Assembly: GCF_028463845.1 (NCBI RefSeq)
Contig: NZ_CP116805.1
Span: 682,001-746,000, forward strand
Direction: 5' to 3'
Source of the DNA: Gimibacter soli
GTDB lineage: Bacteria; Pseudomonadota; Alphaproteobacteria; Sphingomonadales; Kordiimonadaceae
DNA: 64,000 nt
The notes beneath the pieces were generated by a model, which was not told the DNA's origin, made no database searches, and saw nothing but the letters and a program-made list of their open reading frames with translations. This document shows, one piece after another, positions 1 through 64,000 of the stretch (position 1 is the first letter of the stretch; each line of letters opens with the position of its first letter). Position numbers and translations under genes: made by a program.

Positions 1-183
1 CGTGCCGACAACGGCCTTTTCCTTGCCGGTATGATAGAAGAATACATCGTCGCCTTCCGCCATCGCCGCCATATGCTTCTGGGCCTGAAAGTTGCGCACG
101 CCTGTCCACGGGCTTGGGCCTGCCTTCGCCTGATCGTCGAAGGACCATTCCTCGGGTTCGGTTTTGACCAGCCACCAGCTCAT
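1..183 (-). CDS. EVE-domain protein, 3' part missing
   Basis: The reading frame starts at an ATG at position 183 and runs off the left edge with no stop, so only the first 61 residues are visible. The N-terminus reads MSWWLVKTEPEEWSFDD, followed by WTGVRN and then DDVFFYHTGKEKAVVG. This is the start of the EVE fold (DUF55, thymocyte nuclear protein 1 type), a PUA-like domain thought to bind modified bases in nucleic acid. It is the last visible gene of a leftward run with the YciI-like gene, gpsA and tsaD, 10 bases after the YciI-like gene. The specific ligand cannot be told from the sequence. Confidence 0.85.
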   Translation of the reverse strand, partial: MSWWLVKTEPEEWSFDDQAKAGPSPWTGVRNFQAQKHMAAMAEGDDVFFYHTGKEKAVVGT

Positions 184-193
184 GGCGCGATCC

Positions 194-496
194 TCAGCTT
201 GCTGCCGGAACCCATTCGCCGAGAACACCCTTCCAGGGGCGGATCTCGACGCGCTCGAAAAGGCCGGCGCTTGAATAGGGGTCATTGTCAGCGAACAGCT
301 TCACCGCGCCTTCGCTTGCCGCATCGATCACGATGAGGCTGCCAACGGGATGCGGGTCATCGCCGGGGCTGAGGAGCGGGCCGGCTACCTTCACGCGGTT
401 GCCCGCGTCCTTCAGGTAACGCAGGTGGGCCGGGCGGGTCTCGGCGCGGATGGCGCTTGAGCCGGGCTTGTCGTAGCACAGAACCATGAACAGCAT
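194..496 (-). CDS. YciI-like protein
   Basis: A 100-residue protein starting MLFMVLCYDKPGSSAIR. It has the YciI/DUF1330-like ferredoxin fold pattern: a short first strand, a central RPAHLRYLKDAG helix, GSLIVIDAAS, and the closing FERVEIRPWKGVLGEW. The start at 496 is chosen because AAGGAG lies 7 bases upstream; an upstream in-frame start at 541 would add residues that look non-coding and overlap gpsA. YciI proteins are small, mostly uncharacterised, and have a conserved His/Asp pair proposed to act in catalysis. It sits directly after gpsA and before the EVE gene, an arrangement seen in other alphaproteobacteria. The function is unknown. Confidence 0.85.
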   Translation of the reverse strand: MLFMVLCYDKPGSSAIRAETRPAHLRYLKDAGNRVKVAGPLLSPGDDPHPVGSLIVIDAASEGAVKLFADNDPYSSAGLFERVEIRPWKGVLGEWVPAAS

Positions 497-515
497 GGGG
501 TGTCTCCTTGGCTGG

Positions 516-1517
516 CTATTCGCGGGTGAAGGGGCGGGCAAGCAAGGCTTTGGTCACCTCGGCGACCGGCGCCCCTTCCTTCAGTATCTTGTAAACGGCT
601 TCGGTGATCGGCATGTCGATGCCTTCGCGCTTGGCGATCACATGCAGGATTTCGACCGTATGGGCGCCTTCGGCAACGGTGCGGCGCTCTGCCATGATAT
701 CGGCCATGGTGCGGCCTTCGCCGATCTCGTAGCCGAGGCTCATGTTGCGGCTGGATTGGCTCACGCACGTCAGCACAAGGTCGCCAAGGCCGGATAGTCC
801 CATCAGCGTTTCTGTTTCGGCACCGAAATGGGTGCCGAAACGTGCCATCTCGGCCAGTCCACGGGTGAGGAGGGCTGCACGCGCATTCTCGCCCATCTTG
901 AGGCCGGCGACGATGCCTGTGGCAATCGCCATCACATTCTTCACGGCGCCGCCGATCTGCGCGCCGATCACATCGTCCGACAGATACGGGCGGAAGATCG
1001 GCAGGCCCATGGCGGCAACGAGCGCCTTGCCGATGGCCTCGTCCTTGGTGGCCAGCGTGAGTGCGGAAGGCAGGCCGCGGGCCAGCTCAGCCGCGAAGGT
1101 CGGGCCCGAAAGCACGGCAACCGGGCGGCCTGGCATGGTCTCGGCCAGTACGTCCGACAGGAACATGCCGGTTTTCACCTCGATACCCTTGGCGCAGATG
1201 ATGACCGGCACGCCGGGCCTCAAGTGCGGCTGCAGCTTTTCGGAAAGCGGGCGCAGGTGCTGCGCGGGGCAAACCATCAGCACGGCATCGCGGTCGGCGA
1301 GCGCGGCGAAATCGCCCGTCGCCTTCAGCGCGGGATCAAGCGGGACGCCCGACAGGAACATCTTGTTTTCATGGGTATTGTTGATGGCGTCCACGACCTC
1401 GGGCTCGAAGGCCCAGATCAGGGTATCAAGCCCGGCGCGCGCGCTGGTGGCGGCAAGTGCTGTGCCCCATGCGCCGCCCCCGAGGACGCCCATCTTGCGG
1501 ATTGTCATGTCCCCCAC
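516..1517 (-). CDS. gpsA: NAD(P)-dependent glycerol-3-phosphate dehydrogenase
   Basis: GpsA reduces dihydroxyacetone phosphate to sn-glycerol 3-phosphate, the backbone for phospholipid synthesis, in the cytoplasm. The 333 residues match the family length. The N-terminal Rossmann motif GVLGGGAWGTALA, the middle segment AVLSGPTFAAELARG and the catalytic-lysine segment GGAVKNVMAIATGI are all present. Two starts are possible: GTG at 1517, which has AGGGGAG 6 bases upstream, and ATG at 1508, which lacks a well-spaced ribosome binding site. The GTG is preferred. The gene lies 116 bases after tsaD on the same strand, the usual alphaproteobacterial neighbourhood. Confidence 0.96.
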   Translation of the reverse strand: MGDMTIRKMGVLGGGAWGTALAATSARAGLDTLIWAFEPEVVDAINNTHENKMFLSGVPLDPALKATGDFAALADRDAVLMVCPAQHLRPLSEKLQPHLRPGVPVIICAKGIEVKTGMFLSDVLAETMPGRPVAVLSGPTFAAELARGLPSALTLATKDEAIGKALVAAMGLPIFRPYLSDDVIGAQIGGAVKNVMAIATGIVAGLKMGENARAALLTRGLAEMARFGTHFGAETETLMGLSGLGDLVLTCVSQSSRNMSLGYEIGEGRTMADIMAERRTVAEGAHTVEILHVIAKREGIDMPITEAVYKILKEGAPVAEVTKALLARPFTRE

Positions 1518-1565
1518 TCTATTCTCCCCTGAACTGTTGCGGTGCGGGTTGTGCTGCGCACGAGA

Positions 1566-1591
1566 TTGCCGCGAAGCGACCGTCGCGGCAA
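1566..1591 (-). other. Hairpin between tsaD and gpsA
   Basis: TTGCCGCGA and TCGCGGCAA form a perfect 9-base stem with an 8-base loop in the 116-base gap after tsaD. No run of T follows on the minus strand, so this is not a convincing intrinsic terminator. It may stabilise the tsaD transcript or partly separate tsaD from gpsA. Confidence 0.45.
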
Positions 1592-1633
1592 GGACTTATG
1601 GCTGAGCGGGCCGAAGTGAAGTGCGTTTCAGGC

Positions 1634-2761
1634 TCACGCCTTAGCGCCTTTGCGGCCGGCACCGACGAGCGGTTCGGCGTCGCTATCGAGCGGCCAGCGC
1701 GGACGCGGGCTGACGTCACGGTCGTCAATATCGGGCTCGGCGATGAACCGTTCGAGCCCCGCCCAGGCGATCATGGCGCCGTTATCGGTGCACAGCGCCA
1801 TCGGCGGCGCGTGGAAAACCATGCCGGTTTCTTCCGCCACAGCGGTGAGCCGCGTCCGAAGCGCCTTGTTGGCAGCTACCCCGCCGGCGACCACCAGCGG
1901 GAAGGTGCCGTCTCCGTGTACTTCGCGGAAGTCGGCGATGGCGTGGCGCAGCCGGTCCACCAGACAGTCGCCGATAGCCTTCTGGAAGCCGGCGCAAATG
2001 TCGGCGCGGTCCTGTTTCAGCAAAATGCCATGCTTGGCGACACAGGCCTCAGCCGCGCGGCGCACAGCGGTCTTGAGGCCCGAGAAGGAGAAGTCCGCAC
2101 CCGGCTTGCCAAGAAGCGGGCGGGGCAGGTCGAACCGGTCGGCATCGCCCTCAAGGGCGGCGGCCTCGACCGCTGGCCCGCCGGGGTAACCGAGGCCCAG
2201 AAGCTTGGCCGTCTTGTCGAATGCCTCGCCGGCGGCATCATCGATGGTGGTGCCAAGGCGGCGATACTGGCCGATACCGGTCACGTCCAGAATCTGGCAG
2301 TGCCCGCCGGACATCAGCACCAGAAGGAACGGAAATTCGACTTCGCCGGTCAGCCGCACGGTCAGCGCGTGGCCTTCAAGGTGATTGACCGAAATGAAAG
2401 GCTTGCCCGCCGCCATGGCGATGGCCTTGGCCGTCATCACGCCGACCATCAGCCCGCCGACAAGGCCGGGGCCGGTGGTGGCGGCAACGGCGTCGATATC
2501 GTCAAACGAAAGCCCGGCATCTTCCATCAGGGCGGCCAGCAGCCGGTCCAGATGGCTGATATGATGACGCGCCGCGATCTCCGGCACCACGCCGCCATAA
2601 TCGGCATGATCCTCGATCTGGCTGAGTACCCGGTGGGCGACCAGCCGCTTCGCCGGATCCGCATCCGCCGACACGATAGCCGCCGCCGTCTCGTCACAGC
2701 TCGTTTCGATGCCGAGGACAAGCGGGCGGGTAAAGGCAATCTTCTGGCGGGGCTCGGTCAT
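1634..2761 (-). CDS. tsaD: tRNA N6-adenosine threonylcarbamoyltransferase
   Basis: TsaD (formerly Gcp/YgjD) transfers the threonylcarbamoyl group to A37 of tRNAs that read ANN codons, working with TsaB, TsaC and TsaE. The 375-residue length is normal. The ASKHA ATPase core is clear: [10 protein letters not shown] at the N-terminus, the metal-binding [36 protein letters not shown], and the late VAGGVAAN and [10 protein letters not shown] motifs. It diverges from hemC across a roughly 100-base region, the common alphaproteobacterial arrangement. It is essential in most bacteria. Confidence 0.97.
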
Positions 2762-2776
2762 TTTCCTCTTTGCGCT

Positions 2777-2805
2777 TTGGACTTGGGCGCCAATGATACT
2801 ATATA
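2777..2805 (+). promoter_or_regulatory. Predicted sigma-70 promoter of hemC
   Basis: TTGGAC at 2777-2782 and TATATA at 2800-2805 are separated by exactly 17 bases, in the divergent region between tsaD and hemC. Transcription would begin about 50 bases before the hemC ATG. This is a pattern match only. Confidence 0.55.
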
Positions 2806-2862
2806 AGCGCCGTTGAGACGGGCGCTTTTAATGCCGCCCGATTACCACCGAGAGAGGCCCCG

Positions 2863-3816
2863 ATGCAACACCCGATCAGGATTGGAACCCGCGGCAGTCC
2901 GCTTGCGCTTGCGCAGGCGCATGAGGTGCGGGACCGGCTGGTTGCGGCGCATGCGGGCCTGACCGCCGACATGGTCGAGATCAAGGTGATCAAAACGACC
3001 GGTGACCGCATTCTTGACCGGCCCCTGACCACCGCCGGCGGCAAGGGCCTTTTCACCAAGGAAATCGAGGACGCGCTTCTGGACGGCAGCATCGATCTTG
3101 CCGTTCACAGCTCCAAGGACATGCCGACCCGCCTGCCCGCGGGCCTTGTGCTTTCAACCTTCCTTGAGCGCGAAGACGTGCGTGATGTGTTCATCAGCCC
3201 CAAGGCAGAGAGCTTCATGGCGCTGCCGGAAGGCGCCACGCTCGGCACTGCCAGCCTGCGCCGCCGGGCGCTTGCCCTGCGCCTTCGGCCTGATCTGAAG
3301 GTCGTCACCTTCCGGGGCAATGTGCAGACGCGGCTTTCGAAACTGAATGGCGGCGAGGCCGATGCCACTTTCCTTGCCCGCGCGGGGCTCAACCGGTTGG
3401 GGATGGAAGCCTATGCGACCGAAACCCTGAGCCTTGAAGATTTCATGCCGGCCCCGGCGCAAGGGGCAGTGTGCGTTGAAATCCGCGAAGGCGACGACGC
3501 GACCCGTGCGCTGCTCGCCCCCCTGCATCATCATGCGACGGCGGTGACCGTGACGGCGGAACGTGCCTTTCTGGCGGCCCTAGATGGCTCCTGCCGCACG
3601 CCGATTGCAGCTTACGCGACGCTCAAGGGCGGTGACGTGCACCTGAAAGCCATGCTTGTATCGCTCGACGGCACGGTCGTGTTCGCGGAAGAAGGTGTGG
3701 CCCCCGAGGCCGATGCAGCCGCCCTTGGCCACAGGCTTGGCCATGCGGTTCGCGCCAAGGCGGGGGAAGCCTTCTTCGAAGAGCTCGCGGCAGGGGTCGC
3801 CGCGCTCGTATCCTGA
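2863..3816 (+). CDS. hemC: Porphobilinogen deaminase (hydroxymethylbilane synthase)
   Basis: HemC condenses four porphobilinogens into hydroxymethylbilane, a shared step of heme, siroheme and cobalamin synthesis. The 317 residues include the N-terminal IGTRGSPLALAQA motif, the VHSSKDMPT loop, LRRRALALRLRPD and the cofactor cysteine in LDGSCRTPIAAYA (Cys244), which carries the dipyrromethane primer. The start ATG follows GAGAGG. The stop overlaps the hemD start by one base (TGATG), so the two are translationally coupled. Confidence 0.97.
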   Translation: MQHPIRIGTRGSPLALAQAHEVRDRLVAAHAGLTADMVEIKVIKTTGDRILDRPLTTAGGKGLFTKEIEDALLDGSIDLAVHSSKDMPTRLPAGLVLSTFLEREDVRDVFISPKAESFMALPEGATLGTASLRRRALALRLRPDLKVVTFRGNVQTRLSKLNGGEADATFLARAGLNRLGMEAYATETLSLEDFMPAPAQGAVCVEIREGDDATRALLAPLHHHATAVTVTAERAFLAALDGSCRTPIAAYATLKGGDVHLKAMLVSLDGTVVFAEEGVAPEADAAALGHRLGHAVRAKAGEAFFEELAAGVAALVS

Positions 3817-4538
3817 TGCGGCTCATCGTCACTCGACCGGAAGAAGATGCAGGCAGCACCGCCGAGGCGCTGGCCGCCCTTGGCCACACGTCCCTGATCG
3901 CACCGATGCTGCGGGTGGAGGCTATGGACTTTGACCTGCCGGACGATAGCGCGACGCTTGTGATCACCAGCGCCAATGCGGCGCGCCACGGGCTTGCTCG
4001 CGTGCCGGGCCTTGGCCGTCGCCGCGTGTTTGCCGTGGGGGCCGCAAGTGCGGCGGTCGCGCGGTCGGTGGGCGCCACGGACCCTGTCACCGGGCCGGGC
4101 GACGCAGCGGGGCTTCTGCCGCTTCTTCTTGCCGATCATGCGGCCACGGGCTCGCATTATTGTCATCTGACCGGCGAAGATATTGTGTTCGATATCGCGG
4201 CGAAGCTGACGGCGCGCGGGGTGCGTGCCGAGCGGCGCACGGCTTACCGCGCGGTGCAAGCTGATGTGCTGCCGGATGACGTGGCGTCGGCCATCCGGGG
4301 TGGCAGCGTGGACGGTGTGCTTTTTTATTCGGCCCGGGCAGCCCTTGCCTTTGAACGGGGGTTGGAGGCAGCGGGCCTCGCCGCTATGCTGAAGGGCATG
4401 ACGGCCTATGCCATGTCAAAGCGGATCGCGGCGGCGCTTGCAGCCCCGTGGGGTGGCGTGGTGGCAGCCGCAGAGCCGACCGAAGCGGCGGTTCTGGCGC
4501 TCATCGGCCCGGCAGGCAGTGAAGGAGAGAAGGCGTGA
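3816..4538 (+). CDS. hemD: Uroporphyrinogen-III synthase
   Basis: HemD closes hydroxymethylbilane with inversion of ring D to give uroporphyrinogen III. The family is poorly conserved in sequence, but the length (240 residues), the N-terminal RLIVTRPEEDAGSTAEALA, the TLVITSANAARHGL segment and the late VDGVLFYSARAALAFE match it. Position settles the call: it overlaps hemC by one base and precedes the mitofilin-like and hemY genes, the standard alphaproteobacterial hem cluster. Confidence 0.92.
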   Translation: MRLIVTRPEEDAGSTAEALAALGHTSLIAPMLRVEAMDFDLPDDSATLVITSANAARHGLARVPGLGRRRVFAVGAASAAVARSVGATDPVTGPGDAAGLLPLLLADHAATGSHYCHLTGEDIVFDIAAKLTARGVRAERRTAYRAVQADVLPDDVASAIRGGSVDGVLFYSARAALAFERGLEAAGLAAMLKGMTAYAMSKRIAAALAAPWGGVVAAAEPTEAAVLALIGPAGSEGEKA

Positions 4539-5662
4539 AGGCAAACGGCGATAGCGAACCGGTTCTCGAGGCCGAGGTGGTGGAAAAGACCCCGCCGAAG
4601 GCCGCCCGAGCCAAGGGCAGCTCCTTCGGGGCGAAGCTCGGCTGGGTGCTGGTGATCGTCCTTGCAGCCTTCATCGGTGGGGTTTATGCCGCGCCCGATA
4701 TCCGCGCCCGGCTGGAAAGTGCCGGCCTCATCGAACCCCTGCTGCAAACCGCGATGACTGCGCCTTCGGTCGACCTGTCGCCGCTGCAGGCCGAGCTCGA
4801 CCGGCACGAGGAAATGCTGATCCAGCATGAAGGCCTGATCTCGGCACTTGCCGAGGCGAGCTCGAGTGGTGCCACGACCACGGAACCTTCCGAATCGGAC
4901 GAGTCGCCGAATCCGGGTGCCATCGCGCCCGCGCCCGACCGGCCGGAAATGACGGCGCTGCGCGAAGAACTCGCCGCGCTCAGTGAAACCGTGAAAGCCC
5001 GCCACAGCGACGACGCGAAAGGCCCGGCGCCGAGCGTGCTGGCCGCCCGGCTTGAAGCGTCGGAAGCCGAAACCGCCGGCCTGCGGGACCGGCTGGCAGC
5101 CCTTGAAGCTGCCCTTCAGGCTGTGGAAGACGCGCGGCTTGATACGAACCCGCGTGGACGGCTCCTCCTGTCCCTGTCGCGCCTTGAGGACCGCGTCCAG
5201 CGCGGTGAGGCGTTCGGGGCGGAGCTTGAAGCCATGACCCCCGATTTCTCGGCCCTGCCGGCGATTGACCAGCCGGCGCTTGGTGCCGCGCTCGAGACGC
5301 TCAGGGAACGCTCTGCCGGGGTGCCGGGCACCGATAGCCTGATCGCCCGCTTCGATCCGCTTTCCCGCGAGATCGGCATCGCGAGCGACAAGGCGGAAGG
5401 CCGTTTCCTTGCCTCGCTTTTCACCGTCCGGCGCACAGATGCAGCAGCAAGCGGCGATGACGCAGCCCTGCGTGACGCCGGCGAACGGCTGAAGGCCCGC
5501 GATTTGGCCGGTGCTGTCGCCGCCCTCGATACGCTGTCGCCCGAAGCGAAGAAGGCAGCGTCGGTGTGGATTTCGCAGGCGAATGACCGGCTGGCGATTG
5601 ATGATGCCGTTGGCAAGCTCTTCCGCGTGGTGACCGATGACCGGACGGGAGGCGGCGCATGA
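4535..5662 (+). CDS. Mitofilin-like inner-membrane protein (COG4223)
   Basis: A 375-residue protein with a short charged cytoplasmic N-terminus, one membrane helix at about residues 32-52 (GWVLVIVLAAFIGGVYAA) and a long helical, Ala/Glu/Arg-rich periplasmic region with coiled-coil character. Alphaproteobacterial relatives between hemD and hemY are regarded as bacterial homologues of mitochondrial Mic60 and are implicated in shaping intracytoplasmic membranes. The start is a GTG whose last two bases begin the hemD stop, so translation is coupled. The C-terminal ASVWISQANDRLAIDDAV region resembles the conserved mitofilin signature. Confidence 0.85.
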   Translation: MKANGDSEPVLEAEVVEKTPPKAARAKGSSFGAKLGWVLVIVLAAFIGGVYAAPDIRARLESAGLIEPLLQTAMTAPSVDLSPLQAELDRHEEMLIQHEGLISALAEASSSGATTTEPSESDESPNPGAIAPAPDRPEMTALREELAALSETVKARHSDDAKGPAPSVLAARLEASEAETAGLRDRLAALEAALQAVEDARLDTNPRGRLLLSLSRLEDRVQRGEAFGAELEAMTPDFSALPAIDQPALGAALETLRERSAGVPGTDSLIARFDPLSREIGIASDKAEGRFLASLFTVRRTDAAASGDDAALRDAGERLKARDLAGAVAALDTLSPEAKKAASVWISQANDRLAIDDAVGKLFRVVTDDRTGGGA

Positions 5663-7014
5663 TCCGTCTGGCGCTTGCGTTCGCCATTGTCCTTCTTCTC
5701 GCCTGGGGTGCCACGTTCGTGGCGGATAATCCGGGGGCGGCCACGCTAGCCGTTGGCCCCTGGGTGATCGAGACGAGCGTTGCGGCGCTCCTGCTGGCCG
5801 CCGCCCTTTTGATGCTTGCGACTGCCCTCGCGCTCGCGCTTTATGCCTGGATGCGGCGTGACCTGCCGGTGATTGGCTCAAGTGCGGCGATCAAGCGCCA
5901 GTCGCGCGGGCTTGATCTTGTCAATCAGGCGCTGGTGGCGCTGGCGGCGGGGGATCACAAGCTCGCCCGGCGGCTGGCCGACCAGTCGACCCGCCTTCTG
6001 CCGCTGATGCCGATGGTGCATCTGATTGGCGCCGAGGCCGCGATGCGGGCGGGCGACCATGAAGCCGCACAGGAAAAGTTCAAGGCGCTCGAGGCCTCCG
6101 AAGCCGGCAAGCTGTTGGGCCTGCGCGGCCTTGTGCAGGAAGCCCGGCGTGCCGGGCGGTCGGCCGAGGCCCTGCGGCTGGCACGGCTGGCTTTTGCCGA
6201 GCAGCCGAAAAGCCCGTGGGTGCTGAAAACCCTGTTCGCGCTTGAGGTCGCTGCCGGTAATTGGGCAGAGGCGGAAGCCGCGCTCCAGAAGGTCGCCAAA
6301 GGCAAGCTTGTTGATACTGTCGCGCTGACCCGCCACAAGGGGGCGCTTGCCTTCGCGCGTGGCACGGAAGCGGCCCTCAAGGGCGACGCTGATGCCGCCC
6401 GCAAATTCTACACCGCCGCCCACAAGGCACGTGGCGATTTCGCCCCGGCGGATGCTGCACTTGCCCGCCTCGATCTCAAGGAAGGCAAGATCCGGCAGGC
6501 CGAAAAGCGCCTGAAGGCAGCCTGGGGCAAAGCCCCGCGTCCGGCGCTCGCCGCTGCATGGCGGGATATCGACCCGGCGGAATCAGCCGCCGACTCGCTT
6601 GCCCGAGTCCGCACGCTCACCGCTGGCAATCCGGCCCATCCGCTTTCCCGTGCGCTGATCGCCGAAGGGCTGGCCCGCACGGGCGAAACAGACGCCGCCA
6701 TCACGCTTGTTGAAGGCCTGCTCGCCGAAGTGCCGAGCCGCGATCTCTGGACGCTTCGGCTGAAGCTTGCCGAAAAGCGCGGCGAGGATACGACGGCGAT
6801 CGAGGCGGCCCTGGCGCAGGCTGGCCCCGGCCTTGGCTGGGAATGCGGTGACTGTGGCCACCGCCCGGTGGCGTGGCAGCCGCTTTGCCCGTCCTGCGGC
6901 GGGTTCGATACATTCGACTGGCTGGAGCCCGGCACCCCGCGCGCCGAGCCGCAACGCGACGGCAGCATGCTGATGCTGATGTCTGGCGGCCCCTCCGGCC
7001 CAGCGGTGGATTGA
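5659..7014 (+). CDS. hemY: HemY-like TPR protein with C-terminal four-cysteine motif
   Basis: A 451-residue membrane protein of the HemY family that follows hemC-hemD-mitofilin with an ATGA overlap. Two N-terminal membrane helices (about residues 3-20 and 38-62) precede the HemY_N domain and a run of TPR-like helical repeats. The C-terminus carries WECGDCGHRPVAWQP then LCPSCGG, a CxxC-CxxC pair like the rubredoxin-type metal site of LapB. HemY is linked to heme biosynthesis by gene context; its biochemical role is not settled, and it is not protoporphyrinogen oxidase despite sharing a name with the Bacillus enzyme. Confidence 0.9.
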   Translation: MIRLALAFAIVLLLAWGATFVADNPGAATLAVGPWVIETSVAALLLAAALLMLATALALALYAWMRRDLPVIGSSAAIKRQSRGLDLVNQALVALAAGDHKLARRLADQSTRLLPLMPMVHLIGAEAAMRAGDHEAAQEKFKALEASEAGKLLGLRGLVQEARRAGRSAEALRLARLAFAEQPKSPWVLKTLFALEVAAGNWAEAEAALQKVAKGKLVDTVALTRHKGALAFARGTEAALKGDADAARKFYTAAHKARGDFAPADAALARLDLKEGKIRQAEKRLKAAWGKAPRPALAAAWRDIDPAESAADSLARVRTLTAGNPAHPLSRALIAEGLARTGETDAAITLVEGLLAEVPSRDLWTLRLKLAEKRGEDTTAIEAALAQAGPGLGWECGDCGHRPVAWQPLCPSCGGFDTFDWLEPGTPRAEPQRDGSMLMLMSGGPSGPAVD

Positions 7015-7099
7015 GCCCAAGGCCCGCGCCCTGAAAGGCTTTCAAAAGGGCTTGTCGCCTCCGCCCCCTTCGGTTATACGGTGGCCTGCCTGACGGTAG

Positions 7100-7175
7100 G
7101 CCGCAGTAGCTCAGTTGGTAGAGCACCTCATTCGTAATGAGGGGGTCGGGGGTTCGAGTCCCTTCTGCGGCACCA
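7100..7175 (+). tRNA. tRNA-Thr (anticodon CGT)
   Basis: The acceptor stem GCCGCAG pairs with CTGCGGC, followed by A and an encoded CCA. The D arm reads TAGCTCAGTTGGTAGAGCA. The anticodon stem CCTCA/TGAGG encloses the loop TTCGTAA, giving anticodon CGT, which reads ACG (Thr). The T arm has the GTTCGAGTC core. It sits between hemY and the sensor gene with no neighbouring tRNA. Confidence 0.95.
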
Positions 7176-7256
7176 CTTTTCCCCCGAAAAATCATAAAAT
7201 TGCTTGCAACGTTGGCGCTTGCTTCTCATCCTTTACGGGTGATGATAGGGGCTGGC

Positions 7257-9545
7257 ATGAATGACGGACGCACATCCGAACACGCCCATATGGACCGGCA
7301 GGTAAAACGCTGGGCCGCCGTTGCCGTTATCCTTATCCTGCTTGTTGCTACCCTTGGCGCTGCGACCACGGTCTCGGCCATCCGCTCCACCGTGCGGGCG
7401 GAGCTTCTGCAAACCATGACGGTGGTGCTCGATTCAAGTAACGATGCCCTCAGCGAGTGGGTGGAACACCAGCGACGCTCGCTCGATTACCCCACCCATA
7501 ATTCCGAGGTGATGGCCGCCACCGATGAACTTCTGGCCACCGCTGCATCAGGCGGGGCCGGGGACCTTGCTGAGCATCCGGCGCAGCGTGCGCTGCGTGA
7601 TGCTGTCAGCCTGTGGGTCATCGATCACGCCCTTGTCGGCTATATGGTTGTCTCGCCGGAACGGCTGGTGCTGGCTGCGGCAAGGCCTGCGCTGATCGGC
7701 AGTCATTTTGTGGCCTATCCCGGCAACCTTGACCTGTTCGGGCGGGCGCTGGCGGGCGAATCGGTGCTCACACCGCCCGTCTATGCCCGTATTCCCCTCG
7801 AGATGCCGGACGGGCACATCAGCCATACGGCAAGCACCATTTTCGCCATGGCGCCGATCTTTGGCCCTGACGGCACGGTGAAGGCGGTGTTTGCGGCCCG
7901 CGTCAATACTGCCGGCAGCTTCATGAGCGTGTTCCAGCGCGGCAGGCTTGGCCTGACGGGTGAAACCTATGCCGTCGACAAGTTCGGGCGACTGGCGAGC
8001 GAAAGCCGCTTCACTGACCATCTGCGCGAGATCGGGCTGATCGCGGCGGATGCGCCGAGCATGCTGAATATCGATGTGCGTGATCCGGGCATCAATCTGG
8101 TGACACACCCGCGCGAGCGCACGACGCCGCGCCCCGCCCAGCCGCTGACCAAGATGGCGCACGAGGTGACCAACGGCCGCAGCGGCTATGACATCAAGGG
8201 CTACCGCGACTATCGGGGCGTCATGGTGCTGGGGGCATGGACCTGGAATACCGACCTCGATATCGGCATCGCGACCGAGATCGATCGGGCGGAGGCCTAC
8301 CGGCAGCTCGACCTGATCTCGAACGGTATATATGCCTTCGCGGCGGTTATCGCCTTCTTCTTCATGGTGCTGGTGTTCGGCAGCGCCGGCATCCTGCGCC
8401 GGCTGCGCACCAAGGATGCCGAGATCGAGGGGCGCGACCTGCAGCTGAGGATGATCCTTGATAGCGCCGGGGAAGGGGTTATCGGGGTTGATGCCACGCA
8501 CCGCATGACCTTCGTCAATCCCATGGCCAGCAAGATCCTGGGGTATGAGCCGCAGGAACTGATCGGCCACAATATGCATGCGATGCTGCATCATGCCTAT
8601 GCGAACGGCAGCCCGTACCCGGTGCAATGCTGCCCGGTCTTTGCGGCCTGCGCCGAAAGCCGGTCAAGCACGGTGGATAACGAGGTTTTCTGGCACAAGG
8701 ATGGCCATCCGGTGCCTGTCCGCTATGTCAGCGTACCGATGAGCGACAGCGGACGGGTCAGCGGGGCGGTTGTGACCTTCACGGATGCGAGCCACGATTT
8801 CACCGAACGGCAGGCGAGCGACCGGGCACTGGTCGCCGCACGGTCGGAAAGCAAGGCAAAGTCCGAATATCTGGTGACGATCAGCGAGGAAATCCGCGCC
8901 CCGATGACCGACATCATGGGCGCCACCCGGATGCTCACCGATTCGCCCCTGACCGGCGACCAGCGCGAGACGATCGCCACCATCCGCTCGCATGTCACAT
9001 CGGTCCTGATCATGCTTGATCAGGTCACCCGGTTCTCGGCGCGGATGCAGCGCGACCCGCATGACAATGCCCTTGATTTCGACCTTGTCGAGCTTGTGGA
9101 AGAAGTCCTCGATGGCCGTCAGGCGCAGGTTTCGGTTGCCGAGGCAATGCCGGTGGCAATCCACGCCGATACGGTGACGCTGAAACAGGCGATGGGGCAT
9201 CTTGTGAATGCGGCCTATGCGGCGAGCGGCACAGGCGGGATCAGCGTGCAGCTGAGCGTTGACCAGCAGGTTGGCCCGGCGAATGCCGATGGTGCCTTCC
9301 TGATCAGGGTCACGGTCGAGTATCCGGGCGGTCGGCGCAAGGCCGATGACTATGGCATGGATGCGGCGGCCCTGATGACGCGCGATCTGGTGGCGGTTCT
9401 GGGGGGCACACACGGCGTTTCAACCGGGCCTGACGGCAGCCGCACCCACTGGTTCACCTTCCGCTGCCGCACGGCAGACAAGCGCCCGCCAGCCGGGGGG
9501 GTCAGTCTTTCCAGAAGTAAGGGTCGAACAGCAGGAACAGCGTGA
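7257..9545 (+). CDS. Cache/PAS sensor protein with degenerate histidine-kinase core
   Basis: A 762-residue protein with a membrane helix at about 18-42, a large periplasmic Cache-like sensor region, a second helix at about 357-381, a PAS domain at about 396-515 (ILDSAGEGVIGVDATHRMTFVNP) and a kinase-like core. Where true kinases have SHEIRTPMN this protein has SEEIRAPMTD, so the phospho-acceptor His is Glu544. The ATPase part keeps only traces (HLVNAAYAAS); the usual DTGxG and GxGLG boxes cannot be found. It therefore probably does not autophosphorylate and may act as a sensor scaffold or allosteric partner. The start at 7257 has AGGGG 5 bases upstream; longer frames would read into the tRNA. 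Its end overlaps trkH by 44 bases tail to tail. No response regulator is adjacent. Confidence 0.85.
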   Translation: MNDGRTSEHAHMDRQVKRWAAVAVILILLVATLGAATTVSAIRSTVRAELLQTMTVVLDSSNDALSEWVEHQRRSLDYPTHNSEVMAATDELLATAASGGAGDLAEHPAQRALRDAVSLWVIDHALVGYMVVSPERLVLAAARPALIGSHFVAYPGNLDLFGRALAGESVLTPPVYARIPLEMPDGHISHTASTIFAMAPIFGPDGTVKAVFAARVNTAGSFMSVFQRGRLGLTGETYAVDKFGRLASESRFTDHLREIGLIAADAPSMLNIDVRDPGINLVTHPRERTTPRPAQPLTKMAHEVTNGRSGYDIKGYRDYRGVMVLGAWTWNTDLDIGIATEIDRAEAYRQLDLISNGIYAFAAVIAFFFMVLVFGSAGILRRLRTKDAEIEGRDLQLRMILDSAGEGVIGVDATHRMTFVNPMASKILGYEPQELIGHNMHAMLHHAYANGSPYPVQCCPVFAACAESRSSTVDNEVFWHKDGHPVPVRYVSVPMSDSGRVSGAVVTFTDASHDFTERQASDRALVAARSESKAKSEYLVTISEEIRAPMTDIMGATRMLTDSPLTGDQRETIATIRSHVTSVLIMLDQVTRFSARMQRDPHDNALDFDLVELVEEVLDGRQAQVSVAEAMPVAIHADTVTLKQAMGHLVNAAYAASGTGGISVQLSVDQQVGPANADGAFLIRVTVEYPGGRRKADDYGMDAAALMTRDLVAVLGGTHGVSTGPDGSRTHWFTFRCRTADKRPPAGGVSLSRSKGRTAGTA

Positions 9546-10953
9546 AGATCTCGAGCCGGCCAAGGATCATGGTGAAGGATAGAAGCCATTTGGCCCCGTC
9601 CGGCAGGCTCGCGAAATTGCCCGCAGGCCCGATGATCTGGCCGAGGCCGGGACCAACGTTACTGATGGCCGTGGCAGCCGCCGTAAGCGCGGTGACGAGA
9701 TCAAGCCCCATGAAGGTGAGCGCCAGCGTCACCGCAGCGGTCGACGCGAAATAGGCGGCAAGGAAGGCCAGCACCGAAATCAGCAGCGCTTCGGGCAGGC
9801 GGCGGCCCTGATAGAGCATCACGACGGTGCGGTGCGGGCTCATCAGCTTTTTCATCTGGCCGGTCATGGCGACCCACAGGATCTGGAAGCGGTAAACCTT
9901 GATCCCACCCGAGGTGGAACCCGCACAGCCACCGACGAAGGTGAGAAGGAAGAAGGCGCCAAGGGCGGCCTCCCCCCACGCTGTGTAATCGACGGTCGCG
10001 AAGCCCGTGGTGGTGACGACCGAGACGATATTGAAGGCGGTCAGGCGGATCGCATCCACAAGCGGCATGTGCGTCTTGAGCGACAGCCAGATCGCCATGA
10101 CGCTGACCGTGATGATGAAGAAGCGCATCAGGGCCATGATCTGCGGATCGCGGAAGAAGGCCTTGCGGTCGCCGCGCATCAGGCGGATCCAGGCGTTGAA
10201 GGGCAGTGCGCCTGCGATCATGAAGAAGATCGCCACCCAGTGGATGAAGGGGTTGGTGAAATGCCCGAAGGAGGCGTCATAGTTGGCGAAGCCCCCGGTC
10301 GCCAGTGTCGACATGGCGTGGCAGATGGCATCGAAGCCGGTCATGCCGCCGATATAATAGAGAAGCGCGCACAGGATGGTGAGGCCGGTATAGGCGCCGG
10401 TAATCCAGTTCACCATCTCGGCGGCCTTGGGGATGATCTTTTCCGATTGGTCCGAGCTTTCGGTTTTGAAAAGCTGCATCCCGCCGATCCGGAGGAACGG
10501 CAACAGGATGATGGCCATCACGATGATCCCGATGCCACCGAGCCAGTTGAGGAAGGCCCGCCACAGGAGGATGCCGGTCGGCAGGCTGTCGAGCCCCGAT
10601 ATCACGGTCGACCCTGTCGTCGTGATCCCTGATACCGCCTCGAAATAGGCGTCGGCATAATCGAGGCCGAACTGCAGGAAGGGGAGCGCGGCGAACGCCG
10701 GCAGCACCATCCAGGCAAGTCCGGTGAGGAGGAACCCCTGCCGCAGGTCAAGGATCTGGGTGCCTTCGCCGCGCGTCGCCAAAATCATCAGAAGGCCCGC
10801 AAAGCCCGTGGCAGCGGCCGATACCTCGAAACCGATCAGCAGGTCGCCTTCTGCCCCCACATTCACGAAGAAGGGGATGAACATGAAGAAGGCGAGCCCC
10901 ATCAGGAGGAGGCCGATAACATGAATGACGGGATTGTAGCGGGCTGAAAACAC
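9502..10953 (-). CDS. trkH: Trk potassium uptake transporter, membrane subunit
   Basis: TrkH is the channel-like subunit of the low-affinity K+ uptake system. Starting at the GTG at 10953, which has GAAGG 7 bases upstream, the protein is 483 residues, the usual TrkH length; an earlier start at 11049 would add 32 residues without family character. The four selectivity-filter repeats are visible as GITTTGST, LATGGFA, VTTTGFAT and SNVGPGL, with about ten membrane helices. The partner nucleotide-binding subunit TrkA is not in this window. The 3' end overlaps the sensor gene on the other strand. Confidence 0.95.
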   Translation of the reverse strand: MFSARYNPVIHVIGLLLMGLAFFMFIPFFVNVGAEGDLLIGFEVSAAATGFAGLLMILATRGEGTQILDLRQGFLLTGLAWMVLPAFAALPFLQFGLDYADAYFEAVSGITTTGSTVISGLDSLPTGILLWRAFLNWLGGIGIIVMAIILLPFLRIGGMQLFKTESSDQSEKIIPKAAEMVNWITGAYTGLTILCALLYYIGGMTGFDAICHAMSTLATGGFANYDASFGHFTNPFIHWVAIFFMIAGALPFNAWIRLMRGDRKAFFRDPQIMALMRFFIITVSVMAIWLSLKTHMPLVDAIRLTAFNIVSVVTTTGFATVDYTAWGEAALGAFFLLTFVGGCAGSTSGGIKVYRFQILWVAMTGQMKKLMSPHRTVVMLYQGRRLPEALLISVLAFLAAYFASTAAVTLALTFMGLDLVTALTAAATAISNVGPGLGQIIGPAGNFASLPDGAKWLLSFTMILGRLEIFTLFLLFDPYFWKD

Positions 10954-11081
10954 GGGCGGCCTTCGGGCTCCAGGGGCGGCACATGCCGGTCGGGTGGGCG
11001 CGTGGGGTCGTTGGGCGCCGAGTGTGCAGTCATTGCGAACGACTGTCAATCGGCGCCGGTCAGGCCCCCTTGATCAGGGAA

Positions 11082-11408
11082 TCAGATGTGGAAGCTTTCG
11101 CCGCAGCCGCAGCGACCCTTCTCGTTCGGATTGGTGAAGGTGAAGCCCGTGGAGAAACGGCTTTCTTCCCAGTCCATCCGGGTGCCGAGAAGATACAGAA
11201 GCGACTTGCGGTCGACAAAAACAGCAACGCCGTTTGCCTCGACCTTTTCGTCCGCCGGGTCGGCTTCGGTCACATAGTCGATCTTGTAGCCAAGGCCCGA
11301 ACAGCCCTTGGTGTCGGTGCCAAGCTTCAGCCCGATCGCTTCGGGGCGATTTTCAAGAAGCGCCTTGATGCGCTCGGCGGCCTTGTCGGTGATCTCGATC
11401 ACACTCAT
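11082..11408 (-). CDS. sufA: A-type Fe-S cluster carrier
   Basis: A 108-residue A-type carrier of the IscA/SufA/ErpA family that receives nascent Fe-S clusters and passes them to target proteins. The three cluster-ligand cysteines are in KGCSGLGY and the C-terminal GRCGCGESF. It is the last gene of the suf operon, 15 bases after the sufT-like gene. SufA is preferred to ErpA because of its place in this operon. Confidence 0.93.
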   Translation of the reverse strand: MSVIEITDKAAERIKALLENRPEAIGLKLGTDTKGCSGLGYKIDYVTEADPADEKVEANGVAVFVDRKSLLYLLGTRMDWEESRFSTGFTFTNPNEKGRCGCGESFHI

Positions 11409-11423
11409 GGGTCGGGTCCTTCC

Positions 11424-11939
11424 TTACAGCATGCCAAGCTCGAGCCGCGCTTCGTCGGACATCTTGCTCATGTCCCACGGCGGGTCCCAGACCAGCTTGA
11501 CCTCGGAGCCGTTCACGCCCTCGACGGCATTCACCTTCAGCTCCACCTCGCCCGGCATTGATTCCGCAACCGGGCAATGGGGCGTGGTCAGCGTCATGGT
11601 GACGGTCACCTGGGCCTTGTCGTCCACATCCACCCCGTACACGAGGCCGAGCTCGTAGATATTGACCGGGATTTCGGGATCATAAATCTCGCGCAGGGCT
11701 TCCACCACGCGGTCGGCAATGGTTGCGGCCTCGGCGTCGTCGATGGCTTTGGCCTCGGCAGCTTCCTCGCCTTTCGGCTCAGTCAGAAACTTGTCGAGGA
11801 AATAGCCACCCTCATTCTCGCCCTCGGCTGATGTATCGCCAGCGCGCGGGCGGGTGGAGGGGCGGTTCGGCATATTCTCGGACGGATAATCGCCGCCGAC
11901 CGCCATCACATCGCGTTCCGGTTTGCTCGTCTCGTTCAT
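11424..11939 (-). CDS. sufT: SUF-associated MIP18/DUF59 protein (SufT-like)
   Basis: A 171-residue protein with a variable, acidic N-terminal third (about residues 1-60) and a C-terminal MIP18 (DUF59) domain: ALREIYDPEIPVNIYELGL, TMTLTTPHCPVAE with the conserved Cys, and the closing VWDPPWDMSKMSDEARLELG. Proteins of this type in SUF operons help mature Fe-S proteins. The start overlaps the sufS stop by 4 bases. The N-terminal extension is typical of alphaproteobacterial members. Confidence 0.9.
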   Translation of the reverse strand: MNETSKPERDVMAVGGDYPSENMPNRPSTRPRAGDTSAEGENEGGYFLDKFLTEPKGEEAAEAKAIDDAEAATIADRVVEALREIYDPEIPVNIYELGLVYGVDVDDKAQVTVTMTLTTPHCPVAESMPGEVELKVNAVEGVNGSEVKLVWDPPWDMSKMSDEARLELGML

Positions 11940-13183
11940 CCGAAAATATCCATCACTTTGTTCAGGCCGGCGACCAGCCGGTCGATCTCGTCGCGGGTCG
12001 TATAGATGCCGAAGCTGGCGCGGACGGTGCCCGGGATGCCGAAGCGGTCCATCACCGGCTGGGCGCAGTGGTGCCCGGCGCGGACGGCAATACCCTGCCG
12101 GTCGAGGATCGTGCCGATATCGTGCGGGTGCGCCATATCCATCACGAAGCTGACAAGCGCGCCTTTCTCGGGCGCAGTTCCAATCAGCCGTACGCTATTC
12201 AGGCTGCCAAGCTGCCGGGTGGCATATTCGAGAAGGTCGGCTTCATGGGCATGGATCGCGTCATGCCCGATCCGCTCGATGAAATCGACCGCCGCCTTGA
12301 AGGCGATGCCGCCCGCGATATTCGGCGTGCCGGCCTCGAACTTGTAGGGCAAATCGTTCCATGTGGTCTTGGCGAAGGTCACGGTCTTGATCATGTCGCC
12401 GCCGCCCTGCCACGGGGGCATGGCGTCCAGAAGCCGTTCTTTGCCGTAAATCACGCCGGTGCCGGTGGGGCCGTACATCTTGTGGGCCGAGAAGGCATAG
12501 AAATCGGCGTCCAGATCCTGAACATCGATCTTGAGGTGCGGGGCAGCCTGACAGCCGTCGATGAGGGCGACCGCACCGGCGTCATGCGCCAGCCGGATCA
12601 TTTCCTTCACCGGATTCTGGGTGCCGATCGAATTAGAGATATGCGCTGCACCGACAAGCTTCACCCGGCCAGAGCCGAGCATGGCGCGGTAGGCATCCAT
12701 ATCGAGGCTGCCGTCATCGTTGATCGGCACTGCCTTTACAACAGCACCTTTTTCTTCGGCGAGGATCTGCCACGGCACGATGTTCGAATGGTGCTCCATC
12801 TCGGTCAGCAGGATTTCATCACCCGCCTTGATGTTCGCCCGGCCCCATGTCTGGGCCACAAGGTTGATGCCCTCGGTGGCACCGCGTACGAACAGGCATT
12901 CCAAGGGCTTGGCGGCATTGATGAAACGCGCGATGGCAACGCGGCTGTTTTCATAAGCCTCGGTCGCGTCCTGGCTGAACTTGTAAACACCCCGGTGGAT
13001 GTTCGCATAATAATGCTCGTACAGGTCCTTCTCGGCCTCGATCACAGTGCGCGGCTTTTGGGCGCTTGCCGCAGTATCAAGGAAGGCGAGCGGTTTGCCG
13101 TGCACGGTTTCACCGAGGATCGGGAACTCGGCGCGGATGGCTTCCACGTCAAACGGGATAAGGGTGGCGACGGGGGCGGTCAT
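11936..13183 (-). CDS. sufS: Cysteine desulfurase of the SUF system
   Basis: SufS is a PLP enzyme that takes sulfur from L-cysteine as a persulfide for Fe-S assembly. The 415 residues include the PLP lysine in FSAHKMYGPTG, the RGATEGINLVAQTWG segment and the mobile-loop cysteine in RAGHHCAQP, typical of group II desulfurases. No SufE gene is present in the operon, so the sulfur acceptor is not identified here. The gene overlaps sufD and the sufT-like gene by 4 bases each. Confidence 0.96.
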   Translation of the reverse strand: MTAPVATLIPFDVEAIRAEFPILGETVHGKPLAFLDTAASAQKPRTVIEAEKDLYEHYYANIHRGVYKFSQDATEAYENSRVAIARFINAAKPLECLFVRGATEGINLVAQTWGRANIKAGDEILLTEMEHHSNIVPWQILAEEKGAVVKAVPINDDGSLDMDAYRAMLGSGRVKLVGAAHISNSIGTQNPVKEMIRLAHDAGAVALIDGCQAAPHLKIDVQDLDADFYAFSAHKMYGPTGTGVIYGKERLLDAMPPWQGGGDMIKTVTFAKTTWNDLPYKFEAGTPNIAGGIAFKAAVDFIERIGHDAIHAHEADLLEYATRQLGSLNSVRLIGTAPEKGALVSFVMDMAHPHDIGTILDRQGIAVRAGHHCAQPVMDRFGIPGTVRASFGIYTTRDEIDRLVAGLNKVMDIFG

Positions 13184-14397
13184 GCAGCACCCCCTTCTTC
13201 ATGCGCCTGCATCCAGCCTGCCACGATGGTGGAGACGGTTTCCATGAGGGTCTCGTCGGTCAGGCGCACCAGCGCGTCGCCCATGAAGGCCTCGACAAGC
13301 ATCCGGCGCGCGGTAGCAGGATCAATGCCGCGGGAGGTCAGGTAATGGAACGCCTTGCGGTCCAGTTCACCCACCGTGGCGCCGTGGGCGCATTTCACGT
13401 CGTCGGCGTAAATCTCGAGCTCCGGCTTTGCGTTGGCGCGGGCCGTGCGGTCAAGGAGCAGCGCCTTGAAGGATTGGTTGGCATCGGTTTTCTGTGCCTG
13501 ATGGGCAACCGTCACCTTGCCCTGGAAGGAGGCATGGCCTTTCCCGGCTGCAATCGCGCGGATCACCTGATCGCTATCCGCCCCGCCCACGGCGTGGGTC
13601 ACATGGGTCAGGATATCGTGCGACTGGTGCGCGCCCGCCAGCATCACGCCATCGAAGCTGACATCCGCTTCTTCGCCTTCCACCCTCACATGCGCCTCGA
13701 ACCGGGTGAGCGCGCCACCTGCCATGAGGCCGAAGCCGTGATAGGCACCGCCACCCGCGACGCGCAGATGGGCGCGGCCGGTGTGGAGGGTGGCCTCACC
13801 CTCTTCGATCAGACGCAGGTGCGTAAGGCGTGCGCCCTTCGCCACGGTCACGTCCATTGCCGGATTGGTCCAGGCGCGGGTGTCGCCCGTGAAGCGCTCG
13901 ACAAGCGTCAGCGACGCGCCTTCGGCGAGGCTTACCTTGATGCGGGCATGGGCCGAGCGGCCCTCGGCAGGTGCAATATGGATAATCTCGAAGGCGCCGC
14001 CGTCGGTGCCGGCAGGCACGTCAAGCGCAAGGCCATGACCGGCGAAAAGGGCGGCCAGAAGCGCAGGTGCATCATCACCGAGCGCGAGGCCATCGGCGTT
14101 ATCCAGCGTTTTGGCGAAGGTGGGTGCGGCTGAAAGGTCAGCACGGAAATGCCCGCCCACAAAAACGAGCTGCCCCATGCCAGCCACGAGCGGCGCCGGT
14201 ACCTTGGCGTCCGCCGCGTCAGCGGGCGCGAAGGCTTCGGCCTTCAGGGCCTTCAGGTCGCTATAGCGCCAGGCTTCGGTCTTCAGGTGCGGCCAATCGG
14301 TCGTCGCCAGGCGTTCGCGCGCGGCCGCGCGGAAGGTGCCGAGCCCGTCCTGCGCCTCGGCGAAACCTTCATAGAGCGTATATGCAGCGTTCAGCAT
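13180..14397 (-). CDS. sufD: SufD subunit of the SufBCD scaffold
   Basis: SufD pairs with SufB and SufC to form the Fe-S scaffold complex. The protein has the Arg-rich TEAWRYSDLKAL N-terminal motif and the conserved C-terminal core with DDVKCAHGATVGELD and AFHYLTSRGI. The ATG at 14397 gives 405 residues (MLNAAYTLYEGF); a GTG at 14415 would overlap the sufC stop and add six residues, and neither has an ideal ribosome binding site. It sits between sufC and sufS. Confidence 0.94.
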   Translation of the reverse strand: MLNAAYTLYEGFAEAQDGLGTFRAAARERLATTDWPHLKTEAWRYSDLKALKAEAFAPADAADAKVPAPLVAGMGQLVFVGGHFRADLSAAPTFAKTLDNADGLALGDDAPALLAALFAGHGLALDVPAGTDGGAFEIIHIAPAEGRSAHARIKVSLAEGASLTLVERFTGDTRAWTNPAMDVTVAKGARLTHLRLIEEGEATLHTGRAHLRVAGGGAYHGFGLMAGGALTRFEAHVRVEGEEADVSFDGVMLAGAHQSHDILTHVTHAVGGADSDQVIRAIAAGKGHASFQGKVTVAHQAQKTDANQSFKALLLDRTARANAKPELEIYADDVKCAHGATVGELDRKAFHYLTSRGIDPATARRMLVEAFMGDALVRLTDETLMETVSTIVAGWMQAHEEGGAA

Positions 14398-14411
14398 GGG
14401 TCTATCGTCCC

Positions 14412-15158
14412 TCACGCAACATCCGCGTAACCGCGTTCCTCAAGCTCGCGAGCCAGCGACGGCCCGCCCGAGCGCACGATTTTGCCCTTGGCCATCACAT
14501 GAATGACATCGGGGCGCACATAATCGAGCAGGCGCTGATAGTGCGTGATCAGAAGGATCGCGGTATCGTCGCGGCGCTGGGCGTTGATGCCTTCCGAGAC
14601 GATCCGAAGCGCATCGATATCGAGGCCGGAATCGGTTTCATCAAGGATGGCGAGCGTGGGGTTCAGGACCGCCATCTGCACCATCTCGTTCCGCTTCTTC
14701 TCCCCGCCCGAGAAGCCGACATTCACGAACCGCTTCAGCATGTCCATGTCCATCTTCAGCCCGGCGGCTTTCTCTTTCACGATCTTCATGAATTCGGCGG
14801 CCGAAACTTCGCTTTCGCCCCGGATCTTGCGCTGGCTGTTCAGCGCCGTGCGCAGGAAATTCAGGTTCGAAACGCCGGGGATTTCGACCGGATACTGGAA
14901 GCCGAGGAAGACGCCGGCGGCCGCGCGCTCGTGCGCTCCCAATTCAAGGAGGTCTTCGCCGTTGAAGGCGACACTGCCGCCGGTCACTTCATAATCCTCG
15001 CGGCCCGCAAGCGTGGAGGCGAGGGTCGATTTTCCCGCCCCGTTCGGCCCCATGATGGCATGCACTTCGCCCGGCTTCATCTGGAGCGTGAGGCCGTTCA
15101 GGATCTGCTTGTCGCCGACCTTGACGGTCAGGTTCTGGATATCGAGAAGATTGGTCAT
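14412..15158 (-). CDS. sufC: Fe-S assembly ATPase SufC
   Basis: SufC is the ABC-type ATPase of the SufBCD complex; it is soluble and drives conformational changes in the scaffold. The 248-residue protein has the Walker A GPNGAGKST, the signature segment VGFSGGEKKRNE and the Walker B TLAILDETDSGLD. The start at 15158 (MTNLLDIQNLTVKVGD) is chosen because AAGGAC lies 9 bases upstream and it matches the family N-terminus. Confidence 0.97.
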   Translation of the reverse strand: MTNLLDIQNLTVKVGDKQILNGLTLQMKPGEVHAIMGPNGAGKSTLASTLAGREDYEVTGGSVAFNGEDLLELGAHERAAAGVFLGFQYPVEIPGVSNLNFLRTALNSQRKIRGESEVSAAEFMKIVKEKAAGLKMDMDMLKRFVNVGFSGGEKKRNEMVQMAVLNPTLAILDETDSGLDIDALRIVSEGINAQRRDDTAILLITHYQRLLDYVRPDVIHVMAKGKIVRSGGPSLARELEERGYADVA

Positions 15159-15171
15159 ATCATTGAAGTCC

Positions 15172-16641
15172 TTAGCCGACGCTGCCTTCAAGGCTGATGC
15201 CGAGAAGCTTTTGCGCCTCGACCGCAAATTCCATGGGGAGCTGCTGCATCACTTCCTTGCAGAAGCCGTTCACAATGAGGGCGACCGCCTCTTCCTCGCC
15301 GAGCCCGCGGCTCATGGCGTAGAAGAGCTGGTCTTCCGAAATTTTCGATGTAGTGGCCTCGTGCTCGATCTGGGCCGAGGGGTTATGCACCTCGATATAG
15401 GGCACCGTGTGGGCGCCGCAGTCGCTGGAAACGAGCAAGCTGTCGCACTGGGTAAAGTTGCGCACGCCTTCCGCCCCCGCCAGCACTTTCACAAGGCCGC
15501 GGTAGGTGTTTTGCGAGCGACCCGCCGAGATGCCCTTCGAGATGATCGTCGAGCGCGAGCCCGAACCCATATGGATCATCTTGGTGCCGGTATCGGCCTG
15601 CTGGCGGTTGTTGGTAACAGCCACCGAATAGAACTCGCCGACCGAATTTTCACCCTGCAGCACACAGCTCGGATATTTCCAGGTGATGGCCGAGCCGGTT
15701 TCCACCTGCGTCCAGCTCACCTTCGAGTTTTTGCCTTTGCAGAGGGCGCGTTTGGTGACGAAATTATAGATGCCGCCCTTGCCGTCCTTGTCGCCGGGAT
15801 ACCAGTTCTGGACGGTCGAATATTTGATCTCGGCGTCATCAAGCGCCACGAGTTCAACGACCGCCGCGTGCAGCTGGTTCTCGTCGCGCATCGGGGCGGT
15901 GCAGCCCTCAAGGTACGAGACATAGGCGCCTTCGTCGCACACAATCAGCGTGCGCTCGAACTGGCCGGTATTTTCGGCGTTGATCCGGAAATAGGTGGAC
16001 AGTTCCATCGGACAGCGCACGCCTTTGGGCACATACACAAATGTCCCGTCCGAGAAGACGGCGCAGTTGAGCGCGGCGAAATAATTGTCGCGCACCGGCA
16101 CAACGGTGCCGAGATACTTTTTCACAAGGTCGGGGTATTCGCGCACGGCTTCCGAAATCGACATGAAGATGACACCGGCCTTCTTCAGTTCCTCGCGGAA
16201 TGTGGTCGCGACCGACACGCTGTCGAATACGGCATCAACTGCCACCTTGCGCGCACCTTCAACGCCGGCCAGCACCTTCTGTTCCTCAAGGGGAATGCCG
16301 AGCTTCTTGTATGTCTCAAGAAGGGCGGGGTCGACCTCGTCAAGGCTCTTCGGTTTGTCCTGCGACTTCGGGGCGGCGTAATAATAGATGTCGTTATAGT
16401 CGATCCGCGGGAAATCGAGCTTCGCCCAGTCGGGCTCTTCCATCTTCAGCCAGGCGCGGTAGGCTTTGAGGCGCCATTCGAGCATCCATTCGGGCTCCTG
16501 CTTCTTCGCGGAAATGAAGCGGATCACGTCTTCGTTCAGGCCTTTGGGCGCCATGTCCATCTCGATATCCGAGACGAAGCCATACTTGTATTCGCCCGTC
16601 AGTTCGCGGACCTGTTCCCGGGTTTCTGTCGTGCCAGCCAT
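15172..16641 (-). CDS. sufB: SufB subunit of the SufBCD scaffold
   Basis: SufB is the main scaffold on which the Fe-S cluster is built. The 489 residues match the family, with [18 protein letters not shown] near the start, the long SufBD beta-helix, and the conserved C-terminal [12 protein letters not shown] segment and [18 protein letters not shown]. The ATG at 16641 follows the regulator stop by one base, so translation is probably coupled. It is the first structural gene of the suf operon. Confidence 0.97.
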
Positions 16642-16642
16642 A

Positions 16643-17086
16643 TCAAGCTTCCTTGTGCCCGGCGGAGCAGCCGCCAGCGGGCGCTGCAAGCGCCGAGAGT
16701 TTCACGTCATCAAGTGCCCCGCGCACGGCGCCATTGATGACCTGCCAGTGCGGACGCACATTGCATGTATGATCGATGCAGCAGTCCGAGGTTTCGGTAT
16801 CTGCGCAGTGGGTGACCGCGATGGGGCCGTCGACGGCCTCGATGATATCGGCGATCGAGATGGCCTCGGCGCCGCGGGCCAGCGTGTAGCCGCCAGCCAC
16901 ACCCCGGTGGGCCACCAGAACGCCCGAGCGCGACAGAAGATGCAGCACTTTCGATACGGTCGGCAGCGGAATGCCGGTCAGAAGCGACAGGTCCTGCGCG
17001 TTCAGCCGGTTGCCGCCGAGAGCCAGACGGCTCATCAGCACAACAGCATAATCGGCAATGTTGGTCAGCTTCAGCACATCATCCAT
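16643..17086 (-). CDS. Rrf2-family regulator of the suf operon
   Basis: A 147-residue Rrf2/IscR-family repressor. The winged helix is at residues 1-80 ([17 protein letters not shown], [19 protein letters not shown], GGYTLAR). Three cysteines lie in [15 protein letters not shown], the place where IscR-type proteins bind a [2Fe-2S] cluster. It is the first gene of the suf operon and most likely senses Fe-S status to regulate its own operon. The C-terminus adds a short AGGCSAGH stretch with one further Cys. SufR or IscR naming cannot be decided from sequence alone. Confidence 0.92.
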
Positions 17087-17127
17087 CCGGGTGCGAGGTC
17101 AGGGCCGAACCGGGGGTTCAGCAAATC

Positions 17128-17176
17128 ATGACCAAAATGTTCAGGTTTAATATGGGGTCATGGGGGGCAGAGTCAA
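17128..17176 (-). promoter_or_regulatory. Predicted suf operon promoter with inverted repeat
   Basis: Read on the minus strand, TTGACT (17176-17171) and TATTAA (17152-17147) are 18 bases apart, a good sigma-70 promoter ending about 60 bases before the Rrf2 ATG. ATGACC at 17128-17133 and GGTCAT at 17156-17161 form an inverted repeat that straddles the -10 element, a plausible operator for the Rrf2 regulator. The -35 overlaps a GANTC site (GAGTC at 17170-17174), the CcrM methylation motif read by GcrA, but such sites are frequent by chance. Confidence 0.5.
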
Positions 17177-17308
17177 GCGCCCGACCGCTGTGTGCGCCGC
17201 GCTTATGACGCAAATGTGCGGCAAATGCACGCACAAATGCTGCCTGCGTGACAAAATGCCAACTTCAGGGCTAGGGTGGGTCATCACTTGTTCGACATCA
17301 GGCAGTCC

Positions 17309-18259
17309 ATGACCCCCGACGACCAGCTTGCCCTTTATGCCAGTGCCCGATTCGCCCGCGCCTTCGAAGCGGCGGTTGGCCGCGCCCGTGATGATGGCCT
17401 TGTGCCCGGCGTGGTACATCTGAACGGGGGGCAGGAGCTGGTTGAGCTGGGCGTGTTCCGCCAGCTGGATGGGGCGCGCGACCGGGTGACAGGTTCGCAC
17501 CGCAGCCACGGCCTCGCGCTCGCCGCCGGTGTCTCGCCCGCTATGATCGCAGCCGAAATCATGGGACGCACCGGCAGCCTTTCGGGCGGGCTTGGCGGCA
17601 CCCAGCATCTGGTGCCCGCAGGCGGGCTTTTCATGGGCTCGAACGGCATCGTCGGCGGGCAGGTGCCGCTGGCCGCCGGCGCCGCCTTTGCCGCGAAATC
17701 CAAAGGCAATGGGGGCATTGCGGTCGCTTTCTTCGGGGAAGGCGCAGCCCAGCAGGGCGGGGTGATGGAGACCATGAATCTCGCCGTGGTCCTTGGCCTG
17801 CCGCTCCTTTTCGTCTGCGTCAACAACGGCTGGGCGCAATCTACGGGGGCGGACGCCAGCGCCGGCGCACCGCTCGCCCCCCGCGCCAGGGCCTTCGGGA
17901 TGCAGGCTGAAAGCGTTGATGGCGGTGATCTCGGCGCAGTCGATGCCGCCGCGCGCCATCTGGTTTCGCAGATCCGCACGAACGGCCAGCCAGCCTTTCT
18001 GGAAGCGCATGTCTCCCGCGTTGGCGGGCATTATCACGGCGAAGATCAGGGCTACCGCAAGGACGGCAAGCTCACCGATCCGCTCGACCGTCTGCGCGCC
18101 ACGCTTGTGGAAGCCGGCGTGACGGCTGCGAACCTGCACCGGATCGAGGAAGAGGCCGAAGCCCGCGCCCGCGCAGCGTTCGCTGAAGCAGCGCTTGAGC
18201 CTGCGGATGACCCCTCGACCCTTGTCCTCTGGGCCCGTGATCTCGGGGGCTTCGCATGA
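17309..18259 (+). CDS. 2-oxoacid (pyruvate/acetoin-type) dehydrogenase E1 alpha
   Basis: A 316-residue thiamine-diphosphate subunit of the pyruvate/acetoin dehydrogenase E1 alpha family. The ThDP region reads FFGEGAAQQGG then CVNNGWAQST, so the usual GDG has Glu in place of Asp while the NN pair is kept. GSHRSHGLALAAG and LGGTQHLVP match the family, and the C-terminal GGHYHGEDQGYR corresponds to the activation loop. ATG at 17309 is preferred over a GTG at 17276. It overlaps the E1 beta gene by 4 bases. No E2 or E3 gene follows; instead a cytochrome b561 does. The substrate is unknown. Confidence 0.88.
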   Translation: MTPDDQLALYASARFARAFEAAVGRARDDGLVPGVVHLNGGQELVELGVFRQLDGARDRVTGSHRSHGLALAAGVSPAMIAAEIMGRTGSLSGGLGGTQHLVPAGGLFMGSNGIVGGQVPLAAGAAFAAKSKGNGGIAVAFFGEGAAQQGGVMETMNLAVVLGLPLLFVCVNNGWAQSTGADASAGAPLAPRARAFGMQAESVDGGDLGAVDAAARHLVSQIRTNGQPAFLEAHVSRVGGHYHGEDQGYRKDGKLTDPLDRLRATLVEAGVTAANLHRIEEEAEARARAAFAEAALEPADDPSTLVLWARDLGGFA

Positions 18260-19233
18260 AACAGATGACGATCCCCGCGGCGGCGGCGGAAGCCCTGTAT
18301 CAGGCGATGGCGGCGGACGGCAGCGTCTTCCTGATCGGCGAAGACCTTGCCATGGGCGGCGTGTTTGGCGCTGCCCAAGGGCTGAAGGACCGGTTCGGCC
18401 CATCACGGGTGGTCGATACCCCGATTTCGGAAACATCCTTCCTCGGCCTTGGCATTGGCGCGGCGATGAGCGGCATGAAGCCGGTGGTCGAGATCATGTT
18501 CTGCGATTTTCTGGGTGTCTGCTTTGACCAGCTGATGAACCAGGCGGCGAAAACACGTTTCCTGTCCGGCGGGACGGTCAGCCTGCCGCTGGTGATCCGC
18601 ACCACGATGGGGGCGGGGGACGGATCGGGTGCCATGCACAGCCAGTCGAACTATGGCCTTGTTGCCAGCGTCGCGGGCCTCCGCGTTGCTTGCCCGTCGA
18701 ATGCAGCGGATGCGGCGGGGCTTCTGAAAACAGCCCTTGAAGGCCCGGACCCGGTGGTGATTTTTGAGCATAAAGGCCTGTTCGGGGCAGAAACCCCGGT
18801 CGATCCTGCGTTGCCACCCGTGCCGTTTGGCAAAGCGCGGACCTTGCGCCAAGGCGCGGATGTCACGCTCGTTGCAATCGCTGCAATGGTGCCGGTGGCA
18901 CTCAAAGTTGCCGATAGCCTCGCCAAGCGCGGCATTGGGGTTGAGGTCATCGATCCCGTGACGATCAACCCGCTGGACCGCGCGGCGGTCCTCGCAAGCG
19001 TCCAGAAAACCGGCCGGTTCGTGGTGCTTGATGAAGGCGCTGCCTTCGCGGGTATCGCCGATGCGCTTGTCTCGATGGTTTCGCGGGAAGCATTCAGGTC
19101 GCTGAAGGCCGCACCTGCTGCGATCACCCCGCCGCATACGCCGGTGCCTTATGCCCCGGCGCTTGAGGCCGCATGGCTGCCGGATGCTGCCCGGGTGGAA
19201 GCGGCAATTCTGAACATGATGGAGGATGTATGA
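18256..19233 (+). CDS. 2-oxoacid (pyruvate/acetoin-type) dehydrogenase E1 beta
   Basis: A 325-residue transketolase-like subunit that pairs with the preceding E1 alpha. It shows IGEDLAMGGVFGAAQGL, the ISETSFLGLGIGAAMSG motif with the ThDP-activating Glu, CPSNAADAAGLLKTAL and the C-terminal transketolase domain (VTINPLDRAAVLASVQKTGR). Length and motifs are intact. The start is in an ATGA overlap with E1 alpha, and its stop overlaps the cytochrome b561 start by 4 bases, so all three genes are coupled. Confidence 0.93.
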   Translation: MKQMTIPAAAAEALYQAMAADGSVFLIGEDLAMGGVFGAAQGLKDRFGPSRVVDTPISETSFLGLGIGAAMSGMKPVVEIMFCDFLGVCFDQLMNQAAKTRFLSGGTVSLPLVIRTTMGAGDGSGAMHSQSNYGLVASVAGLRVACPSNAADAAGLLKTALEGPDPVVIFEHKGLFGAETPVDPALPPVPFGKARTLRQGADVTLVAIAAMVPVALKVADSLAKRGIGVEVIDPVTINPLDRAAVLASVQKTGRFVVLDEGAAFAGIADALVSMVSREAFRSLKAAPAAITPPHTPVPYAPALEAAWLPDAARVEAAILNMMEDV

Positions 19234-19877
19234 AGCGCATACAGGTGTGGGACCTGCCGACCCGGCTTTTCCACTGGGCTCTTGTGATTGCCGTTGCCCT
19301 TTCGGCCTATTCGGCGTTTGAGGACAAGTTCGGCGTCTGGGCCAAGGTGCATCTTTATGCGGGGCTCACCATCCTCGGGCTTATTCTGTGGCGCCTCGTC
19401 TGGGGCTTCATCGGCAGCGAGACATCCCGATTCAGCCATTTCCTGAAGGGCCCGAAGGCGGTTGCGGCCTATGCGCGGCAGGCAGATGCCGGGGCGCATG
19501 TCGGCCATAATCCGGTCGGTGGCTGGTCCGTCGTCGCCATGCTTGTGGTGACCTTCGCGCAGGCGGCGCTCGGGCTTTTTGCGACCGATGATATGTTTTT
19601 CTCGGGCCCGCTTGCATCGAAAATCGATGGCGGGATGACGGGCACGATCACCGAAATCCATGAGGTGCTGGGCTTCACGCTGTTCGGCCTGATCGGCCTG
19701 CATGTGGCAGCGGTTCTCTATTACCGGATCGTCAAACGGGTCGATCTGGTGCGCCCGATGGTGACAGGCAGCCGTGACGTGGCGCCGGAAACGAAAGAGC
19801 CCGCGCGGCGGCACGGGCTCTGGGCGATTGTTTCTGCCCTCCTGATCGGAGGCGGGGTCGCTTATTTTTCCTTGTAA
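19230..19877 (+). CDS. Cytochrome b561 family di-heme membrane protein
   Basis: A 215-residue membrane protein with about four to five helices. The family pattern is clear: VWDLPTRLFHWALV with a heme-ligand His, KVHLYAGLTILGLILWRLVWG, and EIHEVLGFTLFGLIGLHVAAVLYY with two more His. These proteins move electrons between quinol or soluble carriers across the inner membrane. The start is an ATGA overlap with the E1 beta gene. Its 3' end overlaps by 16 bases the convergent cytochrome c' gene, a plausible electron partner. Confidence 0.92.
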   Translation: MKRIQVWDLPTRLFHWALVIAVALSAYSAFEDKFGVWAKVHLYAGLTILGLILWRLVWGFIGSETSRFSHFLKGPKAVAAYARQADAGAHVGHNPVGGWSVVAMLVVTFAQAALGLFATDDMFFSGPLASKIDGGMTGTITEIHEVLGFTLFGLIGLHVAAVLYYRIVKRVDLVRPMVTGSRDVAPETKEPARRHGLWAIVSALLIGGGVAYFSL

Positions 19878-20314
19878 ACGTCGTGGCAGGACTTGCAGTT
19901 TTTGAAGGTCTTGCCGAGGGCTGCCATCGAAGCGCTCTTGTCGCCGGTTTTGGCGGCGGCAAGGAAGGCCTCGGTGTCGGCCACAAACCCATCCATGGCG
20001 GCTGAGAATTTATCCCATTCCGCCCAGATCTGGTCTTTCGCTTCACCCTTGCCGTGCACGGTGCGGGTATCGACCTTGAAGGCGGACTGCGAAACCTTGG
20101 CACCCGCCACGAGCGCTTCGGCCAGTGGCACCAGATTCTCGTCCGCGCCTGCCTCGCCTTTCAGCACCGTCATGGCACCCATCGCCGAATTCACGACGAT
20201 CTGCATGCCCTGGTGGCGGAAGGCAACGGGCGGTGCCAGTTCCTCTTCGCCGTGTGCGGCAACCGGGGTCGCGATGATGGCAGCGGCCAGAAGGGCCTTC
20301 GACAGCGATTTCAT
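19862..20314 (-). CDS. Cytochrome c' / c556 family protein
   Basis: A 150-residue periplasmic c-type cytochrome. It has a signal peptide (MKSLSKALLAAAIIATPVAAHG), a four-helix bundle and the class II heme motif CKSCH close to the C-terminus, followed by DVYKEK. RHQGMQ near the N-terminus matches the conserved start of c556 proteins. It faces the cytochrome b561 gene and overlaps it by 16 bases. Class II cytochromes bind NO or transfer electrons; which applies here cannot be told. Confidence 0.93.
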   Translation of the reverse strand: MKSLSKALLAAAIIATPVAAHGEEELAPPVAFRHQGMQIVVNSAMGAMTVLKGEAGADENLVPLAEALVAGAKVSQSAFKVDTRTVHGKGEAKDQIWAEWDKFSAAMDGFVADTEAFLAAAKTGDKSASMAALGKTFKNCKSCHDVYKEK

Positions 20315-20350
20315 AGGTCTCTCCCCCGAGATGAAAGGTGTGTCAGCGAA

Positions 20351-20764
20351 TCAGAGAATCGGGCGCGGCGGCTGCCGGCGGTCGCGGCGCGGCGGCTGGG
20401 CCTGATAGGCTTCGGCGCAGTGCGAAGCGCAGTAGGGCATGCCGGGCTCGGAGGGCTTGCCGCAGAAATGGAAATCTTCGTCGCCCGGGTGGCCGTGCGG
20501 CCATTTGCACATGCGGTCGGTAAGATCGAGAAGGGTGACAAGCTTCTTGGCTTCCTTCTTCTCCACACGTTTCGGGGCTGCAGGAGCCTCCGGCTTGTCG
20601 GCCTTCACCGGCGACGGGCGCGACTTCAGGCCAAGGCGGTGGGCCTTGCCGATCACGGCGTTGCGGGTCACTCCCTCGCCCAGTTCCTTGGCGATCTGGC
20701 TGGCGCTCTGGCCGCTATCCCAGAGATTCTTCAGGAGTTCGATACGCTCGTCGGTCCAGCTCAT
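20351..20764 (-). CDS. gcrA: GcrA cell-cycle regulator
   Basis: GcrA is an alphaproteobacterial regulator that binds sigma-70 holoenzyme and activates promoters carrying CcrM-methylated GANTC sites. The 137 residues start with the DNA-binding MSWTDERIELLKNLW, GQSASQIAKELG and TRNAVIGKAHRLGL. A Lys/Pro-rich linker follows, then the sigma-interacting C-terminus with CKWPHG, FCGKP and PYCASHCAEAY. The length is somewhat short but no motif is missing. Its presence fixes the class as Alphaproteobacteria. Confidence 0.95.
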   Translation of the reverse strand: MSWTDERIELLKNLWDSGQSASQIAKELGEGVTRNAVIGKAHRLGLKSRPSPVKADKPEAPAAPKRVEKKEAKKLVTLLDLTDRMCKWPHGHPGDEDFHFCGKPSEPGMPYCASHCAEAYQAQPPRRDRRQPPRPIL

Positions 20765-20852
20765 AAGGCCCGTCCTTCGTTCTTATTGGTGGTTTATGCT
20801 TTTTGCCCGCCTTCACGGACAATCCGTCGCTTATATCGTTTTCGTGAGGCCC

Positions 20853-20880
20853 TTGCCAAGGGTGCACGGGCACATTTAAT
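20853..20880 (+). promoter_or_regulatory. Predicted promoter of the ABC-2 permease gene
   Basis: TTGCCA at 20853-20858 and TTTAAT at 20875-20880 are 16 bases apart in the divergent gcrA/permease region, about 43 bases before the permease ATG. This is a pattern match only. Confidence 0.4.
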
Positions 20881-20923
20881 GATGGTGCACACGAAAAACA
20901 CACGAAAGAGCGAGGCAATATCC

Positions 20924-21748
20924 ATGGCCACGACCCCCCGTCCCGCGGCGGCCCCCATCGAAGGCCGCACCATCGGCACCATGAACTGGCTTGGGCTCTG
21001 GACCCTGTATCTGCGCGAAACCCGCCGTTTCATGAAGGTGTGGGCGCAGACGCTGGCCGCACCCGCGGTGACCACCATCCTCTTCATGGTGATCTTTTCG
21101 CTGGCGCTTGGCGGTGAGCGACGCGAGATCGCCGGCCTGTCGTTCGGCACCTTTCTCGCCCCCGGCCTGATTGTGATGGCGATCCTGCAAAATGCTTTCG
21201 CCAACACTTCGTCGTCGCTCCTGATCGCCAAGGTGCAGGGCAATATCGTCGATACACTGATGCCGCCCCTGTCCGCCAGCGAACTGACCCTCGGTTTTGT
21301 ATGCGGCGGCGTGACGCGCGGGATTGTTGTCGGCTTCTCGGTCGGCTTCGCCTTTCTCCTGATGCCGGGTGTGGAGATGAAGATCACCCACCTGTGGGCG
21401 GTCGTCTATTTCGCCTTGTCGGCCTCGGTGATGCTGTCGCTTGCGGGTGTGCTGACCGGAATCTGGGCCGACAAGTTCGACCATGCGGCGGCCATCACCA
21501 ACTTCATCGTGGCGCCCTTGTCGCTCCTGTCCGGTACTTTCTACACGATCGACCGGCTGTCGCCTTCGTGGCAGATCCTGTCGGCGGGCAACCCGTTCCA
21601 TTATCTGATCGATGGTTTCCGCTATGGCTTCATCGGCCATCAGGACAGCGATATCGCAATTGGCGTCGTTTACACGCTTCTGATCAATATCGGCCTCGCC
21701 GTGTGGGTGTGGCGGGTCTTCCGCTCGGGTTACCGCCTGAAGCCCTGA
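20924..21748 (+). CDS. ABC-2 type transporter permease
   Basis: A 274-residue integral membrane protein of the ABC-2 permease family (COG0842, NodJ/YadH type). A short cytoplasmic N-terminus with LGLWTLYLRETRRFMKVWAQT leads into six helices; SLLSGTFYTIDRLSPSW followed by NPFHYLIDGFRYG is the family signature loop. The ATG at 20924 follows GAGG by 9 bases; longer frames run into the gcrA region. No ABC ATPase is adjacent, so the energising subunit must be elsewhere. Such permeases export polysaccharides, drugs or lipids; the substrate is not deducible. Confidence 0.88.
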   Translation: MATTPRPAAAPIEGRTIGTMNWLGLWTLYLRETRRFMKVWAQTLAAPAVTTILFMVIFSLALGGERREIAGLSFGTFLAPGLIVMAILQNAFANTSSSLLIAKVQGNIVDTLMPPLSASELTLGFVCGGVTRGIVVGFSVGFAFLLMPGVEMKITHLWAVVYFALSASVMLSLAGVLTGIWADKFDHAAAITNFIVAPLSLLSGTFYTIDRLSPSWQILSAGNPFHYLIDGFRYGFIGHQDSDIAIGVVYTLLINIGLAVWVWRVFRSGYRLKP

Positions 21749-21795
21749 TAGCGCTCCCCGCCCGAAAAGCGGCAAAATCCGGCCTTTTTCACGCC

Positions 21796-21860
21796 GACCC
21801 GCCTTGACTATGGCGGGTCTCGGCGGCATCCTCCCCGCCTCGGGCGCCCTCTTGGCGCCC
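21796..21860 (+). promoter_or_regulatory. Two hairpins in the argD leader
   Basis: The 143-base gap before argD holds two perfect hairpins. GACCCGCC (21796-21803) pairs with GGCGGGTC (21812-21819) around an 8-base loop. GGGCGCC (21842-21848) pairs with GGCGCCC (21854-21860) around CTCTT, with TTTTT 8 bases further on. The second could terminate the permease transcript or act as an attenuator ahead of the argD ribosome binding site, which lies about 20 bases downstream. No known riboswitch is recognised. Confidence 0.5.
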
Positions 21861-21891
21861 CATCACTCTTTTTATCCCAGGAGTTTCAAGC

Positions 21892-23085
21892 GTGATTACG
21901 CCCCTGATGCCCGTCTATAACCGGATTCCCGTCGCTTTCGAGCGCGGCGAAGGCATGTATCTCTTCGACACTAACGGTAAGAAATATCTCGACTTTTACT
22001 CCGGCATCGGCGTGATGTGCCTTGGTCACAGCCACCCGACGCTCGTGAAAGCGATCACCGAGCAGGCGTCGAAGCTGTGGCACACGGCAAACACCTTTGA
22101 GATTCCTCTTGGCAACCGTCTCGCCGAACGGCTGACGGCGGCGAGCTTCGCAGATACCGTTTTCTTCACCAATTCGGGGGCCGAGGCCATCGAATGCGCG
22201 ATCAAGATGGTCCGGAAGCATCATTACGACCGCGGCAACAAGGGCCGCTACCGCATGATCACCATGGCGAACGCCTTCCATGGCCGCACACTCGCCGGGA
22301 TTGCTGCTGCCGGCCAGGAAAAGCTGACGAAAGGCTTCGAGCCGCTTGTTGACGGTTTCGATGTGGTGCCTTTCGGCGATATCGAGGCGGTGAAAGCTGC
22401 GATCAAGCCGGAAACCGGCGGTATCATGATCGAGCCCGTGCAGGGCGAAGGCGGTATCCGCCTCCTCGACGATGCCAAGATGCGTGAACTGCGCGCTATT
22501 TGCGACGAGCACGACCTTCTTCTGGTGTTCGATGAAATCCAGTGCGGCATGGGCCGCACGGGCAAGCTTTTCGCGCACGAATGGTCGGGCGTGAAACCCG
22601 ATATCGTGACGGCAGCCAAGGGCATCGGTGGCGGCTTCCCGCTCGGCGCGTGTCTGGCGACCGAACATGCGGCGCTCGGCATGACCGTCGGCACCCACGG
22701 CAGCACTTATGGCGGCAACCCGCTCGCCATGGCTGTCGGCAATGCCGTGCTCGACGAGATGCTGGCGCCCGGCTTCCTCGACCGTGTTGTCGCGATGGGT
22801 GATAAGCTGCAAGCCCGCCTCGGTGCCCTGCAGCAGCGCCACAGCGACATGATTTCGGAAGTGCGCGGCCGCGGCCTGATGGCCGGTATCCGCCTGCCCG
22901 ATGTCGCCACCCGCGATGCGGTGGTGGATCTTATCAACCGCGGCCTCGTCCCGGCTGTTGCCGGCGACAATGTTGTCCGCATGCTGCCGCCGCTGATTAT
23001 CGAAGACAGCCATCTTGATGAAGCGATGGAGACTTACGACCAGGCCTTCACCGACTGGAAACAAAACGGTGTGCCGAAGTCCTGA
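21892..23085 (+). CDS. argD: Acetylornithine aminotransferase
   Basis: A 397-residue class III PLP aminotransferase that makes N-acetylornithine in arginine synthesis. The fold is complete: YLDFYSGIGVMCLGHSHP, FTNSGAEAIECAIKM, NAFHGRT, LVFDEIQCGMGRTG and the PLP lysine in AAKGIGGGFPLGA. The start is a GTG with AGGAG 8 bases upstream. It is followed by argF, which supports acetylornithine over other omega-amino acids, although many family members also accept succinyl-diaminopimelate. Confidence 0.93.
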   Translation: MITPLMPVYNRIPVAFERGEGMYLFDTNGKKYLDFYSGIGVMCLGHSHPTLVKAITEQASKLWHTANTFEIPLGNRLAERLTAASFADTVFFTNSGAEAIECAIKMVRKHHYDRGNKGRYRMITMANAFHGRTLAGIAAAGQEKLTKGFEPLVDGFDVVPFGDIEAVKAAIKPETGGIMIEPVQGEGGIRLLDDAKMRELRAICDEHDLLLVFDEIQCGMGRTGKLFAHEWSGVKPDIVTAAKGIGGGFPLGACLATEHAALGMTVGTHGSTYGGNPLAMAVGNAVLDEMLAPGFLDRVVAMGDKLQARLGALQQRHSDMISEVRGRGLMAGIRLPDVATRDAVVDLINRGLVPAVAGDNVVRMLPPLIIEDSHLDEAMETYDQAFTDWKQNGVPKS

Positions 23086-23118
23086 CCCCAGGGCTTCCTG
23101 ACCTCAACGAGTGCTATT

Positions 23119-24069
23119 ATGACTGTGATGCCTAATCCCGTGGAACTGCGCCATTTCATCGATCTCAAGGACCTCAGCGGGGAAACCCTCCGCCTGATCC
23201 TCGATGTGGCGCGACGCTGGAAAACGGCACGCAGAGGCTGGCCCAAGGGAATGCCGGACATGCCGGCCCTCCTTTCCGGGCACACGCTCGCCATGATTTT
23301 CGAAAAAAGCTCGACCCGTACGCGGGTCAGCTTTGAAGTGGCGATGCAGCAGCTGGGTGGCCAGTCGCTTGTGCTGACGGGCGACAATATGCAGCTCGGG
23401 CGCGGGGAAACCGTGGGCGACACTGCCCGCGTGATGGGCCGCTATGTGGATGCCATCATGATCCGCGCCTATGCGCATGATTCGGTCGTCGAGCTCGCCC
23501 GCGACAGCGGCGTGCCGGTGATCAATGCGCTGACCGACCGCTCGCACCCCTGCCAGCTGATGGCGGATATCATGACGTTCGAGGAACATCGCGGGCCGAT
23601 CCGTGGCCGCACGCTTGCATGGGTCGGGGACGGTAACAATGTCGCCACGTCGCTGATTGAAGCGGCTGTCCGCTTTGGCTTCAGCCTGCGGCTTGGCTGC
23701 CCTGATGGTTACAAGCCGGATGCCGAGGCTGTGGCATGGGCCATAGCCCAGGGCGGCGATGTGATGGTGACGGATGATCCGGTCGAGGCTGTGAAGGGTG
23801 TAGCCGCCGTATTGACCGATACATTCGTGTCGATGGGCGACAGCCGCACGGGCGGGCGCATGAAGGCCCTTGCACCTTATCAGGTGAATGCCCATCTGAT
23901 GGCGAATGCCGCGCCCGATGCGCTGTTCCTGCACTGCCTGCCCGCCCACCGGGGCGAAGAGGTAACGGCGGATGTCATCGATGGACCGGCCAGTGTCGTC
24001 TGGGACGAGGCGGAGAACCGTCTGCATGTGCAGAAGGCTATCCTCGCCTGGTGTCTCGGCAAGTTCTGA
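23119..24069 (+). CDS. argF: Ornithine carbamoyltransferase
   Basis: ArgF makes citrulline from ornithine and carbamoyl phosphate. The 316 residues carry the carbamoyl-phosphate site [11 protein letters not shown], the [17 protein letters not shown] segment with the HPCQ motif, [15 protein letters not shown] and the ornithine-loop [11 protein letters not shown]. It lies 33 bases after argD on the same strand. An internal ATG at 23128 is an alternative start. Confidence 0.96.
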
Positions 24070-24080
24070 TCGAGAGTAAA

Positions 24081-25022
24081 ATGAACGACAAACCGATTGT
24101 CATAAAAGACCCGGACTTCAGCCGGGACAATGAAATTCGCCCGTTCCAGATTGAAGGAATGGATGTGCGCGGCCGCGCCGTACGCCTTGGCACGGTCGCC
24201 GACCAGATTCTGGTGGCCCACGGTTATCCCGAACCCGTCGAGCGGATCGTTGGCGAGATGGCGGCTCTGGCCGGCCTTCTGGGCTCGATCCTCAAGTTCG
24301 ATGGCATTGTGACAGTGCAGACCAAGTCACAGGGACCGATCCCGATGATGGTGGCCGATTATGAGCGCAAGGCGGATGGCACCGGCCATATTCGCGCCTG
24401 CGCCGAGATCGACCATGAGAAGCTTTCCACCTTCGGCGCCAATCCCTCTTTCAAGGGGCTGATCGGCTCGAAGAACGGCTATCTCGTGATCACCATCGAT
24501 CAGGGCGCCGATATGGAACGCTATCAGGGCATCGTGGAACTGAAAGGCGACAGCCTTTCGGACGTGATCCATGCCTATTTTGAAAGCTCCGAGCAGACAC
24601 CGACCGCCGTGCGGCTGGCGGCTGACCGCGACCCGGTTTCGGGTCACTGGCGGGCTGGCGGCATCATGGTCCAGCATCTGGCCCGCGGCGAAACCGGCCG
24701 CGAGCGCATCCTTGACCGCGAAACGGAAGAGCACTGGAATCGCGCCTCCACACTGATGCACAGTGTGAAGGAAAGCGAGCTTCTGGACCCGGCCCTGACG
24801 CTCGATGACCTTCTTTACCGTCTTTACAACGAAGACGGCGTGCGGGTGTTCGATGCCACCCGCGTGCAGAAGGGGTGCCGGTGCGAACGCGAACGCCTGC
24901 TGGCGGTCCTCGGCCAGTTCTCGGCTGACGACAAGGACCATATGGTCGTGGACGGCAAGATCGCCGTGAACTGCCAGTTCTGCAACAAGACCTTCGATTT
25001 CAGCCCCGAAGAAGTGGGCTGA
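24081..25022 (+). CDS. hslO: Redox-regulated chaperone Hsp33
   Basis: Hsp33 is a cytoplasmic holdase activated by oxidative unfolding. The 313-residue protein ends with the zinc-binding redox switch, CRCER and CQFC, in the family's CxC...CxxC arrangement. The N-terminal domain includes FQIEGMDVRGRAVRLG, and HGYPEPVERIVGEMAALAGL is typical. ATG at 24081 follows a GAGAG; an earlier start would overlap argF. The argF-hslO order is common in alphaproteobacteria. Confidence 0.96.
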   Translation: MNDKPIVIKDPDFSRDNEIRPFQIEGMDVRGRAVRLGTVADQILVAHGYPEPVERIVGEMAALAGLLGSILKFDGIVTVQTKSQGPIPMMVADYERKADGTGHIRACAEIDHEKLSTFGANPSFKGLIGSKNGYLVITIDQGADMERYQGIVELKGDSLSDVIHAYFESSEQTPTAVRLAADRDPVSGHWRAGGIMVQHLARGETGRERILDRETEEHWNRASTLMHSVKESELLDPALTLDDLLYRLYNEDGVRVFDATRVQKGCRCERERLLAVLGQFSADDKDHMVVDGKIAVNCQFCNKTFDFSPEEVG

Positions 25023-25033
25023 GGCCGCCGGCT

Positions 25034-25813
25034 TCAGCTGATTGCGGCGGCCAGTTCCTCATCCGTTATTTCCTTGCCGCGAGGCAATTCTTCAGTGCCG
25101 ATGACCACGGTTTCGGCACTGAAGGAACGGATGTGTTTCTTGTTGGCGATGAAGGAACGGTGAAGGCGCAGGAAATGATCCGGCAGGCCTTCCTGCGCGG
25201 CCTTTACGGACCCATGCACGACGAGCTTTTCCCCTGACCGCAGGCAATAGGTCACATAATTGCCCATGCCTTCGACATAGAAAATGTCGTCCGGATCGAC
25301 GAGGTGGGTGCGGCGATTGGACCGGAGGCTGATCCGGCTTTTGCCCGCAGCATTGCGGCGCACCTCGATCCAGTAAAACTGGTACATCTTCACGGCGCCC
25401 ACCACGATTGCCGTGGTGTTGACAAGAATGACGCTGCGCAGGATTGCGCCGGGGTCAGAAAGCGGCAAGCCGCCCGCATCCATCAGCCGTTCGTAGAAGA
25501 AATAGCCGGACAGGCGCTGCAGTGCGCCAGCCACCAGAAGCAGCAGGGCGTATCCCAGCAGAAACTCGCGGTATCTTTCCTGCAGCAGATAGCGCGGCAT
25601 CAGGAAATAGATCAGCCCGTACACGGCAAGGGCACGGGGCGGCAACAGGACGAATTCAAGATAGAAGGAAGCAAACAGGCCTTCTTCCGGCCGCATCCAG
25701 ATCAGGCTGAACAAGAGATAGTAGCCGAGCCAGAAGACGACATGTGTGAGCGGCCGGGACCCAAGAAGGTAAAACCGGCCTCGCACGTCCTGTTCTGCCG
25801 CTGTATCCGTCAT
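25034..25813 (-). CDS. LytTR-domain membrane transcriptional regulator
   Basis: A 259-residue protein with four predicted membrane helices (about residues 20-150) and a C-terminal LytTR DNA-binding domain: DPDDIFYVEGMGNYVTYCL, GSVKAAQEGL and FLRLHRSFIANKKHI. Proteins of this build combine a membrane sensor with a DNA-binding output and often act without a separate kinase. The start at 25813 (MTDTAAEQDV) is chosen because the upstream frame looks non-coding. It diverges from the PDZ/hydrolase gene across 113 bases and may control it. Confidence 0.88.
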   Translation of the reverse strand: MTDTAAEQDVRGRFYLLGSRPLTHVVFWLGYYLLFSLIWMRPEEGLFASFYLEFVLLPPRALAVYGLIYFLMPRYLLQERYREFLLGYALLLLVAGALQRLSGYFFYERLMDAGGLPLSDPGAILRSVILVNTTAIVVGAVKMYQFYWIEVRRNAAGKSRISLRSNRRTHLVDPDDIFYVEGMGNYVTYCLRSGEKLVVHGSVKAAQEGLPDHFLRLHRSFIANKKHIRSFSAETVVIGTEELPRGKEITDEELAAAIS

Positions 25814-25926
25814 GACAAATCCGCCGTTCGTGTAATTCCCGCCGGGTTTGGTGTAAGGCCGCCTGTTCCCCCGGTCCTTTTGCCCGCATTCCTGAGCGCT
25901 GCAAGTATGCACAATAGGGGAATGGC

Positions 25927-27276
25927 ATGAACACTGATACGGCAAATATCCGGCGCGGCACCTTTGGCCTCAAGGCACTGGGCGCGGTCCTTGTCCTTGG
26001 TCTTTCATCACTTTCTGCAGCAGCAGACGATACTTTGCCACGGCGTGCCCAATGGGATGCGCGGTTCGAAGGCAATGGCGGCGCGGGCATCCGTATCCGC
26101 GAGCTGACCGATCGCTCGCCGCTGGCCAAAGCAGGGTTGAAAGCTGGCGATATCATGATCCAGGTGGATGGCCGCGCGATTGTCGGCGCGGCTGCGTGGG
26201 ATGATCTGACCGACAGTCTGGTCGCGGGAAAGGATTATGCAATCCAGTACCGGCGAGGGGCGGTGGTGAAGGCTGCAAAGGCGCGTTTCCGGGCGATCCC
26301 GTATGAAGCCTATGACGGCATCGAGGTAAGCTACGACCAGATCACAAGCGACTATGGGGCGCGTCAGCGGGTCATCATCACCCGGCCGAAAGGGGCGAGC
26401 GGCCCTCTTCCTGCGGTCTTTGTCCTGCAGGGTCTCAGCTGTTCCAGCATCGAGAATATTCCGGGGCGCAATTCAAACTATATGCGGGTGCTCACGTCAC
26501 TGGTGACCGAAACAGGCATGGTGGTGATGCGGGTCGAAAAGCCGGGCCTTGGCGACAGCGAGGGCAATTGCTCGGAAACCGATTTCAAGGCGGAACTGAA
26601 CGGCTATGAGGTGGCACTCGCGAAACTGCAAAGGCTCGCCTACGTCGATCCTTCCCGGATCATCGTTTATGGCAACAGCATGGGCAGCGCCATTGCCCCC
26701 TATTTCGCCAACAAATACAGCCTTAAAGGCGTGATCGCGGATGGCACCTATTACCGTACATGGTTCGAACATATGCTGGAGATCGAACGCCGTATCCAGC
26801 GCATGCAGGGCGTGGAGGAGACCGTCATCAATGACCGGATCAACCGGGCCTATATCCCGCTTTATCATGGCATGCTGATCGCCAAGAAAAGCTATGCCGA
26901 TGTGGTTGCCGAGCAGCCATTGCTGGCGGAACACAATTATCACGGCGGACATCACATGTACGGGCGGCCCATGCGCTTCTATCACCAGATGCAGGATTTC
27001 GATGTGGCTGGAAACTGGGCCAGCCTCAAGGTTCCGGTCCGCATTCGTTGGGGCACGAACGACTGGATCATGTCCGAATATGACAATGACATGATCATGG
27101 AAGTGCTGGGGGCCGCCGGGCACACAGACGCCGAGCTCCATAAATTTGACGGCATGGATCACTGGTCCACAATCCATCCGACCGCTGCTGCCTCCTTCAA
27201 GGGTGAGGCAGGCACCTGGGACGAAAGAATCGCCAGCCAGATTGTGACGTGGGCTCAGGACCTTGCATCCAAGTAA
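25927..27276 (+). CDS. Exported PDZ-containing alpha/beta hydrolase
   Basis: A 449-residue protein with an N-terminal signal peptide ending near SAAADD. A PDZ-like domain follows at about 50-125 (GIRIRELTDRSPLAKAGLKA, GDIMIQVDGRAI), then an alpha/beta hydrolase domain. The likely catalytic triad is the Ser in VYGNSMGSA, an Asp in WGTNDWIM and the His in GMDHWSTIH; MRVEKPGLGDSEG is also typical. PDZ fused ahead of a serine hydrolase suggests an envelope esterase or peptidase that recognises peptide ends. ATG at 25927 has AGGGGA upstream. The substrate is unknown. Confidence 0.82.
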   Translation: MNTDTANIRRGTFGLKALGAVLVLGLSSLSAAADDTLPRRAQWDARFEGNGGAGIRIRELTDRSPLAKAGLKAGDIMIQVDGRAIVGAAAWDDLTDSLVAGKDYAIQYRRGAVVKAAKARFRAIPYEAYDGIEVSYDQITSDYGARQRVIITRPKGASGPLPAVFVLQGLSCSSIENIPGRNSNYMRVLTSLVTETGMVVMRVEKPGLGDSEGNCSETDFKAELNGYEVALAKLQRLAYVDPSRIIVYGNSMGSAIAPYFANKYSLKGVIADGTYYRTWFEHMLEIERRIQRMQGVEETVINDRINRAYIPLYHGMLIAKKSYADVVAEQPLLAEHNYHGGHHMYGRPMRFYHQMQDFDVAGNWASLKVPVRIRWGTNDWIMSEYDNDMIMEVLGAAGHTDAELHKFDGMDHWSTIHPTAAASFKGEAGTWDERIASQIVTWAQDLASK

Positions 27277-27429
27277 GGGCTGATACGCCCGCCCCGTTTG
27301 GCTTCCATGTGGCCGGAATCCGCACTGTTTCAGGGGTTCCGGCCGCAGTGAGCCTGACAAATAGAATTTGACATACCGATTGCTATGGTGTGCCATATTT
27401 TCGCCACATTTCAACTCGGAGGCGAAGAT

Positions 27430-28593
27430 ATGGCAACTGTTGCGGGGGCTGCAGGTGAGGCGGGCTATTTCAATGTCCGCACCAACAAGGAATATGCCGA
27501 GCGTATAGACCGATTGCGGATATTTGCGGTTCTCGGGATCATGATATTTCACTTGCCGCCGCTGGTGACATACCAGACGGATCCCGATCGGGCATTGCCG
27601 GTATTTTCCAGCGACTGGATTCTTTTCCTGAAGATCGCTTCCCAGACTTTGATCCCGGGCATGATGGTGCTGACCATGATCACCGGTCTGCTGATCTTTG
27701 GTGCCCAGCCGGCGCCCCCTTATGGCAAGAGCGTGCGAAAATGGACGCAGCGCCTGTTTGTGCCTTTCCTGATATGGACAGTGCCGTTCTCGCTGCTGGT
27801 CGCGGTTCTTCAGTCTTTCGGGCTTGGCAAGGAATATGGGCACCAGCTGGGTGACTTTGAACTCTGGCCCCTGATCGACAGCGTGTTCGGCATAACGACA
27901 TTTCCGGTCAATGTGCCGATGTATTTCACCCGCAGCATGTTTGTGCTGCTGCTCCTGTCCCCTGTCATCTGGTGGGTGGTGCGGCGAACGGGGCCGTTAT
28001 TGTTCCTGATTTTTGCCGCCCTCAAGATCGGGCAGGTGCAGGTGCCAGTCCTCTATTCCTGGTCGATCTGTGCCGGATTTGCGCTCGGCGCCTATCTCGT
28101 CCTGCAACCTGAGTGGCTGGATCATTTTGAACAGCATGGCGGCAAATATCTGGCGGCAGCACTTGGTCTGCTGATGGTCAGCGCGCTTATCCGGTTCATG
28201 CACTATGGGCAGAATGTAAGGATTGCCACTATCACCGCCGACATAGCGGATTTCTTCATGCTGCCGGGAACCTGGTGGCTTGGGCGATACTTTGCCTATC
28301 CAAGGCTTGCTGCCTTGTTCAAGCGCCTCAATCCCTATAATTTTGCCCTGTTTGCGGCCCATGTACCGCTTATCCATATTTACTGGAATCTTTTCGAAGC
28401 CTGGTTCGGGAGTAGTGCAAATCCGGCCTATACCGTCTTTTTCTTCCTTCACCCTGTACTTCTGGTGGTCAGCATCCTTTACTTGTCCAAGTTTGCCGAG
28501 TGGCTAAGCCCGACACTTTGGGGCTATGCGGTCGGCGGCAGAACCCGCAACGAACTGAACGTCCGCAAGGAGCGGGCGGTACAGACCGGGTAA
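27430..28593 (+). CDS. Acyltransferase-3 family membrane protein
   Basis: A 387-residue integral membrane protein with about ten helices. RIDRLRIFAVLGIMIFHLPP near the N-terminus matches the acyltransferase-3 (COG1835/COG3936) start, with the His that is thought to be catalytic, and the late PYNFALFAAHVPLIHIYW is the second family motif. These proteins acylate sugars, glucans or other surface molecules. The ATG at 27430 has GGAGG 8 bases upstream. It follows the PDZ hydrolase gene by about 150 bases; an esterase-like and an acyltransferase protein together suggest surface-glycan modification, which is inference. Confidence 0.82.
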   Translation: MATVAGAAGEAGYFNVRTNKEYAERIDRLRIFAVLGIMIFHLPPLVTYQTDPDRALPVFSSDWILFLKIASQTLIPGMMVLTMITGLLIFGAQPAPPYGKSVRKWTQRLFVPFLIWTVPFSLLVAVLQSFGLGKEYGHQLGDFELWPLIDSVFGITTFPVNVPMYFTRSMFVLLLLSPVIWWVVRRTGPLLFLIFAALKIGQVQVPVLYSWSICAGFALGAYLVLQPEWLDHFEQHGGKYLAAALGLLMVSALIRFMHYGQNVRIATITADIADFFMLPGTWWLGRYFAYPRLAALFKRLNPYNFALFAAHVPLIHIYWNLFEAWFGSSANPAYTVFFFLHPVLLVVSILYLSKFAEWLSPTLWGYAVGGRTRNELNVRKERAVQTG

Positions 28594-28639
28594 GCGCAGT
28601 TTTTGCGCCACAGGATGAACTGATTTCGAAGGGGCCTAC

Positions 28640-29986
28640 ATGTTCGCCAAAGCGTTTCTAGTGACTGCCGTGTTGGCGGGGGTTCTTGCACCTGCGTCCG
28701 CGGCGGACGTGACGATCTACCGCGATGCCACGATCATCGACGGCAAGGGCGGGGCTTCCGTGCCGCATATGGCGGTGATTGTGGAAGGCGAGACGATCAG
28801 CGCGGTGACGCCGGTAGCGGACCTTTCGGCAACAGAGATGGACGGGGCCAAGGTCGTGGACCTAAGCGGGGCCTATCTGATGCCGGGGCTGATCGACAGC
28901 CACCAGCATATGGCAACCCCGCCGGACCATCCCCGTGCGCTCGCGCAGATGCGGCGGGATCTCTATGGCGGGATCACGGCGGTGCGCATCATGGCCGATG
29001 ACCTGCGGGCAGTGGGCGATTATGCGCGCGCCTCGGCGCAGGGCGAGATCGCAGCGCCTGATATCTATTATGCCGCCCTGATGGCCGGCCCCGACTTTTT
29101 CGACGATCCACGCACGGCAGCCGCCGCCAAGGGGGTGAAGCCAGGCACTGCGCCCTGGATGCAGGCGATCACGCCTGATACCGACATGCCGCTTGCCATT
29201 GCGCGCGCCAAGGGCACGTCGGCGATTGGCGTGAAGCTTTACGACAATCTGCATCCGGCAGAATTGAAGCGCATCACGGCAGAAGCCCACAAGCAGGGCA
29301 TGTTTGTGTGGGCGCACGGGATGGTGTTTCCGTCTGCCCCCGAAGATGTGGTGGCGGCAGGTGTCGATGTGATCTCGCATACTTGCTATCTTGCCTATCA
29401 GGTGATGAACCCGCGCCCCACCACCTACAAGGACCGCCGCCCGGTGGAGACCGAAAAGCTGCAGGGTGGGGATAATCCTGTGATGGCGAAGATATTCAGA
29501 GATATGGCGGCGAAAGGCATCGCACTTGATGCCACCATCCGCGTTTACCGCGAGATGGACGACCGCTATGCGGCAACCCCCAAGATGAAGCAGCCCTATT
29601 GCACGGCGGATCTTGCCGCGATCCTGACGAAACAGGCCTATGATCTGGGCGTGAAGATTGTCGCGGGCACCGATGTGGTGCCGCCGCGCGAGGCGGCCTT
29701 CCCTGCCCTTTATGACGAGCTTGTGCTGCTGAATGAAAAGGTCGGCATGCCGGCGGGTGCCGTGATCCGCGCAGCCACCTATGAAGGCGCGCGCATCCTT
29801 GGGCAGGATGGCACGTTCGGGACGATCGAGGCCGGTAAGCGCGCCGATTTCATCGTCACCGGCAGCGATCCGCTTGCCTCGCTTGCCAATGTCCGCGATA
29901 TCCGCTTCACCGTGAAGCGCGGCAAGCGTTACGACCGTGCCGACTATAAGGGTATCACAGCCGCGGAAATGCCTGACGAGGAATAG
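28640..29986 (+). CDS. Exported amidohydrolase
   Basis: A 448-residue metal-dependent amidohydrolase of the imidazolonepropionase-like family. A signal peptide (MFAKAFLVTAVLAGVLAPASA) is followed by metal-site motifs IDSHQHM, GVKLYD with the bridging lysine, WAHGM, ISHTCYL and AGTDVVPP. Export suggests it acts on dipeptides or other amides in the periplasm; relatives include Xaa-Pro and Xaa-Arg dipeptidases. GAAGGGG precedes the ATG. A strong terminator follows. Confidence 0.88.
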   Translation: MFAKAFLVTAVLAGVLAPASAADVTIYRDATIIDGKGGASVPHMAVIVEGETISAVTPVADLSATEMDGAKVVDLSGAYLMPGLIDSHQHMATPPDHPRALAQMRRDLYGGITAVRIMADDLRAVGDYARASAQGEIAAPDIYYAALMAGPDFFDDPRTAAAAKGVKPGTAPWMQAITPDTDMPLAIARAKGTSAIGVKLYDNLHPAELKRITAEAHKQGMFVWAHGMVFPSAPEDVVAAGVDVISHTCYLAYQVMNPRPTTYKDRRPVETEKLQGGDNPVMAKIFRDMAAKGIALDATIRVYREMDDRYAATPKMKQPYCTADLAAILTKQAYDLGVKIVAGTDVVPPREAAFPALYDELVLLNEKVGMPAGAVIRAATYEGARILGQDGTFGTIEAGKRADFIVTGSDPLASLANVRDIRFTVKRGKRYDRADYKGITAAEMPDEE

Positions 29987-30014
29987 GGCGGCGAGCGGCC
30001 ATCTCCGAAAACAT

Positions 30015-30040
30015 AAAACCCCGCCGGTGAGCGGGGTTTT
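30015..30040. terminator. Bidirectional intrinsic terminator
   Basis: AAAACCCCGC and GCGGGGTTTT form a perfect 10-base stem with a 6-base loop. The stem ends in T on both strands, so it can end the amidohydrolase transcript on the plus strand and the small gene at 30069-30293 on the minus strand. Confidence 0.9.
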
Positions 30041-30068
30041 CTCTGGAAGGCTGTCGTGCGGGCCGGGG

Positions 30069-30293
30069 TCAGATGGCAGCGGGGATGCGCTGCGGCTGGC
30101 GTTGGCGGGCCTGTTCGGCCATCTGGTTGGCAAATACCCACTGCACAAGGCGCAGCATCAAGGGCGTATTGGCGGACAGGTCCACCAGATGCGGATTGGT
30201 CTGCATAAGACTGGCGACGGCGATGATCGCGTTGCGATTGCCGCGTACAGCCCAGTTGATGAAATCGTCGGTGCTCAGTCCCTGATGCGCCAT
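30069..30293 (-). CDS. Small hypothetical protein
   Basis: A 74-residue protein starting MAHQGLSTDDFINWAVRGNR, mostly helical and rich in Gln, Asn and Ala, without membrane helix or signal peptide. I do not recognise a family. It is judged real because AGGG lies 7 bases before the ATG, the composition is protein-like, and the shared terminator at 30015-30040 fits its end. It stands alone between the amidohydrolase and a PEP-CTERM gene. Confidence 0.6.
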   Translation of the reverse strand: MAHQGLSTDDFINWAVRGNRNAIIAVASLMQTNPHLVDLSANTPLMLRLVQWVFANQMAEQARQRQPQRIPAAI

Positions 30294-30576
30294 AAAACTA
30301 CCCTATACTCACAGTCTTCTACCGTACGGGCAGCATAGGTTACCGCTAACGCTCGGGAAAACGGCCTCGCAGATTTTGTTAAAATCCAATGGACCGCCTT
30401 GAATTCTTGAGGGAATTTCAGCGTCCTTCCTTTGCCCCTTCGGGGCTGCGGTCGCGCGGCGGTACCCGAATCGTCTTTTCTCCCTGTGTGTCGGTCAGTT
30501 TGATCCCGGTCAAAGCACCGATATCCCGGTTCGGTTATGCTGTCCTCATGAGACAATCTAACGGGAGGTTTGGACG

Positions 30577-31284
30577 ATGTCGGGCAGGTTCGGGCGGTTG
30601 GTCATGGCGACGGCACTGTGTCTTGGTCTTGCCGGGGCCACAGAGGCCTATACATACCAGATCACGGGTGACCTGAGCTTTACTTCGGCAGAGCAGGCCG
30701 GGCTTTTCGGCCTCTCGTCGCCGGAAGGGGGCGCCTTCAAGGCGCGTTTCGAAGCAGACGGGACGGCGACGACTGATGATGCCATCTATACGGCGCTCGA
30801 TCCGATCACGGGCGACTTCATCTATGAAGCCGTTTATGCGCTTCCGCTGACTCAGCTCGTTCTTGGCAATGTGTCGCTATTGTATCCGGATACGGGTGGC
30901 GCCGGATCCTGGATGCAACTGACCTTCTTCTACGAATATAGCTATATCAGGCTCGGATTCGAGACAGACATGCCGGTACCGGGTTCTGCAAACGGGTTGA
31001 CGGTCACAGATGTCGACCTGCTGGCGCTTGACTATAGCGTGCTGTTTTATGACGCCAATTTCGACAGCATCGAGACATTCAACAGTTTCTATGATCGCAG
31101 TGGCGACATCAGTTTTGCCTACGGCGACGGGCATACGGGCACAGCCAACATTTCCAATCTGACATTGACGGTCTTGCCCGGGGGCATCCCCGAACCTTCG
31201 ACATGGATGCTGCTGATGATGGGCTTCGGCTTCAGCGCCATGGCTGCCCGGCGGCGCAGACGGGCCGTGGTGTCTGGCGCCTGA
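30577..31284 (+). CDS. PEP-CTERM sorting-domain protein
   Basis: A 235-residue exported protein with a signal peptide (about residues 1-24) and a C-terminal sorting signal: IPEPSTWM, a hydrophobic helix and RRRRR. Such signals are processed by exosortase and mark proteins for the envelope or matrix. The mature part is rich in Phe, Tyr, Thr and Asp with no recognised enzyme motif. GGGAGG lies 8 bases before the ATG. Its tail diverges from those of the other four PEP-CTERM genes here, and its upstream region lacks the TTAA-N7-TTAA box. Confidence 0.87.
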   Translation: MSGRFGRLVMATALCLGLAGATEAYTYQITGDLSFTSAEQAGLFGLSSPEGGAFKARFEADGTATTDDAIYTALDPITGDFIYEAVYALPLTQLVLGNVSLLYPDTGGAGSWMQLTFFYEYSYIRLGFETDMPVPGSANGLTVTDVDLLALDYSVLFYDANFDSIETFNSFYDRSGDISFAYGDGHTGTANISNLTLTVLPGGIPEPSTWMLLMMGFGFSAMAARRRRRAVVSGA

Positions 31285-31308
31285 CTGGAGATATGAAACT
31301 GGAGATAT

Positions 31309-31342
31309 AAAAAGGGGCGACCGAATCTGGCCGCCCCTTTTT
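31309..31342. terminator. Bidirectional terminator
   Basis: AAAAAGGGGCG pairs with CGCCCCTTTTT around a 12-base loop between the convergent PEP-CTERM and DUF885 genes. T tracts follow the stem on both strands. Confidence 0.88.
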
Positions 31343-31358
31343 GCATTTTGCTGGTGGA

Positions 31359-33200
31359 TCAGCCCTTGCTGGCAGCGATCCAACCGTTCACCTTTTCCTC
31401 GAGGATATCGAGCGGCAGGAAGCCATGCTTCAGCACCACATCGTGGAAATCTGCATAGGTGAACTTGTCGCCAAGCTCGGTTTGCGCCTTGGTACGCAGT
31501 TCCATGATCTTCAGTTTGCCGATCATATAGGCTGTGGCTTGGCCCGGCATGACGATGTAGCGCTCGATCGCGCTTGTCGAATCGCCTTCGGGGTTCGGCG
31601 TATTGTCGATCAGATACTGGATCGCCTGTTCGCGGGTCCAGCGCTTGTCATGAAGGCCGGTATCGACCACCAGGCGGCAGGCGCGCCACAGTTCCATCGC
31701 CAGGCGGCCGAAGTCGCTATAGGGATCGGTATAGAAGCCCATGTCCTTGCCAAGCTCTTCGGTGTAAAGGCCCCAGCCTTCCGAATAGGCGGTGAAGCCT
31801 GCCGACCGCTGGAAGAGCGGAACGCCTTCCAGTTCCTGCGTCACAGCGATCTGGAAATGGTGGCCGGGTGCCCCTTCGTGATAGGCCAGCGCCTCAAGCT
31901 GATAGAGCGGCATGTCGCGCACATTCTTGAGGTTTGCATAGAAGGCGCCGGGGCGTGAGCCATCGGGCGCGGGGCGCTGGTAGAAGGCCTTGCCGGCCGA
32001 GGTTTCGCGGAATTTTTCCACGGCGCGGACTTCAAGCGGGGCTTTCGGCAGGCGGTGGAAGAACTCGGGCGCCTTCTGCATCACCTGATCGATATAGCCC
32101 TTGGCCGTATCGATATAAAGCTGGCGGCCAGCGTCGCTGTCTTCCACGAAGAAGCGGTCGTCGGTGCGGGTAAACTCGAAGAAGTCCTTGAGGCTGCCTT
32201 CGAAGCCGACCTTCTTCATGATGGCTTCCATCTCGCTGTGGATGCGGGCCACATTATCAAGGCCGATCTGGTGGATTTCCGCCGCCGACAGGCTGGTCGT
32301 CGTATAATCCTTCAGCTTCTGGGCATAGAAGGCTTCGCCGTCCGCGAATTTCCAGACGCCGGCATCCTCGTTCGCCAGACCTTCCTGACGGGTCAGTTCA
32401 GCAATCACGCGGTCATAGCCCGGCTTCACATGCTCAGTGAGGGCTTTCTCGGCACTCGCGATAATGGCGGCGCGGTCTTCGTCGCTCATCTCGATGTCGG
32501 CGATCTTGGTTTTCAGGTGGGCAAGCAACACGTTATCGGTGCCGCTGTCATCGAAAGGCGCGCCCGCGACGATGCGTTCGATCGAGGTCAGGACACGGGG
32601 ATAGACAAACTTGGGCGGCAGGACGCCGGCTTTTTCGGCGCGCAGGGCGCGGTCGACTTCTTCACCGAGATAGGCATCGAAGGTGGCAAGGCGGGTGACA
32701 AAGGCCTCCGCATCTTCTTTCGATTCCAGCCGGTGCACGGTCAGCAGGTGCGTTACCGGGCGGGTGTGGGCGCCGTACATCTGGTTGAAGACATAGGTGT
32801 CGTTCCGGAACTTGTCGTCTTCGATATTACGGGTCCAGAGCTTCTTGAAGAGCGTCAGGCTGAGGGCCGATGCTTCGGGCAGCACGCTGGCGTCAAAGCC
32901 TTCGGCTTCGGCGAGCTGCGCCTTGGTCAGCGCCAGTTCCTGATCTTGCGCTTCGACCGTCGAGCTCGGCCACTTGTCATGCTGGCTGTGGTCGCCGAGG
33001 CTTTCCTGATACAGCGGATTGAGCGCCAGCTGGTCCTGCATGGCTTTTTCGAAGAAGGCGTTCAGGCGCGCGACTTCGGCCTCCGCTGAGGGCTTCTCGG
33101 TGGCGGGTGCGGCGGTTGTGCTGTCATTCTTCTGAGCAGCGGGCTCGCACGCGGCGAGGGCAAGGAGCAGCGAAAGCGCGCTCACGGATGTTCTGAGCAT
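31359..33200 (-). CDS. DUF885 lipoprotein, likely metallopeptidase
   Basis: A 613-residue DUF885 protein. It starts at 33200 with a lipoprotein signal (LSLLLALAAC), so it is probably lipid-anchored in the envelope. The key motif is YHEGAPGHHFQ, an HExxxHH-like metal site, with AFTAYSEGWGLYTEELG further on, typical of the family, which is related to thermolysin-like peptidases. The long helical N-terminal region matches the family. It is convergent with a PEP-CTERM gene and shares a terminator with it. Confidence 0.9.
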   Translation of the reverse strand: MLRTSVSALSLLLALAACEPAAQKNDSTTAAPATEKPSAEAEVARLNAFFEKAMQDQLALNPLYQESLGDHSQHDKWPSSTVEAQDQELALTKAQLAEAEGFDASVLPEASALSLTLFKKLWTRNIEDDKFRNDTYVFNQMYGAHTRPVTHLLTVHRLESKEDAEAFVTRLATFDAYLGEEVDRALRAEKAGVLPPKFVYPRVLTSIERIVAGAPFDDSGTDNVLLAHLKTKIADIEMSDEDRAAIIASAEKALTEHVKPGYDRVIAELTRQEGLANEDAGVWKFADGEAFYAQKLKDYTTTSLSAAEIHQIGLDNVARIHSEMEAIMKKVGFEGSLKDFFEFTRTDDRFFVEDSDAGRQLYIDTAKGYIDQVMQKAPEFFHRLPKAPLEVRAVEKFRETSAGKAFYQRPAPDGSRPGAFYANLKNVRDMPLYQLEALAYHEGAPGHHFQIAVTQELEGVPLFQRSAGFTAYSEGWGLYTEELGKDMGFYTDPYSDFGRLAMELWRACRLVVDTGLHDKRWTREQAIQYLIDNTPNPEGDSTSAIERYIVMPGQATAYMIGKLKIMELRTKAQTELGDKFTYADFHDVVLKHGFLPLDILEEKVNGWIAASKG

Positions 33201-33275
33201 GGTGTTTCCCCCAAAGGTTCTAGGTTGTTTGTGAGGCGGCAGCCTAAGGCAAGCGAAGCCACCCGCGCAAACGAA

Positions 33276-33298
33276 AAGGGCGGCCAATGGCCGCCCTT
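33276..33298 (-). terminator. Terminator of PEP-CTERM gene A
   Basis: AAGGGCGGCC and GGCCGCCCTT form a perfect 10-base stem with a 3-base loop. The minus strand continues TTTTCGTTT, so it ends the transcript of the gene at 33325-33975 before the DUF885 gene. Confidence 0.85.
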
Positions 33299-33324
33299 GA
33301 ACGTTCGTTTAGGCGCTTCGCGGA

Positions 33325-33975
33325 TCAGGCTGCAGCAGCAACCGAACGGCGACGCGAGGCGATGCCCACAAGGCCGAAGCCCATGATCATCATCAGCCAG
33401 GTGGCCGGCTCCGGAATTGCCGAAACGGTCAGGCCGGCAACGCGGAAGTCGGAATTGGCGTCATGAGCGGCGATCGCGAACTTCTGGGTGCCGAGGCCGC
33501 CGTTGAAGTCATAGGGGTTCTCGGCGAGGTTGCCGTCGAACAGCGACCAGCTGCCGTTGCTGAAGCTGTAGATATTGAAGGCGTCAGCGGCTTCCGGGAA
33601 GGTCCACCACAGGAAGCTCTCGGTTTCGGTGTTGAAAAGGCTGAGCGCGATCGACTGGGCGGAAACAACCCAATCGAACTCGAAAACAAGCGCTTCGGTG
33701 GTGAAGAGGTCACCATCAAGCTCGTTGTCATCTTGCGGGTAGCCATGCACGCCAAGGCCGGCGCTGTTTTGGCTGACCTGGTCGGGCAGGAAATCGAGAC
33801 CGATATAAAGGAGCTCGTAGCCGGTAACGGTCACATTGAGGCCGTTGTCACCGGTGAAGGACATTTCGTTGGCAATCGAAGGGCTGCCGGTGAAATCGAA
33901 GGTATTAACAGCAGCACTTGCCGGTGCGGCGAGACATGCGAGCGCGGCAAGGGCGCCAAGGGTTTTGCGGATCAT
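33325..33975 (-). CDS. PEP-CTERM sorting-domain protein (A)
   Basis: A 216-residue exported protein: signal peptide MIRKTLGALAALACLAAPASA, a beta-rich mature part with NTFDFTGSPSIANEMSF, and the sorting tail IPEPATWLMMIMGFG ending in SRRRSVAAAA. The mature part resembles the two genes upstream only in its overall plan, but the last 29 residues are identical to those of gene B. The start at 33975 is preferred because residues before it lack signal character. It is followed by its own terminator and preceded by a TTAA-N7-TTAA box. Confidence 0.88.
   Translation of the reverse strand: MIRKTLGALAALACLAAPASAAVNTFDFTGSPSIANEMSFTGDNGLNVTVTGYELLYIGLDFLPDQVSQNSAGLGVHGYPQDDNELDGDLFTTEALVFEFDWVVSAQSIALSLFNTETESFLWWTFPEAADAFNIYSFSNGSWSLFDGNLAENPYDFNGGLGTQKFAIAAHDANSDFRVAGLTVSAIPEPATWLMMIMGFGLVGIASRRRSVAAAA
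33372..33411 (-). repeat. PEP-CTERM tail repeat, copy 1
   Basis: A 40-base segment coding for the PEPATWLMMIMGFG part of the sorting tail. It is identical, including synonymous positions, at 34281-34320, 35375-35414 and 63837-63876. Confidence 0.9.
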
Positions 33976-34029
33976 ATTTAACTCCAACGGGAAAAATTGA
34001 AACTTGGGATGCTCGAACAAGCCTGAAAA

Positions 34030-34044
34030 TTAACGTTTGGTTAA
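34030..34044 (-). promoter_or_regulatory. TTAA-N7-TTAA box upstream of PEP-CTERM gene A
   Basis: TTAACGTTTGGTTAA on the plus strand is followed by C. The spacing matches the CtrA consensus TTAA-N7-TTAAC. It lies 54 bases before the start of gene A. On the coding strand the box is followed after 18 bases by CATCCC, as in genes B and C (TATCC). Confidence 0.55.
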
Positions 34045-34160
34045 CATGTGAAAGCTGTTCATCCAAGACCGGATTCCGGATAAATTTAAAATTGAAATAA
34101 AATTACGGAAACCGGGGTCATACAGGCTCAAGTTGTTTCAAAATGAGGCATAAAAAGGTA

Positions 34161-34188
34161 AAGGGCGGCTCCCGGAGGAACCGCCCTT
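34161..34188 (-). terminator. Terminator of PEP-CTERM gene B
   Basis: AAGGGCGG pairs with CCGCCCTT around a 12-base loop, and the minus strand continues TTTACCTTTTTA. It lies about 45 bases after the end of the gene at 34234-34947. Confidence 0.8.
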
Positions 34189-34233
34189 CACATGGGATCA
34201 GGCTTGGCAGCCGTTGATCTGGATCGCTATGCC

Positions 34234-34947
34234 TCAGGCAGCAGCGGCAACCGAACGGCGGCGCGAGGCGATGCCCACAAGGCCGAAGCCCATGATCATC
34301 ATCAGCCAGGTGGCCGGCTCGGGGACACCGCTGGTGATTTCCAGAACGGTCAGCGAGCGGATCTTGAACTCGTCATTGCTATCGTGGGCACCTACACCGA
34401 GCTGGTCGGAATAAGGAACCAAAGCGAGCGACGCCCAGGCAACGCCATCGCCGTTGTATCCGTCAGGATTATAGTTGGTTCCGAGCAGGGTCCAGGGATT
34501 GCCGGTCAGCAGCGAGAATTCATCGTCGCCTTCAGAGCCTACGAGATCCCAGTCATAGCAACCATAGCGACCCCAATTGGTGCATTGCCAGTTGTATTCG
34601 ACGTCCCAATGGGAGAACGAGATGCTTTCCAGCGCTACGGTTTTGTCAAAACGGAAAATCAGCAGGTCGTTATTGCCGTTGCCGTCCACATAGTGTTCGT
34701 CAGTGCGGCCGGTATCGACACCGAGGCCGGTCGAATAATGGCCGACCGCATCGGTGTACATATATTCGACTACGTTGCTGCCATCGAAACGGCCAGCCGT
34801 CACTGTGACGGTGATGCCGTCCGACGAGAAGCTCTCAGAAACAGATGTGTGGTTCGTACCACCGGTGAAATCGAATGTCGTCGAAGCACTGGCCGGTACT
34901 GCCATCAGGGCAGTCAGGCCGATTACGCTCAAAGCTTTACTAAACAT
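34234..34947 (-). CDS. PEP-CTERM sorting-domain protein (B), duplicate of C
   Basis: A 237-residue exported protein: signal peptide MFSKALSVIGLTALMAVPASA, mature part beginning STTFDFTGG, and tail VPEPATWLMMIMGFG ending SRRRSVAAAA. Four Cys-free blocks surround a Trp/Cys-rich centre (HWDVEYNWQCTNWGRYGC) with two cysteines that could form a disulfide. It is about 92 percent identical by eye to gene C, mostly in the mature part, so the pair is a recent tandem duplication. AGGAGG precedes the start and a shared hairpin lies just before it. The function is unknown; exosortase-sorted surface or matrix protein is the family expectation. Confidence 0.88.
   Translation of the reverse strand: MFSKALSVIGLTALMAVPASASTTFDFTGGTNHTSVSESFSSDGITVTVTAGRFDGSNVVEYMYTDAVGHYSTGLGVDTGRTDEHYVDGNGNNDLLIFRFDKTVALESISFSHWDVEYNWQCTNWGRYGCYDWDLVGSEGDDEFSLLTGNPWTLLGTNYNPDGYNGDGVAWASLALVPYSDQLGVGAHDSNDEFKIRSLTVLEITSGVPEPATWLMMIMGFGLVGIASRRRSVAAAA
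34281..34320 (-). repeat. PEP-CTERM tail repeat, copy 2
   Basis: Second identical copy of the 40-base sorting-tail segment, within gene B. Confidence 0.9.
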
Positions 34948-35012
34948 TTTAGCCTCCTGAGCCCGGTTGGGGCTTGTATAGTTACGAATGGATACTCAAA
35001 CAAAAACTGTGG

Positions 35013-35027
35013 TTAACGATCTGTTAA
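35013..35027 (-). promoter_or_regulatory. TTAA-N7-TTAA box upstream of PEP-CTERM gene B
   Basis: TTAACGATCTGTTAA followed by C has the CtrA-box spacing. It lies 65 bases before the start of gene B, and TATCC follows the box after 18 bases on the coding strand. Confidence 0.55.
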
Positions 35028-35274
35028 CATCCTCCCTGAAGCCGGGCAAAGAGAAGATGAGAGGGCCTCAGCTTTTGAAACAAAATTAGCTGAAATTGAG
35101 TCTTTGCTGCCGGATTGTGTTTCATTCTGGAACGAATCGCCTGAAAACAGCCATGAGGGGCGAGACTGATGAGGTTGTACAACCACGAATCAGTAATGGC
35201 TCATTGTGTGCCAAAAGTGGCAAAAGCCGATCTTGTCTTCCGTGAGCATGGCGCAGTGAAGTGCAGGCAAGTAA

Positions 35275-35303
35275 AAAGGCGACCCCTTGCCGGGATCGCC
35301 TTT
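35275..35303 (-). terminator. Terminator of PEP-CTERM gene C
   Basis: AAAGGCGA pairs with TCGCCTTT around an inner CCC/GGG stem. The minus strand reads TCGCCTTTTTA, giving a T tract about 30 bases after the gene C stop. Confidence 0.82.
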
Positions 35304-35328
35304 CTGATTGTTTGGATATGATCGTCGG

Positions 35329-36042
35329 TCAGGCGCGGACGAGGCTGCTGCGACGGCGCGAAGCGATGCCGACAAGGCCGAAGCCCATGATCATCATCAG
35401 CCAGGTGGCCGGCTCGGGGACACCGCCGGTGATTTCCAGAACGGTCAGCGAGCGGACCTTGAACTCGTCATTGCTGTCGTGGGCACCCACACCGAGCTGG
35501 TCGGAATAGGGAACCAGAGCGAGCGATGCCCAGGCAACGCCATCGCCGTTGAATCCGTCGGGATTATAGTTGGTGCCGAGCAGGGTCCAGGGGTTGCCGG
35601 TCAGCAGCGAGAATTCATCGTCGCCTTCATAGCCGACGAGATCCCAGTCATAGCAACCATAGCGACCCCAGTTGGTGCATTGCCAGCTGTAGTCGACGTC
35701 CCAATGGGAGAACGAAATGCTTTCCAGCGCTACGGTTTTGTCAAAACGGAAAATCAGCAGGTCGTTGTTGCCGCTGCCGTCCACATAGTGTTCGTCAGTG
35801 CGACCGGTATCGACACCGAGGCCAGTCGAATAATGGCCGACCGCATCGGTGTACATATATTCGACTACGTTGCTGCCATCGAAACGGCCAGCCGTCACTG
35901 TGACAGTGATGCCGTCAGACGAGAAGCTCTCAGAAACGGATGTGTGGTTTCCGCCACCTGTAAAATCAAATGTTGTCGACGCCTGGGCGGGGACTGCCAT
36001 AAGGGCAGCAAGGCCGAGTACGCCAAAAGCTTTACTCAACAT
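35329..36042 (-). CDS. PEP-CTERM sorting-domain protein (C), duplicate of B
   Basis: A 237-residue exported protein nearly identical to gene B. Differences cluster in the signal peptide (MLSKAFGVLGLAALMAVPAQA), a few mature positions (for example SEGDD/YEGDD, GYNGD/GFNGD) and the last five residues (SLVRA instead of VAAAA). The sorting tail VPEPATWLMMIMGFG is unchanged. The start at 36042 has AGGAGG 5 bases upstream; the longer frame to 36117 would cover the promoter region. The duplication includes the leader and the ribosome binding site. Confidence 0.88.
   Translation of the reverse strand: MLSKAFGVLGLAALMAVPAQASTTFDFTGGGNHTSVSESFSSDGITVTVTAGRFDGSNVVEYMYTDAVGHYSTGLGVDTGRTDEHYVDGSGNNDLLIFRFDKTVALESISFSHWDVDYSWQCTNWGRYGCYDWDLVGYEGDDEFSLLTGNPWTLLGTNYNPDGFNGDGVAWASLALVPYSDQLGVGAHDSNDEFKVRSLTVLEITGGVPEPATWLMMIMGFGLVGIASRRRSSLVRA
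35375..35414 (-). repeat. PEP-CTERM tail repeat, copy 3
   Basis: Third identical copy of the 40-base sorting-tail segment, within gene C. Confidence 0.9.
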
Positions 36043-36578
36043 GGTCACCTCCTGAGCCCAATTCTGGGCTTGTATAGTTGAAAGTTGGGATACTACACAA
36101 AACTCAGCGTTAACCATTTGTTAACACAAAAGGCAGAAATGGGGCAATTGATTCAACTGACAGGGTAGAAAGTTGAAATAAAGTTTCGTCAAATTTGCAG
36201 GAAGATACGAAATATGTATCAAAATGAGACGTACTGTGACGGAATCTATCATCCCTGTAGGGGTGGGACCGGTATCAACCACCCAATTTCCGCGAATCAA
36301 ATACAACTGATGCAAAAAAGTGACGGTGGCTGACTCCCGTGCACGATAAAGTGAATCCGCTTGCACTTATCCACAGTCCCGATAACAATATTCTGGCATT
36401 CGAGGATTGAGACGGCTTTGACGAATGTGAAGACTTGTCTGCAGGCTTTGCCAGTGACTTGGGACTTTGCACTAACCGGAAATCGTCCCCCAAGAACGCG
36501 GGTGCATTTTGACGACCCGGCAACGAGCAGTGGTGCACCATGCTTGTTGTTCGGTACAAGGCCTGAAAGGACGCTACA
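36043..36578. other. Long intergenic region between PEP-CTERM gene C and cspA
   Basis: No convincing gene in 536 AT-rich bases. Next to gene C, on the minus strand, are the AGGAGG site, the hairpin AGCCC/GGGCT (36055-36070) and the TTAA-N7-TTAA box (36110-36124). On the cspA side a perfect DnaA-box sequence TTATCCACA lies at 36367-36375, inside a possible promoter TTGCAC (36361-36366), 17 bases, AACAAT (36384-36389). That would give cspA a leader of about 185 bases, in keeping with the long leaders of cold-shock mRNAs. Small open frames here are poor in protein character. Confidence 0.55.
36110..36124 (-). promoter_or_regulatory. TTAA-N7-TTAA box upstream of PEP-CTERM gene C
   Basis: TTAACCATTTGTTAA followed by C also contains TTAACCAT, the CtrA half-site form. 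It lies 67 bases before the start of gene C, and TATCCC follows the box after 17 bases on the coding strand. Confidence 0.6.
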
Positions 36579-36785
36579 ATGGCTACCGGTACTGTAAAAT
36601 GGTTCAACGCTACCAAAGGTTTCGGCTTCATCCAGCCGGACGAAGGCGGCAATGACGTGTTTGTTCATATTTCTGCGGTTGAACGCGCTGGTCTGAAAGG
36701 CCTGCGTGACGGCCAGAAGATCCAGTATGAAATGGCGGAAGACCGCCGCGGCCGCATGTCGGCTGATTCGCTGCAAGTTCTCTGA
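36579..36785 (+). CDS. cspA: Cold-shock protein (CspA family)
   Basis: A 68-residue single cold-shock domain that binds single-stranded RNA and DNA and melts RNA structure. RNP1 is KGFGFIQP and RNP2 is [25 protein letters not shown] is the canonical start. AAAGGA lies 8 bases before the ATG. A strong terminator follows. Which paralogue it is, and whether it is cold-induced, cannot be told, but the long upstream region fits post-transcriptional control. Confidence 0.97.
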
Positions 36786-36810
36786 TCTAGCCGCACTATT
36801 GAATTAATGG

Positions 36811-36837
36811 AAGGGGAGGCTTACGCCTCCCTTTTTT
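36811..36837 (+). terminator. Terminator of cspA
   Basis: GGGAGGC (36814-36820) pairs with GCCTCCC (36825-36831) around TTAC, followed by TTTTTT. Confidence 0.93.
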
Positions 36838-36952
36838 CATGCCCGGCGCCGAGATTCTTTTTGTGACAATCACTTGCAGGACGGCCCGGCACCCCGTCGC
36901 CAACCGCTGTTCTGATCCGCTTGACGCGCGCTTCGCGGTCCGCTAATGACTT

Positions 36953-36967
36953 TGCGAACTATTCGCA
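36953..36967 (+). promoter_or_regulatory. Fur-like operator upstream of bfd
   Basis: TGCGAAC-T-ATTCGCA is a 7-1-7 inverted repeat with one mismatch, the layout of Fur-family operators and close to the TGCnAAT/ATTnGCA form seen in alphaproteobacteria. It lies 21 bases before the bfd start. A TTGACG at 36921-36926 may be the -35. Bfd genes are commonly repressed by iron through Fur. Confidence 0.5.
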
Positions 36968-36988
36968 TAACAAGAGCGGTCCAGACCC

Positions 36989-37180
36989 ATGTATGTGTGC
37001 CTTTGTAACGGTTATACCGATAAAGACATCCGCAAGGCAGTAAGCGCCGGCGGTGTGCAATGTGCGGACGATGCCTACAAGGCACTTGGCGGCGCCTTCT
37101 GCTGCGGCTGCTGCCGCGACTGCGCGAACGAGATCCTCGACGAGGAACTCCCGAAGGTCAGTTTCCTCGCCGCTGAATAG
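36989..37180 (+). CDS. bfd: Bacterioferritin-associated ferredoxin
   Basis: Bfd is a small [2Fe-2S] ferredoxin that reduces bacterioferritin to release stored iron. The 63 residues begin MYVCLCNGYTDKDIRKAV with cluster ligands Cys4 and Cys6; the second pair falls in FCCGCCRDC, where Cys39 and Cys42 align with the classical ligands. Three more cysteines (38, 41, 45) and Cys25 are unusual. It faces bfr across a shared terminator. The Fur-like operator upstream fits iron repression. Confidence 0.93.
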   Translation: MYVCLCNGYTDKDIRKAVSAGGVQCADDAYKALGGAFCCGCCRDCANEILDEELPKVSFLAAE

Positions 37181-37204
37181 CGCGGGGCGCCGCATATAAG
37201 AAAC

Positions 37205-37233
37205 AAGGGCCGCAAATGCGGCCCTTTTCTTTT
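37205..37233. terminator. Bidirectional terminator between bfd and bfr
   Basis: AAGGGCCGC and GCGGCCCTT form a 9-base stem around AAAT, followed by TTCTTTT on the plus strand. The genes on both sides end here. Confidence 0.88.
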
Positions 37234-37262
37234 GGTCGTAGTGCTGCCCGATACCCGGCGTG

Positions 37263-37739
37263 TCAGCTGGCCGATTTCGATTGCAGCAGCACGTAATTCT
37301 CGAGGCCCATCTGTTTGATGAGGTCCAGCTGGGTTTCCAGCCAGTCGATATGCTCTTCTTCGGATTCGAGGATGCGTTCCAGAAGCTCGCGGCTGCCGTA
37401 ATCCTGCACTTCCTCGCAATATTTGATGGCGTCCTTGAGGTCGGTATGGTTCGCGATCTCCATCTTGAGATCGCAGCCAAGCACTTCCTTGACGTCTTCG
37501 CCGATCATCAGCTTGCCCAGATCCTGCAGGTTCGGCAGGCCATCAAGGAAAAGGATGCGTTCGATGAGCTTGTCGGCATGCTTCATCTCGTCGATCGATT
37601 CCTCATATTCATGATGACCGAGCGACTTCATGCCCCAGTTGTCGAGCATGCGGGCATGCAGGAAATACTGGTTGATGGCCGTCAGCTCGTTCTTGAGGAT
37701 GACATTCAGATGTTTGATGACGCCGGGGTTGCCCTTCAT
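37263..37739 (-). CDS. bfr: Bacterioferritin
   Basis: Bfr is a 24-subunit heme-containing iron store. The 158 residues carry all ferroxidase ligands in the usual places: Glu18, Glu51, His54, Glu94, Glu127 and His130, and the heme ligand Met52 in DEMKHADK. The start at 37739 ([12 protein letters not shown]) is the family start; an earlier one at 37754 adds MRRRA. GGAG lies upstream. It faces its reductase partner bfd. Confidence 0.97.
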
Positions 37740-37925
37740 CGCTCTTCTCCGCACTTTTGAATTGAGCGAAGTATAGACCCGCCGCAGCGCACAAAAAAGA
37801 AAAATCCTTGCAAATCAATCGCATGAGCGCATTTTGTCGCACCCCGCACCGCTGCCTTGCAGGATGGGCCTGCGAGGTTTATTCAATGCCCACGGAAATG
37901 CACACCCCTAAAGGGCCAGACTGTC

Positions 37926-38906
37926 ATGACAAAAGCCGCCAACGATCCCGGTTATCTCGTTGCCGCCCTCTATAAATTCGTCGCGCTGGACGACTGGCGC
38001 GATATGCAGCCGCGCCTGCAGGCGGCCGGTGAGGCCAAGGGTATTGTCGGCTCGCTCCTGTTGGCGCGCGAGGGCATCAACGGCACCATCGCGGGCCGTG
38101 AGGCCGATCTTCGGGCGTTTCTGGATAATGACCTTCTGATTGACGCGCGCTTCGCCGGCCTCAGCCTCAAGGAAAGCCATGCGGCCCATAAGCCCTTCCG
38201 CCGGCTGAAAGTGCGGCTGAAGAAGGAAATCGTCACGATGGGGGTCGATGGCATCGATCCGCGCCAGATTGTCGGCACCTATGTGAAGCCCGCTGACTGG
38301 AATGCGCTTATCGACGACCCGGACGTTGTGGTGATCGACACCCGCAACGATTACGAAGTGGCGATCGGCACCTTCGAGGGGGCGGTGAATCCCAACACCA
38401 GATCCTTCCGCGAGTTTCCAGCCTGGGCCAAGAATTATCAGGGCCTCCATAACAAGCCGAAGGTTGCCATGTTCTGCACCGGCGGCATCCGCTGCGAGAA
38501 ATCGACCGCATGGATGAAGGAACAGGGCTTTGACGAGGTCTATCACCTTGAAGGCGGCATCCTGAAATATCTTGAGGAAGTGCCGGCCGAAGAAAGCCGC
38601 TGGCAGGGCGAATGCTTCGTGTTTGACGAGCGCGTCTCTGTCAGCCACGGGCTGAAAACAGGCGACTATACGCTCTGCCGCGGCTGCCGCCGGCCCCTCT
38701 CGGCCGAGGACCGCGCCTCGCCGCTATACGAGGAAGGCATCACCTGCCCGCATTGCCATGACGAGCTTTCCGACGACCAGAAGGCCCGCTTCGCCGAACG
38801 CCAGCGCCAGATGCGCAAGGCGCGCGAGGAAGGCTATGTCCATTTGGGCGCAAAGCCTGAGGACGCACAAAAGAAGGAAACCGCAGCGGATAAACCGCGC
38901 GGCTGA
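37926..38906 (+). CDS. trhO: tRNA uridine(34) hydroxylase (rhodanese family)
   Basis: TrhO (YceA) hydroxylates U34 of tRNAs to 5-hydroxyuridine. The 326-residue protein has the N-terminal ferredoxin-like domain ([29 protein letters not shown]) and a rhodanese domain with [15 protein letters not shown] and the catalytic Cys in [14 protein letters not shown] small C-terminal Cys pattern CRGCRRPL...CPHC may bind zinc. ATG at 37926 is preferred over the longer frame. It stands alone. Confidence 0.93.
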
Positions 38907-39156
38907 GGTGCCTTCGGTGCTTGGTTCAGGAGGTGGCCGCTGTCGTGTCCGGGCCGGGTCGGAGAATTGGTGAAGGGTGCTCCTTGTTCTTGAGGTGACC
39001 CTAGCGGGTCGCGGGCGGGCGCGCATTCGCCTTGCGATGAACGGACAGCGCCCTGCGATCAGTCGAATCTGTATCCCCCTGATCTCCGGACTGGAAAGAC
39101 CGCGCGCCCTGTGGCAGATCAGGGACAAGTATATTCAAGATTTCGGAGAAAATGGC

Positions 39157-39594
39157 ATGAGCGACACCCCGCGCAAGGCCCGCGTCAAATGGGCGGGCGA
39201 CCTGACCTTCATCGGCGAAAGCCCCACGGGCCATACGGTCGTGATGGATGGCGGCGCTGATTCCGGCGGTCGCGACCATGCGATCCGCCCGATGGAAATG
39301 CTGCTTCTTGGCATGGGTGGCTGCTCCAGCATCGATGTCATCCTGATCCTGAAGAAAGCCCGCCAGAAGGTCGTCGACTGCTGGGTGGAGCTTGAAAGCG
39401 AACGCGCACCGGAGCCACCGCGCGTCTTCACCAAGATCCATGCGCATTTTGTGGTCGTCGGCCACAATCTTGATGACAAGCATGTGGAACGCGCGATCCA
39501 GCTTTCGAAGGAAAAATACTGCTCGGCCTCCGTGCAGCTCGGCGCACTTGCCGACATCACCACCAGCTTCGAGACCCGCGCCGCCGAGGTCTAG
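39157..39594 (+). CDS. OsmC/Ohr family protein
   Basis: A 145-residue OsmC-like protein (YhfA type). The two conserved cysteines are in GMGGCSSIDV and KYCSASVQL, the redox pair that reduces organic peroxides in this superfamily. ATG at 39157 has GGAG 9 bases upstream; the 250 bases before it hold no convincing coding sequence. The 3' end overlaps the phosphatase gene by 4 bases on the other strand. Whether it is an active peroxidase is not known. Confidence 0.9.
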   Translation: MSDTPRKARVKWAGDLTFIGESPTGHTVVMDGGADSGGRDHAIRPMEMLLLGMGGCSSIDVILILKKARQKVVDCWVELESERAPEPPRVFTKIHAHFVVVGHNLDDKHVERAIQLSKEKYCSASVQLGALADITTSFETRAAEV

Positions 39595-40298
39595 GCGAAG
39601 GTTACCGCAGCCTCCGCCTCAATCAGCGTCAAGCGGCCGCCGTAAACACAGCCTGTATCGATAAAGAGCGCGTTGCCGACGCGCTTGGGTGCCTTGATGG
39701 GCGTGTGGCCGTGGACGGTCAGCGCCACGGCAGGGTCACCCGGTGCCGCGCGCTCGCCGCGGATCGTATCGCGGGACCAGATCAGCAAGCGGCGGAAGTC
39801 CGCTTCCCCGATGGTTTCCTCCATGCAGCGCCAGCCGGTCGGAGGGGGCTCGGCGTGGGTCACCCCGATGGGTTTGCCGCCCGAACGTTCCAGCCGGATT
39901 GCTGTGGGTAGCGCCCTCGCAAGGCTCAGCGCTTCCTCCCGCTCGGCAAGCCCGAGCCCCGTGAACCAGCGACCACCATTGGCATACCAGAAGGCGGCGG
40001 CTTCCTCGTCGCCGTCGGCGTCGAGCATCATGATTTCATGATTGCCGCGTACGGCGAAAAACCAGGGCTCGCGGGTCAGCCGCAAGGCCCCGAGGCTATC
40101 CGGCCCCCGGTCAACCAGATCACCGACCGAGATGATCCTGTCAGCTGCCTTGTCGAACTCTGCGGCCTGCATGGCGGCGGCGAGTTCCTGAACCATGCCG
40201 TGCAGGTCGCCAACGAGGAAATCGCGGCCTGCCCTGTTGGGCGGCAGTGTGATCAGATGGCGGCTGGTGTGGCGTGCAGGCATAATGGATTGATCCAT
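39591..40298 (-). CDS. Metallophosphoesterase (serine/threonine phosphatase-like)
   Basis: A 235-residue calcineurin-like phosphoesterase of the PrpA/ApaH type. All metal motifs are present: VGDLHGM, SVGDLVDRGPDS, VRGNHEIM, THAEPPP and TVHGHTPI. Such enzymes dephosphorylate proteins or cleave diadenosine polyphosphates. An internal ATG at 40283 is an alternative start. Substrate is not deducible. It stands between the OsmC gene and the chemoreceptor pair, facing away from the latter. Confidence 0.92.
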   Translation of the reverse strand: MDQSIMPARHTSRHLITLPPNRAGRDFLVGDLHGMVQELAAAMQAAEFDKAADRIISVGDLVDRGPDSLGALRLTREPWFFAVRGNHEIMMLDADGDEEAAAFWYANGGRWFTGLGLAEREEALSLARALPTAIRLERSGGKPIGVTHAEPPPTGWRCMEETIGEADFRRLLIWSRDTIRGERAAPGDPAVALTVHGHTPIKAPKRVGNALFIDTGCVYGGRLTLIEAEAAVTFA

Positions 40299-40442
40299 GC
40301 GTATTTGGCGCGCGTAGAAGAAGATTATAACGCAAATTGGCCGCTGGGTTGAGACATAGCGCCGCAGCCCCGTTTTCTTGGCGTTAAACTTTTTCTACTA
40401 TAGAAGGGCTTACGCGATGGGGGTCGCTGGTCCGGAGACTGT

Positions 40443-40799
40443 GTGCCGATGCTGAATGCCTCTGCAGGTGCTGCGGATGCCCCCCTCCGTTCTCGCCAGA
40501 CATGGTTCTGGGTCGGGGCCTATGTCTTTGCGGGCTTCTTGGGGCTCGTTGCCCTTCTCACCAATCCTTCAGACAGCAAACGGCTTCTTCTGGTGCTCGA
40601 CCGCGGCGTCGAGGCCCAGTCGGCCTGGCCGCTGCTGGATGATCTCGATGCCGAGCTGGTCGCTGTTGTCGCCCCGCGCATCATTCTTGTTGAAAGCACA
40701 CATCCGATCTTACCCGCCAGGGCGCGCGCACGCGGTGCGCTTCTCACCTTCGACGGCTCGGCCCTTCGTGGCTGCGGGCCGGCGACATTGATGGATTGA
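40443..40799 (+). CDS. Small single-helix membrane protein next to chemoreceptor
   Basis: A 118-residue protein I do not recognise. It has one membrane helix at about residues 20-40 ([20 protein letters not shown]), then a short soluble part with [30 protein letters not shown] split over two stretches and a C-terminal Gly/Ala-rich end. The start is GTG at 40443 or ATG at 40449. It ends only 4 bases before the chemoreceptor start, so the two are probably co-translated and may work together. Confidence 0.65.
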
Positions 40800-40803
40800 T
40801 CCA

Positions 40804-42345
40804 ATGCTTGATAAGATTCGCTCCCAGTTTTCCCGTTGGCTGATGCTGCTTCTGTGGCTGCATGTGCCTGTTGTGGCGCTTGCTGCCTTCCTCGTGGCGC
40901 CCGAGGGGCGCGGTGTGGCCGGGGAAATTGCATTCTCGGTCTTCCTTTGCCTTGGCCCGACTGTCGCCTATTGGAAAGCCGGACACGGCCCCTTGTTCCG
41001 CTATCTCTTCGTCAGCGGCTATGTGTTGATGGCGGCGCTTCTGGTCTTCATCTTCCGGGGGCATCCGTGGCAGATCGACATTCATATGTATTTCTTCGCG
41101 GCCCTTGCGATCTCGGCAGCCCTTTGCGACTGGCGCGCGGTGCTGCTGGCGGCGGGCGTCACGGCGATGCATCACTTGCTCCTCAATTTCCTGGTTCCCG
41201 CATGGGTCTTCCCCGAAGGCGCTGATTTTGGCCGCGTGGTGCTGCATGCCGTTGTCGTGGTGCTGGAAACGGCAGCGCTTTTCCTGCTGATCCGCAAGCT
41301 GGAAGCATCGTTCGAGCTCGGCGCAGCGGCGGAGCGTGCTGCGCAAGATGCGGCCGCCCTTGCGAAGGCTGAAGCTGACGGCGCCCGTCAGGCGCAGGCT
41401 GCTGCCGATGCCGCCCGCGCCGAAGCCGAGGAATATGCCCGCGAGGCCGCCCGCCTGAAGGACGAGGCAACCGCGACCCTTGAAGAAGGCCAGAAGCGCC
41501 GCCGCGCCGAACGGCTGAAGGTCGCCGAGGAACTGGAAGCGTCGGTCCATGGGCTGGTCGAGGAAATCCGTACCCTTGCCGCCTCGCTCGGCAGCCGGTC
41601 GGGGGAGCTTGCCAATGAAGCCTCAACTGCCGACACGAGCGTGCAGCAATCGTCCGAAGCTGCCCGCATGGCAGCCGCGAACGTGGGCACAGTGGCCGCC
41701 AGTACAGACGAAGTGGCCGCAGGCATCAGCGAGATCTCGCAGCAGATCACGGCAAGTGCCGGTGTTTCGAACTCGGCCAGCGAATGCGCCGAGCGCGGCC
41801 GCGCTTCGATCCAGACACTTGTCGACTATGCCAATCAGGTGGCCGACGTGCTGCAGATGATCAGCGACATTTCGGAACAGACCAACCTTCTGGCCCTCAA
41901 TGCCACGATCGAGGCCGCCCGTGCGGGCGAGGCCGGCAAGGGCTTTGCGGTGGTGGCGAGCGAGGTGAAGAACCTCGCCGGCCAGTCGGCAACCGCTGCC
42001 GGCGATATCTCCAAACTCGTCGATTCGATCAAGGCAGCGTCCGAAGGGGCGGTTGCGGTGAATGACGAGGTCGCCCGCTTCATGGAGCAGATCAGGTCCA
42101 ACATCACATCGGTTTCGGCAGCCATCGAGGAACAGACGGCAGCGGTCAGCGAAATCGCCCGCGCGGCCCAGCTGACGTCCGAGGAGGTCGGTCGCACCGA
42201 TCACGCACTGCAACGGATCGGCACGCTTGTCGGCAAGGTTCGCCAGTCGTCCGATGATACGCGCAGCACGGTCGATATGCTGGGCGGCAAGGCGGATGAA
42301 CTTGCCGCCGGGCTTTCCCGCGCCCTGGCCGCCATGCGCACCTGA
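40804..42345 (+). CDS. Methyl-accepting chemotaxis protein with multi-helix membrane sensor
   Basis: A 513-residue chemoreceptor. Instead of a periplasmic ligand domain it has about six N-terminal membrane helices (residues 10-167) containing a His-rich stretch ([24 protein letters not shown]). A long Ala-rich coiled coil (about 170-250) replaces HAMP. The signalling tip is canonical: [20 protein letters not shown], then [17 protein letters not shown]. Receptors of this build sense signals in or at the membrane. No che genes are adjacent. It follows the small membrane protein by 4 bases and ends at a strong terminator. Confidence 0.92.
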
Positions 42346-42360
42346 AACGAACCTGAAACA

Positions 42361-42396
42361 AAAAGGCCCGCGAGGTAACCCCTCTGCGGGCCTTTT
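42361..42396. terminator. Terminator between the chemoreceptor and pepP
   Basis: AAAAGGCCCGC pairs with GCGGGCCTTTT, with an inner GAGG/CCTC. The genes on both sides end here, and both strands show T or A tracts. Confidence 0.9.
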
Positions 42397-42415
42397 CTAC
42401 TTATGGACTTGCCAG

Positions 42416-44197
42416 TCAGGCAGCGAGGGGCGCGGTCGCCTCCATGAGCCATGCCTTGGCTTCTTCGGCGATCAGTGGCGCGATGCGCTGGCGGACTTCC
42501 GTGTGATAGCCATCAAGCCACGCAATTTCACTGGCGGACATCTGGGCGACATCGATCAGGTTCTTGTCGATAGGGGCCCAGGTCAGGTTCTCGAAGCCGA
42601 GCATCGGCCATTCGGTGCCTTCGCCCACCGGCTGCACCATCACCAGATTCTCGATGCGGATGCCATAGGCGCCGACCTTGTAGTAGCCCGGTTCGTTCGA
42701 CAGGATCATGCCTTCGGCAAGCGGCACGTCGGTGCCGAACTTGGCGATGCGCTGCGGGCCTTCATGGACAGACAGGTACGAGCCCACACCGTGGCCGGTG
42801 CCGTGGTCATAATCCACGCCGGCTTCCCACAGGGGGCGGCGCGCGATGGAATCAAGCGCCCGGCCCGCCGTGCCGATGGGGAAACGCGTCTGGCTCAGCG
42901 CAATATGGCCGCGCAGAACCCGGGTGAAGCGGTCCTTCATCTCGTCAGACGGCGTGCCGACGATGATGGTGCGGGTGATATCGGTGGTGCCATCGAGATA
43001 CTGGCCGCCGCTATCGACGAGATAAATTTCATCGATCTTGATGGGGCGGTTGCTCTCCGGGCTCACCCGATAGTGCGGCAGCGCGGCGTGCGGGCCGGCA
43101 GCCGAGATGGTGTCGAAGCTTTTGTCCTTCAGCATGCCTTGCTTCTGGCGGAAGGCCCACAGCTTGTCGGCGGCTTTCAGCTCGTCCAGCCCGCCCTTCG
43201 GCGCCTCGACCGACAGCCAGTGCAGGAATTCGCTGACCGCGACGCCGTCGCGCACATGGGCGTCACGCGCACCTTGCTGCTCGACACGGTTCTTGCGGGC
43301 CTTCATCAGGACGCAGGGATCTTTTTCCTCGATGAGCTTGGCGCCGGCCGCCTTCAGCGTTGCAAAGACCTTGGCATTGTTGGTGGCGCGGTCCACGAGG
43401 ACAGACTTGCCCTTCATGCCGGCAAGGGCGGGATAAAATTCGTCGCGCGGGCGCAGGCGCACGCCGTTTCCGAGATGGGTGCGCAGGGCATCCGTCACCT
43501 TGGCTTCGTTGATGAACAAGTCACCCGTGCCATCGGCATTCATCAGCGCGAAGGCGTGGGTCACCGGCGTGTTCGAAACGTCGGTGCCGCGAATGTTGAA
43601 AGCCCATGCAACGCTATCGAGCATCGTGATGACGGCGGCATCGGCGCCCGCAGCCTTCAGGTCTGATGCGATGCGGGTGCGTTTCTCAGAGGCGGATTCG
43701 CCTGTGTAGCCATCGCTATGGGCCACAGCGGGCGCGAGCGGCGCGGCGGGCTGATCGGCCCAGACGGCATCGATGGGGTTGCCCTCTACCGCGACAAGCT
43801 CGATCCCCTTCATGGCAAAGGCCTCGCGGGCGAGGGCTTCCCATGCGACGGTCGCCAGTTCCTGATCGTAGCCGATCTTCGCGCCCTTCGCCGATTTCTC
43901 GACCGTCCATTTCAGGAGCGGGAATTTCTCGAAATGGTGGCGCTCGATATATTTGTCGTCCACTTCGTCGACCACCTGCACGGTATAGCGGCCATCGACA
44001 AAGATCGCGGCCTTGTCGAGCAGTACCACGGCATTGCCCGCCGAACCGTTGAAGCCGGTGACCCACGCCAGCCGCTGCGCATAGGCGCCGACATATTCGC
44101 TCATATGCTCGTCGGTCAGCGGGATGATGAAACCGTCAAGGCCGCGCGCTTTCAGCTCGCCGCGCAGCGCCTCGAGATGGGCAGGATTGGTCGCCAA
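42416..44197 (-). CDS. pepP: Xaa-Pro aminopeptidase (aminopeptidase P)
   Basis: A 593-residue M24B metallopeptidase that removes the N-terminal residue from peptides with proline second. It has the long three-domain form. The metal site shows LVDSGGQYLDGTTDITRT (two Asp), GTGHGVGSYLSVHEG (His) and SNEPGYYKVGAYGIRIEN (two Glu). The start is a TTG at 44197 supported by AAGGAG 8 bases upstream; no ATG lies nearby. It has no signal peptide and is probably cytoplasmic. It diverges from the oligopeptidase B gene. Confidence 0.94.
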   Translation of the reverse strand: MATNPAHLEALRGELKARGLDGFIIPLTDEHMSEYVGAYAQRLAWVTGFNGSAGNAVVLLDKAAIFVDGRYTVQVVDEVDDKYIERHHFEKFPLLKWTVEKSAKGAKIGYDQELATVAWEALAREAFAMKGIELVAVEGNPIDAVWADQPAAPLAPAVAHSDGYTGESASEKRTRIASDLKAAGADAAVITMLDSVAWAFNIRGTDVSNTPVTHAFALMNADGTGDLFINEAKVTDALRTHLGNGVRLRPRDEFYPALAGMKGKSVLVDRATNNAKVFATLKAAGAKLIEEKDPCVLMKARKNRVEQQGARDAHVRDGVAVSEFLHWLSVEAPKGGLDELKAADKLWAFRQKQGMLKDKSFDTISAAGPHAALPHYRVSPESNRPIKIDEIYLVDSGGQYLDGTTDITRTIIVGTPSDEMKDRFTRVLRGHIALSQTRFPIGTAGRALDSIARRPLWEAGVDYDHGTGHGVGSYLSVHEGPQRIAKFGTDVPLAEGMILSNEPGYYKVGAYGIRIENLVMVQPVGEGTEWPMLGFENLTWAPIDKNLIDVAQMSASEIAWLDGYHTEVRQRIAPLIAEEAKAWLMEATAPLAA

Positions 44198-44364
44198 TTT
44201 CCGGACTCCTTGGGGGACTTTTTCTCTGCCCGCTTTCTCGCAAGACCGGCGCCTTTTGGCAAGGGGGCGGCGCGTGCCTTGTCGGGCGGTCGTGCTTTAC
44301 AGCGGGTAGGCTGCGGGGGTAGGGATGAAGGATATTTTCCTTCCAAGGCCCGGATACTAACGCC

Positions 44365-46452
44365 ATGCATCACCAGCTTCTCGCCCCCGAAAGCCCTGCC
44401 GCCCCGAAGGCCGAGCGCCGCCCGTTCAGCGTCACCCATCACGGGGTCACGCTTGAAGACCCGTATGCCTGGCTGAAAGACCCTACCTATCCGGAGGTGA
44501 AGGACGAGGATATCCTTGGCTATCTATCGCAAGAAAACGCTTATTTCGAATCCGTAATGAAACCCTATGAAGGGCTCACCGAAACCCTTTTCGCCGAGAT
44601 CAAGGGCCGGGTGAAGGAAGATGATGCGGGCGTGCCGTGGGCGGAAGGGGCCTATGATTTCTACTGGGCCTTCGTGCCCGGCGCCCAGTACCGGACATGG
44701 TATTACCGTCCGCGTGCGGCCAGCCCGTTTGCGGCAGGCGACTGGCAGGTTTTGCTGGATGAAACAGCCGAGGCTGGTGAGCGCGAATTTTTCCGCCTCG
44801 GGGCGCTCGCCGTCAGCCCCGATGGCCGGTATCTCGCCATGAGCGCCGACACATCGGGCGCCGAGCGATTCGCAATCCGGGTGAAGGATCTGGCCACCGG
44901 TCTCTGGCACGATACCGAGGTTGAGGAAAGCTCGGGCGAGGTGGTGTGGACGAGCGATTCATCCGCCTTTTATTTCGTCCGGGTTTCCAAGGAATGGCGG
45001 CCCTTCCTTGTGTGCCGGCAACCGCTGAAGGGCGGCAAACCGGTGCCGCTCTATGAGGAAAAGGACGCCAGCTTTTTTGTCCATATCGCCGAATCGTCCT
45101 CGAAGGCGCAGATGATGATTCGAATCAGCGATCATGTGACGGCAGAGGCCTGGGCCGTGCCGCTTGGCGAGGATGAACCGCAGCCGGTATGCCTGTCACC
45201 GCGCCGCACCCATCATGATTATTTCGCCGATCATGGCGCGGACGGCTTCTATGTGCGGTCCAACAAGGATCACAAGAATTTCGGCCTCTATCACAGCGAT
45301 GATGCCGCCGCTGGCGAAGCCGCATGGGTGCCGGTGCGCATGGGGGACGACCGGCTTTATATCCACGGCTTTTCGCTCTTCAAGGGTTTTACAGTCCTTG
45401 AGGAACGCGAGGAAGGGCTGGACCGTATCCGCATTCTGGCAGCAGGCGGCGAGCATACGGTCGATTTCCCCGAAGATGTGGCCGAAGCCGCGGTTGGCCA
45501 TAACGCGGAATATGACCAGCCCTTCGTGCGGCTGGCGTACTCCAGCATGATCACGCCCGCGACCGTTTATGATTATGACGTCGCCGCGCGCGGGCTGACC
45601 GTGCGCAAGGTGCAGGAAATCCCCTCAGGGTACGACCGCGATGCCTATCACACCGAACGGGTGATGATCGAAGCGCGCGACGGCACGCTGGTGCCGGTGA
45701 GCCTTGTGTACCGCAAGGACTGGATCCGCGGCACGGCGGCGCCGATGCATCTTTATGGATACGGCGCTTACGGCCTTGGTATGAGCCCCAGCTTCTCGGC
45801 CTCGCGCCTTTCGCTTTTGGATCGCGGTTTTGCCTATGCCATCGCGCACATCCGGGGCGGGGACGAGCTGGGTTATGGCTGGTACGAGGCAGGCAAGCTT
45901 GATCGCCGCACCAATACGTTCAACGATTTTGTCGATGTGGCGAAGGGGCTGATCGCTTCGGGTTACACCACCGCCGGGCATATCAGCATTTCGGGTGGCA
46001 GTGCGGGCGGCGAACTGATGGGGGCGGTGGCCAATCAGGCGCCGGAGCTTTTCAAGGCCGTGGTGCTGCATGTGCCGTTCGTCGATGTGCTGAACACCAT
46101 GCTTGATGCCGACCTGCCGCTCACCCCCATCGAATGGCCCGAATGGGGCAATCCGATCGAGGATGCGGCAGCGTTTGAAATCATCCGCAGCTATTGCCCC
46201 TATACGAATATCGAGGCCAAGGCCTATCCGCCGATGATGGTGACTGGCGGGCTGAACGATCCGCGGGTGACCTATTGGGAACCGGCGAAATGGACGGCCA
46301 AGCTGCGCGCCACCAAAACGGATAACAATCTGCTCGTCATGAAGATCAACATGGGCGCGGGCCACGGTGGCAAGTCAGGCCGGTTCGAGCGCCTGCACGA
46401 GGTTGCCGAGGAATTCACCTTTGTCCTGATGGCCTTCGGCAAAGCGGACTAG
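44365..46452 (+). CDS. ptrB: Oligopeptidase B
   Basis: A 695-residue S9A serine peptidase that cuts after Arg or Lys in short peptides. An N-terminal beta-propeller (DPYAWLKDPTYPEV to about residue 400) covers the catalytic domain. The triad is Ser in SGGSAGGELMGA, Asp in GGLNDPRVTYWEPAKW and His in GAGHGGKSGRFE. IRGGDELGYGWYEAGK is the S9A signature. It diverges from pepP; a processing partnership in peptide degradation is plausible. Confidence 0.95.
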   Translation: MHHQLLAPESPAAPKAERRPFSVTHHGVTLEDPYAWLKDPTYPEVKDEDILGYLSQENAYFESVMKPYEGLTETLFAEIKGRVKEDDAGVPWAEGAYDFYWAFVPGAQYRTWYYRPRAASPFAAGDWQVLLDETAEAGEREFFRLGALAVSPDGRYLAMSADTSGAERFAIRVKDLATGLWHDTEVEESSGEVVWTSDSSAFYFVRVSKEWRPFLVCRQPLKGGKPVPLYEEKDASFFVHIAESSSKAQMMIRISDHVTAEAWAVPLGEDEPQPVCLSPRRTHHDYFADHGADGFYVRSNKDHKNFGLYHSDDAAAGEAAWVPVRMGDDRLYIHGFSLFKGFTVLEEREEGLDRIRILAAGGEHTVDFPEDVAEAAVGHNAEYDQPFVRLAYSSMITPATVYDYDVAARGLTVRKVQEIPSGYDRDAYHTERVMIEARDGTLVPVSLVYRKDWIRGTAAPMHLYGYGAYGLGMSPSFSASRLSLLDRGFAYAIAHIRGGDELGYGWYEAGKLDRRTNTFNDFVDVAKGLIASGYTTAGHISISGGSAGGELMGAVANQAPELFKAVVLHVPFVDVLNTMLDADLPLTPIEWPEWGNPIEDAAAFEIIRSYCPYTNIEAKAYPPMMVTGGLNDPRVTYWEPAKWTAKLRATKTDNNLLVMKINMGAGHGGKSGRFERLHEVAEEFTFVLMAFGKAD

Positions 46453-46536
46453 GGCACCCTCCCTTGTTGCGCTGCCCGTGCCGCTTGCCTAAGGTTGCGA
46501 CTGAAGTGTCTGAAAAACCATGTGCTGCAGGCTGTT

Positions 46537-47328
46537 ATGACATCTGATCCGACCGAAAAGCCGATCAGGCATCCGGGCAAGGAAGTCTCCACGAGCGATG
46601 CCTCGGGGGCCCGGTTCAATGTCGATCCGGCCACGAATGCCGAAGGACTGGTGGACGCGGCAGCGACGGGGTTCCGGGTCTGGCCCGTCTATGCCCGCTA
46701 CACGGCCGCGGACGCCCCCTATTTCGGCACGTTCGATACGGCGCTTGATACCGTCTGGGTGCGCGAGGGGCTTGTTGACCGTTTGCGGGCGGCGGATGCA
46801 GCGCTTGCCCGTGAAGGCCTCGCCTTGCAGCTTCTGGATGGCTACCGCCCGATTGCCTTCCAGCGGGAGCTCTGGCGCTGGTTCCTGGCGGAAGCCGCCC
46901 GCCGCACCGGCAAGCCGGAGGCGGACGCCGATACCATCCGGCTGGCGCAGCGATATTGCTCGAACCCCGCGATCTTCAAGGAAGATGACCCGACGAGTTT
47001 TCCACTGCATTATAGCGGCGGTGCGGTGGATGTGTGGCTTGTGCGGCGCGAGGATGGGTCACCTGTCGATATGGGCGGTATTTTCGATGACCCGAGCGAT
47101 GTCAGCACCACGACATGGTTCGAGGACCAGCCCTGCGACACGGCAGCGGATAAGGCAGCGCGCCGTCACCGCCGCCTGCTCTTTTGGGCGATGATTGACG
47201 CCGGGTTCGTCAATATGGCGTCTGAATGGTGGCACTATGAATATGGCAGCCGGACATGGTGTCAGGCGCTGGGGCACGACAGGCTGCTTTATGCGGCACC
47301 ACCCGGGGGGCTGCCGGGGGCGGACTGA
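46537..47328 (+). CDS. M15-family D-alanyl-D-alanine dipeptidase (VanX type)
   Basis: A 263-residue zinc dipeptidase. The VanX-type zinc site is represented by HYSGGAVDVWL (His and Asp) and SEWWHYEYG (catalytic Glu and His). LLDGYRPIAFQRELW is the conserved Arg-containing motif. It lacks a clear signal peptide, so it probably acts in the cytoplasm on D-Ala-D-Ala or related dipeptides from wall turnover. The ATG at 46537 is preferred over a longer frame. It precedes an unrecognised membrane protein by 20 bases. Confidence 0.88.
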   Translation: MTSDPTEKPIRHPGKEVSTSDASGARFNVDPATNAEGLVDAAATGFRVWPVYARYTAADAPYFGTFDTALDTVWVREGLVDRLRAADAALAREGLALQLLDGYRPIAFQRELWRWFLAEAARRTGKPEADADTIRLAQRYCSNPAIFKEDDPTSFPLHYSGGAVDVWLVRREDGSPVDMGGIFDDPSDVSTTTWFEDQPCDTAADKAARRHRRLLFWAMIDAGFVNMASEWWHYEYGSRTWCQALGHDRLLYAAPPGGLPGAD

Positions 47329-47348
47329 ACGCACGGATTGGGGGCAAG

Positions 47349-48506
47349 ATGAGCACGGACGCACAAACGGACCGGTCCTATCTCGGGGCCTTTGTCACGG
47401 TTCTCTCGGCAACGCTGATACTGGCGCTGCTGAAATATTACCTGATCGACCAGGGCTATGTCGCGCCCGACAGCATCTTTGATTATCTCCTCGGGATCGT
47501 GGTGGACGGCCTTGTCGTCGTCGCCGTGCTTGAAATCCTCCTGCGCTACCAGGACAGCAACCTGATGCGCCGGGTCATCGCTGCCTCGATCACGCAGGTG
47601 CTGACCGGCAAGCTCAAGGCGCTCGACAAGGAGGTCCAGAACACCATCGTCAAGGAATCGATCAACAGCCGCCTCGGCGACCATTATGGCTCGATCCTGT
47701 TCAACGAATTCATCCAGCCCTATATCGGCGGCTACAAACATTACCGCGACAATTTCCATTACAGCGTGAAGTTCAAGGGCATGGCGGCGGACAGCATGCC
47801 GGTCGTTGAGGGCGCAGGCAGCGCCTTTGTGGCGGCCCTTGCGGCAAACACCGAACGCTACAACTGGAACGTCCAGAATATCCGCTATATCCGCAAGGGC
47901 TACACCGACGGGACGGCGGCGGCAGGCTTTGTTTCGGTCCACTTCTATTTCACGGATGATGATCTTGAACGCTCCTTCCGGCGCGACGATGTTTTCATGC
48001 GCGAAGTGCTGTCGCTTGACCCCAAGGAGCGCGAGGCCCTGCATGAACTGCTGAGCGACGAAAAGGCGCTCGAAGCTGTGATACGGGACGTGTTCGGCTT
48101 CCGGGCGTGGGGCGTTGAAAGCCAGAAGCCGCTCACCTTCACCGTCGTCGGGCACAAGGGCACCCTGACGAACGTCACCTTCATCGAAATTCAGGTGGAA
48201 AATGAAAGTGGCCATCTCGAGGGTTCAGGCTGCGAGATCGAGTTCCGCATGCCGTGGCTCAAGGAATCCACCAAATTTGTGATGATGCTGCCGGTGCCGA
48301 CCACGCCGGGCGCGCAATTGCGGTTCGAAAAGACCGAAAACCAGCGCGACCTCAGCATGACATCCTTCCTGTCGCAGCTTGATCACGATTGCTACACAAC
48401 CCGCATCTTCCCGCGCACGGGCTCGGCCACCGAAACGATCGAGATCGAAACCACGAAATGGACCTTCCCCAAAAGTGGGGTGGTCTATCACTGGCGGCAG
48501 GTCTGA
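47349..48506 (+). CDS. Two-helix membrane protein of unknown function
   Basis: A 385-residue protein I do not recognise. Two membrane helices at about 12-30 and 42-62 are followed by a helical cytoplasmic part (residues 65-140, with SNLMRRVIAASITQVLTG) and a larger beta-rich domain (about 165-385) ending VVYHWRQV. Tyr, Phe and charged residues are abundant and no enzyme motif is seen. It lies 20 bases after the VanX-type gene, so the two are probably co-transcribed. The layout, membrane anchor plus soluble sensing domain, resembles receptor-like proteins, which is inference. Confidence 0.8.
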   Translation: MSTDAQTDRSYLGAFVTVLSATLILALLKYYLIDQGYVAPDSIFDYLLGIVVDGLVVVAVLEILLRYQDSNLMRRVIAASITQVLTGKLKALDKEVQNTIVKESINSRLGDHYGSILFNEFIQPYIGGYKHYRDNFHYSVKFKGMAADSMPVVEGAGSAFVAALAANTERYNWNVQNIRYIRKGYTDGTAAAGFVSVHFYFTDDDLERSFRRDDVFMREVLSLDPKEREALHELLSDEKALEAVIRDVFGFRAWGVESQKPLTFTVVGHKGTLTNVTFIEIQVENESGHLEGSGCEIEFRMPWLKESTKFVMMLPVPTTPGAQLRFEKTENQRDLSMTSFLSQLDHDCYTTRIFPRTGSATETIEIETTKWTFPKSGVVYHWRQV

Positions 48507-48512
48507 GGCCTG

Positions 48513-48956
48513 TCAGGCCTCCATCGCCCGCAGGTTTTCGAACATCGCGGCCATCGGGGCGAGGTCGTAGCCGGCCACTGCCCCGCGTTCGATCAGCTCG
48601 TCGGTCGAAAGCCCTTTCGTGTAAGCCTCGGCCATCGCCCAGAGCACGCAGGAACGCGTGCCGGAGCGGCAATAGGCCAGCACCTTCTCGCCGTCTGCTT
48701 CCTTCAGCGAGGCCGCCATCTGCTGCACGGCATCCAGCGTGAACTGCCCCGAGGCAATCGGGATCAGCACCAGCGGAATGCCCTTCGCGGCGGCGTGCGC
48801 CTTCAGCTCGGCAAGCGGCGGCTGGCCCGCTTCCTCGCCGTCTGGTCGGTTGCAGATGATAAGCTTCACGCCGTCTGCGGCGGCGCGGTCGATATCTTCC
48901 TCGCTGATCTGCGGAGCCACGCTGATCAGGTCGGTCACTTGACGGAAATCGGTCAT
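48513..48956 (-). CDS. DUF442/TIGR01244 phosphatase-like protein
   Basis: A 147-residue protein of the TIGR01244 (DUF442) family, related to dual-specificity phosphatases. The active-site loop YCRSGTRS has the Cx5R pattern, and ICNRPDGEE is the conserved upstream motif. In other bacteria this domain is fused to sulfide-metabolism hydrolases or rhodaneses. The start at 48956 (MTDFRQVTDLISVAP) is the family start. It faces the preceding membrane protein and diverges from ompW. Confidence 0.9.
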   Translation of the reverse strand: MTDFRQVTDLISVAPQISEEDIDRAAADGVKLIICNRPDGEEAGQPPLAELKAHAAAKGIPLVLIPIASGQFTLDAVQQMAASLKEADGEKVLAYCRSGTRSCVLWAMAEAYTKGLSTDELIERGAVAGYDLAPMAAMFENLRAMEA

Positions 48957-49126
48957 GGTTGCCCCCTTGTCACTCAACACCGGTGCATTGTTCAGGCTGC
49001 GACAAGCTGACGCAACCGAAATTGATCTATCGCAAAGGAAAACCAAGCAAAAAAGCGCTTTATGCGGGCATTGAAACGGCGCCGGCTGCCTCCCCAATGG
49101 CGGGCGCCAAGTCAGGGAGACAAACA

Positions 49127-49756
49127 ATGACCCTTTCCGCAAAGTTCCTTTCGGGTGCGGCCCTTGCTGCGATGCTGATCTCGGTTCCTGCCTCGGCAGA
49201 AGCCGGTGACTGGCTGATGCGCCTGCGCGGCGTTTATGTGAAAGCCGATGACAGCGCCACGATCAGCGCGATTGGCGGCACCAGCGATGTCGGCACCGAA
49301 TTCACGGGCGAAGTGGACTTCACCTATTTCATCACCGACAAGTTCGCTGCCGAGCTGATCCTTGCCACCACCAAGCATTCGGTGGCCGCTGTGGACACCG
49401 CCCTTGGTGATGTGGACCTCGGCTCCGTGTGGCTGCTGCCGCCGACCCTGACCTTCCAGTATCACCCGCTGGCGGGCGAGAAGGTCAGCCCCTATATCGG
49501 CGCCGGTGTGAACTACACCATGTTCTATAACGAAGATGCACCGGGCGGCACGGTCACCGCGATCGACTACAAGAACAAGTTCGGTCTTGCGGCCCAGGCT
49601 GGCGTGGACATCGCGATGGGCGAGAAATGGTTCATCAACTTCGATGTGAAGAAAATCTGGCTCAACACCGATGTCTCGCTCAATGGCGGCGCCATTACCG
49701 CCGACGTTGACATCGATCCCTGGATCTTCGGCGCGGGCTTCGGCTTCCGCTTCTGA
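49127..49756 (+). CDS. ompW: OmpW family outer-membrane protein
   Basis: A 209-residue beta-barrel protein: signal peptide MTLSAKFLSGAALAAMLISVPASA, GDWLMRLRGVYV, LPPTLTFQYHPL, YIGAGVNYTMFY and the C-terminal FGAGFGFRF with the terminal Phe typical of outer-membrane barrels. OmpW forms an eight-stranded barrel for small hydrophobic molecules and is often controlled by oxygen or metal supply. GGGAG lies 8 bases before the ATG. Confidence 0.94.
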   Translation: MTLSAKFLSGAALAAMLISVPASAEAGDWLMRLRGVYVKADDSATISAIGGTSDVGTEFTGEVDFTYFITDKFAAELILATTKHSVAAVDTALGDVDLGSVWLLPPTLTFQYHPLAGEKVSPYIGAGVNYTMFYNEDAPGGTVTAIDYKNKFGLAAQAGVDIAMGEKWFINFDVKKIWLNTDVSLNGGAITADVDIDPWIFGAGFGFRF

Positions 49757-49776
49757 TCCAAGGCCTTATCCCTGGC

Positions 49777-49859
49777 AAGGGGGTCGCCCTCCTCAAGCAC
49801 CCCCTTTCCTCTTGGGCGCCAGTTTCCTCGCTACCCCGGGGAACGGCGCCCGTTCTTTT
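49777..49859 (+). terminator. Terminator region after ompW
   Basis: Two hairpins follow ompW. AAGGGGGT (49777-49784) pairs with ACCCCCTT (49799-49806). GGGCGCC (49814-49820) pairs with GGCGCCC (49845-49851) around an inner CCCC/GGGG, followed by GTTCTTTT. Either could terminate ompW; the glycosylase gene ends just beyond on the other strand. Confidence 0.65.
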
Positions 49860-49870
49860 GGGGTAAGGCC

Positions 49871-50500
49871 CTAAAGCGGCGCGTTTGAATAATAGTGCCA
49901 GGCGAGCAGCGCCACGGCGCTCCGATGCGGGCGCCAGCGTTCGCCGATTTCGTCCAGCGCCTTCGGGGTCGGGCGGTCTTCGTGCCCGATGATACGGCCC
50001 ACGCCCACGCGCACCGCAAGGTCATCCACCGGCCACATGTCGGCCCGGCCGAGCGCGAACATCATGTACATCTCGGCGCTCCAGCGCCCCAGCCCTTTCA
50101 CGGCGGTGATCGCCTTTACCGCTTCGGCGTCTGACATATGCGGCAGCTTTTCGAAATCGAGCCGGCCTTCCATGATCTCCACCGCGAGGCTGCGGGCATA
50201 ACTGATTTTCTGGCGCGACAGGCCGGCGCCGCGCAGGGGCTCGTCTTCCAGCGCCATCAGGGCTGCGGGCGACACGCCGTCCGTCATCAGGGCATAGACC
50301 CGTTCGCGGATCGTGGCGGCGGCCTTCACCGAGAGCTGCTGGCCGGCGATGACGGACAGAAGCGTCTTGAAGCCATGCTCGATGCGGCGCTCGTTCGGGA
50401 AGCCGACAAGTTCTACCGCGGCGGCGATATGCTTGTCCTTCCTGCCAAGGCTTTCGAGCATCAAGCGGATATCGGCCGCAGTCAGGGCATAGTCGGTCAT
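49871..50500 (-). CDS. DNA-3-methyladenine glycosylase II-like protein
   Basis: A 209-residue HhH-GPD base-excision repair glycosylase (AlkA type without the N-terminal domain). The helix-hairpin-helix VKGLGRWSAEMYMMFAL leads to the catalytic Asp in DMWPVDDLAVRVG. IAGQQLSVKAAATIRER is the second family motif. It removes alkylated bases from DNA. It is followed, on the same strand, by no close partner. Confidence 0.93.
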   Translation of the reverse strand: MTDYALTAADIRLMLESLGRKDKHIAAAVELVGFPNERRIEHGFKTLLSVIAGQQLSVKAAATIRERVYALMTDGVSPAALMALEDEPLRGAGLSRQKISYARSLAVEIMEGRLDFEKLPHMSDAEAVKAITAVKGLGRWSAEMYMMFALGRADMWPVDDLAVRVGVGRIIGHEDRPTPKALDEIGERWRPHRSAVALLAWHYYSNAPL

Positions 50501-50515
50501 GGGCGCAATTCTTTC

Positions 50516-52219
50516 TCAGGTGGCGCTGAAGCTGGAGGCAAGCCCCCAGATGCCGGCGAGGATAACGGTGGCAAGCCCGGCAAGGCCAAGCACAAGGAGG
50601 TGAAATCTCGTGAGCAGATTTCTCGGCGGCGCCGGGTCCTTGAGGAGCGCCAGCATCATGAGTGTGAGACCCATCGCGGCAAGAAGCCCGGTGAAAAGCA
50701 CGACCCGCGCGGCGGCTATCAGCCAGGGCATATCGAGATCATAAAGGGCCGGCGCCCAGAGATACAATTCGCCGAGGGTTCCGGCCCCGACGAGCAAGAT
50801 GGTGGCGATGGACAGCCCGCCGGTGAAACGCCAGCCGCCATGTTCTGCAACGCGCAGGAAGGCAGCACCACTGATCAGGATGGGCAGCAGGAAGGCGATG
50901 GGCCTGAGGGCGTAGCGCGGATCGGCAGTTGGCGCGACACGCTCATATAACTTGCCGTCCAGTATGAAGCGGTCAAAGGGGGCGGCAGGGTCCAGCACCA
51001 GCACCCGGCCATTACCGGTTTCCCACCGCCAGCCGTCCTTGCTGCTGATCGCCACCCGCACGTCCTTGTCGACCTTCAGATATCCCTCTCCTTCGAGCGG
51101 GGCATGGAGGCCGATGGTGGGCGCCAGCACCTGACGGAAGCGCGCCTGCAAGGACGGGCTCGGGGCATCGGGCCGGGCGCGGAACAGGCCGTCCACTGGC
51201 TGCAGGCGGGTGGGCAGCAAGGGGTCGGCGAAGGTCACATCGGGTGTGGGCGGCACGAAGCTTGTGGCCACCATCGTGGTGAAGCCGCTGATGTCCGTTT
51301 CGCGCGTGCAGGGGGTGACGGGTTTGAAAATCAGGGTCAGGTCAGCGTCCGGGAAGGCCGCGAACGTGACACCGCAGCCGGGCAGGCTCGTGAGATATCG
51401 CCGCCCCTGCCAGTGTCGGAGCATCAGGCCGCCTGTCCGTCCGTCCCGTGTCAATGGTGTCTCCCACGCCAGACGAATGGTCAGGGCATCGAACATGTCG
51501 GGCGAAAGGTAGCGCCCGCCCGCTGCATCGCGGTTACGCGTCATCAGCCGGGCGAGGGTGGCCACCAGCCGGTTGCTGCCCTTCGCGGATAGGGCAGCAA
51601 GCTGGGCCTGCGGGCCCTTGCCTGCTTGCCAGTCGGCAGCTGTGAGGCCGAAGGGCATGAGCACTTCGTCGCGCACGATATCGCCAAACGGCTTGCCAGC
51701 GGCGGTTTCCAGAATGGCCACCAGAAGCGCCCAGCCGGCGGCATCGTCGCGCGGCCAGATGCCGGGCGGATCGCTGCGTTGCAGATAGGGGGCGAGACTT
51801 GTGGTCCGACCGATATAGGGCGGCACGGCAAAGCCGCCGGTCTCGGCCATCAGCTGGCGGGCTGTCGGCCAGTGTTCGAACAGAAAGCGGTCATGCAGGC
51901 CGGGATAAAGCCGCTTCACCGGGGCATCGAGATCGAGAAGGCCCTGCTCCGCCAGCCGCAGCGCGCTGAGGGCGACCACAAGGCGCGACGCAGGCCCGAG
52001 ATCGAGCATGTCAGCATCGGCCCCAAGGTGCATGATACGCGGGCCGTTCACATGCGCGATGCGGCCTTCCATGTCGGCGTCGGCGATCATGGCATCCAGC
52101 GCATCGGCAGGCACGACAACGGACTGCGCCCATGCAGGCACTGCTGCAAAGGCCAGTGCCATGCAGGCGACCAGCCACCGCGTCGCTCGCTTTATCGTTA
52201 TTCTGGAAGCCTTTGACAT
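50516..52219 (-). CDS. Degenerate serine beta-lactamase-like protein with membrane tail
   Basis: A 567-residue exported protein: signal peptide (about 1-32), a serine beta-lactamase/class C-like domain (about 35-400) and four predicted membrane helices at about 430-565. RLAEQGLLDLDAPVKRLYP matches the family exactly, but the SxxK catalytic motif expected nine residues before it reads P76-A77-S78-R79, so both Ser and Lys are lost. The later motifs (YxN, HxG) are also weak. It probably does not hydrolyse and may bind peptidoglycan-like ligands. The start at 52219 is preferred; 52252 is possible. It diverges from the nitroreductase gene. Confidence 0.8.
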   Translation of the reverse strand: MSKASRITIKRATRWLVACMALAFAAVPAWAQSVVVPADALDAMIADADMEGRIAHVNGPRIMHLGADADMLDLGPASRLVVALSALRLAEQGLLDLDAPVKRLYPGLHDRFLFEHWPTARQLMAETGGFAVPPYIGRTTSLAPYLQRSDPPGIWPRDDAAGWALLVAILETAAGKPFGDIVRDEVLMPFGLTAADWQAGKGPQAQLAALSAKGSNRLVATLARLMTRNRDAAGGRYLSPDMFDALTIRLAWETPLTRDGRTGGLMLRHWQGRRYLTSLPGCGVTFAAFPDADLTLIFKPVTPCTRETDISGFTTMVATSFVPPTPDVTFADPLLPTRLQPVDGLFRARPDAPSPSLQARFRQVLAPTIGLHAPLEGEGYLKVDKDVRVAISSKDGWRWETGNGRVLVLDPAAPFDRFILDGKLYERVAPTADPRYALRPIAFLLPILISGAAFLRVAEHGGWRFTGGLSIATILLVGAGTLGELYLWAPALYDLDMPWLIAAARVVLFTGLLAAMGLTLMMLALLKDPAPPRNLLTRFHLLVLGLAGLATVILAGIWGLASSFSAT

Positions 52220-52273
52220 GGCCTTCCCGCTGCCCTTAACTGCTGCATCCATCCTTAAAGGAGCCCTTCCATC

Positions 52274-52945
52274 ATGACAAAGGCGAAATACCATCCCCTT
52301 GCAGGATACCAGCGGAATCCGGACGCCGATATGGTGGCGCGGGCCGAGGGCTTTTTCGAGGAAATGGCGCGCCGCCGCACGGTGCGTGACTTCGCGGCCG
52401 ACCCTGTGCCACGCGCCGTGATCGAGGCCGCTATCGCAACGGCCGGCCGGGCACCGTCAGGCGCCAACAAGCAGCCGTGGCATTTCGTGGCAGTCTCCAG
52501 CACCGATATCAAGCGCCGTATCCGCGAAGCGGCGGAAGAGGAAGAGCGGGCCTTCTATGGCGGCCGCGCCGGCGACGACTGGCTCGCAGACCTCGCGCAT
52601 CTTGGCACCGATGAACACAAGCCGTTTCTGGAAACGGCACCTTGGCTGATCGTCTGTTTCAAGGCGCTTTACGGCGAAGACGCCGAGACCGGCGAACGCG
52701 AGACCAATTATTATGTCCATGAAAGCGCGGGGATCGCCTGCGGCTTCCTGATCGCGGCCTTGCACAGGGCGGGGCTTGCCACGCTCACCCACACGCCGTC
52801 GCCCATGAAGTTCCTGTCGGAAATCTGCGGGCGGCCAAAGAATGAAAAGGCGATGATGATCATCGTGGCCGGCCACCCGGCAGCGGGTGCCGAGGTGCCG
52901 GTGATCACCAAAAAGCCGCTCGCGGAAATCTCGACATGGCTTTAA
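52274..52945 (+). CDS. Nitroreductase family protein, iodotyrosine-deiodinase-like clade
   Basis: A 223-residue flavin (FMN) enzyme. [18 protein letters not shown] and [17 protein letters not shown], then [19 protein letters not shown], match the nitroreductase subgroup that includes iodotyrosine deiodinase homologues. In bacteria such proteins reduce halotyrosines, quinones or flavins. AAAGGAG precedes the ATG, and it is divergent from the beta-lactamase-like gene. The physiological substrate is unknown. Confidence 0.87.
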
Positions 52946-52949
52946 GGGC

Positions 52950-53831
52950 CTAGAATTCGAAAGTGAGCGCCGAGCCGACCACGGCCTGCGTGCGCGAGCC
53001 CACGCCGTTCGCGACCAACGGGCTTTCAGCCGCACTGCCGACAAGCCGGCCGAGCGACAAGATGCTCACGACCCGAGCCCGTTTGGTGACCCGGTAGGCG
53101 GCAATGCCGGTGAGGCTGACTTCCGAAAAACCGGCGGAAGCCGTGAAGGCCGGCAGGCCAAAGCCCGAGCGGTCGCTTTGCATGCGGGTGAGGCCAAACT
53201 CGGTCTGCGCCGCTTTCCGCGAAATTGCTTTGGCGCGGGCGGCCACGCCGATAAGCCATTTCTCATCGCGGTAAACGCCGTGGCCGACCGTGAGGCGCAC
53301 CGTGCGACCAAGGGCAGACGACAGCGCCTGGCTCATTTCAGCCGAAATCAGCAGGCTTTTGGTGTGATAGCGGGCGAAACCGCCCACTTCGACCGTGTTG
53401 CCGATGTCGCCGAGCCCTTCGAGGGCGGCGTTGGCGCTTTCATTGCGGCCAAAACGGTAGCGGATCAGGGGGCCGGCTTCAAAACCACCGCTCCGGTACG
53501 CGGCAAAGGAAAAGCGGGTGCCATCCAGCCGCCACACATCCTTGTAGCGCACTTCGACAAGTGGCAGCACATGTAGGCGGTAATTATCCGATCCGGTATA
53601 ATCCGGCACGAAGCCGAGGCCGGCACCGAGCCTGAGCGTCAGGTCTTCCGGGCGTTCTTCCGGGGGCCACAGGTCGTCGATGCCTTGCTCGACCGCTTCA
53701 ACGGCACTTTGCAACCTGTCGGTCACAGAGAAAGTATCGTCCGCTGCGTAAGTGCCTGTCGACTGCCCGAAACAAAGGGTGCCGAAGCAAAGGCTGAAAC
53801 AGGTTATTTCACGTCCAACTCGAAACCGCAT
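52950..53831 (-). CDS. MipA/OmpV family outer-membrane protein
   Basis: A 293-residue beta-barrel protein. It has an export signal (residues about 1-30), GAGLGFVPDYTGSDNYRL typical of MipA/OmpV, repeated amphipathic strands, and the C-terminal Phe (ALTFEF). MipA relatives act as scaffolds for wall synthesis or as porins. The start at 53831 (MRFRVGREI) is preferred over a longer frame. It is convergent with the nitroreductase gene. Confidence 0.88.
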   Translation of the reverse strand: MRFRVGREITCFSLCFGTLCFGQSTGTYAADDTFSVTDRLQSAVEAVEQGIDDLWPPEERPEDLTLRLGAGLGFVPDYTGSDNYRLHVLPLVEVRYKDVWRLDGTRFSFAAYRSGGFEAGPLIRYRFGRNESANAALEGLGDIGNTVEVGGFARYHTKSLLISAEMSQALSSALGRTVRLTVGHGVYRDEKWLIGVAARAKAISRKAAQTEFGLTRMQSDRSGFGLPAFTASAGFSEVSLTGIAAYRVTKRARVVSILSLGRLVGSAAESPLVANGVGSRTQAVVGSALTFEF

Positions 53832-53940
53832 GACAGGGATCCTCCACTGGAGTGCGATCACGGCTCGTCATGTCTCTAGTCAGCCAGAAATGTGTTAACA
53901 GTAAGGAAAAACCGTGCAAAGGCGCGGGCAGCCTCGGTTT

Positions 53941-55314
53941 TCAACGGTTCTCCGGCCGCAACAGCCAATGGAATCGGGCCAGTTGCAGCACCCACGAGAC
54001 GAAACAGCCGATGATCGTGCCGATCATCAGGCCCTTGAGCCCGAGCCCCGCGGGGAAGGCGAGCAGCCAGCAGGCGGGCAGCATCACCCCCATGAAGGAG
54101 ATGGCCTGCAGCAGCGTAGGCCACCAGGTTTCCTTGAATCCGCGCAGGAGCGAAGAGACAACCATCTGGGCGGCATCAAACACCATGCCGAAGGTGAAGA
54201 AGATGGTCAGCGGCACCAGCATGTCGATGATGCGGGCGTCATCGGTGAAGACGCCGAGGGCCGGCTCGACGAACACGAAGATGATCCCGGTAAAGATGCC
54301 GGTGACGGTGAAATTGAGCATGATGCCCGATACGCCGGCCAGCAGCGTGTCGTAGCGGTCGCGCCGGGCGAAGGCGATGCCCACGCGCACGCTGGCGGCG
54401 ACGCCGATCCCGATCGAGATCATATTGGGCAGGCCGATGATCTGCCATGTCACGCCCTGTGCTGCCAGCGGCAGGGTGCCGAGCCAGCCGGCGAAGATGG
54501 CGAGGCCGCCAAAGGCCACAACCTCGGCGGCGATGGCGACGGCGGCGGCATAGCCGACCATGCGCTGGTCGGCCCAGTCGCGCCAGCGCTGGCCGTGGGG
54601 ATCGCGCACGCCGAACTCGCGGATCGCCGGGCTCCACCAGACATAGGCAAAGGCAATGGCGGCAAGGAACCAGCGCACGGCGGTCGATGCCCAGGCCGAG
54701 CCTTCCGCCCCCATTTCAGGGAAGCCGAAGCGACCGAACACCATGCCGTAATCGAGAACAAGATTGACGATATTGGCGGCAAGCATCAGCCAGAAGCCGA
54801 TCTGGCCGCGCTTCACGCCTTCAAGGAACATGGTGCAGCTGAGGAACAGGAGGTGCCCCGGAATGCCGAGGCCGAGGACGCGGATCAGGTTACCCGAAAT
54901 CCTCGCGTCTTCCTCCGACTGGCCAAGCAGCGAAAGCCACAATTCCCCCGGCCATGTGGCGGCGGCGATGATCACGCCCGACCAGATGGTGAAAGGGATG
55001 CTGCGCCGCCAGACCCGGCCGCAGGCCTTGAGGTCGTCGCCGCCAAATTCGTTCGCGGTGAAGACAAGGATCGAGGACATCAGCCCGATCCCGACGACAA
55101 GCGCGAACATGATGACCGACTGGTTGGCGAGATTGAGCCACGCCAGATCGCGCGTCGCATAATGGCCGACGATGGCCGTGTCGACCATCGCAAGGCCCAG
55201 AATGCCGATCCGCATCAGGACCGCCGGCGTGGACAAGCGGAACAGTTCGCCGAAATGGCGTTTGAACCGTTCAAGGACCCAGGTCCTGTCTCTTGCTTCG
55301 TCAGGTTTCCACAT
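53941..55314 (-). CDS. MATE family efflux transporter
   Basis: A 457-residue multidrug/toxin extrusion transporter with twelve predicted helices. RLSTPAVLMRIGILGLAMVDTAIVGHY at the N-terminus (read in two parts) and LRGFKETWWPTLLQAISF are typical of NorM-type proteins, and the two halves show the internal repeat. It exports drugs or cations in exchange for Na+ or H+. It diverges from the OPT operon. Substrates are not deducible. Confidence 0.94.
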   Translation of the reverse strand: MWKPDEARDRTWVLERFKRHFGELFRLSTPAVLMRIGILGLAMVDTAIVGHYATRDLAWLNLANQSVIMFALVVGIGLMSSILVFTANEFGGDDLKACGRVWRRSIPFTIWSGVIIAAATWPGELWLSLLGQSEEDARISGNLIRVLGLGIPGHLLFLSCTMFLEGVKRGQIGFWLMLAANIVNLVLDYGMVFGRFGFPEMGAEGSAWASTAVRWFLAAIAFAYVWWSPAIREFGVRDPHGQRWRDWADQRMVGYAAAVAIAAEVVAFGGLAIFAGWLGTLPLAAQGVTWQIIGLPNMISIGIGVAASVRVGIAFARRDRYDTLLAGVSGIMLNFTVTGIFTGIIFVFVEPALGVFTDDARIIDMLVPLTIFFTFGMVFDAAQMVVSSLLRGFKETWWPTLLQAISFMGVMLPACWLLAFPAGLGLKGLMIGTIIGCFVSWVLQLARFHWLLRPENR

Positions 55315-55486
55315 GATGCCGTCGAGTGTTAGGGCAATTGCGCCTGATTGTCGGACAGGGCTTGCCTCGAATGGGTCGGATAGTGCTATGCTCCTTTCCG
55401 TCGTCTGGCAAGCCGGTTATGCTCGCCGGGGCGAAATGCTCGAGAGCCGTTTTTCAAGGCGGCCGGGTCAAGGGGGAAATCGTTCA

Positions 55487-57274
55487 ATGAGTTTGGGGAC
55501 GCCGAAACCGTCGCCGGCAACAGCCTCTTTCTCGTCAGCCGGACCGCTTACACGCGGCGCCTATCCGGAGCTGACGACCCATGCGCTTGTCGTTGGTTAT
55601 TTTCTCGGTGCGCTGATTGCGCTTTCAATCGGCTATGCAGCCCTCAAGCTAGGCTTCTCGATCGAGGGGTCGGAACTCGCGGCCATCCTCGGCTTCGGTG
55701 TGCTGCGGGGCGTGCTGCGCCGCCGCTCCATCGTTGAAAACAATATCGTCCAGACGATTGCGAGCGCGGTGAACGGTGCGTCTTCGGGCCTCATGTTCTC
55801 GGTGCCTGCGATTTTCATCCTTGGCTATGGCACGGAACTGAATCCCTATGTGATCGCTTTCGGTGCCATGGCAGGGGCTATCCTCGGCATCGCTTTCATC
55901 ATCCCCTTGCGCAAGCATATGATCGATTTCGAACGGCTGACCTACCCTGGCGGGGTGGCGGTTGCCTCGATCCTGCGCGCACCGGGCGCGGGCATCGTGA
56001 AGGCCAAGCTGCTGCTCGGCGCCATGGCCCTTTCCGCGCTTGTCCATGGCTTTGTCCTTTATTATCAGGCCGAATATTTCGATCTCTTCGGCTGGCTCGA
56101 TGGCCTGATGGGTGTTGATATCTTCCCTGAATATCTGAACGGCATCTGGTTCGTCTCGCTGATGACGATGGGGGTTGGCTATATCGCGGCGCGCGGCGGC
56201 CTTGCCTTCATCATCGGCGGCTTCCTCTGTTACTGGCTCCTTGCCCCCATGGTCGATCTTGCTGGCCTGTTGCCGATCGAGGCGGGCGAAGTGGTGACCA
56301 ACCCCTCGCGCCTGCGCGTCTTGCTGTTCCAGCCGGTTGGTATCGGCATGCTGATCGGCGGCGCGGTGATCGGCGTGGCCTTTGCCTTCCCGCTGCTGCG
56401 CTCGGCCATTGCCGCGATGCAATCGGCCGACAAGGCACGCAGCATTGCGGCCAGCGACGAAATGCCGATCCGCTTCCTTTATATCGCGGTTATCGCATCC
56501 ACCATTCTCCTCGGTGTCATGGCCGTCAGTTCGACCAGCGAGGTCGGGCTGGTGCGTGGTGTCCTGATGGCGCTGCTCGGCACGGCATGGGTCTGGATGT
56601 CGGGGATCATCCTGTCGGAAGCCATCGGTCGCACCAACTGGTCGCCGCTTTCGGGCATGACCCTGATCGCCGTCACGCTGCTCATTATCATCACCCAGTC
56701 GATGGGCGGGATGGACCGTGGGCCGGCCATCGTGGCGGCCGTCACCGTGGGTGCGGCGACCTGTGTGGCCATGAGCCAGGCGACCGACCTGATGATGGAC
56801 CTGAAAACAGGCTATCTGGTAGGCGCCACACCGCGCCAGCAGCAGATCGGCCAGATGCTTGGCGCATGGCTCGGGCCGATCCTCATCGTCGGCCTCGTCT
56901 ATGTGCTGCACCAGGCCTACGGGCTTGGCTCCGAGGCGCTGCCGGCGCCGCAGGGCCAAGCGCTTGCCTCGATGGTTGACGGCATCCTCGGCGGCAATGT
57001 GCCGGTTGAGAAATACGCGGCCGGCGCCATGCTCGGTGCGCTGCTTTCTGCCGTGTTCGGCGGGCTTGGCATCACGGTCGGGCTTGGCTTCTACCTGCCT
57101 TTCTCGATTGTGCTGACCTATTCGCTCGGTTCGTTGCTGCGCGAGATTACCGACCGCAAGCTTGGCGAGCGCTGGTCAGAACACAAGGGCATTCCGGTGG
57201 CTGCCGGTTTCATCGTTGGTGAAGCGCTCGTCGGTGTTGCCTTCGCCGTCAATACCATTGTGGCCGCGAGCTGA
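55487..57274 (+). CDS. OPT family oligopeptide transporter
   Basis: A 595-residue membrane protein of the OPT superfamily with about fourteen helices; VIAFGAMAGAILGIAFIIPLRK and ERLTYPGGVAVASILRAPG (read in parts) are conserved OPT segments. OPT proteins import di- to pentapeptides or metal chelates using the proton gradient. ATG at 55487 has AGGGGGA 9 bases upstream; longer frames overlap the MATE gene. It heads a five-gene run with an unknown small membrane protein, an amidohydrolase, an M24 peptidase and a small exported protein, suggesting uptake of peptides and their breakdown. Confidence 0.93.
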   Translation: MSLGTPKPSPATASFSSAGPLTRGAYPELTTHALVVGYFLGALIALSIGYAALKLGFSIEGSELAAILGFGVLRGVLRRRSIVENNIVQTIASAVNGASSGLMFSVPAIFILGYGTELNPYVIAFGAMAGAILGIAFIIPLRKHMIDFERLTYPGGVAVASILRAPGAGIVKAKLLLGAMALSALVHGFVLYYQAEYFDLFGWLDGLMGVDIFPEYLNGIWFVSLMTMGVGYIAARGGLAFIIGGFLCYWLLAPMVDLAGLLPIEAGEVVTNPSRLRVLLFQPVGIGMLIGGAVIGVAFAFPLLRSAIAAMQSADKARSIAASDEMPIRFLYIAVIASTILLGVMAVSSTSEVGLVRGVLMALLGTAWVWMSGIILSEAIGRTNWSPLSGMTLIAVTLLIIITQSMGGMDRGPAIVAAVTVGAATCVAMSQATDLMMDLKTGYLVGATPRQQQIGQMLGAWLGPILIVGLVYVLHQAYGLGSEALPAPQGQALASMVDGILGGNVPVEKYAAGAMLGALLSAVFGGLGITVGLGFYLPFSIVLTYSLGSLLREITDRKLGERWSEHKGIPVAAGFIVGEALVGVAFAVNTIVAAS

Positions 57275-57288
57275 GGGAGGGGCAGTCC

Positions 57289-57846
57289 ATGACCATTCTT
57301 CTCTCCCGCCTAGTGGTTGCCGCCGCCTTCGTCGGCGGTGCCTTCATTGCCGTGATCGACCCGGCGGCTATCGACTGGAAGACCTTCCTGCCGGTGGTCG
57401 CTGCAGGCCTCGTGGGCCTCATCGTCCTCAAGGTCAGTACCGGTGCCGCGGCGCGCGCCGATAGCGTGCTCATCGCCAATCGCCGCATTCTCAATGATAG
57501 CCTCCATGCCATTGTGCTCAATCTGGAGGAACTGAACGGCCGCCGCGACAAGATCCCGACCTATGAAATGCGGTTCGAGATCGACCGGCTGTTCCGCGAT
57601 GATCTTTTTGCCTTCGCCGACGCCCGTGACAGCCTGAAGCATATCTTCGGGCTTTCGGCCTATGCCGAGATCATGTCGAGCTTTGCGGCGGGCGAACGTT
57701 ATCTCAATCGTGTCTGGTCGGCTTCAACCGATGGTTATGTCGACGAGGTTCTCGTCTATATCGAAAAGGCCCTGGGGCAGTTTGTCGAGGCGGTAGACGC
57801 TTTCGACCGTGCCGATACGGCCGCAAGGAAGGAAATGTCCAAATGA
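57289..57846 (+). CDS. Small membrane protein in OPT operon
   Basis: A 185-residue protein without a recognised family. Two helices at about 5-24 and 33-52 are followed by a soluble, Asp/Glu/Arg-rich helical part with RFEIDRLFRDDLFAFADARD. It lies between the OPT transporter and the amidohydrolase, 14 bases after the former and overlapping the latter by 4 bases. GGGAGGGG precedes the ATG. It may be an accessory subunit of the transporter. Confidence 0.8.
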   Translation: MTILLSRLVVAAAFVGGAFIAVIDPAAIDWKTFLPVVAAGLVGLIVLKVSTGAAARADSVLIANRRILNDSLHAIVLNLEELNGRRDKIPTYEMRFEIDRLFRDDLFAFADARDSLKHIFGLSAYAEIMSSFAAGERYLNRVWSASTDGYVDEVLVYIEKALGQFVEAVDAFDRADTAARKEMSK

Positions 57847-59126
57847 CTGCAACGAAATGGATCGCCGCCGCCCTTTCAGCCGCCACGATGCTGACGGCGA
57901 CGGCCTCGGCCGGCGATATCTATATGACGGCCGCCGCGATGATTGACGTGGAAAGCGGCAAGACGATTGAAAACCCGGCCATCGTGATCCGCGACGACCG
58001 GATCGTTGCCATCGGCCGCAAGGGCCGCCTGCCGGCGCCTATCGACGCCAAGCTTGTGGCGCTTGACGGCATGACCATCATGCCCGGCCTGATGGACATG
58101 CATGTGCACCTGATGGGCGACGCCGAAGCCGGCTTCTTTGACGGCATGACCCAATCCGTGCCGCGCCAGACCGTGATCGCGGTGAAGAATGCGAAAGTCA
58201 CCCTGATGCAGGGCTTCACCACCGTGCGTGATGTGGGCGACGAGGCTTATGGCGTTGCCGGTGTGCGCGACGGCATCAATGCTGGCGATATCATCGGCCC
58301 GCGCATCTTTGCGTCCGGCCCGGCCCTCGGTGTGACCGGTGGCCACTGCGATAACAATGTCTTCCCGCCCGAAATGCATATCAAGGCAGATGGCGTAGCG
58401 GACGGCCCGTGGGAAGCCCGCCGCAAGGTGCGTGAAGTGCTGAAATACGGCGCCAACACGATCAAGATTTGCGCCACCGGCGGCGTTTTCTCGAAAGGTA
58501 CGTCGGTTGGCGGCCAGCATTATACGTTCGAGGAAATGAAGGCGATTGCTGATGAAGCTCATATGCGGGGCGTGATCGTGGCAGCCCACGCCCACGGCAC
58601 CGACGGCATCAAGGCGGCGATTGTGGCCGGGATCGACAGTATCGAACATTCGAGCCTGATCGATGATGAGGGCATCGCGCTCGCCAAGGAGCATGGCACC
58701 TATCTGTCGATGGATATCTACAATACCGATTACACGCAGGCGACGGGTGCCGAGCGCGGCGTGCCGGAAGAAAACATGCGCAAGGACCGCGAAGTGGCGC
58801 AGGCCCAGCGCGATAATTTCGCCAAGGCCGTGAAGGCGGGCGTGAATATGGTTTATGGCACCGACACCGGCGTCTATCCGCACTCGCAGGCGGCCCGCCA
58901 GTTTGCCGTGATGGTGCAATATGGCATGACGCCGCTGCAGGCCATCCAGGCCGCCACGATCAATTCGGCGCGTCTGTTGAAACAGGAAAACGAGTTCGGC
59001 GCGCTGAAGGAAGGCCTCAAGGCCGATATCGTTGCGGTGAAGGGTGACCCCCTGAAAGACGTCACGCTGCTGCAGAATGTGCAGTTCGTGATGAAGGACG
59101 GCCAGGTTTACAAGCAGGTCAACTGA
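57843..59126 (+). CDS. Exported amidohydrolase (Xaa-Pro dipeptidase-like)
   Basis: A 427-residue metal-dependent amidohydrolase with a signal peptide (MTATKWIAAALSAATMLTATASA). Metal-site motifs are MDMHVHLMG, ANTIKICATGG with the carboxylated Lys position, VAAHAHG, SIEHSSLID and YGTDTGVYPH. The family includes dipeptidases acting on Xaa-Pro or Xaa-Arg and related amides. Its start overlaps the preceding gene by 4 bases and an M24 peptidase follows 11 bases later, supporting a role in peptide degradation. Confidence 0.9.
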   Translation: MTATKWIAAALSAATMLTATASAGDIYMTAAAMIDVESGKTIENPAIVIRDDRIVAIGRKGRLPAPIDAKLVALDGMTIMPGLMDMHVHLMGDAEAGFFDGMTQSVPRQTVIAVKNAKVTLMQGFTTVRDVGDEAYGVAGVRDGINAGDIIGPRIFASGPALGVTGGHCDNNVFPPEMHIKADGVADGPWEARRKVREVLKYGANTIKICATGGVFSKGTSVGGQHYTFEEMKAIADEAHMRGVIVAAHAHGTDGIKAAIVAGIDSIEHSSLIDDEGIALAKEHGTYLSMDIYNTDYTQATGAERGVPEENMRKDREVAQAQRDNFAKAVKAGVNMVYGTDTGVYPHSQAARQFAVMVQYGMTPLQAIQAATINSARLLKQENEFGALKEGLKADIVAVKGDPLKDVTLLQNVQFVMKDGQVYKQVN

Positions 59127-59137
59127 GGATGCGGACG

Positions 59138-60409
59138 ATGAAGGCCACACGCCGCGATCTTTTCAAGCTGGGGGCAGGGCTGGCGGCCCTGCCGCTTGTC
59201 TCCCGCGCCAGCTTCGCGGCGGGCGCGGATGCCCCGACCCTTGCCTCGCTGACGGGCGGTGTGCAGCCGATCACGGTTGAGGAACGCAAGGCCCGCATCA
59301 AACGCGCGCAGGAACTGATGGAAGTCGCCGGGATCGATGCGCTGGTGATCGAACCCGGTGCCGCGATGCTCTATTTCTCCGGCATTCGCTGGTGGCGGAG
59401 CGAGCGGTTGACGGCTCTTGTTATCCCTGCCAAGGGCGAGATTGGCGTGGTGACGCCTTTCTTTGAAGAACCGAGCGTGCGCCAGTCGCTGACCTTCGGC
59501 GATGACGTGCGCCCGTGGCACGAGCATGAAAATCCGTTCAAACGCGTGGCGCAAATCCTTGCTGACCGCGGCCTGACAACAGGCCGGATCGGGCTTGAAG
59601 GCACGGTTCGCTATTTCGTTGCGGACGGGCTGAAGAAAGCAGCATCAGGGTTCGAGATTGTCTCGGGCGAGGCCGTCACGCGTGGGTGCCGCATGATCAA
59701 GAGCCCGGCCGAGATCGCGCTTCTCCACAAGGCGAACGAAATCACGCTGGCGGCCTACCGCCATGTGTGGCCGCAGGTGAAAGCCGGCATGACGCCCGCT
59801 GACATCGGCGCGATGATGCATCAGGCCCAGAAGGCGCTCGGTGGCAGCGATACATGGGCGCTGGTGCTGGTGGGTGAGGCAAGCGCCTACCCGCACGGCT
59901 CCGAAGCGCCGCAGGTGGTGAAGGACGGCGAGATTGTCCTGATGGATTGCGGCTGCGCGGTCGAAGGCTACCAGTCCGACATTTCCCGTACCTTCGTGTT
60001 CGGCACGCCGACGAGCGACCAGCGCGAGGTCTATGCCCGTGTGCGCAAGGGGCAGGATGTGGCCTTCAAGGCCGCACAGCTTGGCGCACCCGCCGGCAGC
60101 ATCGATGATGCGGTCAGGGCCTATTACGAAAGCCTCGGCTACGGCCCCGGCTACAAGACACCCGGCCTTTCCCACCGCACCGGCCACGGCATCGGCATGG
60201 AAGGCCATGAAAGCCCGAATTTCGTGCACAGCGAGGCGATGCCGCTGGCACCGGGGATGTGTTTCTCGAACGAGCCGGGCATCTACAGCTTCGGCAAGTT
60301 CGGTGTGCGGCTTGAGGATTGCCTGCACATGACGGCGGACGGCCCTGTCTGGTTCACGGTGCCGCCCGAAAGTCTGGACGAGCCGTTCGGGGCGCTCGGT
60401 CCGATCTGA
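59138..60409 (+). CDS. Exported M24 Xaa-Pro peptidase
   Basis: A 423-residue M24 metallopeptidase with a twin-arginine signal (MKATRRDLFKLGAGLAALP), so the folded, metal-loaded enzyme is exported to the periplasm. Metal ligands are visible in LMDCGCAVEGYQSDISRTF (two Asp), HRTGHGIGMEGHE (His), SNEPGIY (Glu) and GVRLEDC (Glu). The start at 59138 has GAGG 9 bases upstream, unlike the ATG at 59129. It acts on proline-containing peptides together with the preceding amidohydrolase. Confidence 0.92.
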   Translation: MKATRRDLFKLGAGLAALPLVSRASFAAGADAPTLASLTGGVQPITVEERKARIKRAQELMEVAGIDALVIEPGAAMLYFSGIRWWRSERLTALVIPAKGEIGVVTPFFEEPSVRQSLTFGDDVRPWHEHENPFKRVAQILADRGLTTGRIGLEGTVRYFVADGLKKAASGFEIVSGEAVTRGCRMIKSPAEIALLHKANEITLAAYRHVWPQVKAGMTPADIGAMMHQAQKALGGSDTWALVLVGEASAYPHGSEAPQVVKDGEIVLMDCGCAVEGYQSDISRTFVFGTPTSDQREVYARVRKGQDVAFKAAQLGAPAGSIDDAVRAYYESLGYGPGYKTPGLSHRTGHGIGMEGHESPNFVHSEAMPLAPGMCFSNEPGIYSFGKFGVRLEDCLHMTADGPVWFTVPPESLDEPFGALGPI

Positions 60410-60427
60410 TTTTTGTTGGGGGTAGTG

Positions 60428-60763
60428 ATGCGTATTGTTCGGGGGTTGTGGGTTGCGGGCCTGTTGCTGATGTCGGCGCCGGCGATGGCGTTTGAAGTGG
60501 AAGACCAGCTGGCGGCGCTGGCGCGGCAGCACGGGTGGGAATTCCACTGGTCGGCGTCCGCGCATTTCGAAAGCAGCCAGCAGGCGGACTTCGGCAACAG
60601 GGACTTTTTCAAGGCGGCCCACGATTATATCAGCCCGATCCTGCGCGACGAACCCCACGACGGTATCATCGTCTGCTACCACGCCGGGCGGCGTTTCATG
60701 ACGGTGGTGGATGCCAAAGTCGGCATGATGGATGGCGCCAGCTGTTTTCTCTATAAGGGCTGA
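60428..60763 (+). CDS. Small exported hypothetical protein
   Basis: A 111-residue protein with a signal peptide (MRIVRGLWVAGLLLMSAPAMA) and a small mature domain (FEVEDQLAALARQHGWEF, AHDYISPILRDEPHDGIIVC). It has two Cys (IIVCYHAGR and GASCFLYKG) that could form a disulfide. No family is recognised. GGGGG lies 6 bases before the ATG, and it is 18 bases after the M24 peptidase, so it probably belongs to that operon. Confidence 0.72.
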   Translation: MRIVRGLWVAGLLLMSAPAMAFEVEDQLAALARQHGWEFHWSASAHFESSQQADFGNRDFFKAAHDYISPILRDEPHDGIIVCYHAGRRFMTVVDAKVGMMDGASCFLYKG

Positions 60764-60793
60764 GTGAGACTATTTCCCTGGAAGGACGAATGA

Positions 60794-62131
60794 ATGAGTG
60801 ACGACACCCCGGCCGCGCGGCCCTTCGGTTTCTGGCAGGCCTGGGCGCTTGTCGTCGGCTCTGCGATCGGCTCCGGCGTCTTCATGATGCCGGCACTGCT
60901 GGCGCCGTATGGCCTTCTGGGTCTTGGCGGCTGGCTGATTTCCGGGATCGGCATCATGCTCGTCGCGCTCAATTTTGCGCGCATGTCGGCGCGGTTGCCG
61001 AAGCTTGGCGGGCCATACGCCTACGCGCGCGGCGGGCTGGGCGATTTCGCGGGCTTCCTGATTGCCTGGGGTTTCTGGATCAGCCAGTGGACGGCGATTT
61101 CGGCGGTGGCCGTGGCGGCGGTTGGCTATATGGCCTTCTTCCTGCCGGTGCTGAAGGAGCCTTTGCCCGCGCTCGCCGCTGGTCTTGCCTGCATCTGGGC
61201 GCTTGCCTTCCTCAATCTTCGCTCGCTTGACGGGGTCGGCAAATTCCAACTGGTCACCACTGTCCTCAAAGTCCTGCCGCTGGCGCTGATCGTTGTGGCG
61301 GGCGGTATGGCGGCGGGGGATGCGACCCTGCCCGAGATGAACCCGTCTGGCGGCAACCCCATCTCGGTTCTGGCGACCTCCGCGATGCTCACCATGTGGG
61401 CGCTTGTCGGCATGGAAGCGGTGACGGTGCCTGCTGAAGCCATCCAGAACCCGGAAAAGACCATCGCCCGCGCGCTTGTCGTTGGCGTCATCACCCTTCT
61501 CGTCATCTATTTCGCCTCGTCGGCGGCTGTGATGCTCCTTATCCCCGGTGATGTGCTTGCGGCATCGACCGCACCTTTTGCTGACGCTGCCACACTGCTG
61601 ATCGGCCCCGTGGGAGCGTCGGTCGTTGCCATCGGTGCCATCATCGCGACCGTCGGCGTGATCAACAGCTTCCTTCTGGTTTCGGGGCAAGTGCTCGTCG
61701 CGCCCGCGCGCGAAGGGCTGATCCCGGCCTGGTTCGGCAAGCTGTCGCGCCATGGCACCCCTGCCCGCGTCATCCTGATTTCGGCAACGCTCGCGAGCCT
61801 CCTGATGGCGATGAATTATACGAAGGGCCTTGTGGCTGCCTTTGAATTCATGATCCTTCTCTCCACGCTCACCACCCTGATCCCTTATGTGTTCACGGCG
61901 GTGGCAGAGATGTGGTTCATCAAACGCGATATACAGAAGGGCGACCGCTCGACCCGCGTGAAGCGCAACCTGCTGCTCGCGGTGCTGGCCTTCCTCGCCA
62001 CGCTCTTCATCATCGTCGGCTCGGGGGCCGAGACCGTCTTCTGGGGCTTCATGCTCCTGATTGTCGGCATGCCGATCTATGTGCTGGCGCGTGAGGACAG
62101 GACGGAAGGTGCAGCGCGGGCTACCGACTAG
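60794..62131 (+). CDS. APC-family amino acid permease
   Basis: A 445-residue transporter of the amino acid-polyamine-organocation superfamily. VVGSAIGSGVFMMPALLAPYG on helix 1, in the AdiC/CadB-like subgroup, and LGGPYAYARGGLGDFAGFLIAW on helix 3 are conserved (read in parts). About twelve helices are predicted. It may be an amino acid importer or an antiporter; the substrate cannot be told. GGAAGGAC precedes the ATG. It follows the small exported protein by 30 bases. Confidence 0.92.
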   Translation: MSDDTPAARPFGFWQAWALVVGSAIGSGVFMMPALLAPYGLLGLGGWLISGIGIMLVALNFARMSARLPKLGGPYAYARGGLGDFAGFLIAWGFWISQWTAISAVAVAAVGYMAFFLPVLKEPLPALAAGLACIWALAFLNLRSLDGVGKFQLVTTVLKVLPLALIVVAGGMAAGDATLPEMNPSGGNPISVLATSAMLTMWALVGMEAVTVPAEAIQNPEKTIARALVVGVITLLVIYFASSAAVMLLIPGDVLAASTAPFADAATLLIGPVGASVVAIGAIIATVGVINSFLLVSGQVLVAPAREGLIPAWFGKLSRHGTPARVILISATLASLLMAMNYTKGLVAAFEFMILLSTLTTLIPYVFTAVAEMWFIKRDIQKGDRSTRVKRNLLLAVLAFLATLFIIVGSGAETVFWGFMLLIVGMPIYVLAREDRTEGAARATD

Positions 62132-62469
62132 CAGCCCTTGCCGTGCGCCGCTGCGGCAGCGATGACGGCGGCAAGGTCGGCTTCATTGAAATCCTTCATG
62201 GACCGGAGGCGGATGCAGCTTTTGCCCGCCTTCGGGAAGCGGTCGCGGAACCCGTCGAGCACTTCGGGATTCACATAGATACTGACATGCTGAACCTGCG
62301 CCGCCAGATTGAGGGTCCCGGCGATATGCAGCATGCCATAGCTGATACCTTCAGCCGCTGAAGGCGCGGTCTTGAGCACCAGGCTGCGCACCGCCTGGAA
62401 GAGCGGACGCTGGTTTTCAGGCACAGCCGCGCAGTAAGCTTCGGGGGAGGAATGGTCGCGGGTCACCAT
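62128..62469 (-). CDS. DUF1801 family protein
   Basis: A 113-residue protein of the DUF1801 (YdhG-like) family, with SYGMLHIAGTLNLAAQ and NPEVLDGFRDRFPKAGKSCIRL matching the conserved core. The function of the family is unknown; members are small, soluble and may bind a ligand. It overlaps the APC permease gene by 4 bases tail to tail. Confidence 0.83.
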   Translation of the reverse strand: MVTRDHSSPEAYCAAVPENQRPLFQAVRSLVLKTAPSAAEGISYGMLHIAGTLNLAAQVQHVSIYVNPEVLDGFRDRFPKAGKSCIRLRSMKDFNEADLAAVIAAAAAHGKGC

Positions 62470-62588
62470 GGCATGTCTCCTTCGCAGACGAGTGTAATGC
62501 CGGAAGGCTGACGAAGCCAGTCTCGCCCTTGAGTCCGCACCTGCGAAAAGCTAGTCTCTTCATCACGCTAGCAGCATGGGGGCAGGGA

Positions 62589-63716
62589 ATGACGGTGACC
62601 ACGGAAACCAAGGATGCGATGGCGTCAGTCCGGCCGATCCGGGTCAGCATCGTCTCGCCGACCTATAACGAGCGGGGCAATGTGGGCGAACTGGCCCGGC
62701 GGCTGGATGCCGTGCTCGGGGCCACCGGCTGGGAGGTCATCTTTGTCGATGACGACAGCCCGGATGGCACCGCTGCGCTTGTCCATGAAATGGGCCGGGC
62801 CGACCCGCGTGTACGCTGCCTGCACCGGGTGGGGCGCCGGGGGCTATCGTCAGCCGTCGTTGAAGGCGCGCTCGCGGCATCCGGCGATCTTGTCGTAGTG
62901 ATCGATGCCGACCTGCAGCATGACGAAACCATCATCCCGAAGATGCTGGTGCATTTCGATGATGCGGCGGTCGATCTCGTCGTTGGCAGCCGTCACGTTG
63001 AAGGCGGCGGGCTTGGCGAATGGGGCGCGGCGCGCGTCGGCATCAGCCAGTTTGCCACGGTGCTCGCCAAATTTGTGCTGAAGGCCGATATCAGCGACCC
63101 GATGAGCGGCTTTTTCGCCTTCCGCCGCGACCTGATGGTGGAGGCGCTGCCGAACCTGTCGTCCATCGGTTTCAAGATTCTCCTCGATATGATCACCTCG
63201 GTGAACCGCCGCCTGACGGTGCGCGAGGTCGGCTATGTGTTCCGCAACCGGATCGAAGGCGAAAGCAAGCTTGATAACAAGGTGATCTGGGATTTCCTGA
63301 TGCTCCTCGCCGACAAGTCGGTCGGGCGCTATATCCCGGTCCGGTTCCTGTCGTTCAGCGCGGTTGGCACTGTCGGGCTAGTGGTTCACTTCGCGGTACT
63401 GACGCTGATGTTCAAGCTGATGGGCTTGCCCTTCTTCTGGGGGCAGACGGCGGCAACCTTTGTGGCCATGACCACGAACTTCCTGATGAATAACGAGCTG
63501 ACCTACAGCGACCGCAAGCTGCGCGGGCGGGCCATGCTGAAGGGCTGGGCGAGCTTCGTGGCGGCCTGCTCGATCGGCGCGGTTGCCAATGTGGGGGTCG
63601 CTGAATTTCTGTATGCGGGCGACGCGGAATGGGCGCTCTCGGCGCTGGCCGGCATCGTCGTCGGCACCGTCTGGAACTATGTGGCGACCGCCTGGTTCAC
63701 CTGGGGCCGCAAATAA
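62589..63716 (+). CDS. Glycosyltransferase family 2 fused to GtrA-like membrane domain
   Basis: A 375-residue protein with an N-terminal GT2 domain (SIVSPTYNERGNVGELARRL, VDDDSPDGTAAL, VIDADLQHDETIIP) of dolichol-phosphate mannosyltransferase type and a C-terminal GtrA domain with four helices (about 245-370). Such fusions transfer a sugar to undecaprenyl phosphate and move it across the membrane for later glycan or protein modification. GGGGGCAGGG precedes the ATG at 62589. It ends at a hairpin terminator. Confidence 0.92.
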   Translation: MTVTTETKDAMASVRPIRVSIVSPTYNERGNVGELARRLDAVLGATGWEVIFVDDDSPDGTAALVHEMGRADPRVRCLHRVGRRGLSSAVVEGALAASGDLVVVIDADLQHDETIIPKMLVHFDDAAVDLVVGSRHVEGGGLGEWGAARVGISQFATVLAKFVLKADISDPMSGFFAFRRDLMVEALPNLSSIGFKILLDMITSVNRRLTVREVGYVFRNRIEGESKLDNKVIWDFLMLLADKSVGRYIPVRFLSFSAVGTVGLVVHFAVLTLMFKLMGLPFFWGQTAATFVAMTTNFLMNNELTYSDRKLRGRAMLKGWASFVAACSIGAVANVGVAEFLYAGDAEWALSALAGIVVGTVWNYVATAWFTWGRK

Positions 63717-63734
63717 CAGACAGCTGAAAAAGAA

Positions 63735-63759
63735 AACGGCGACCCGATGGGCCGCCGTT
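63735..63759. terminator. Terminator after the GT2-GtrA gene
   Basis: AACGGCG pairs with CGCCGTT, with an inner CCC/GGG stem. CTTCTATTCTTT follows on the plus strand and TTTTCTTTTTC on the minus strand, so it can serve both convergent genes. Confidence 0.8.
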
Positions 63760-63783
63760 CTTCTATTCTTTATGCTTCACCGT

Positions 63784-64000
63784 TCAGGCGATGGTGCGTG
63801 CCATGTGCGTGCGGCGGCGGGTGGCAACACCCACGAGGCCGAAGCCCATGATCATCATCAGCCAGGTGGCCGGCTCAGGGATGCCGCCAACCGGAACGGT
63901 CGACAGGACATAGAGCGACAGGTGGCTGAGGCCCGGGTTCTTGCCGCCGTTGTTCAGGAGTTGCGGCATGAAGATGTTGCCATCGGCAAACACGCTTTTG
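63784..64000 (-). CDS. PEP-CTERM sorting-domain protein (D), 5' part missing
   Basis: Only the last 72 codons are in the window; the frame continues past the right edge. The tail reads GGIPEPATWLMMIMGFG and ends in RRRTHMARTIA. The visible mature part (NIFMPQLLNNGGKNPGLSHL, then SLYVLSTVPV) does not resemble genes A-C, yet the sorting tail shares 40 identical bases with them. It faces the GT2-GtrA gene across a terminator. Confidence 0.82.
   Translation of the reverse strand, partial: KSVFADGNIFMPQLLNNGGKNPGLSHLSLYVLSTVPVGGIPEPATWLMMIMGFGLVGVATRRRTHMARTIA
63837..63876 (-). repeat. PEP-CTERM tail repeat, copy 4
   Basis: Fourth identical copy of the 40-base sorting-tail segment, 28 kb from the other three and in an otherwise unrelated gene. 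Confidence 0.9.

Follow-up and report, generated by a model that had tools for sequence, protein, structure and literature searches.

E1 enzymes of the 2-oxoacid dehydrogenases are normally tied to a lipoyl-E2. The locus described here raises the question of what an E1 pair does when it shares an operon with a membrane cytochrome b561 and no E2 stands beside it. The locus lies in a stretch of 64,000 nucleotides (the window) from the 3.59 Mb genome of Gimibacter soli (contig NZ_CP116805.1, positions 682,001 to 746,000), and its features are collected in Table 1. A first-pass annotation of the window had proposed that this E1 pair might act without a lipoyl-E2 and pass electrons from a ThDP-bound intermediate into the cytochrome. 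The layout on which the proposal was built is borne out by the open reading frames and the DNA: the E1 alpha, E1 beta and b561 genes overlap by 4 bases at each junction, the cytochrome c' gene faces b561 with an overlap of 16 bases, and neither E2 nor E3 is found among the neighbouring ORFs (for E2, also by family search). The exact overlaps are a genus-level trait; the 16-base one occurs in 2 of the 23 family loci with cytochrome c' at this place (this genome and a congener), and in the other family loci b561 and cytochrome c' are separated by 46-707 bases.

Table 1. Features of the E1-b561 locus, in window coordinates
Feature	Position	Strand	Basis
E1 alpha, ThDP-binding subunit, 316 aa; outer active-site loop shortened; GEG at residues 143-145	17309..18259	+	ORF, DNA, Pfam, alignment
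E1 beta, 325 aa; Glu59 and His128 kept	18256..19233	+	ORF, Pfam, alignment
Prokaryotic cytochrome b561, 215 aa; four conserved His (15, 41, 144, 158)	19230..19877	+	Pfam, alignment
Cytochrome c', 150 aa; C-terminal CxxCH; old partner of b561	19862..20314	-	ORF, Pfam
E1 alpha outer-loop segment, residues 235-258 (approximate codons); shortened in Kordiimonadaceae	18011..18082	+	
Rrf2-type regulator, first gene of the suf operon, divergent from E1; neighbour outside the E1 unit	16643..17086	-	

The E1 alpha product matches the Pfam model E1_dh with 174 bits, and E1 beta carries Transket_pyr and Transketolase_C. The third gene product matches Ni_hydr_CYTB, that is, prokaryotic b561 (PF01292), with 81 bits and has its four conserved histidines; the fourth matches Cytochrom_C_2 (PF01322) with 75 bits and has the expected C-terminal CxxCH. 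The first two proteins are an E1 by both fold and family: the AlphaFold model of E1 alpha, which served for the fold only (mean pLDDT 71, loop below 50), aligns with solved 2-oxoacid dehydrogenase E1 alphas at a VIA-align Z of about 33. Against the PDH E1 alpha equivalog model the protein scores 229 bits, under the cut-off of 394, and we thus regard it as a relative and not a standard PDH E1. It has in common with PDH E1 the fold, ThDP motif and catalytic residues; the b561-linked E1 alpha differs in being only 37% identical to the PDH E1 alpha of its own genome, in its shortened loop and in having no E2. Its counterpart in Pseudokordiimonas caeni LB-31 is 94% identical to it.

An E2 might be encoded elsewhere in the genome. 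A whole-genome search with PF00198 gave two matches, one adjoining the OGDH E1 and one adjoining the PDH E1, these PDH and OGDH assignments of the E1 and E2 genes being made from length and place. The genome has three clear E1 alpha-type genes (PDH, OGDH and the b561-linked one), a fourth match being weak. For the b561-linked E1 the PF00198 search left no cognate E2, neither in the operon nor unassigned in the genome, so that none is spare. In the family, an E2-like match near E1 is absent in 25 of 26 loci; the exception (L061) was found by one of five E2 queries only, at 26% identity, and perhaps concerns the hydrolase part of the query.

The gene order holds well beyond the species. Among 29 Kordiimonadaceae genomes, E1 alpha has orthologs in 27 and b561 in 28, and the order E1 alpha, E1 beta, b561 is found on a single strand in every one of the 27 E1-bearing genomes; E1 never occurs without b561 within the family. 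The b561 start lies between -14 and +29 bases from the end of E1 beta in 27/27 loci, the gaps being approximate since start codons at the family loci were assigned by alignment. Upstream of E1, rrf2 and suf are present in 25/27 loci, and cytochrome c' follows b561 in 23 of the 25 with sequence that far. However, the unrelated neighbours gcrA, abc, argD, argF and hsp33 keep their order nearly as well as E1 and b561 do, and therefore gene order says little by itself about a tie between E1 and b561, and its value as a proof of coupling is lessened. On the other hand, the trio stays intact at loci broken on the suf side (L056, L057) or on the cytochrome c' side (L051, L074), which, as there are few synteny breakpoints, is modest evidence. 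At the break in L051 (L051:10605-12146), E1-b561 adjoins an ABC1-kinase-type gene; in L056 (L056:7130-7966) it stands directly behind a formamidopyrimidine-DNA glycosylase gene, and in L057, judging by length, at the same place.

We also considered shared control by the Rrf2 regulator. Positions 17128-17181 hold a conserved promoter/operator before rrf2-suf, with a TGAC..AGTCA-like inverted repeat and the elements CATATGGG and GAGTCAA, the latter in 22 of 25 family intergenic regions. This motif reads as the rrf2-suf promoter and is thus uninformative on E1; Rrf2 control of E1 was rejected.

In a sample of 398 genomes of the phylum, three of which are family members, the family proteins scored 437-457 bits and the next best 288, and the E1 variant appears to be confined to Kordiimonadaceae within this sample. 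In the class (385 genomes sampled), E1 and b561 lie within 3 kb of each other, among the matches listed, in this genome only. In four genomes of another family, f46, the E1 pair lies 8-23 kb from a b561-cytochrome c' pair, its loop is full-length, no E2 is seen nearby, and next to the E1 pair comes, downstream, a protein that combines PQQ-type propeller repeats with a cytochrome c motif (L137:13295-17198; also L138, L139 and L141).

The b561 and cytochrome c' genes are a separate pair, older than the link to E1. Taking the best 29 b561 matches outside this genome in the 385 class genomes, we found cytochrome c' within 1.5 kb in 24 (19 on opposite strands and 5 on the same strand; loci among L078-L106) and E1 beta near none of the 29. 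The pairing of prokaryotic b561 with cytochrome c' is widespread across Alphaproteobacteria, and the two genes lie for the most part on opposite strands. The titles and abstract openings that we surveyed, mostly outside subscription journals, describe neither an E1-b561 operon nor a b561-cytochrome c' pair. The block around our locus also exists free of E1. In one genome of family f6 (L246) the whole block of hsp33, argF, argD, abc, gcrA, cytochrome c', b561, rrf2 and suf is present and E1 is absent; in family f7 (L247) the same block lacks argF and argD as well as E1; another f6 genome (L248) has the block without E1, b561 or cytochrome c'. Around sufB in 14 outgroup genomes, E1 was found in 0/14 and b561 in 2/14. 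Within Kordiimonadaceae, one member (G090) carries b561 and cytochrome c' in the block but no E1, and in another (G096, 83% complete) neither E1 nor b561 was seen. G090 falls inside the family in the tree, where inner support is weak. Because E1-free blocks occur in two other families of the order and in G090, E1 looks as if it had been inserted between rrf2-suf and b561. On parsimony, the simplest history would have the E1 pair enter once between rrf2 and b561, in the family ancestor, and be lost later in G090. A conserved order can thus suggest a coupling against which the older, E1-free form of the locus argues.

The outer active-site loop of E1 alpha was compared across the family. From the loop His to the next conserved Asp there are 11-19 residues in 27/27 family proteins, against 20-24 in 53/53 E2-linked rows and 20-33 in 21/21 rows without an E2 seen, so that the family lengths overlap with neither set. 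'E2-linked' here means any E2 or lipoyl-domain match with E under 1e-8 on the same strand within the locus, and in PDH-type rows the E1 beta lipoyl domain may account for this match; L151.1, omitted from the E1 tree, is included in the loop and residue counts. A phmmer comparison with human PDH independently gave a six-residue deletion at the same loop site. The R of the YR motif after the loop is kept in 9/27 family members, this protein among them, against 48/53 E2-linked rows, and a DVY-type C-terminal tail, recognized by eye in most E2-linked E1 alphas, is missing from the family. The catalytic residues are kept in 27/27: Glu59 and His128 of beta, and Arg237, His241, Asn172 and Asn173 of alpha. 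E1 beta also retains most residues that E2-linked E1 betas retain, with Met for Gln beside His128 in 25/27, and 25/27 family E1 alphas have Gln at the place equivalent to Ile206, counted as four on from the second Asn of NN and not by structure alignment. In the Geobacillus stearothermophilus E1, the outer loop (275-293 alpha) becomes ordered above the ThDP intermediate and interacts with the lipoyl domain; I206A, a change in a residue setting the loop conformation, gave 1331% of the DCPIP activity and 35% of the complex activity (PMC2663715). As the catalytic residues are kept and the loop is trimmed, the family E1 should remain ThDP-dependent, its pocket changed and the way into it more open. 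Action without lipoyl-E2, as in this part of the earlier proposal, seems likely from the sequences, with the order kept in 27/27, no spare E2 and the loop shortened in 27/27. The annotation had also singled out the GEG of E1 alpha in place of GDG. It is indeed present, yet it carries no signal: 23/27 family members have GDG, and GEG also occurs in 5/53 E2-linked E1 alphas, so we rejected it as a special motif.

The relatives of this E1 give some idea of what it might do. All 27 family rows group in a single clade (support 100/98), whose nearest row is a fused E1 alpha-beta (L070) from another family of the order; the next clade consists of acetoin-type E1s, including E2-linked rows from aco-like operons. 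The family is thus a clade of its own, which together with the fused E1 is sister to the acetoin-type clade. Fused E1 alpha and E1 beta in one frame of ~660-680 aa were seen in family f6 (L198:7988-9976, L070), with no E2 or b561 beside them. A Thermus plasmid (L157:5998-8185) carries E1 alpha, E1 beta, a small free-standing biotin/lipoyl carrier and then TRAP transporter genes, with no full E2 annotated. Acetoin dehydrogenase AcoA/AcoB, the nearest large clade, is of the same two-subunit length class and has a similar loop context, but AcoAB-type pairs adjoin an E2 (L152, L153, L155), whereas this E1 has none, has a shortened loop and falls, with its family, outside their clade. The AcoAB E1 (acetoin:DCPIP oxidoreductase) is assayed with an artificial acceptor and able to carboligate, and an alphaKADH2 group (KbDH-alpha/beta) is described as E1 alpha/beta pairs for C-C bond formation (PMC12247030). 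On that description, this E1 resembles the alphaKADH2 carboligases in being a pair with no E2 beside it or unassigned in the genome; those pairs, however, sit in natural-product clusters, and this one in a housekeeping block (suf, gcrA, arg, hsp33).

Does the E1 pair feed electrons into b561? E1-linked and E1-free b561 do not differ in length range or in their His residues. We looked for an E1 docking site on b561 by comparing 26 E1-linked with 30 E1-free sequences (L062, cut by a contig end, was excluded; one E1-free row of 521 aa is maybe a fusion or misread), and rejected it: by length there is no extension, and most family-specific columns, placed on a deduced topology, are shared with the E1-free G090 copy. 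ThDP oxidoreductases of the PoxB and PFOR type, which use membrane or ferredoxin acceptors, carry electrons from ThDP through a FAD or Fe-S domain. A domain search of the E1 pair found E1_dh and transketolase-type domains only, and none of the FAD or Fe-S kind. Superoxide oxidase CybB and LcoA are, like the family b561, two-heme proteins of this general type. Electrons come into the b561 of superoxide oxidase at the periplasmic face and are delivered to quinone on the cytoplasmic one (PMC11869295). LcoA is a prokaryotic b561 tied to a periplasmic partner, a lipocalin (PMC9113575), while the partner of the family b561 is cytochrome c'.

With these data, the several readings of the locus can be weighed together. 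The original one has a 2-oxoacid oxidised by the E1 pair, with electrons passing from the ThDP intermediate to b561, directly or via quinone, and on to cytochrome c'. It draws on the tight spacing of b561 to E1 beta in 27/27 loci, on E1 never occurring without b561 in the family, on the lack of an E2 to spare, and on the shortened loop, together with the faster reduction of a small acceptor by an E1 mutant whose loop is disturbed (PMC2663715). We nevertheless consider it rather improbable. The b561-cytochrome c' pair is older and stands without E1 in 24/29 class loci, in the blocks of two other families and in G090; the family residues of b561 are mostly common to the G090 copy and its length is unchanged; E1 has no FAD or Fe-S to step electrons down; flanks unrelated to E1 are almost as conserved in order; and the direction of flow in superoxide oxidase, from periplasm to cytoplasmic-side quinone (PMC11869295), speaks against it. 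A link between E1 and b561 through the quinone pool is possible. In its boldest form, the idea would make the pair a flavin-free, Fe-S-free 2-oxoacid (or acyloin):quinone oxidoreductase, in which quinone, or the edge of the b561 heme, would gain access to the ThDP site through the shortening of the loop, E1 would feed the membrane directly and b561 would pass electrons to cytochrome c'; this we regard as a long shot. One may also ask whether the pair is an alternative E1 using the PDH or OGDH E2 core in trans. The genome does have two E2 genes, the catalytic residues including His128 of beta and the loop His are kept, and the YR motif persists in 9/27; but the outer loop is shortened in 27/27, the DVY-type tail is missing, and only the weak match in L061 (1/26) places anything E2-like near E1, which makes this unlikely.

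The remaining alternative is that E1 and b561 came into one operon by accident of insertion and are kept there by general synteny, with no functional tie. The conservation of the hsp33-argF-argD-abc-gcrA-cytochrome c'-b561-rrf2-suf block as a whole, including genes unrelated to E1, and the presence of rrf2 upstream (25/27) and cytochrome c' downstream (23/25) agree well with it, while the trio's persistence at loci that lost one flank does not. We take this as a serious possibility, if somewhat short of an even chance, and it is compatible with the explanation towards which, with modest confidence, we lean: the pair would be a family-specific derivative of an acetoin-type two-subunit E1, uncoupled from lipoyl-E2 and free-standing, that shares an operon with an older b561. 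On this explanation, the E1 pair would have been inserted ahead of the older b561-cytochrome c' pair in the Kordiimonadaceae ancestor, whereby b561 became the last gene of the operon. The enzyme may cleave or decarboxylate a 2-oxo compound or an acyloin, and its active site, being more open, might then pass the carbanion bound to ThDP to a small acceptor instead of the lipoyl arm, most likely a carbonyl compound (carboligation) and less likely a small oxidant. The uncoupling from E2 is itself what the comparison of sequences suggests. Most likely b561 keeps its own role, moving electrons between quinone and periplasmic cytochrome c'.

A whole family in which the catalytic core of E1 is kept but the loop that meets the lipoyl domain is trimmed amounts to a natural experiment on the role of this loop, and the Kordiimonadaceae E1 is a candidate new carboligase or oxidase.
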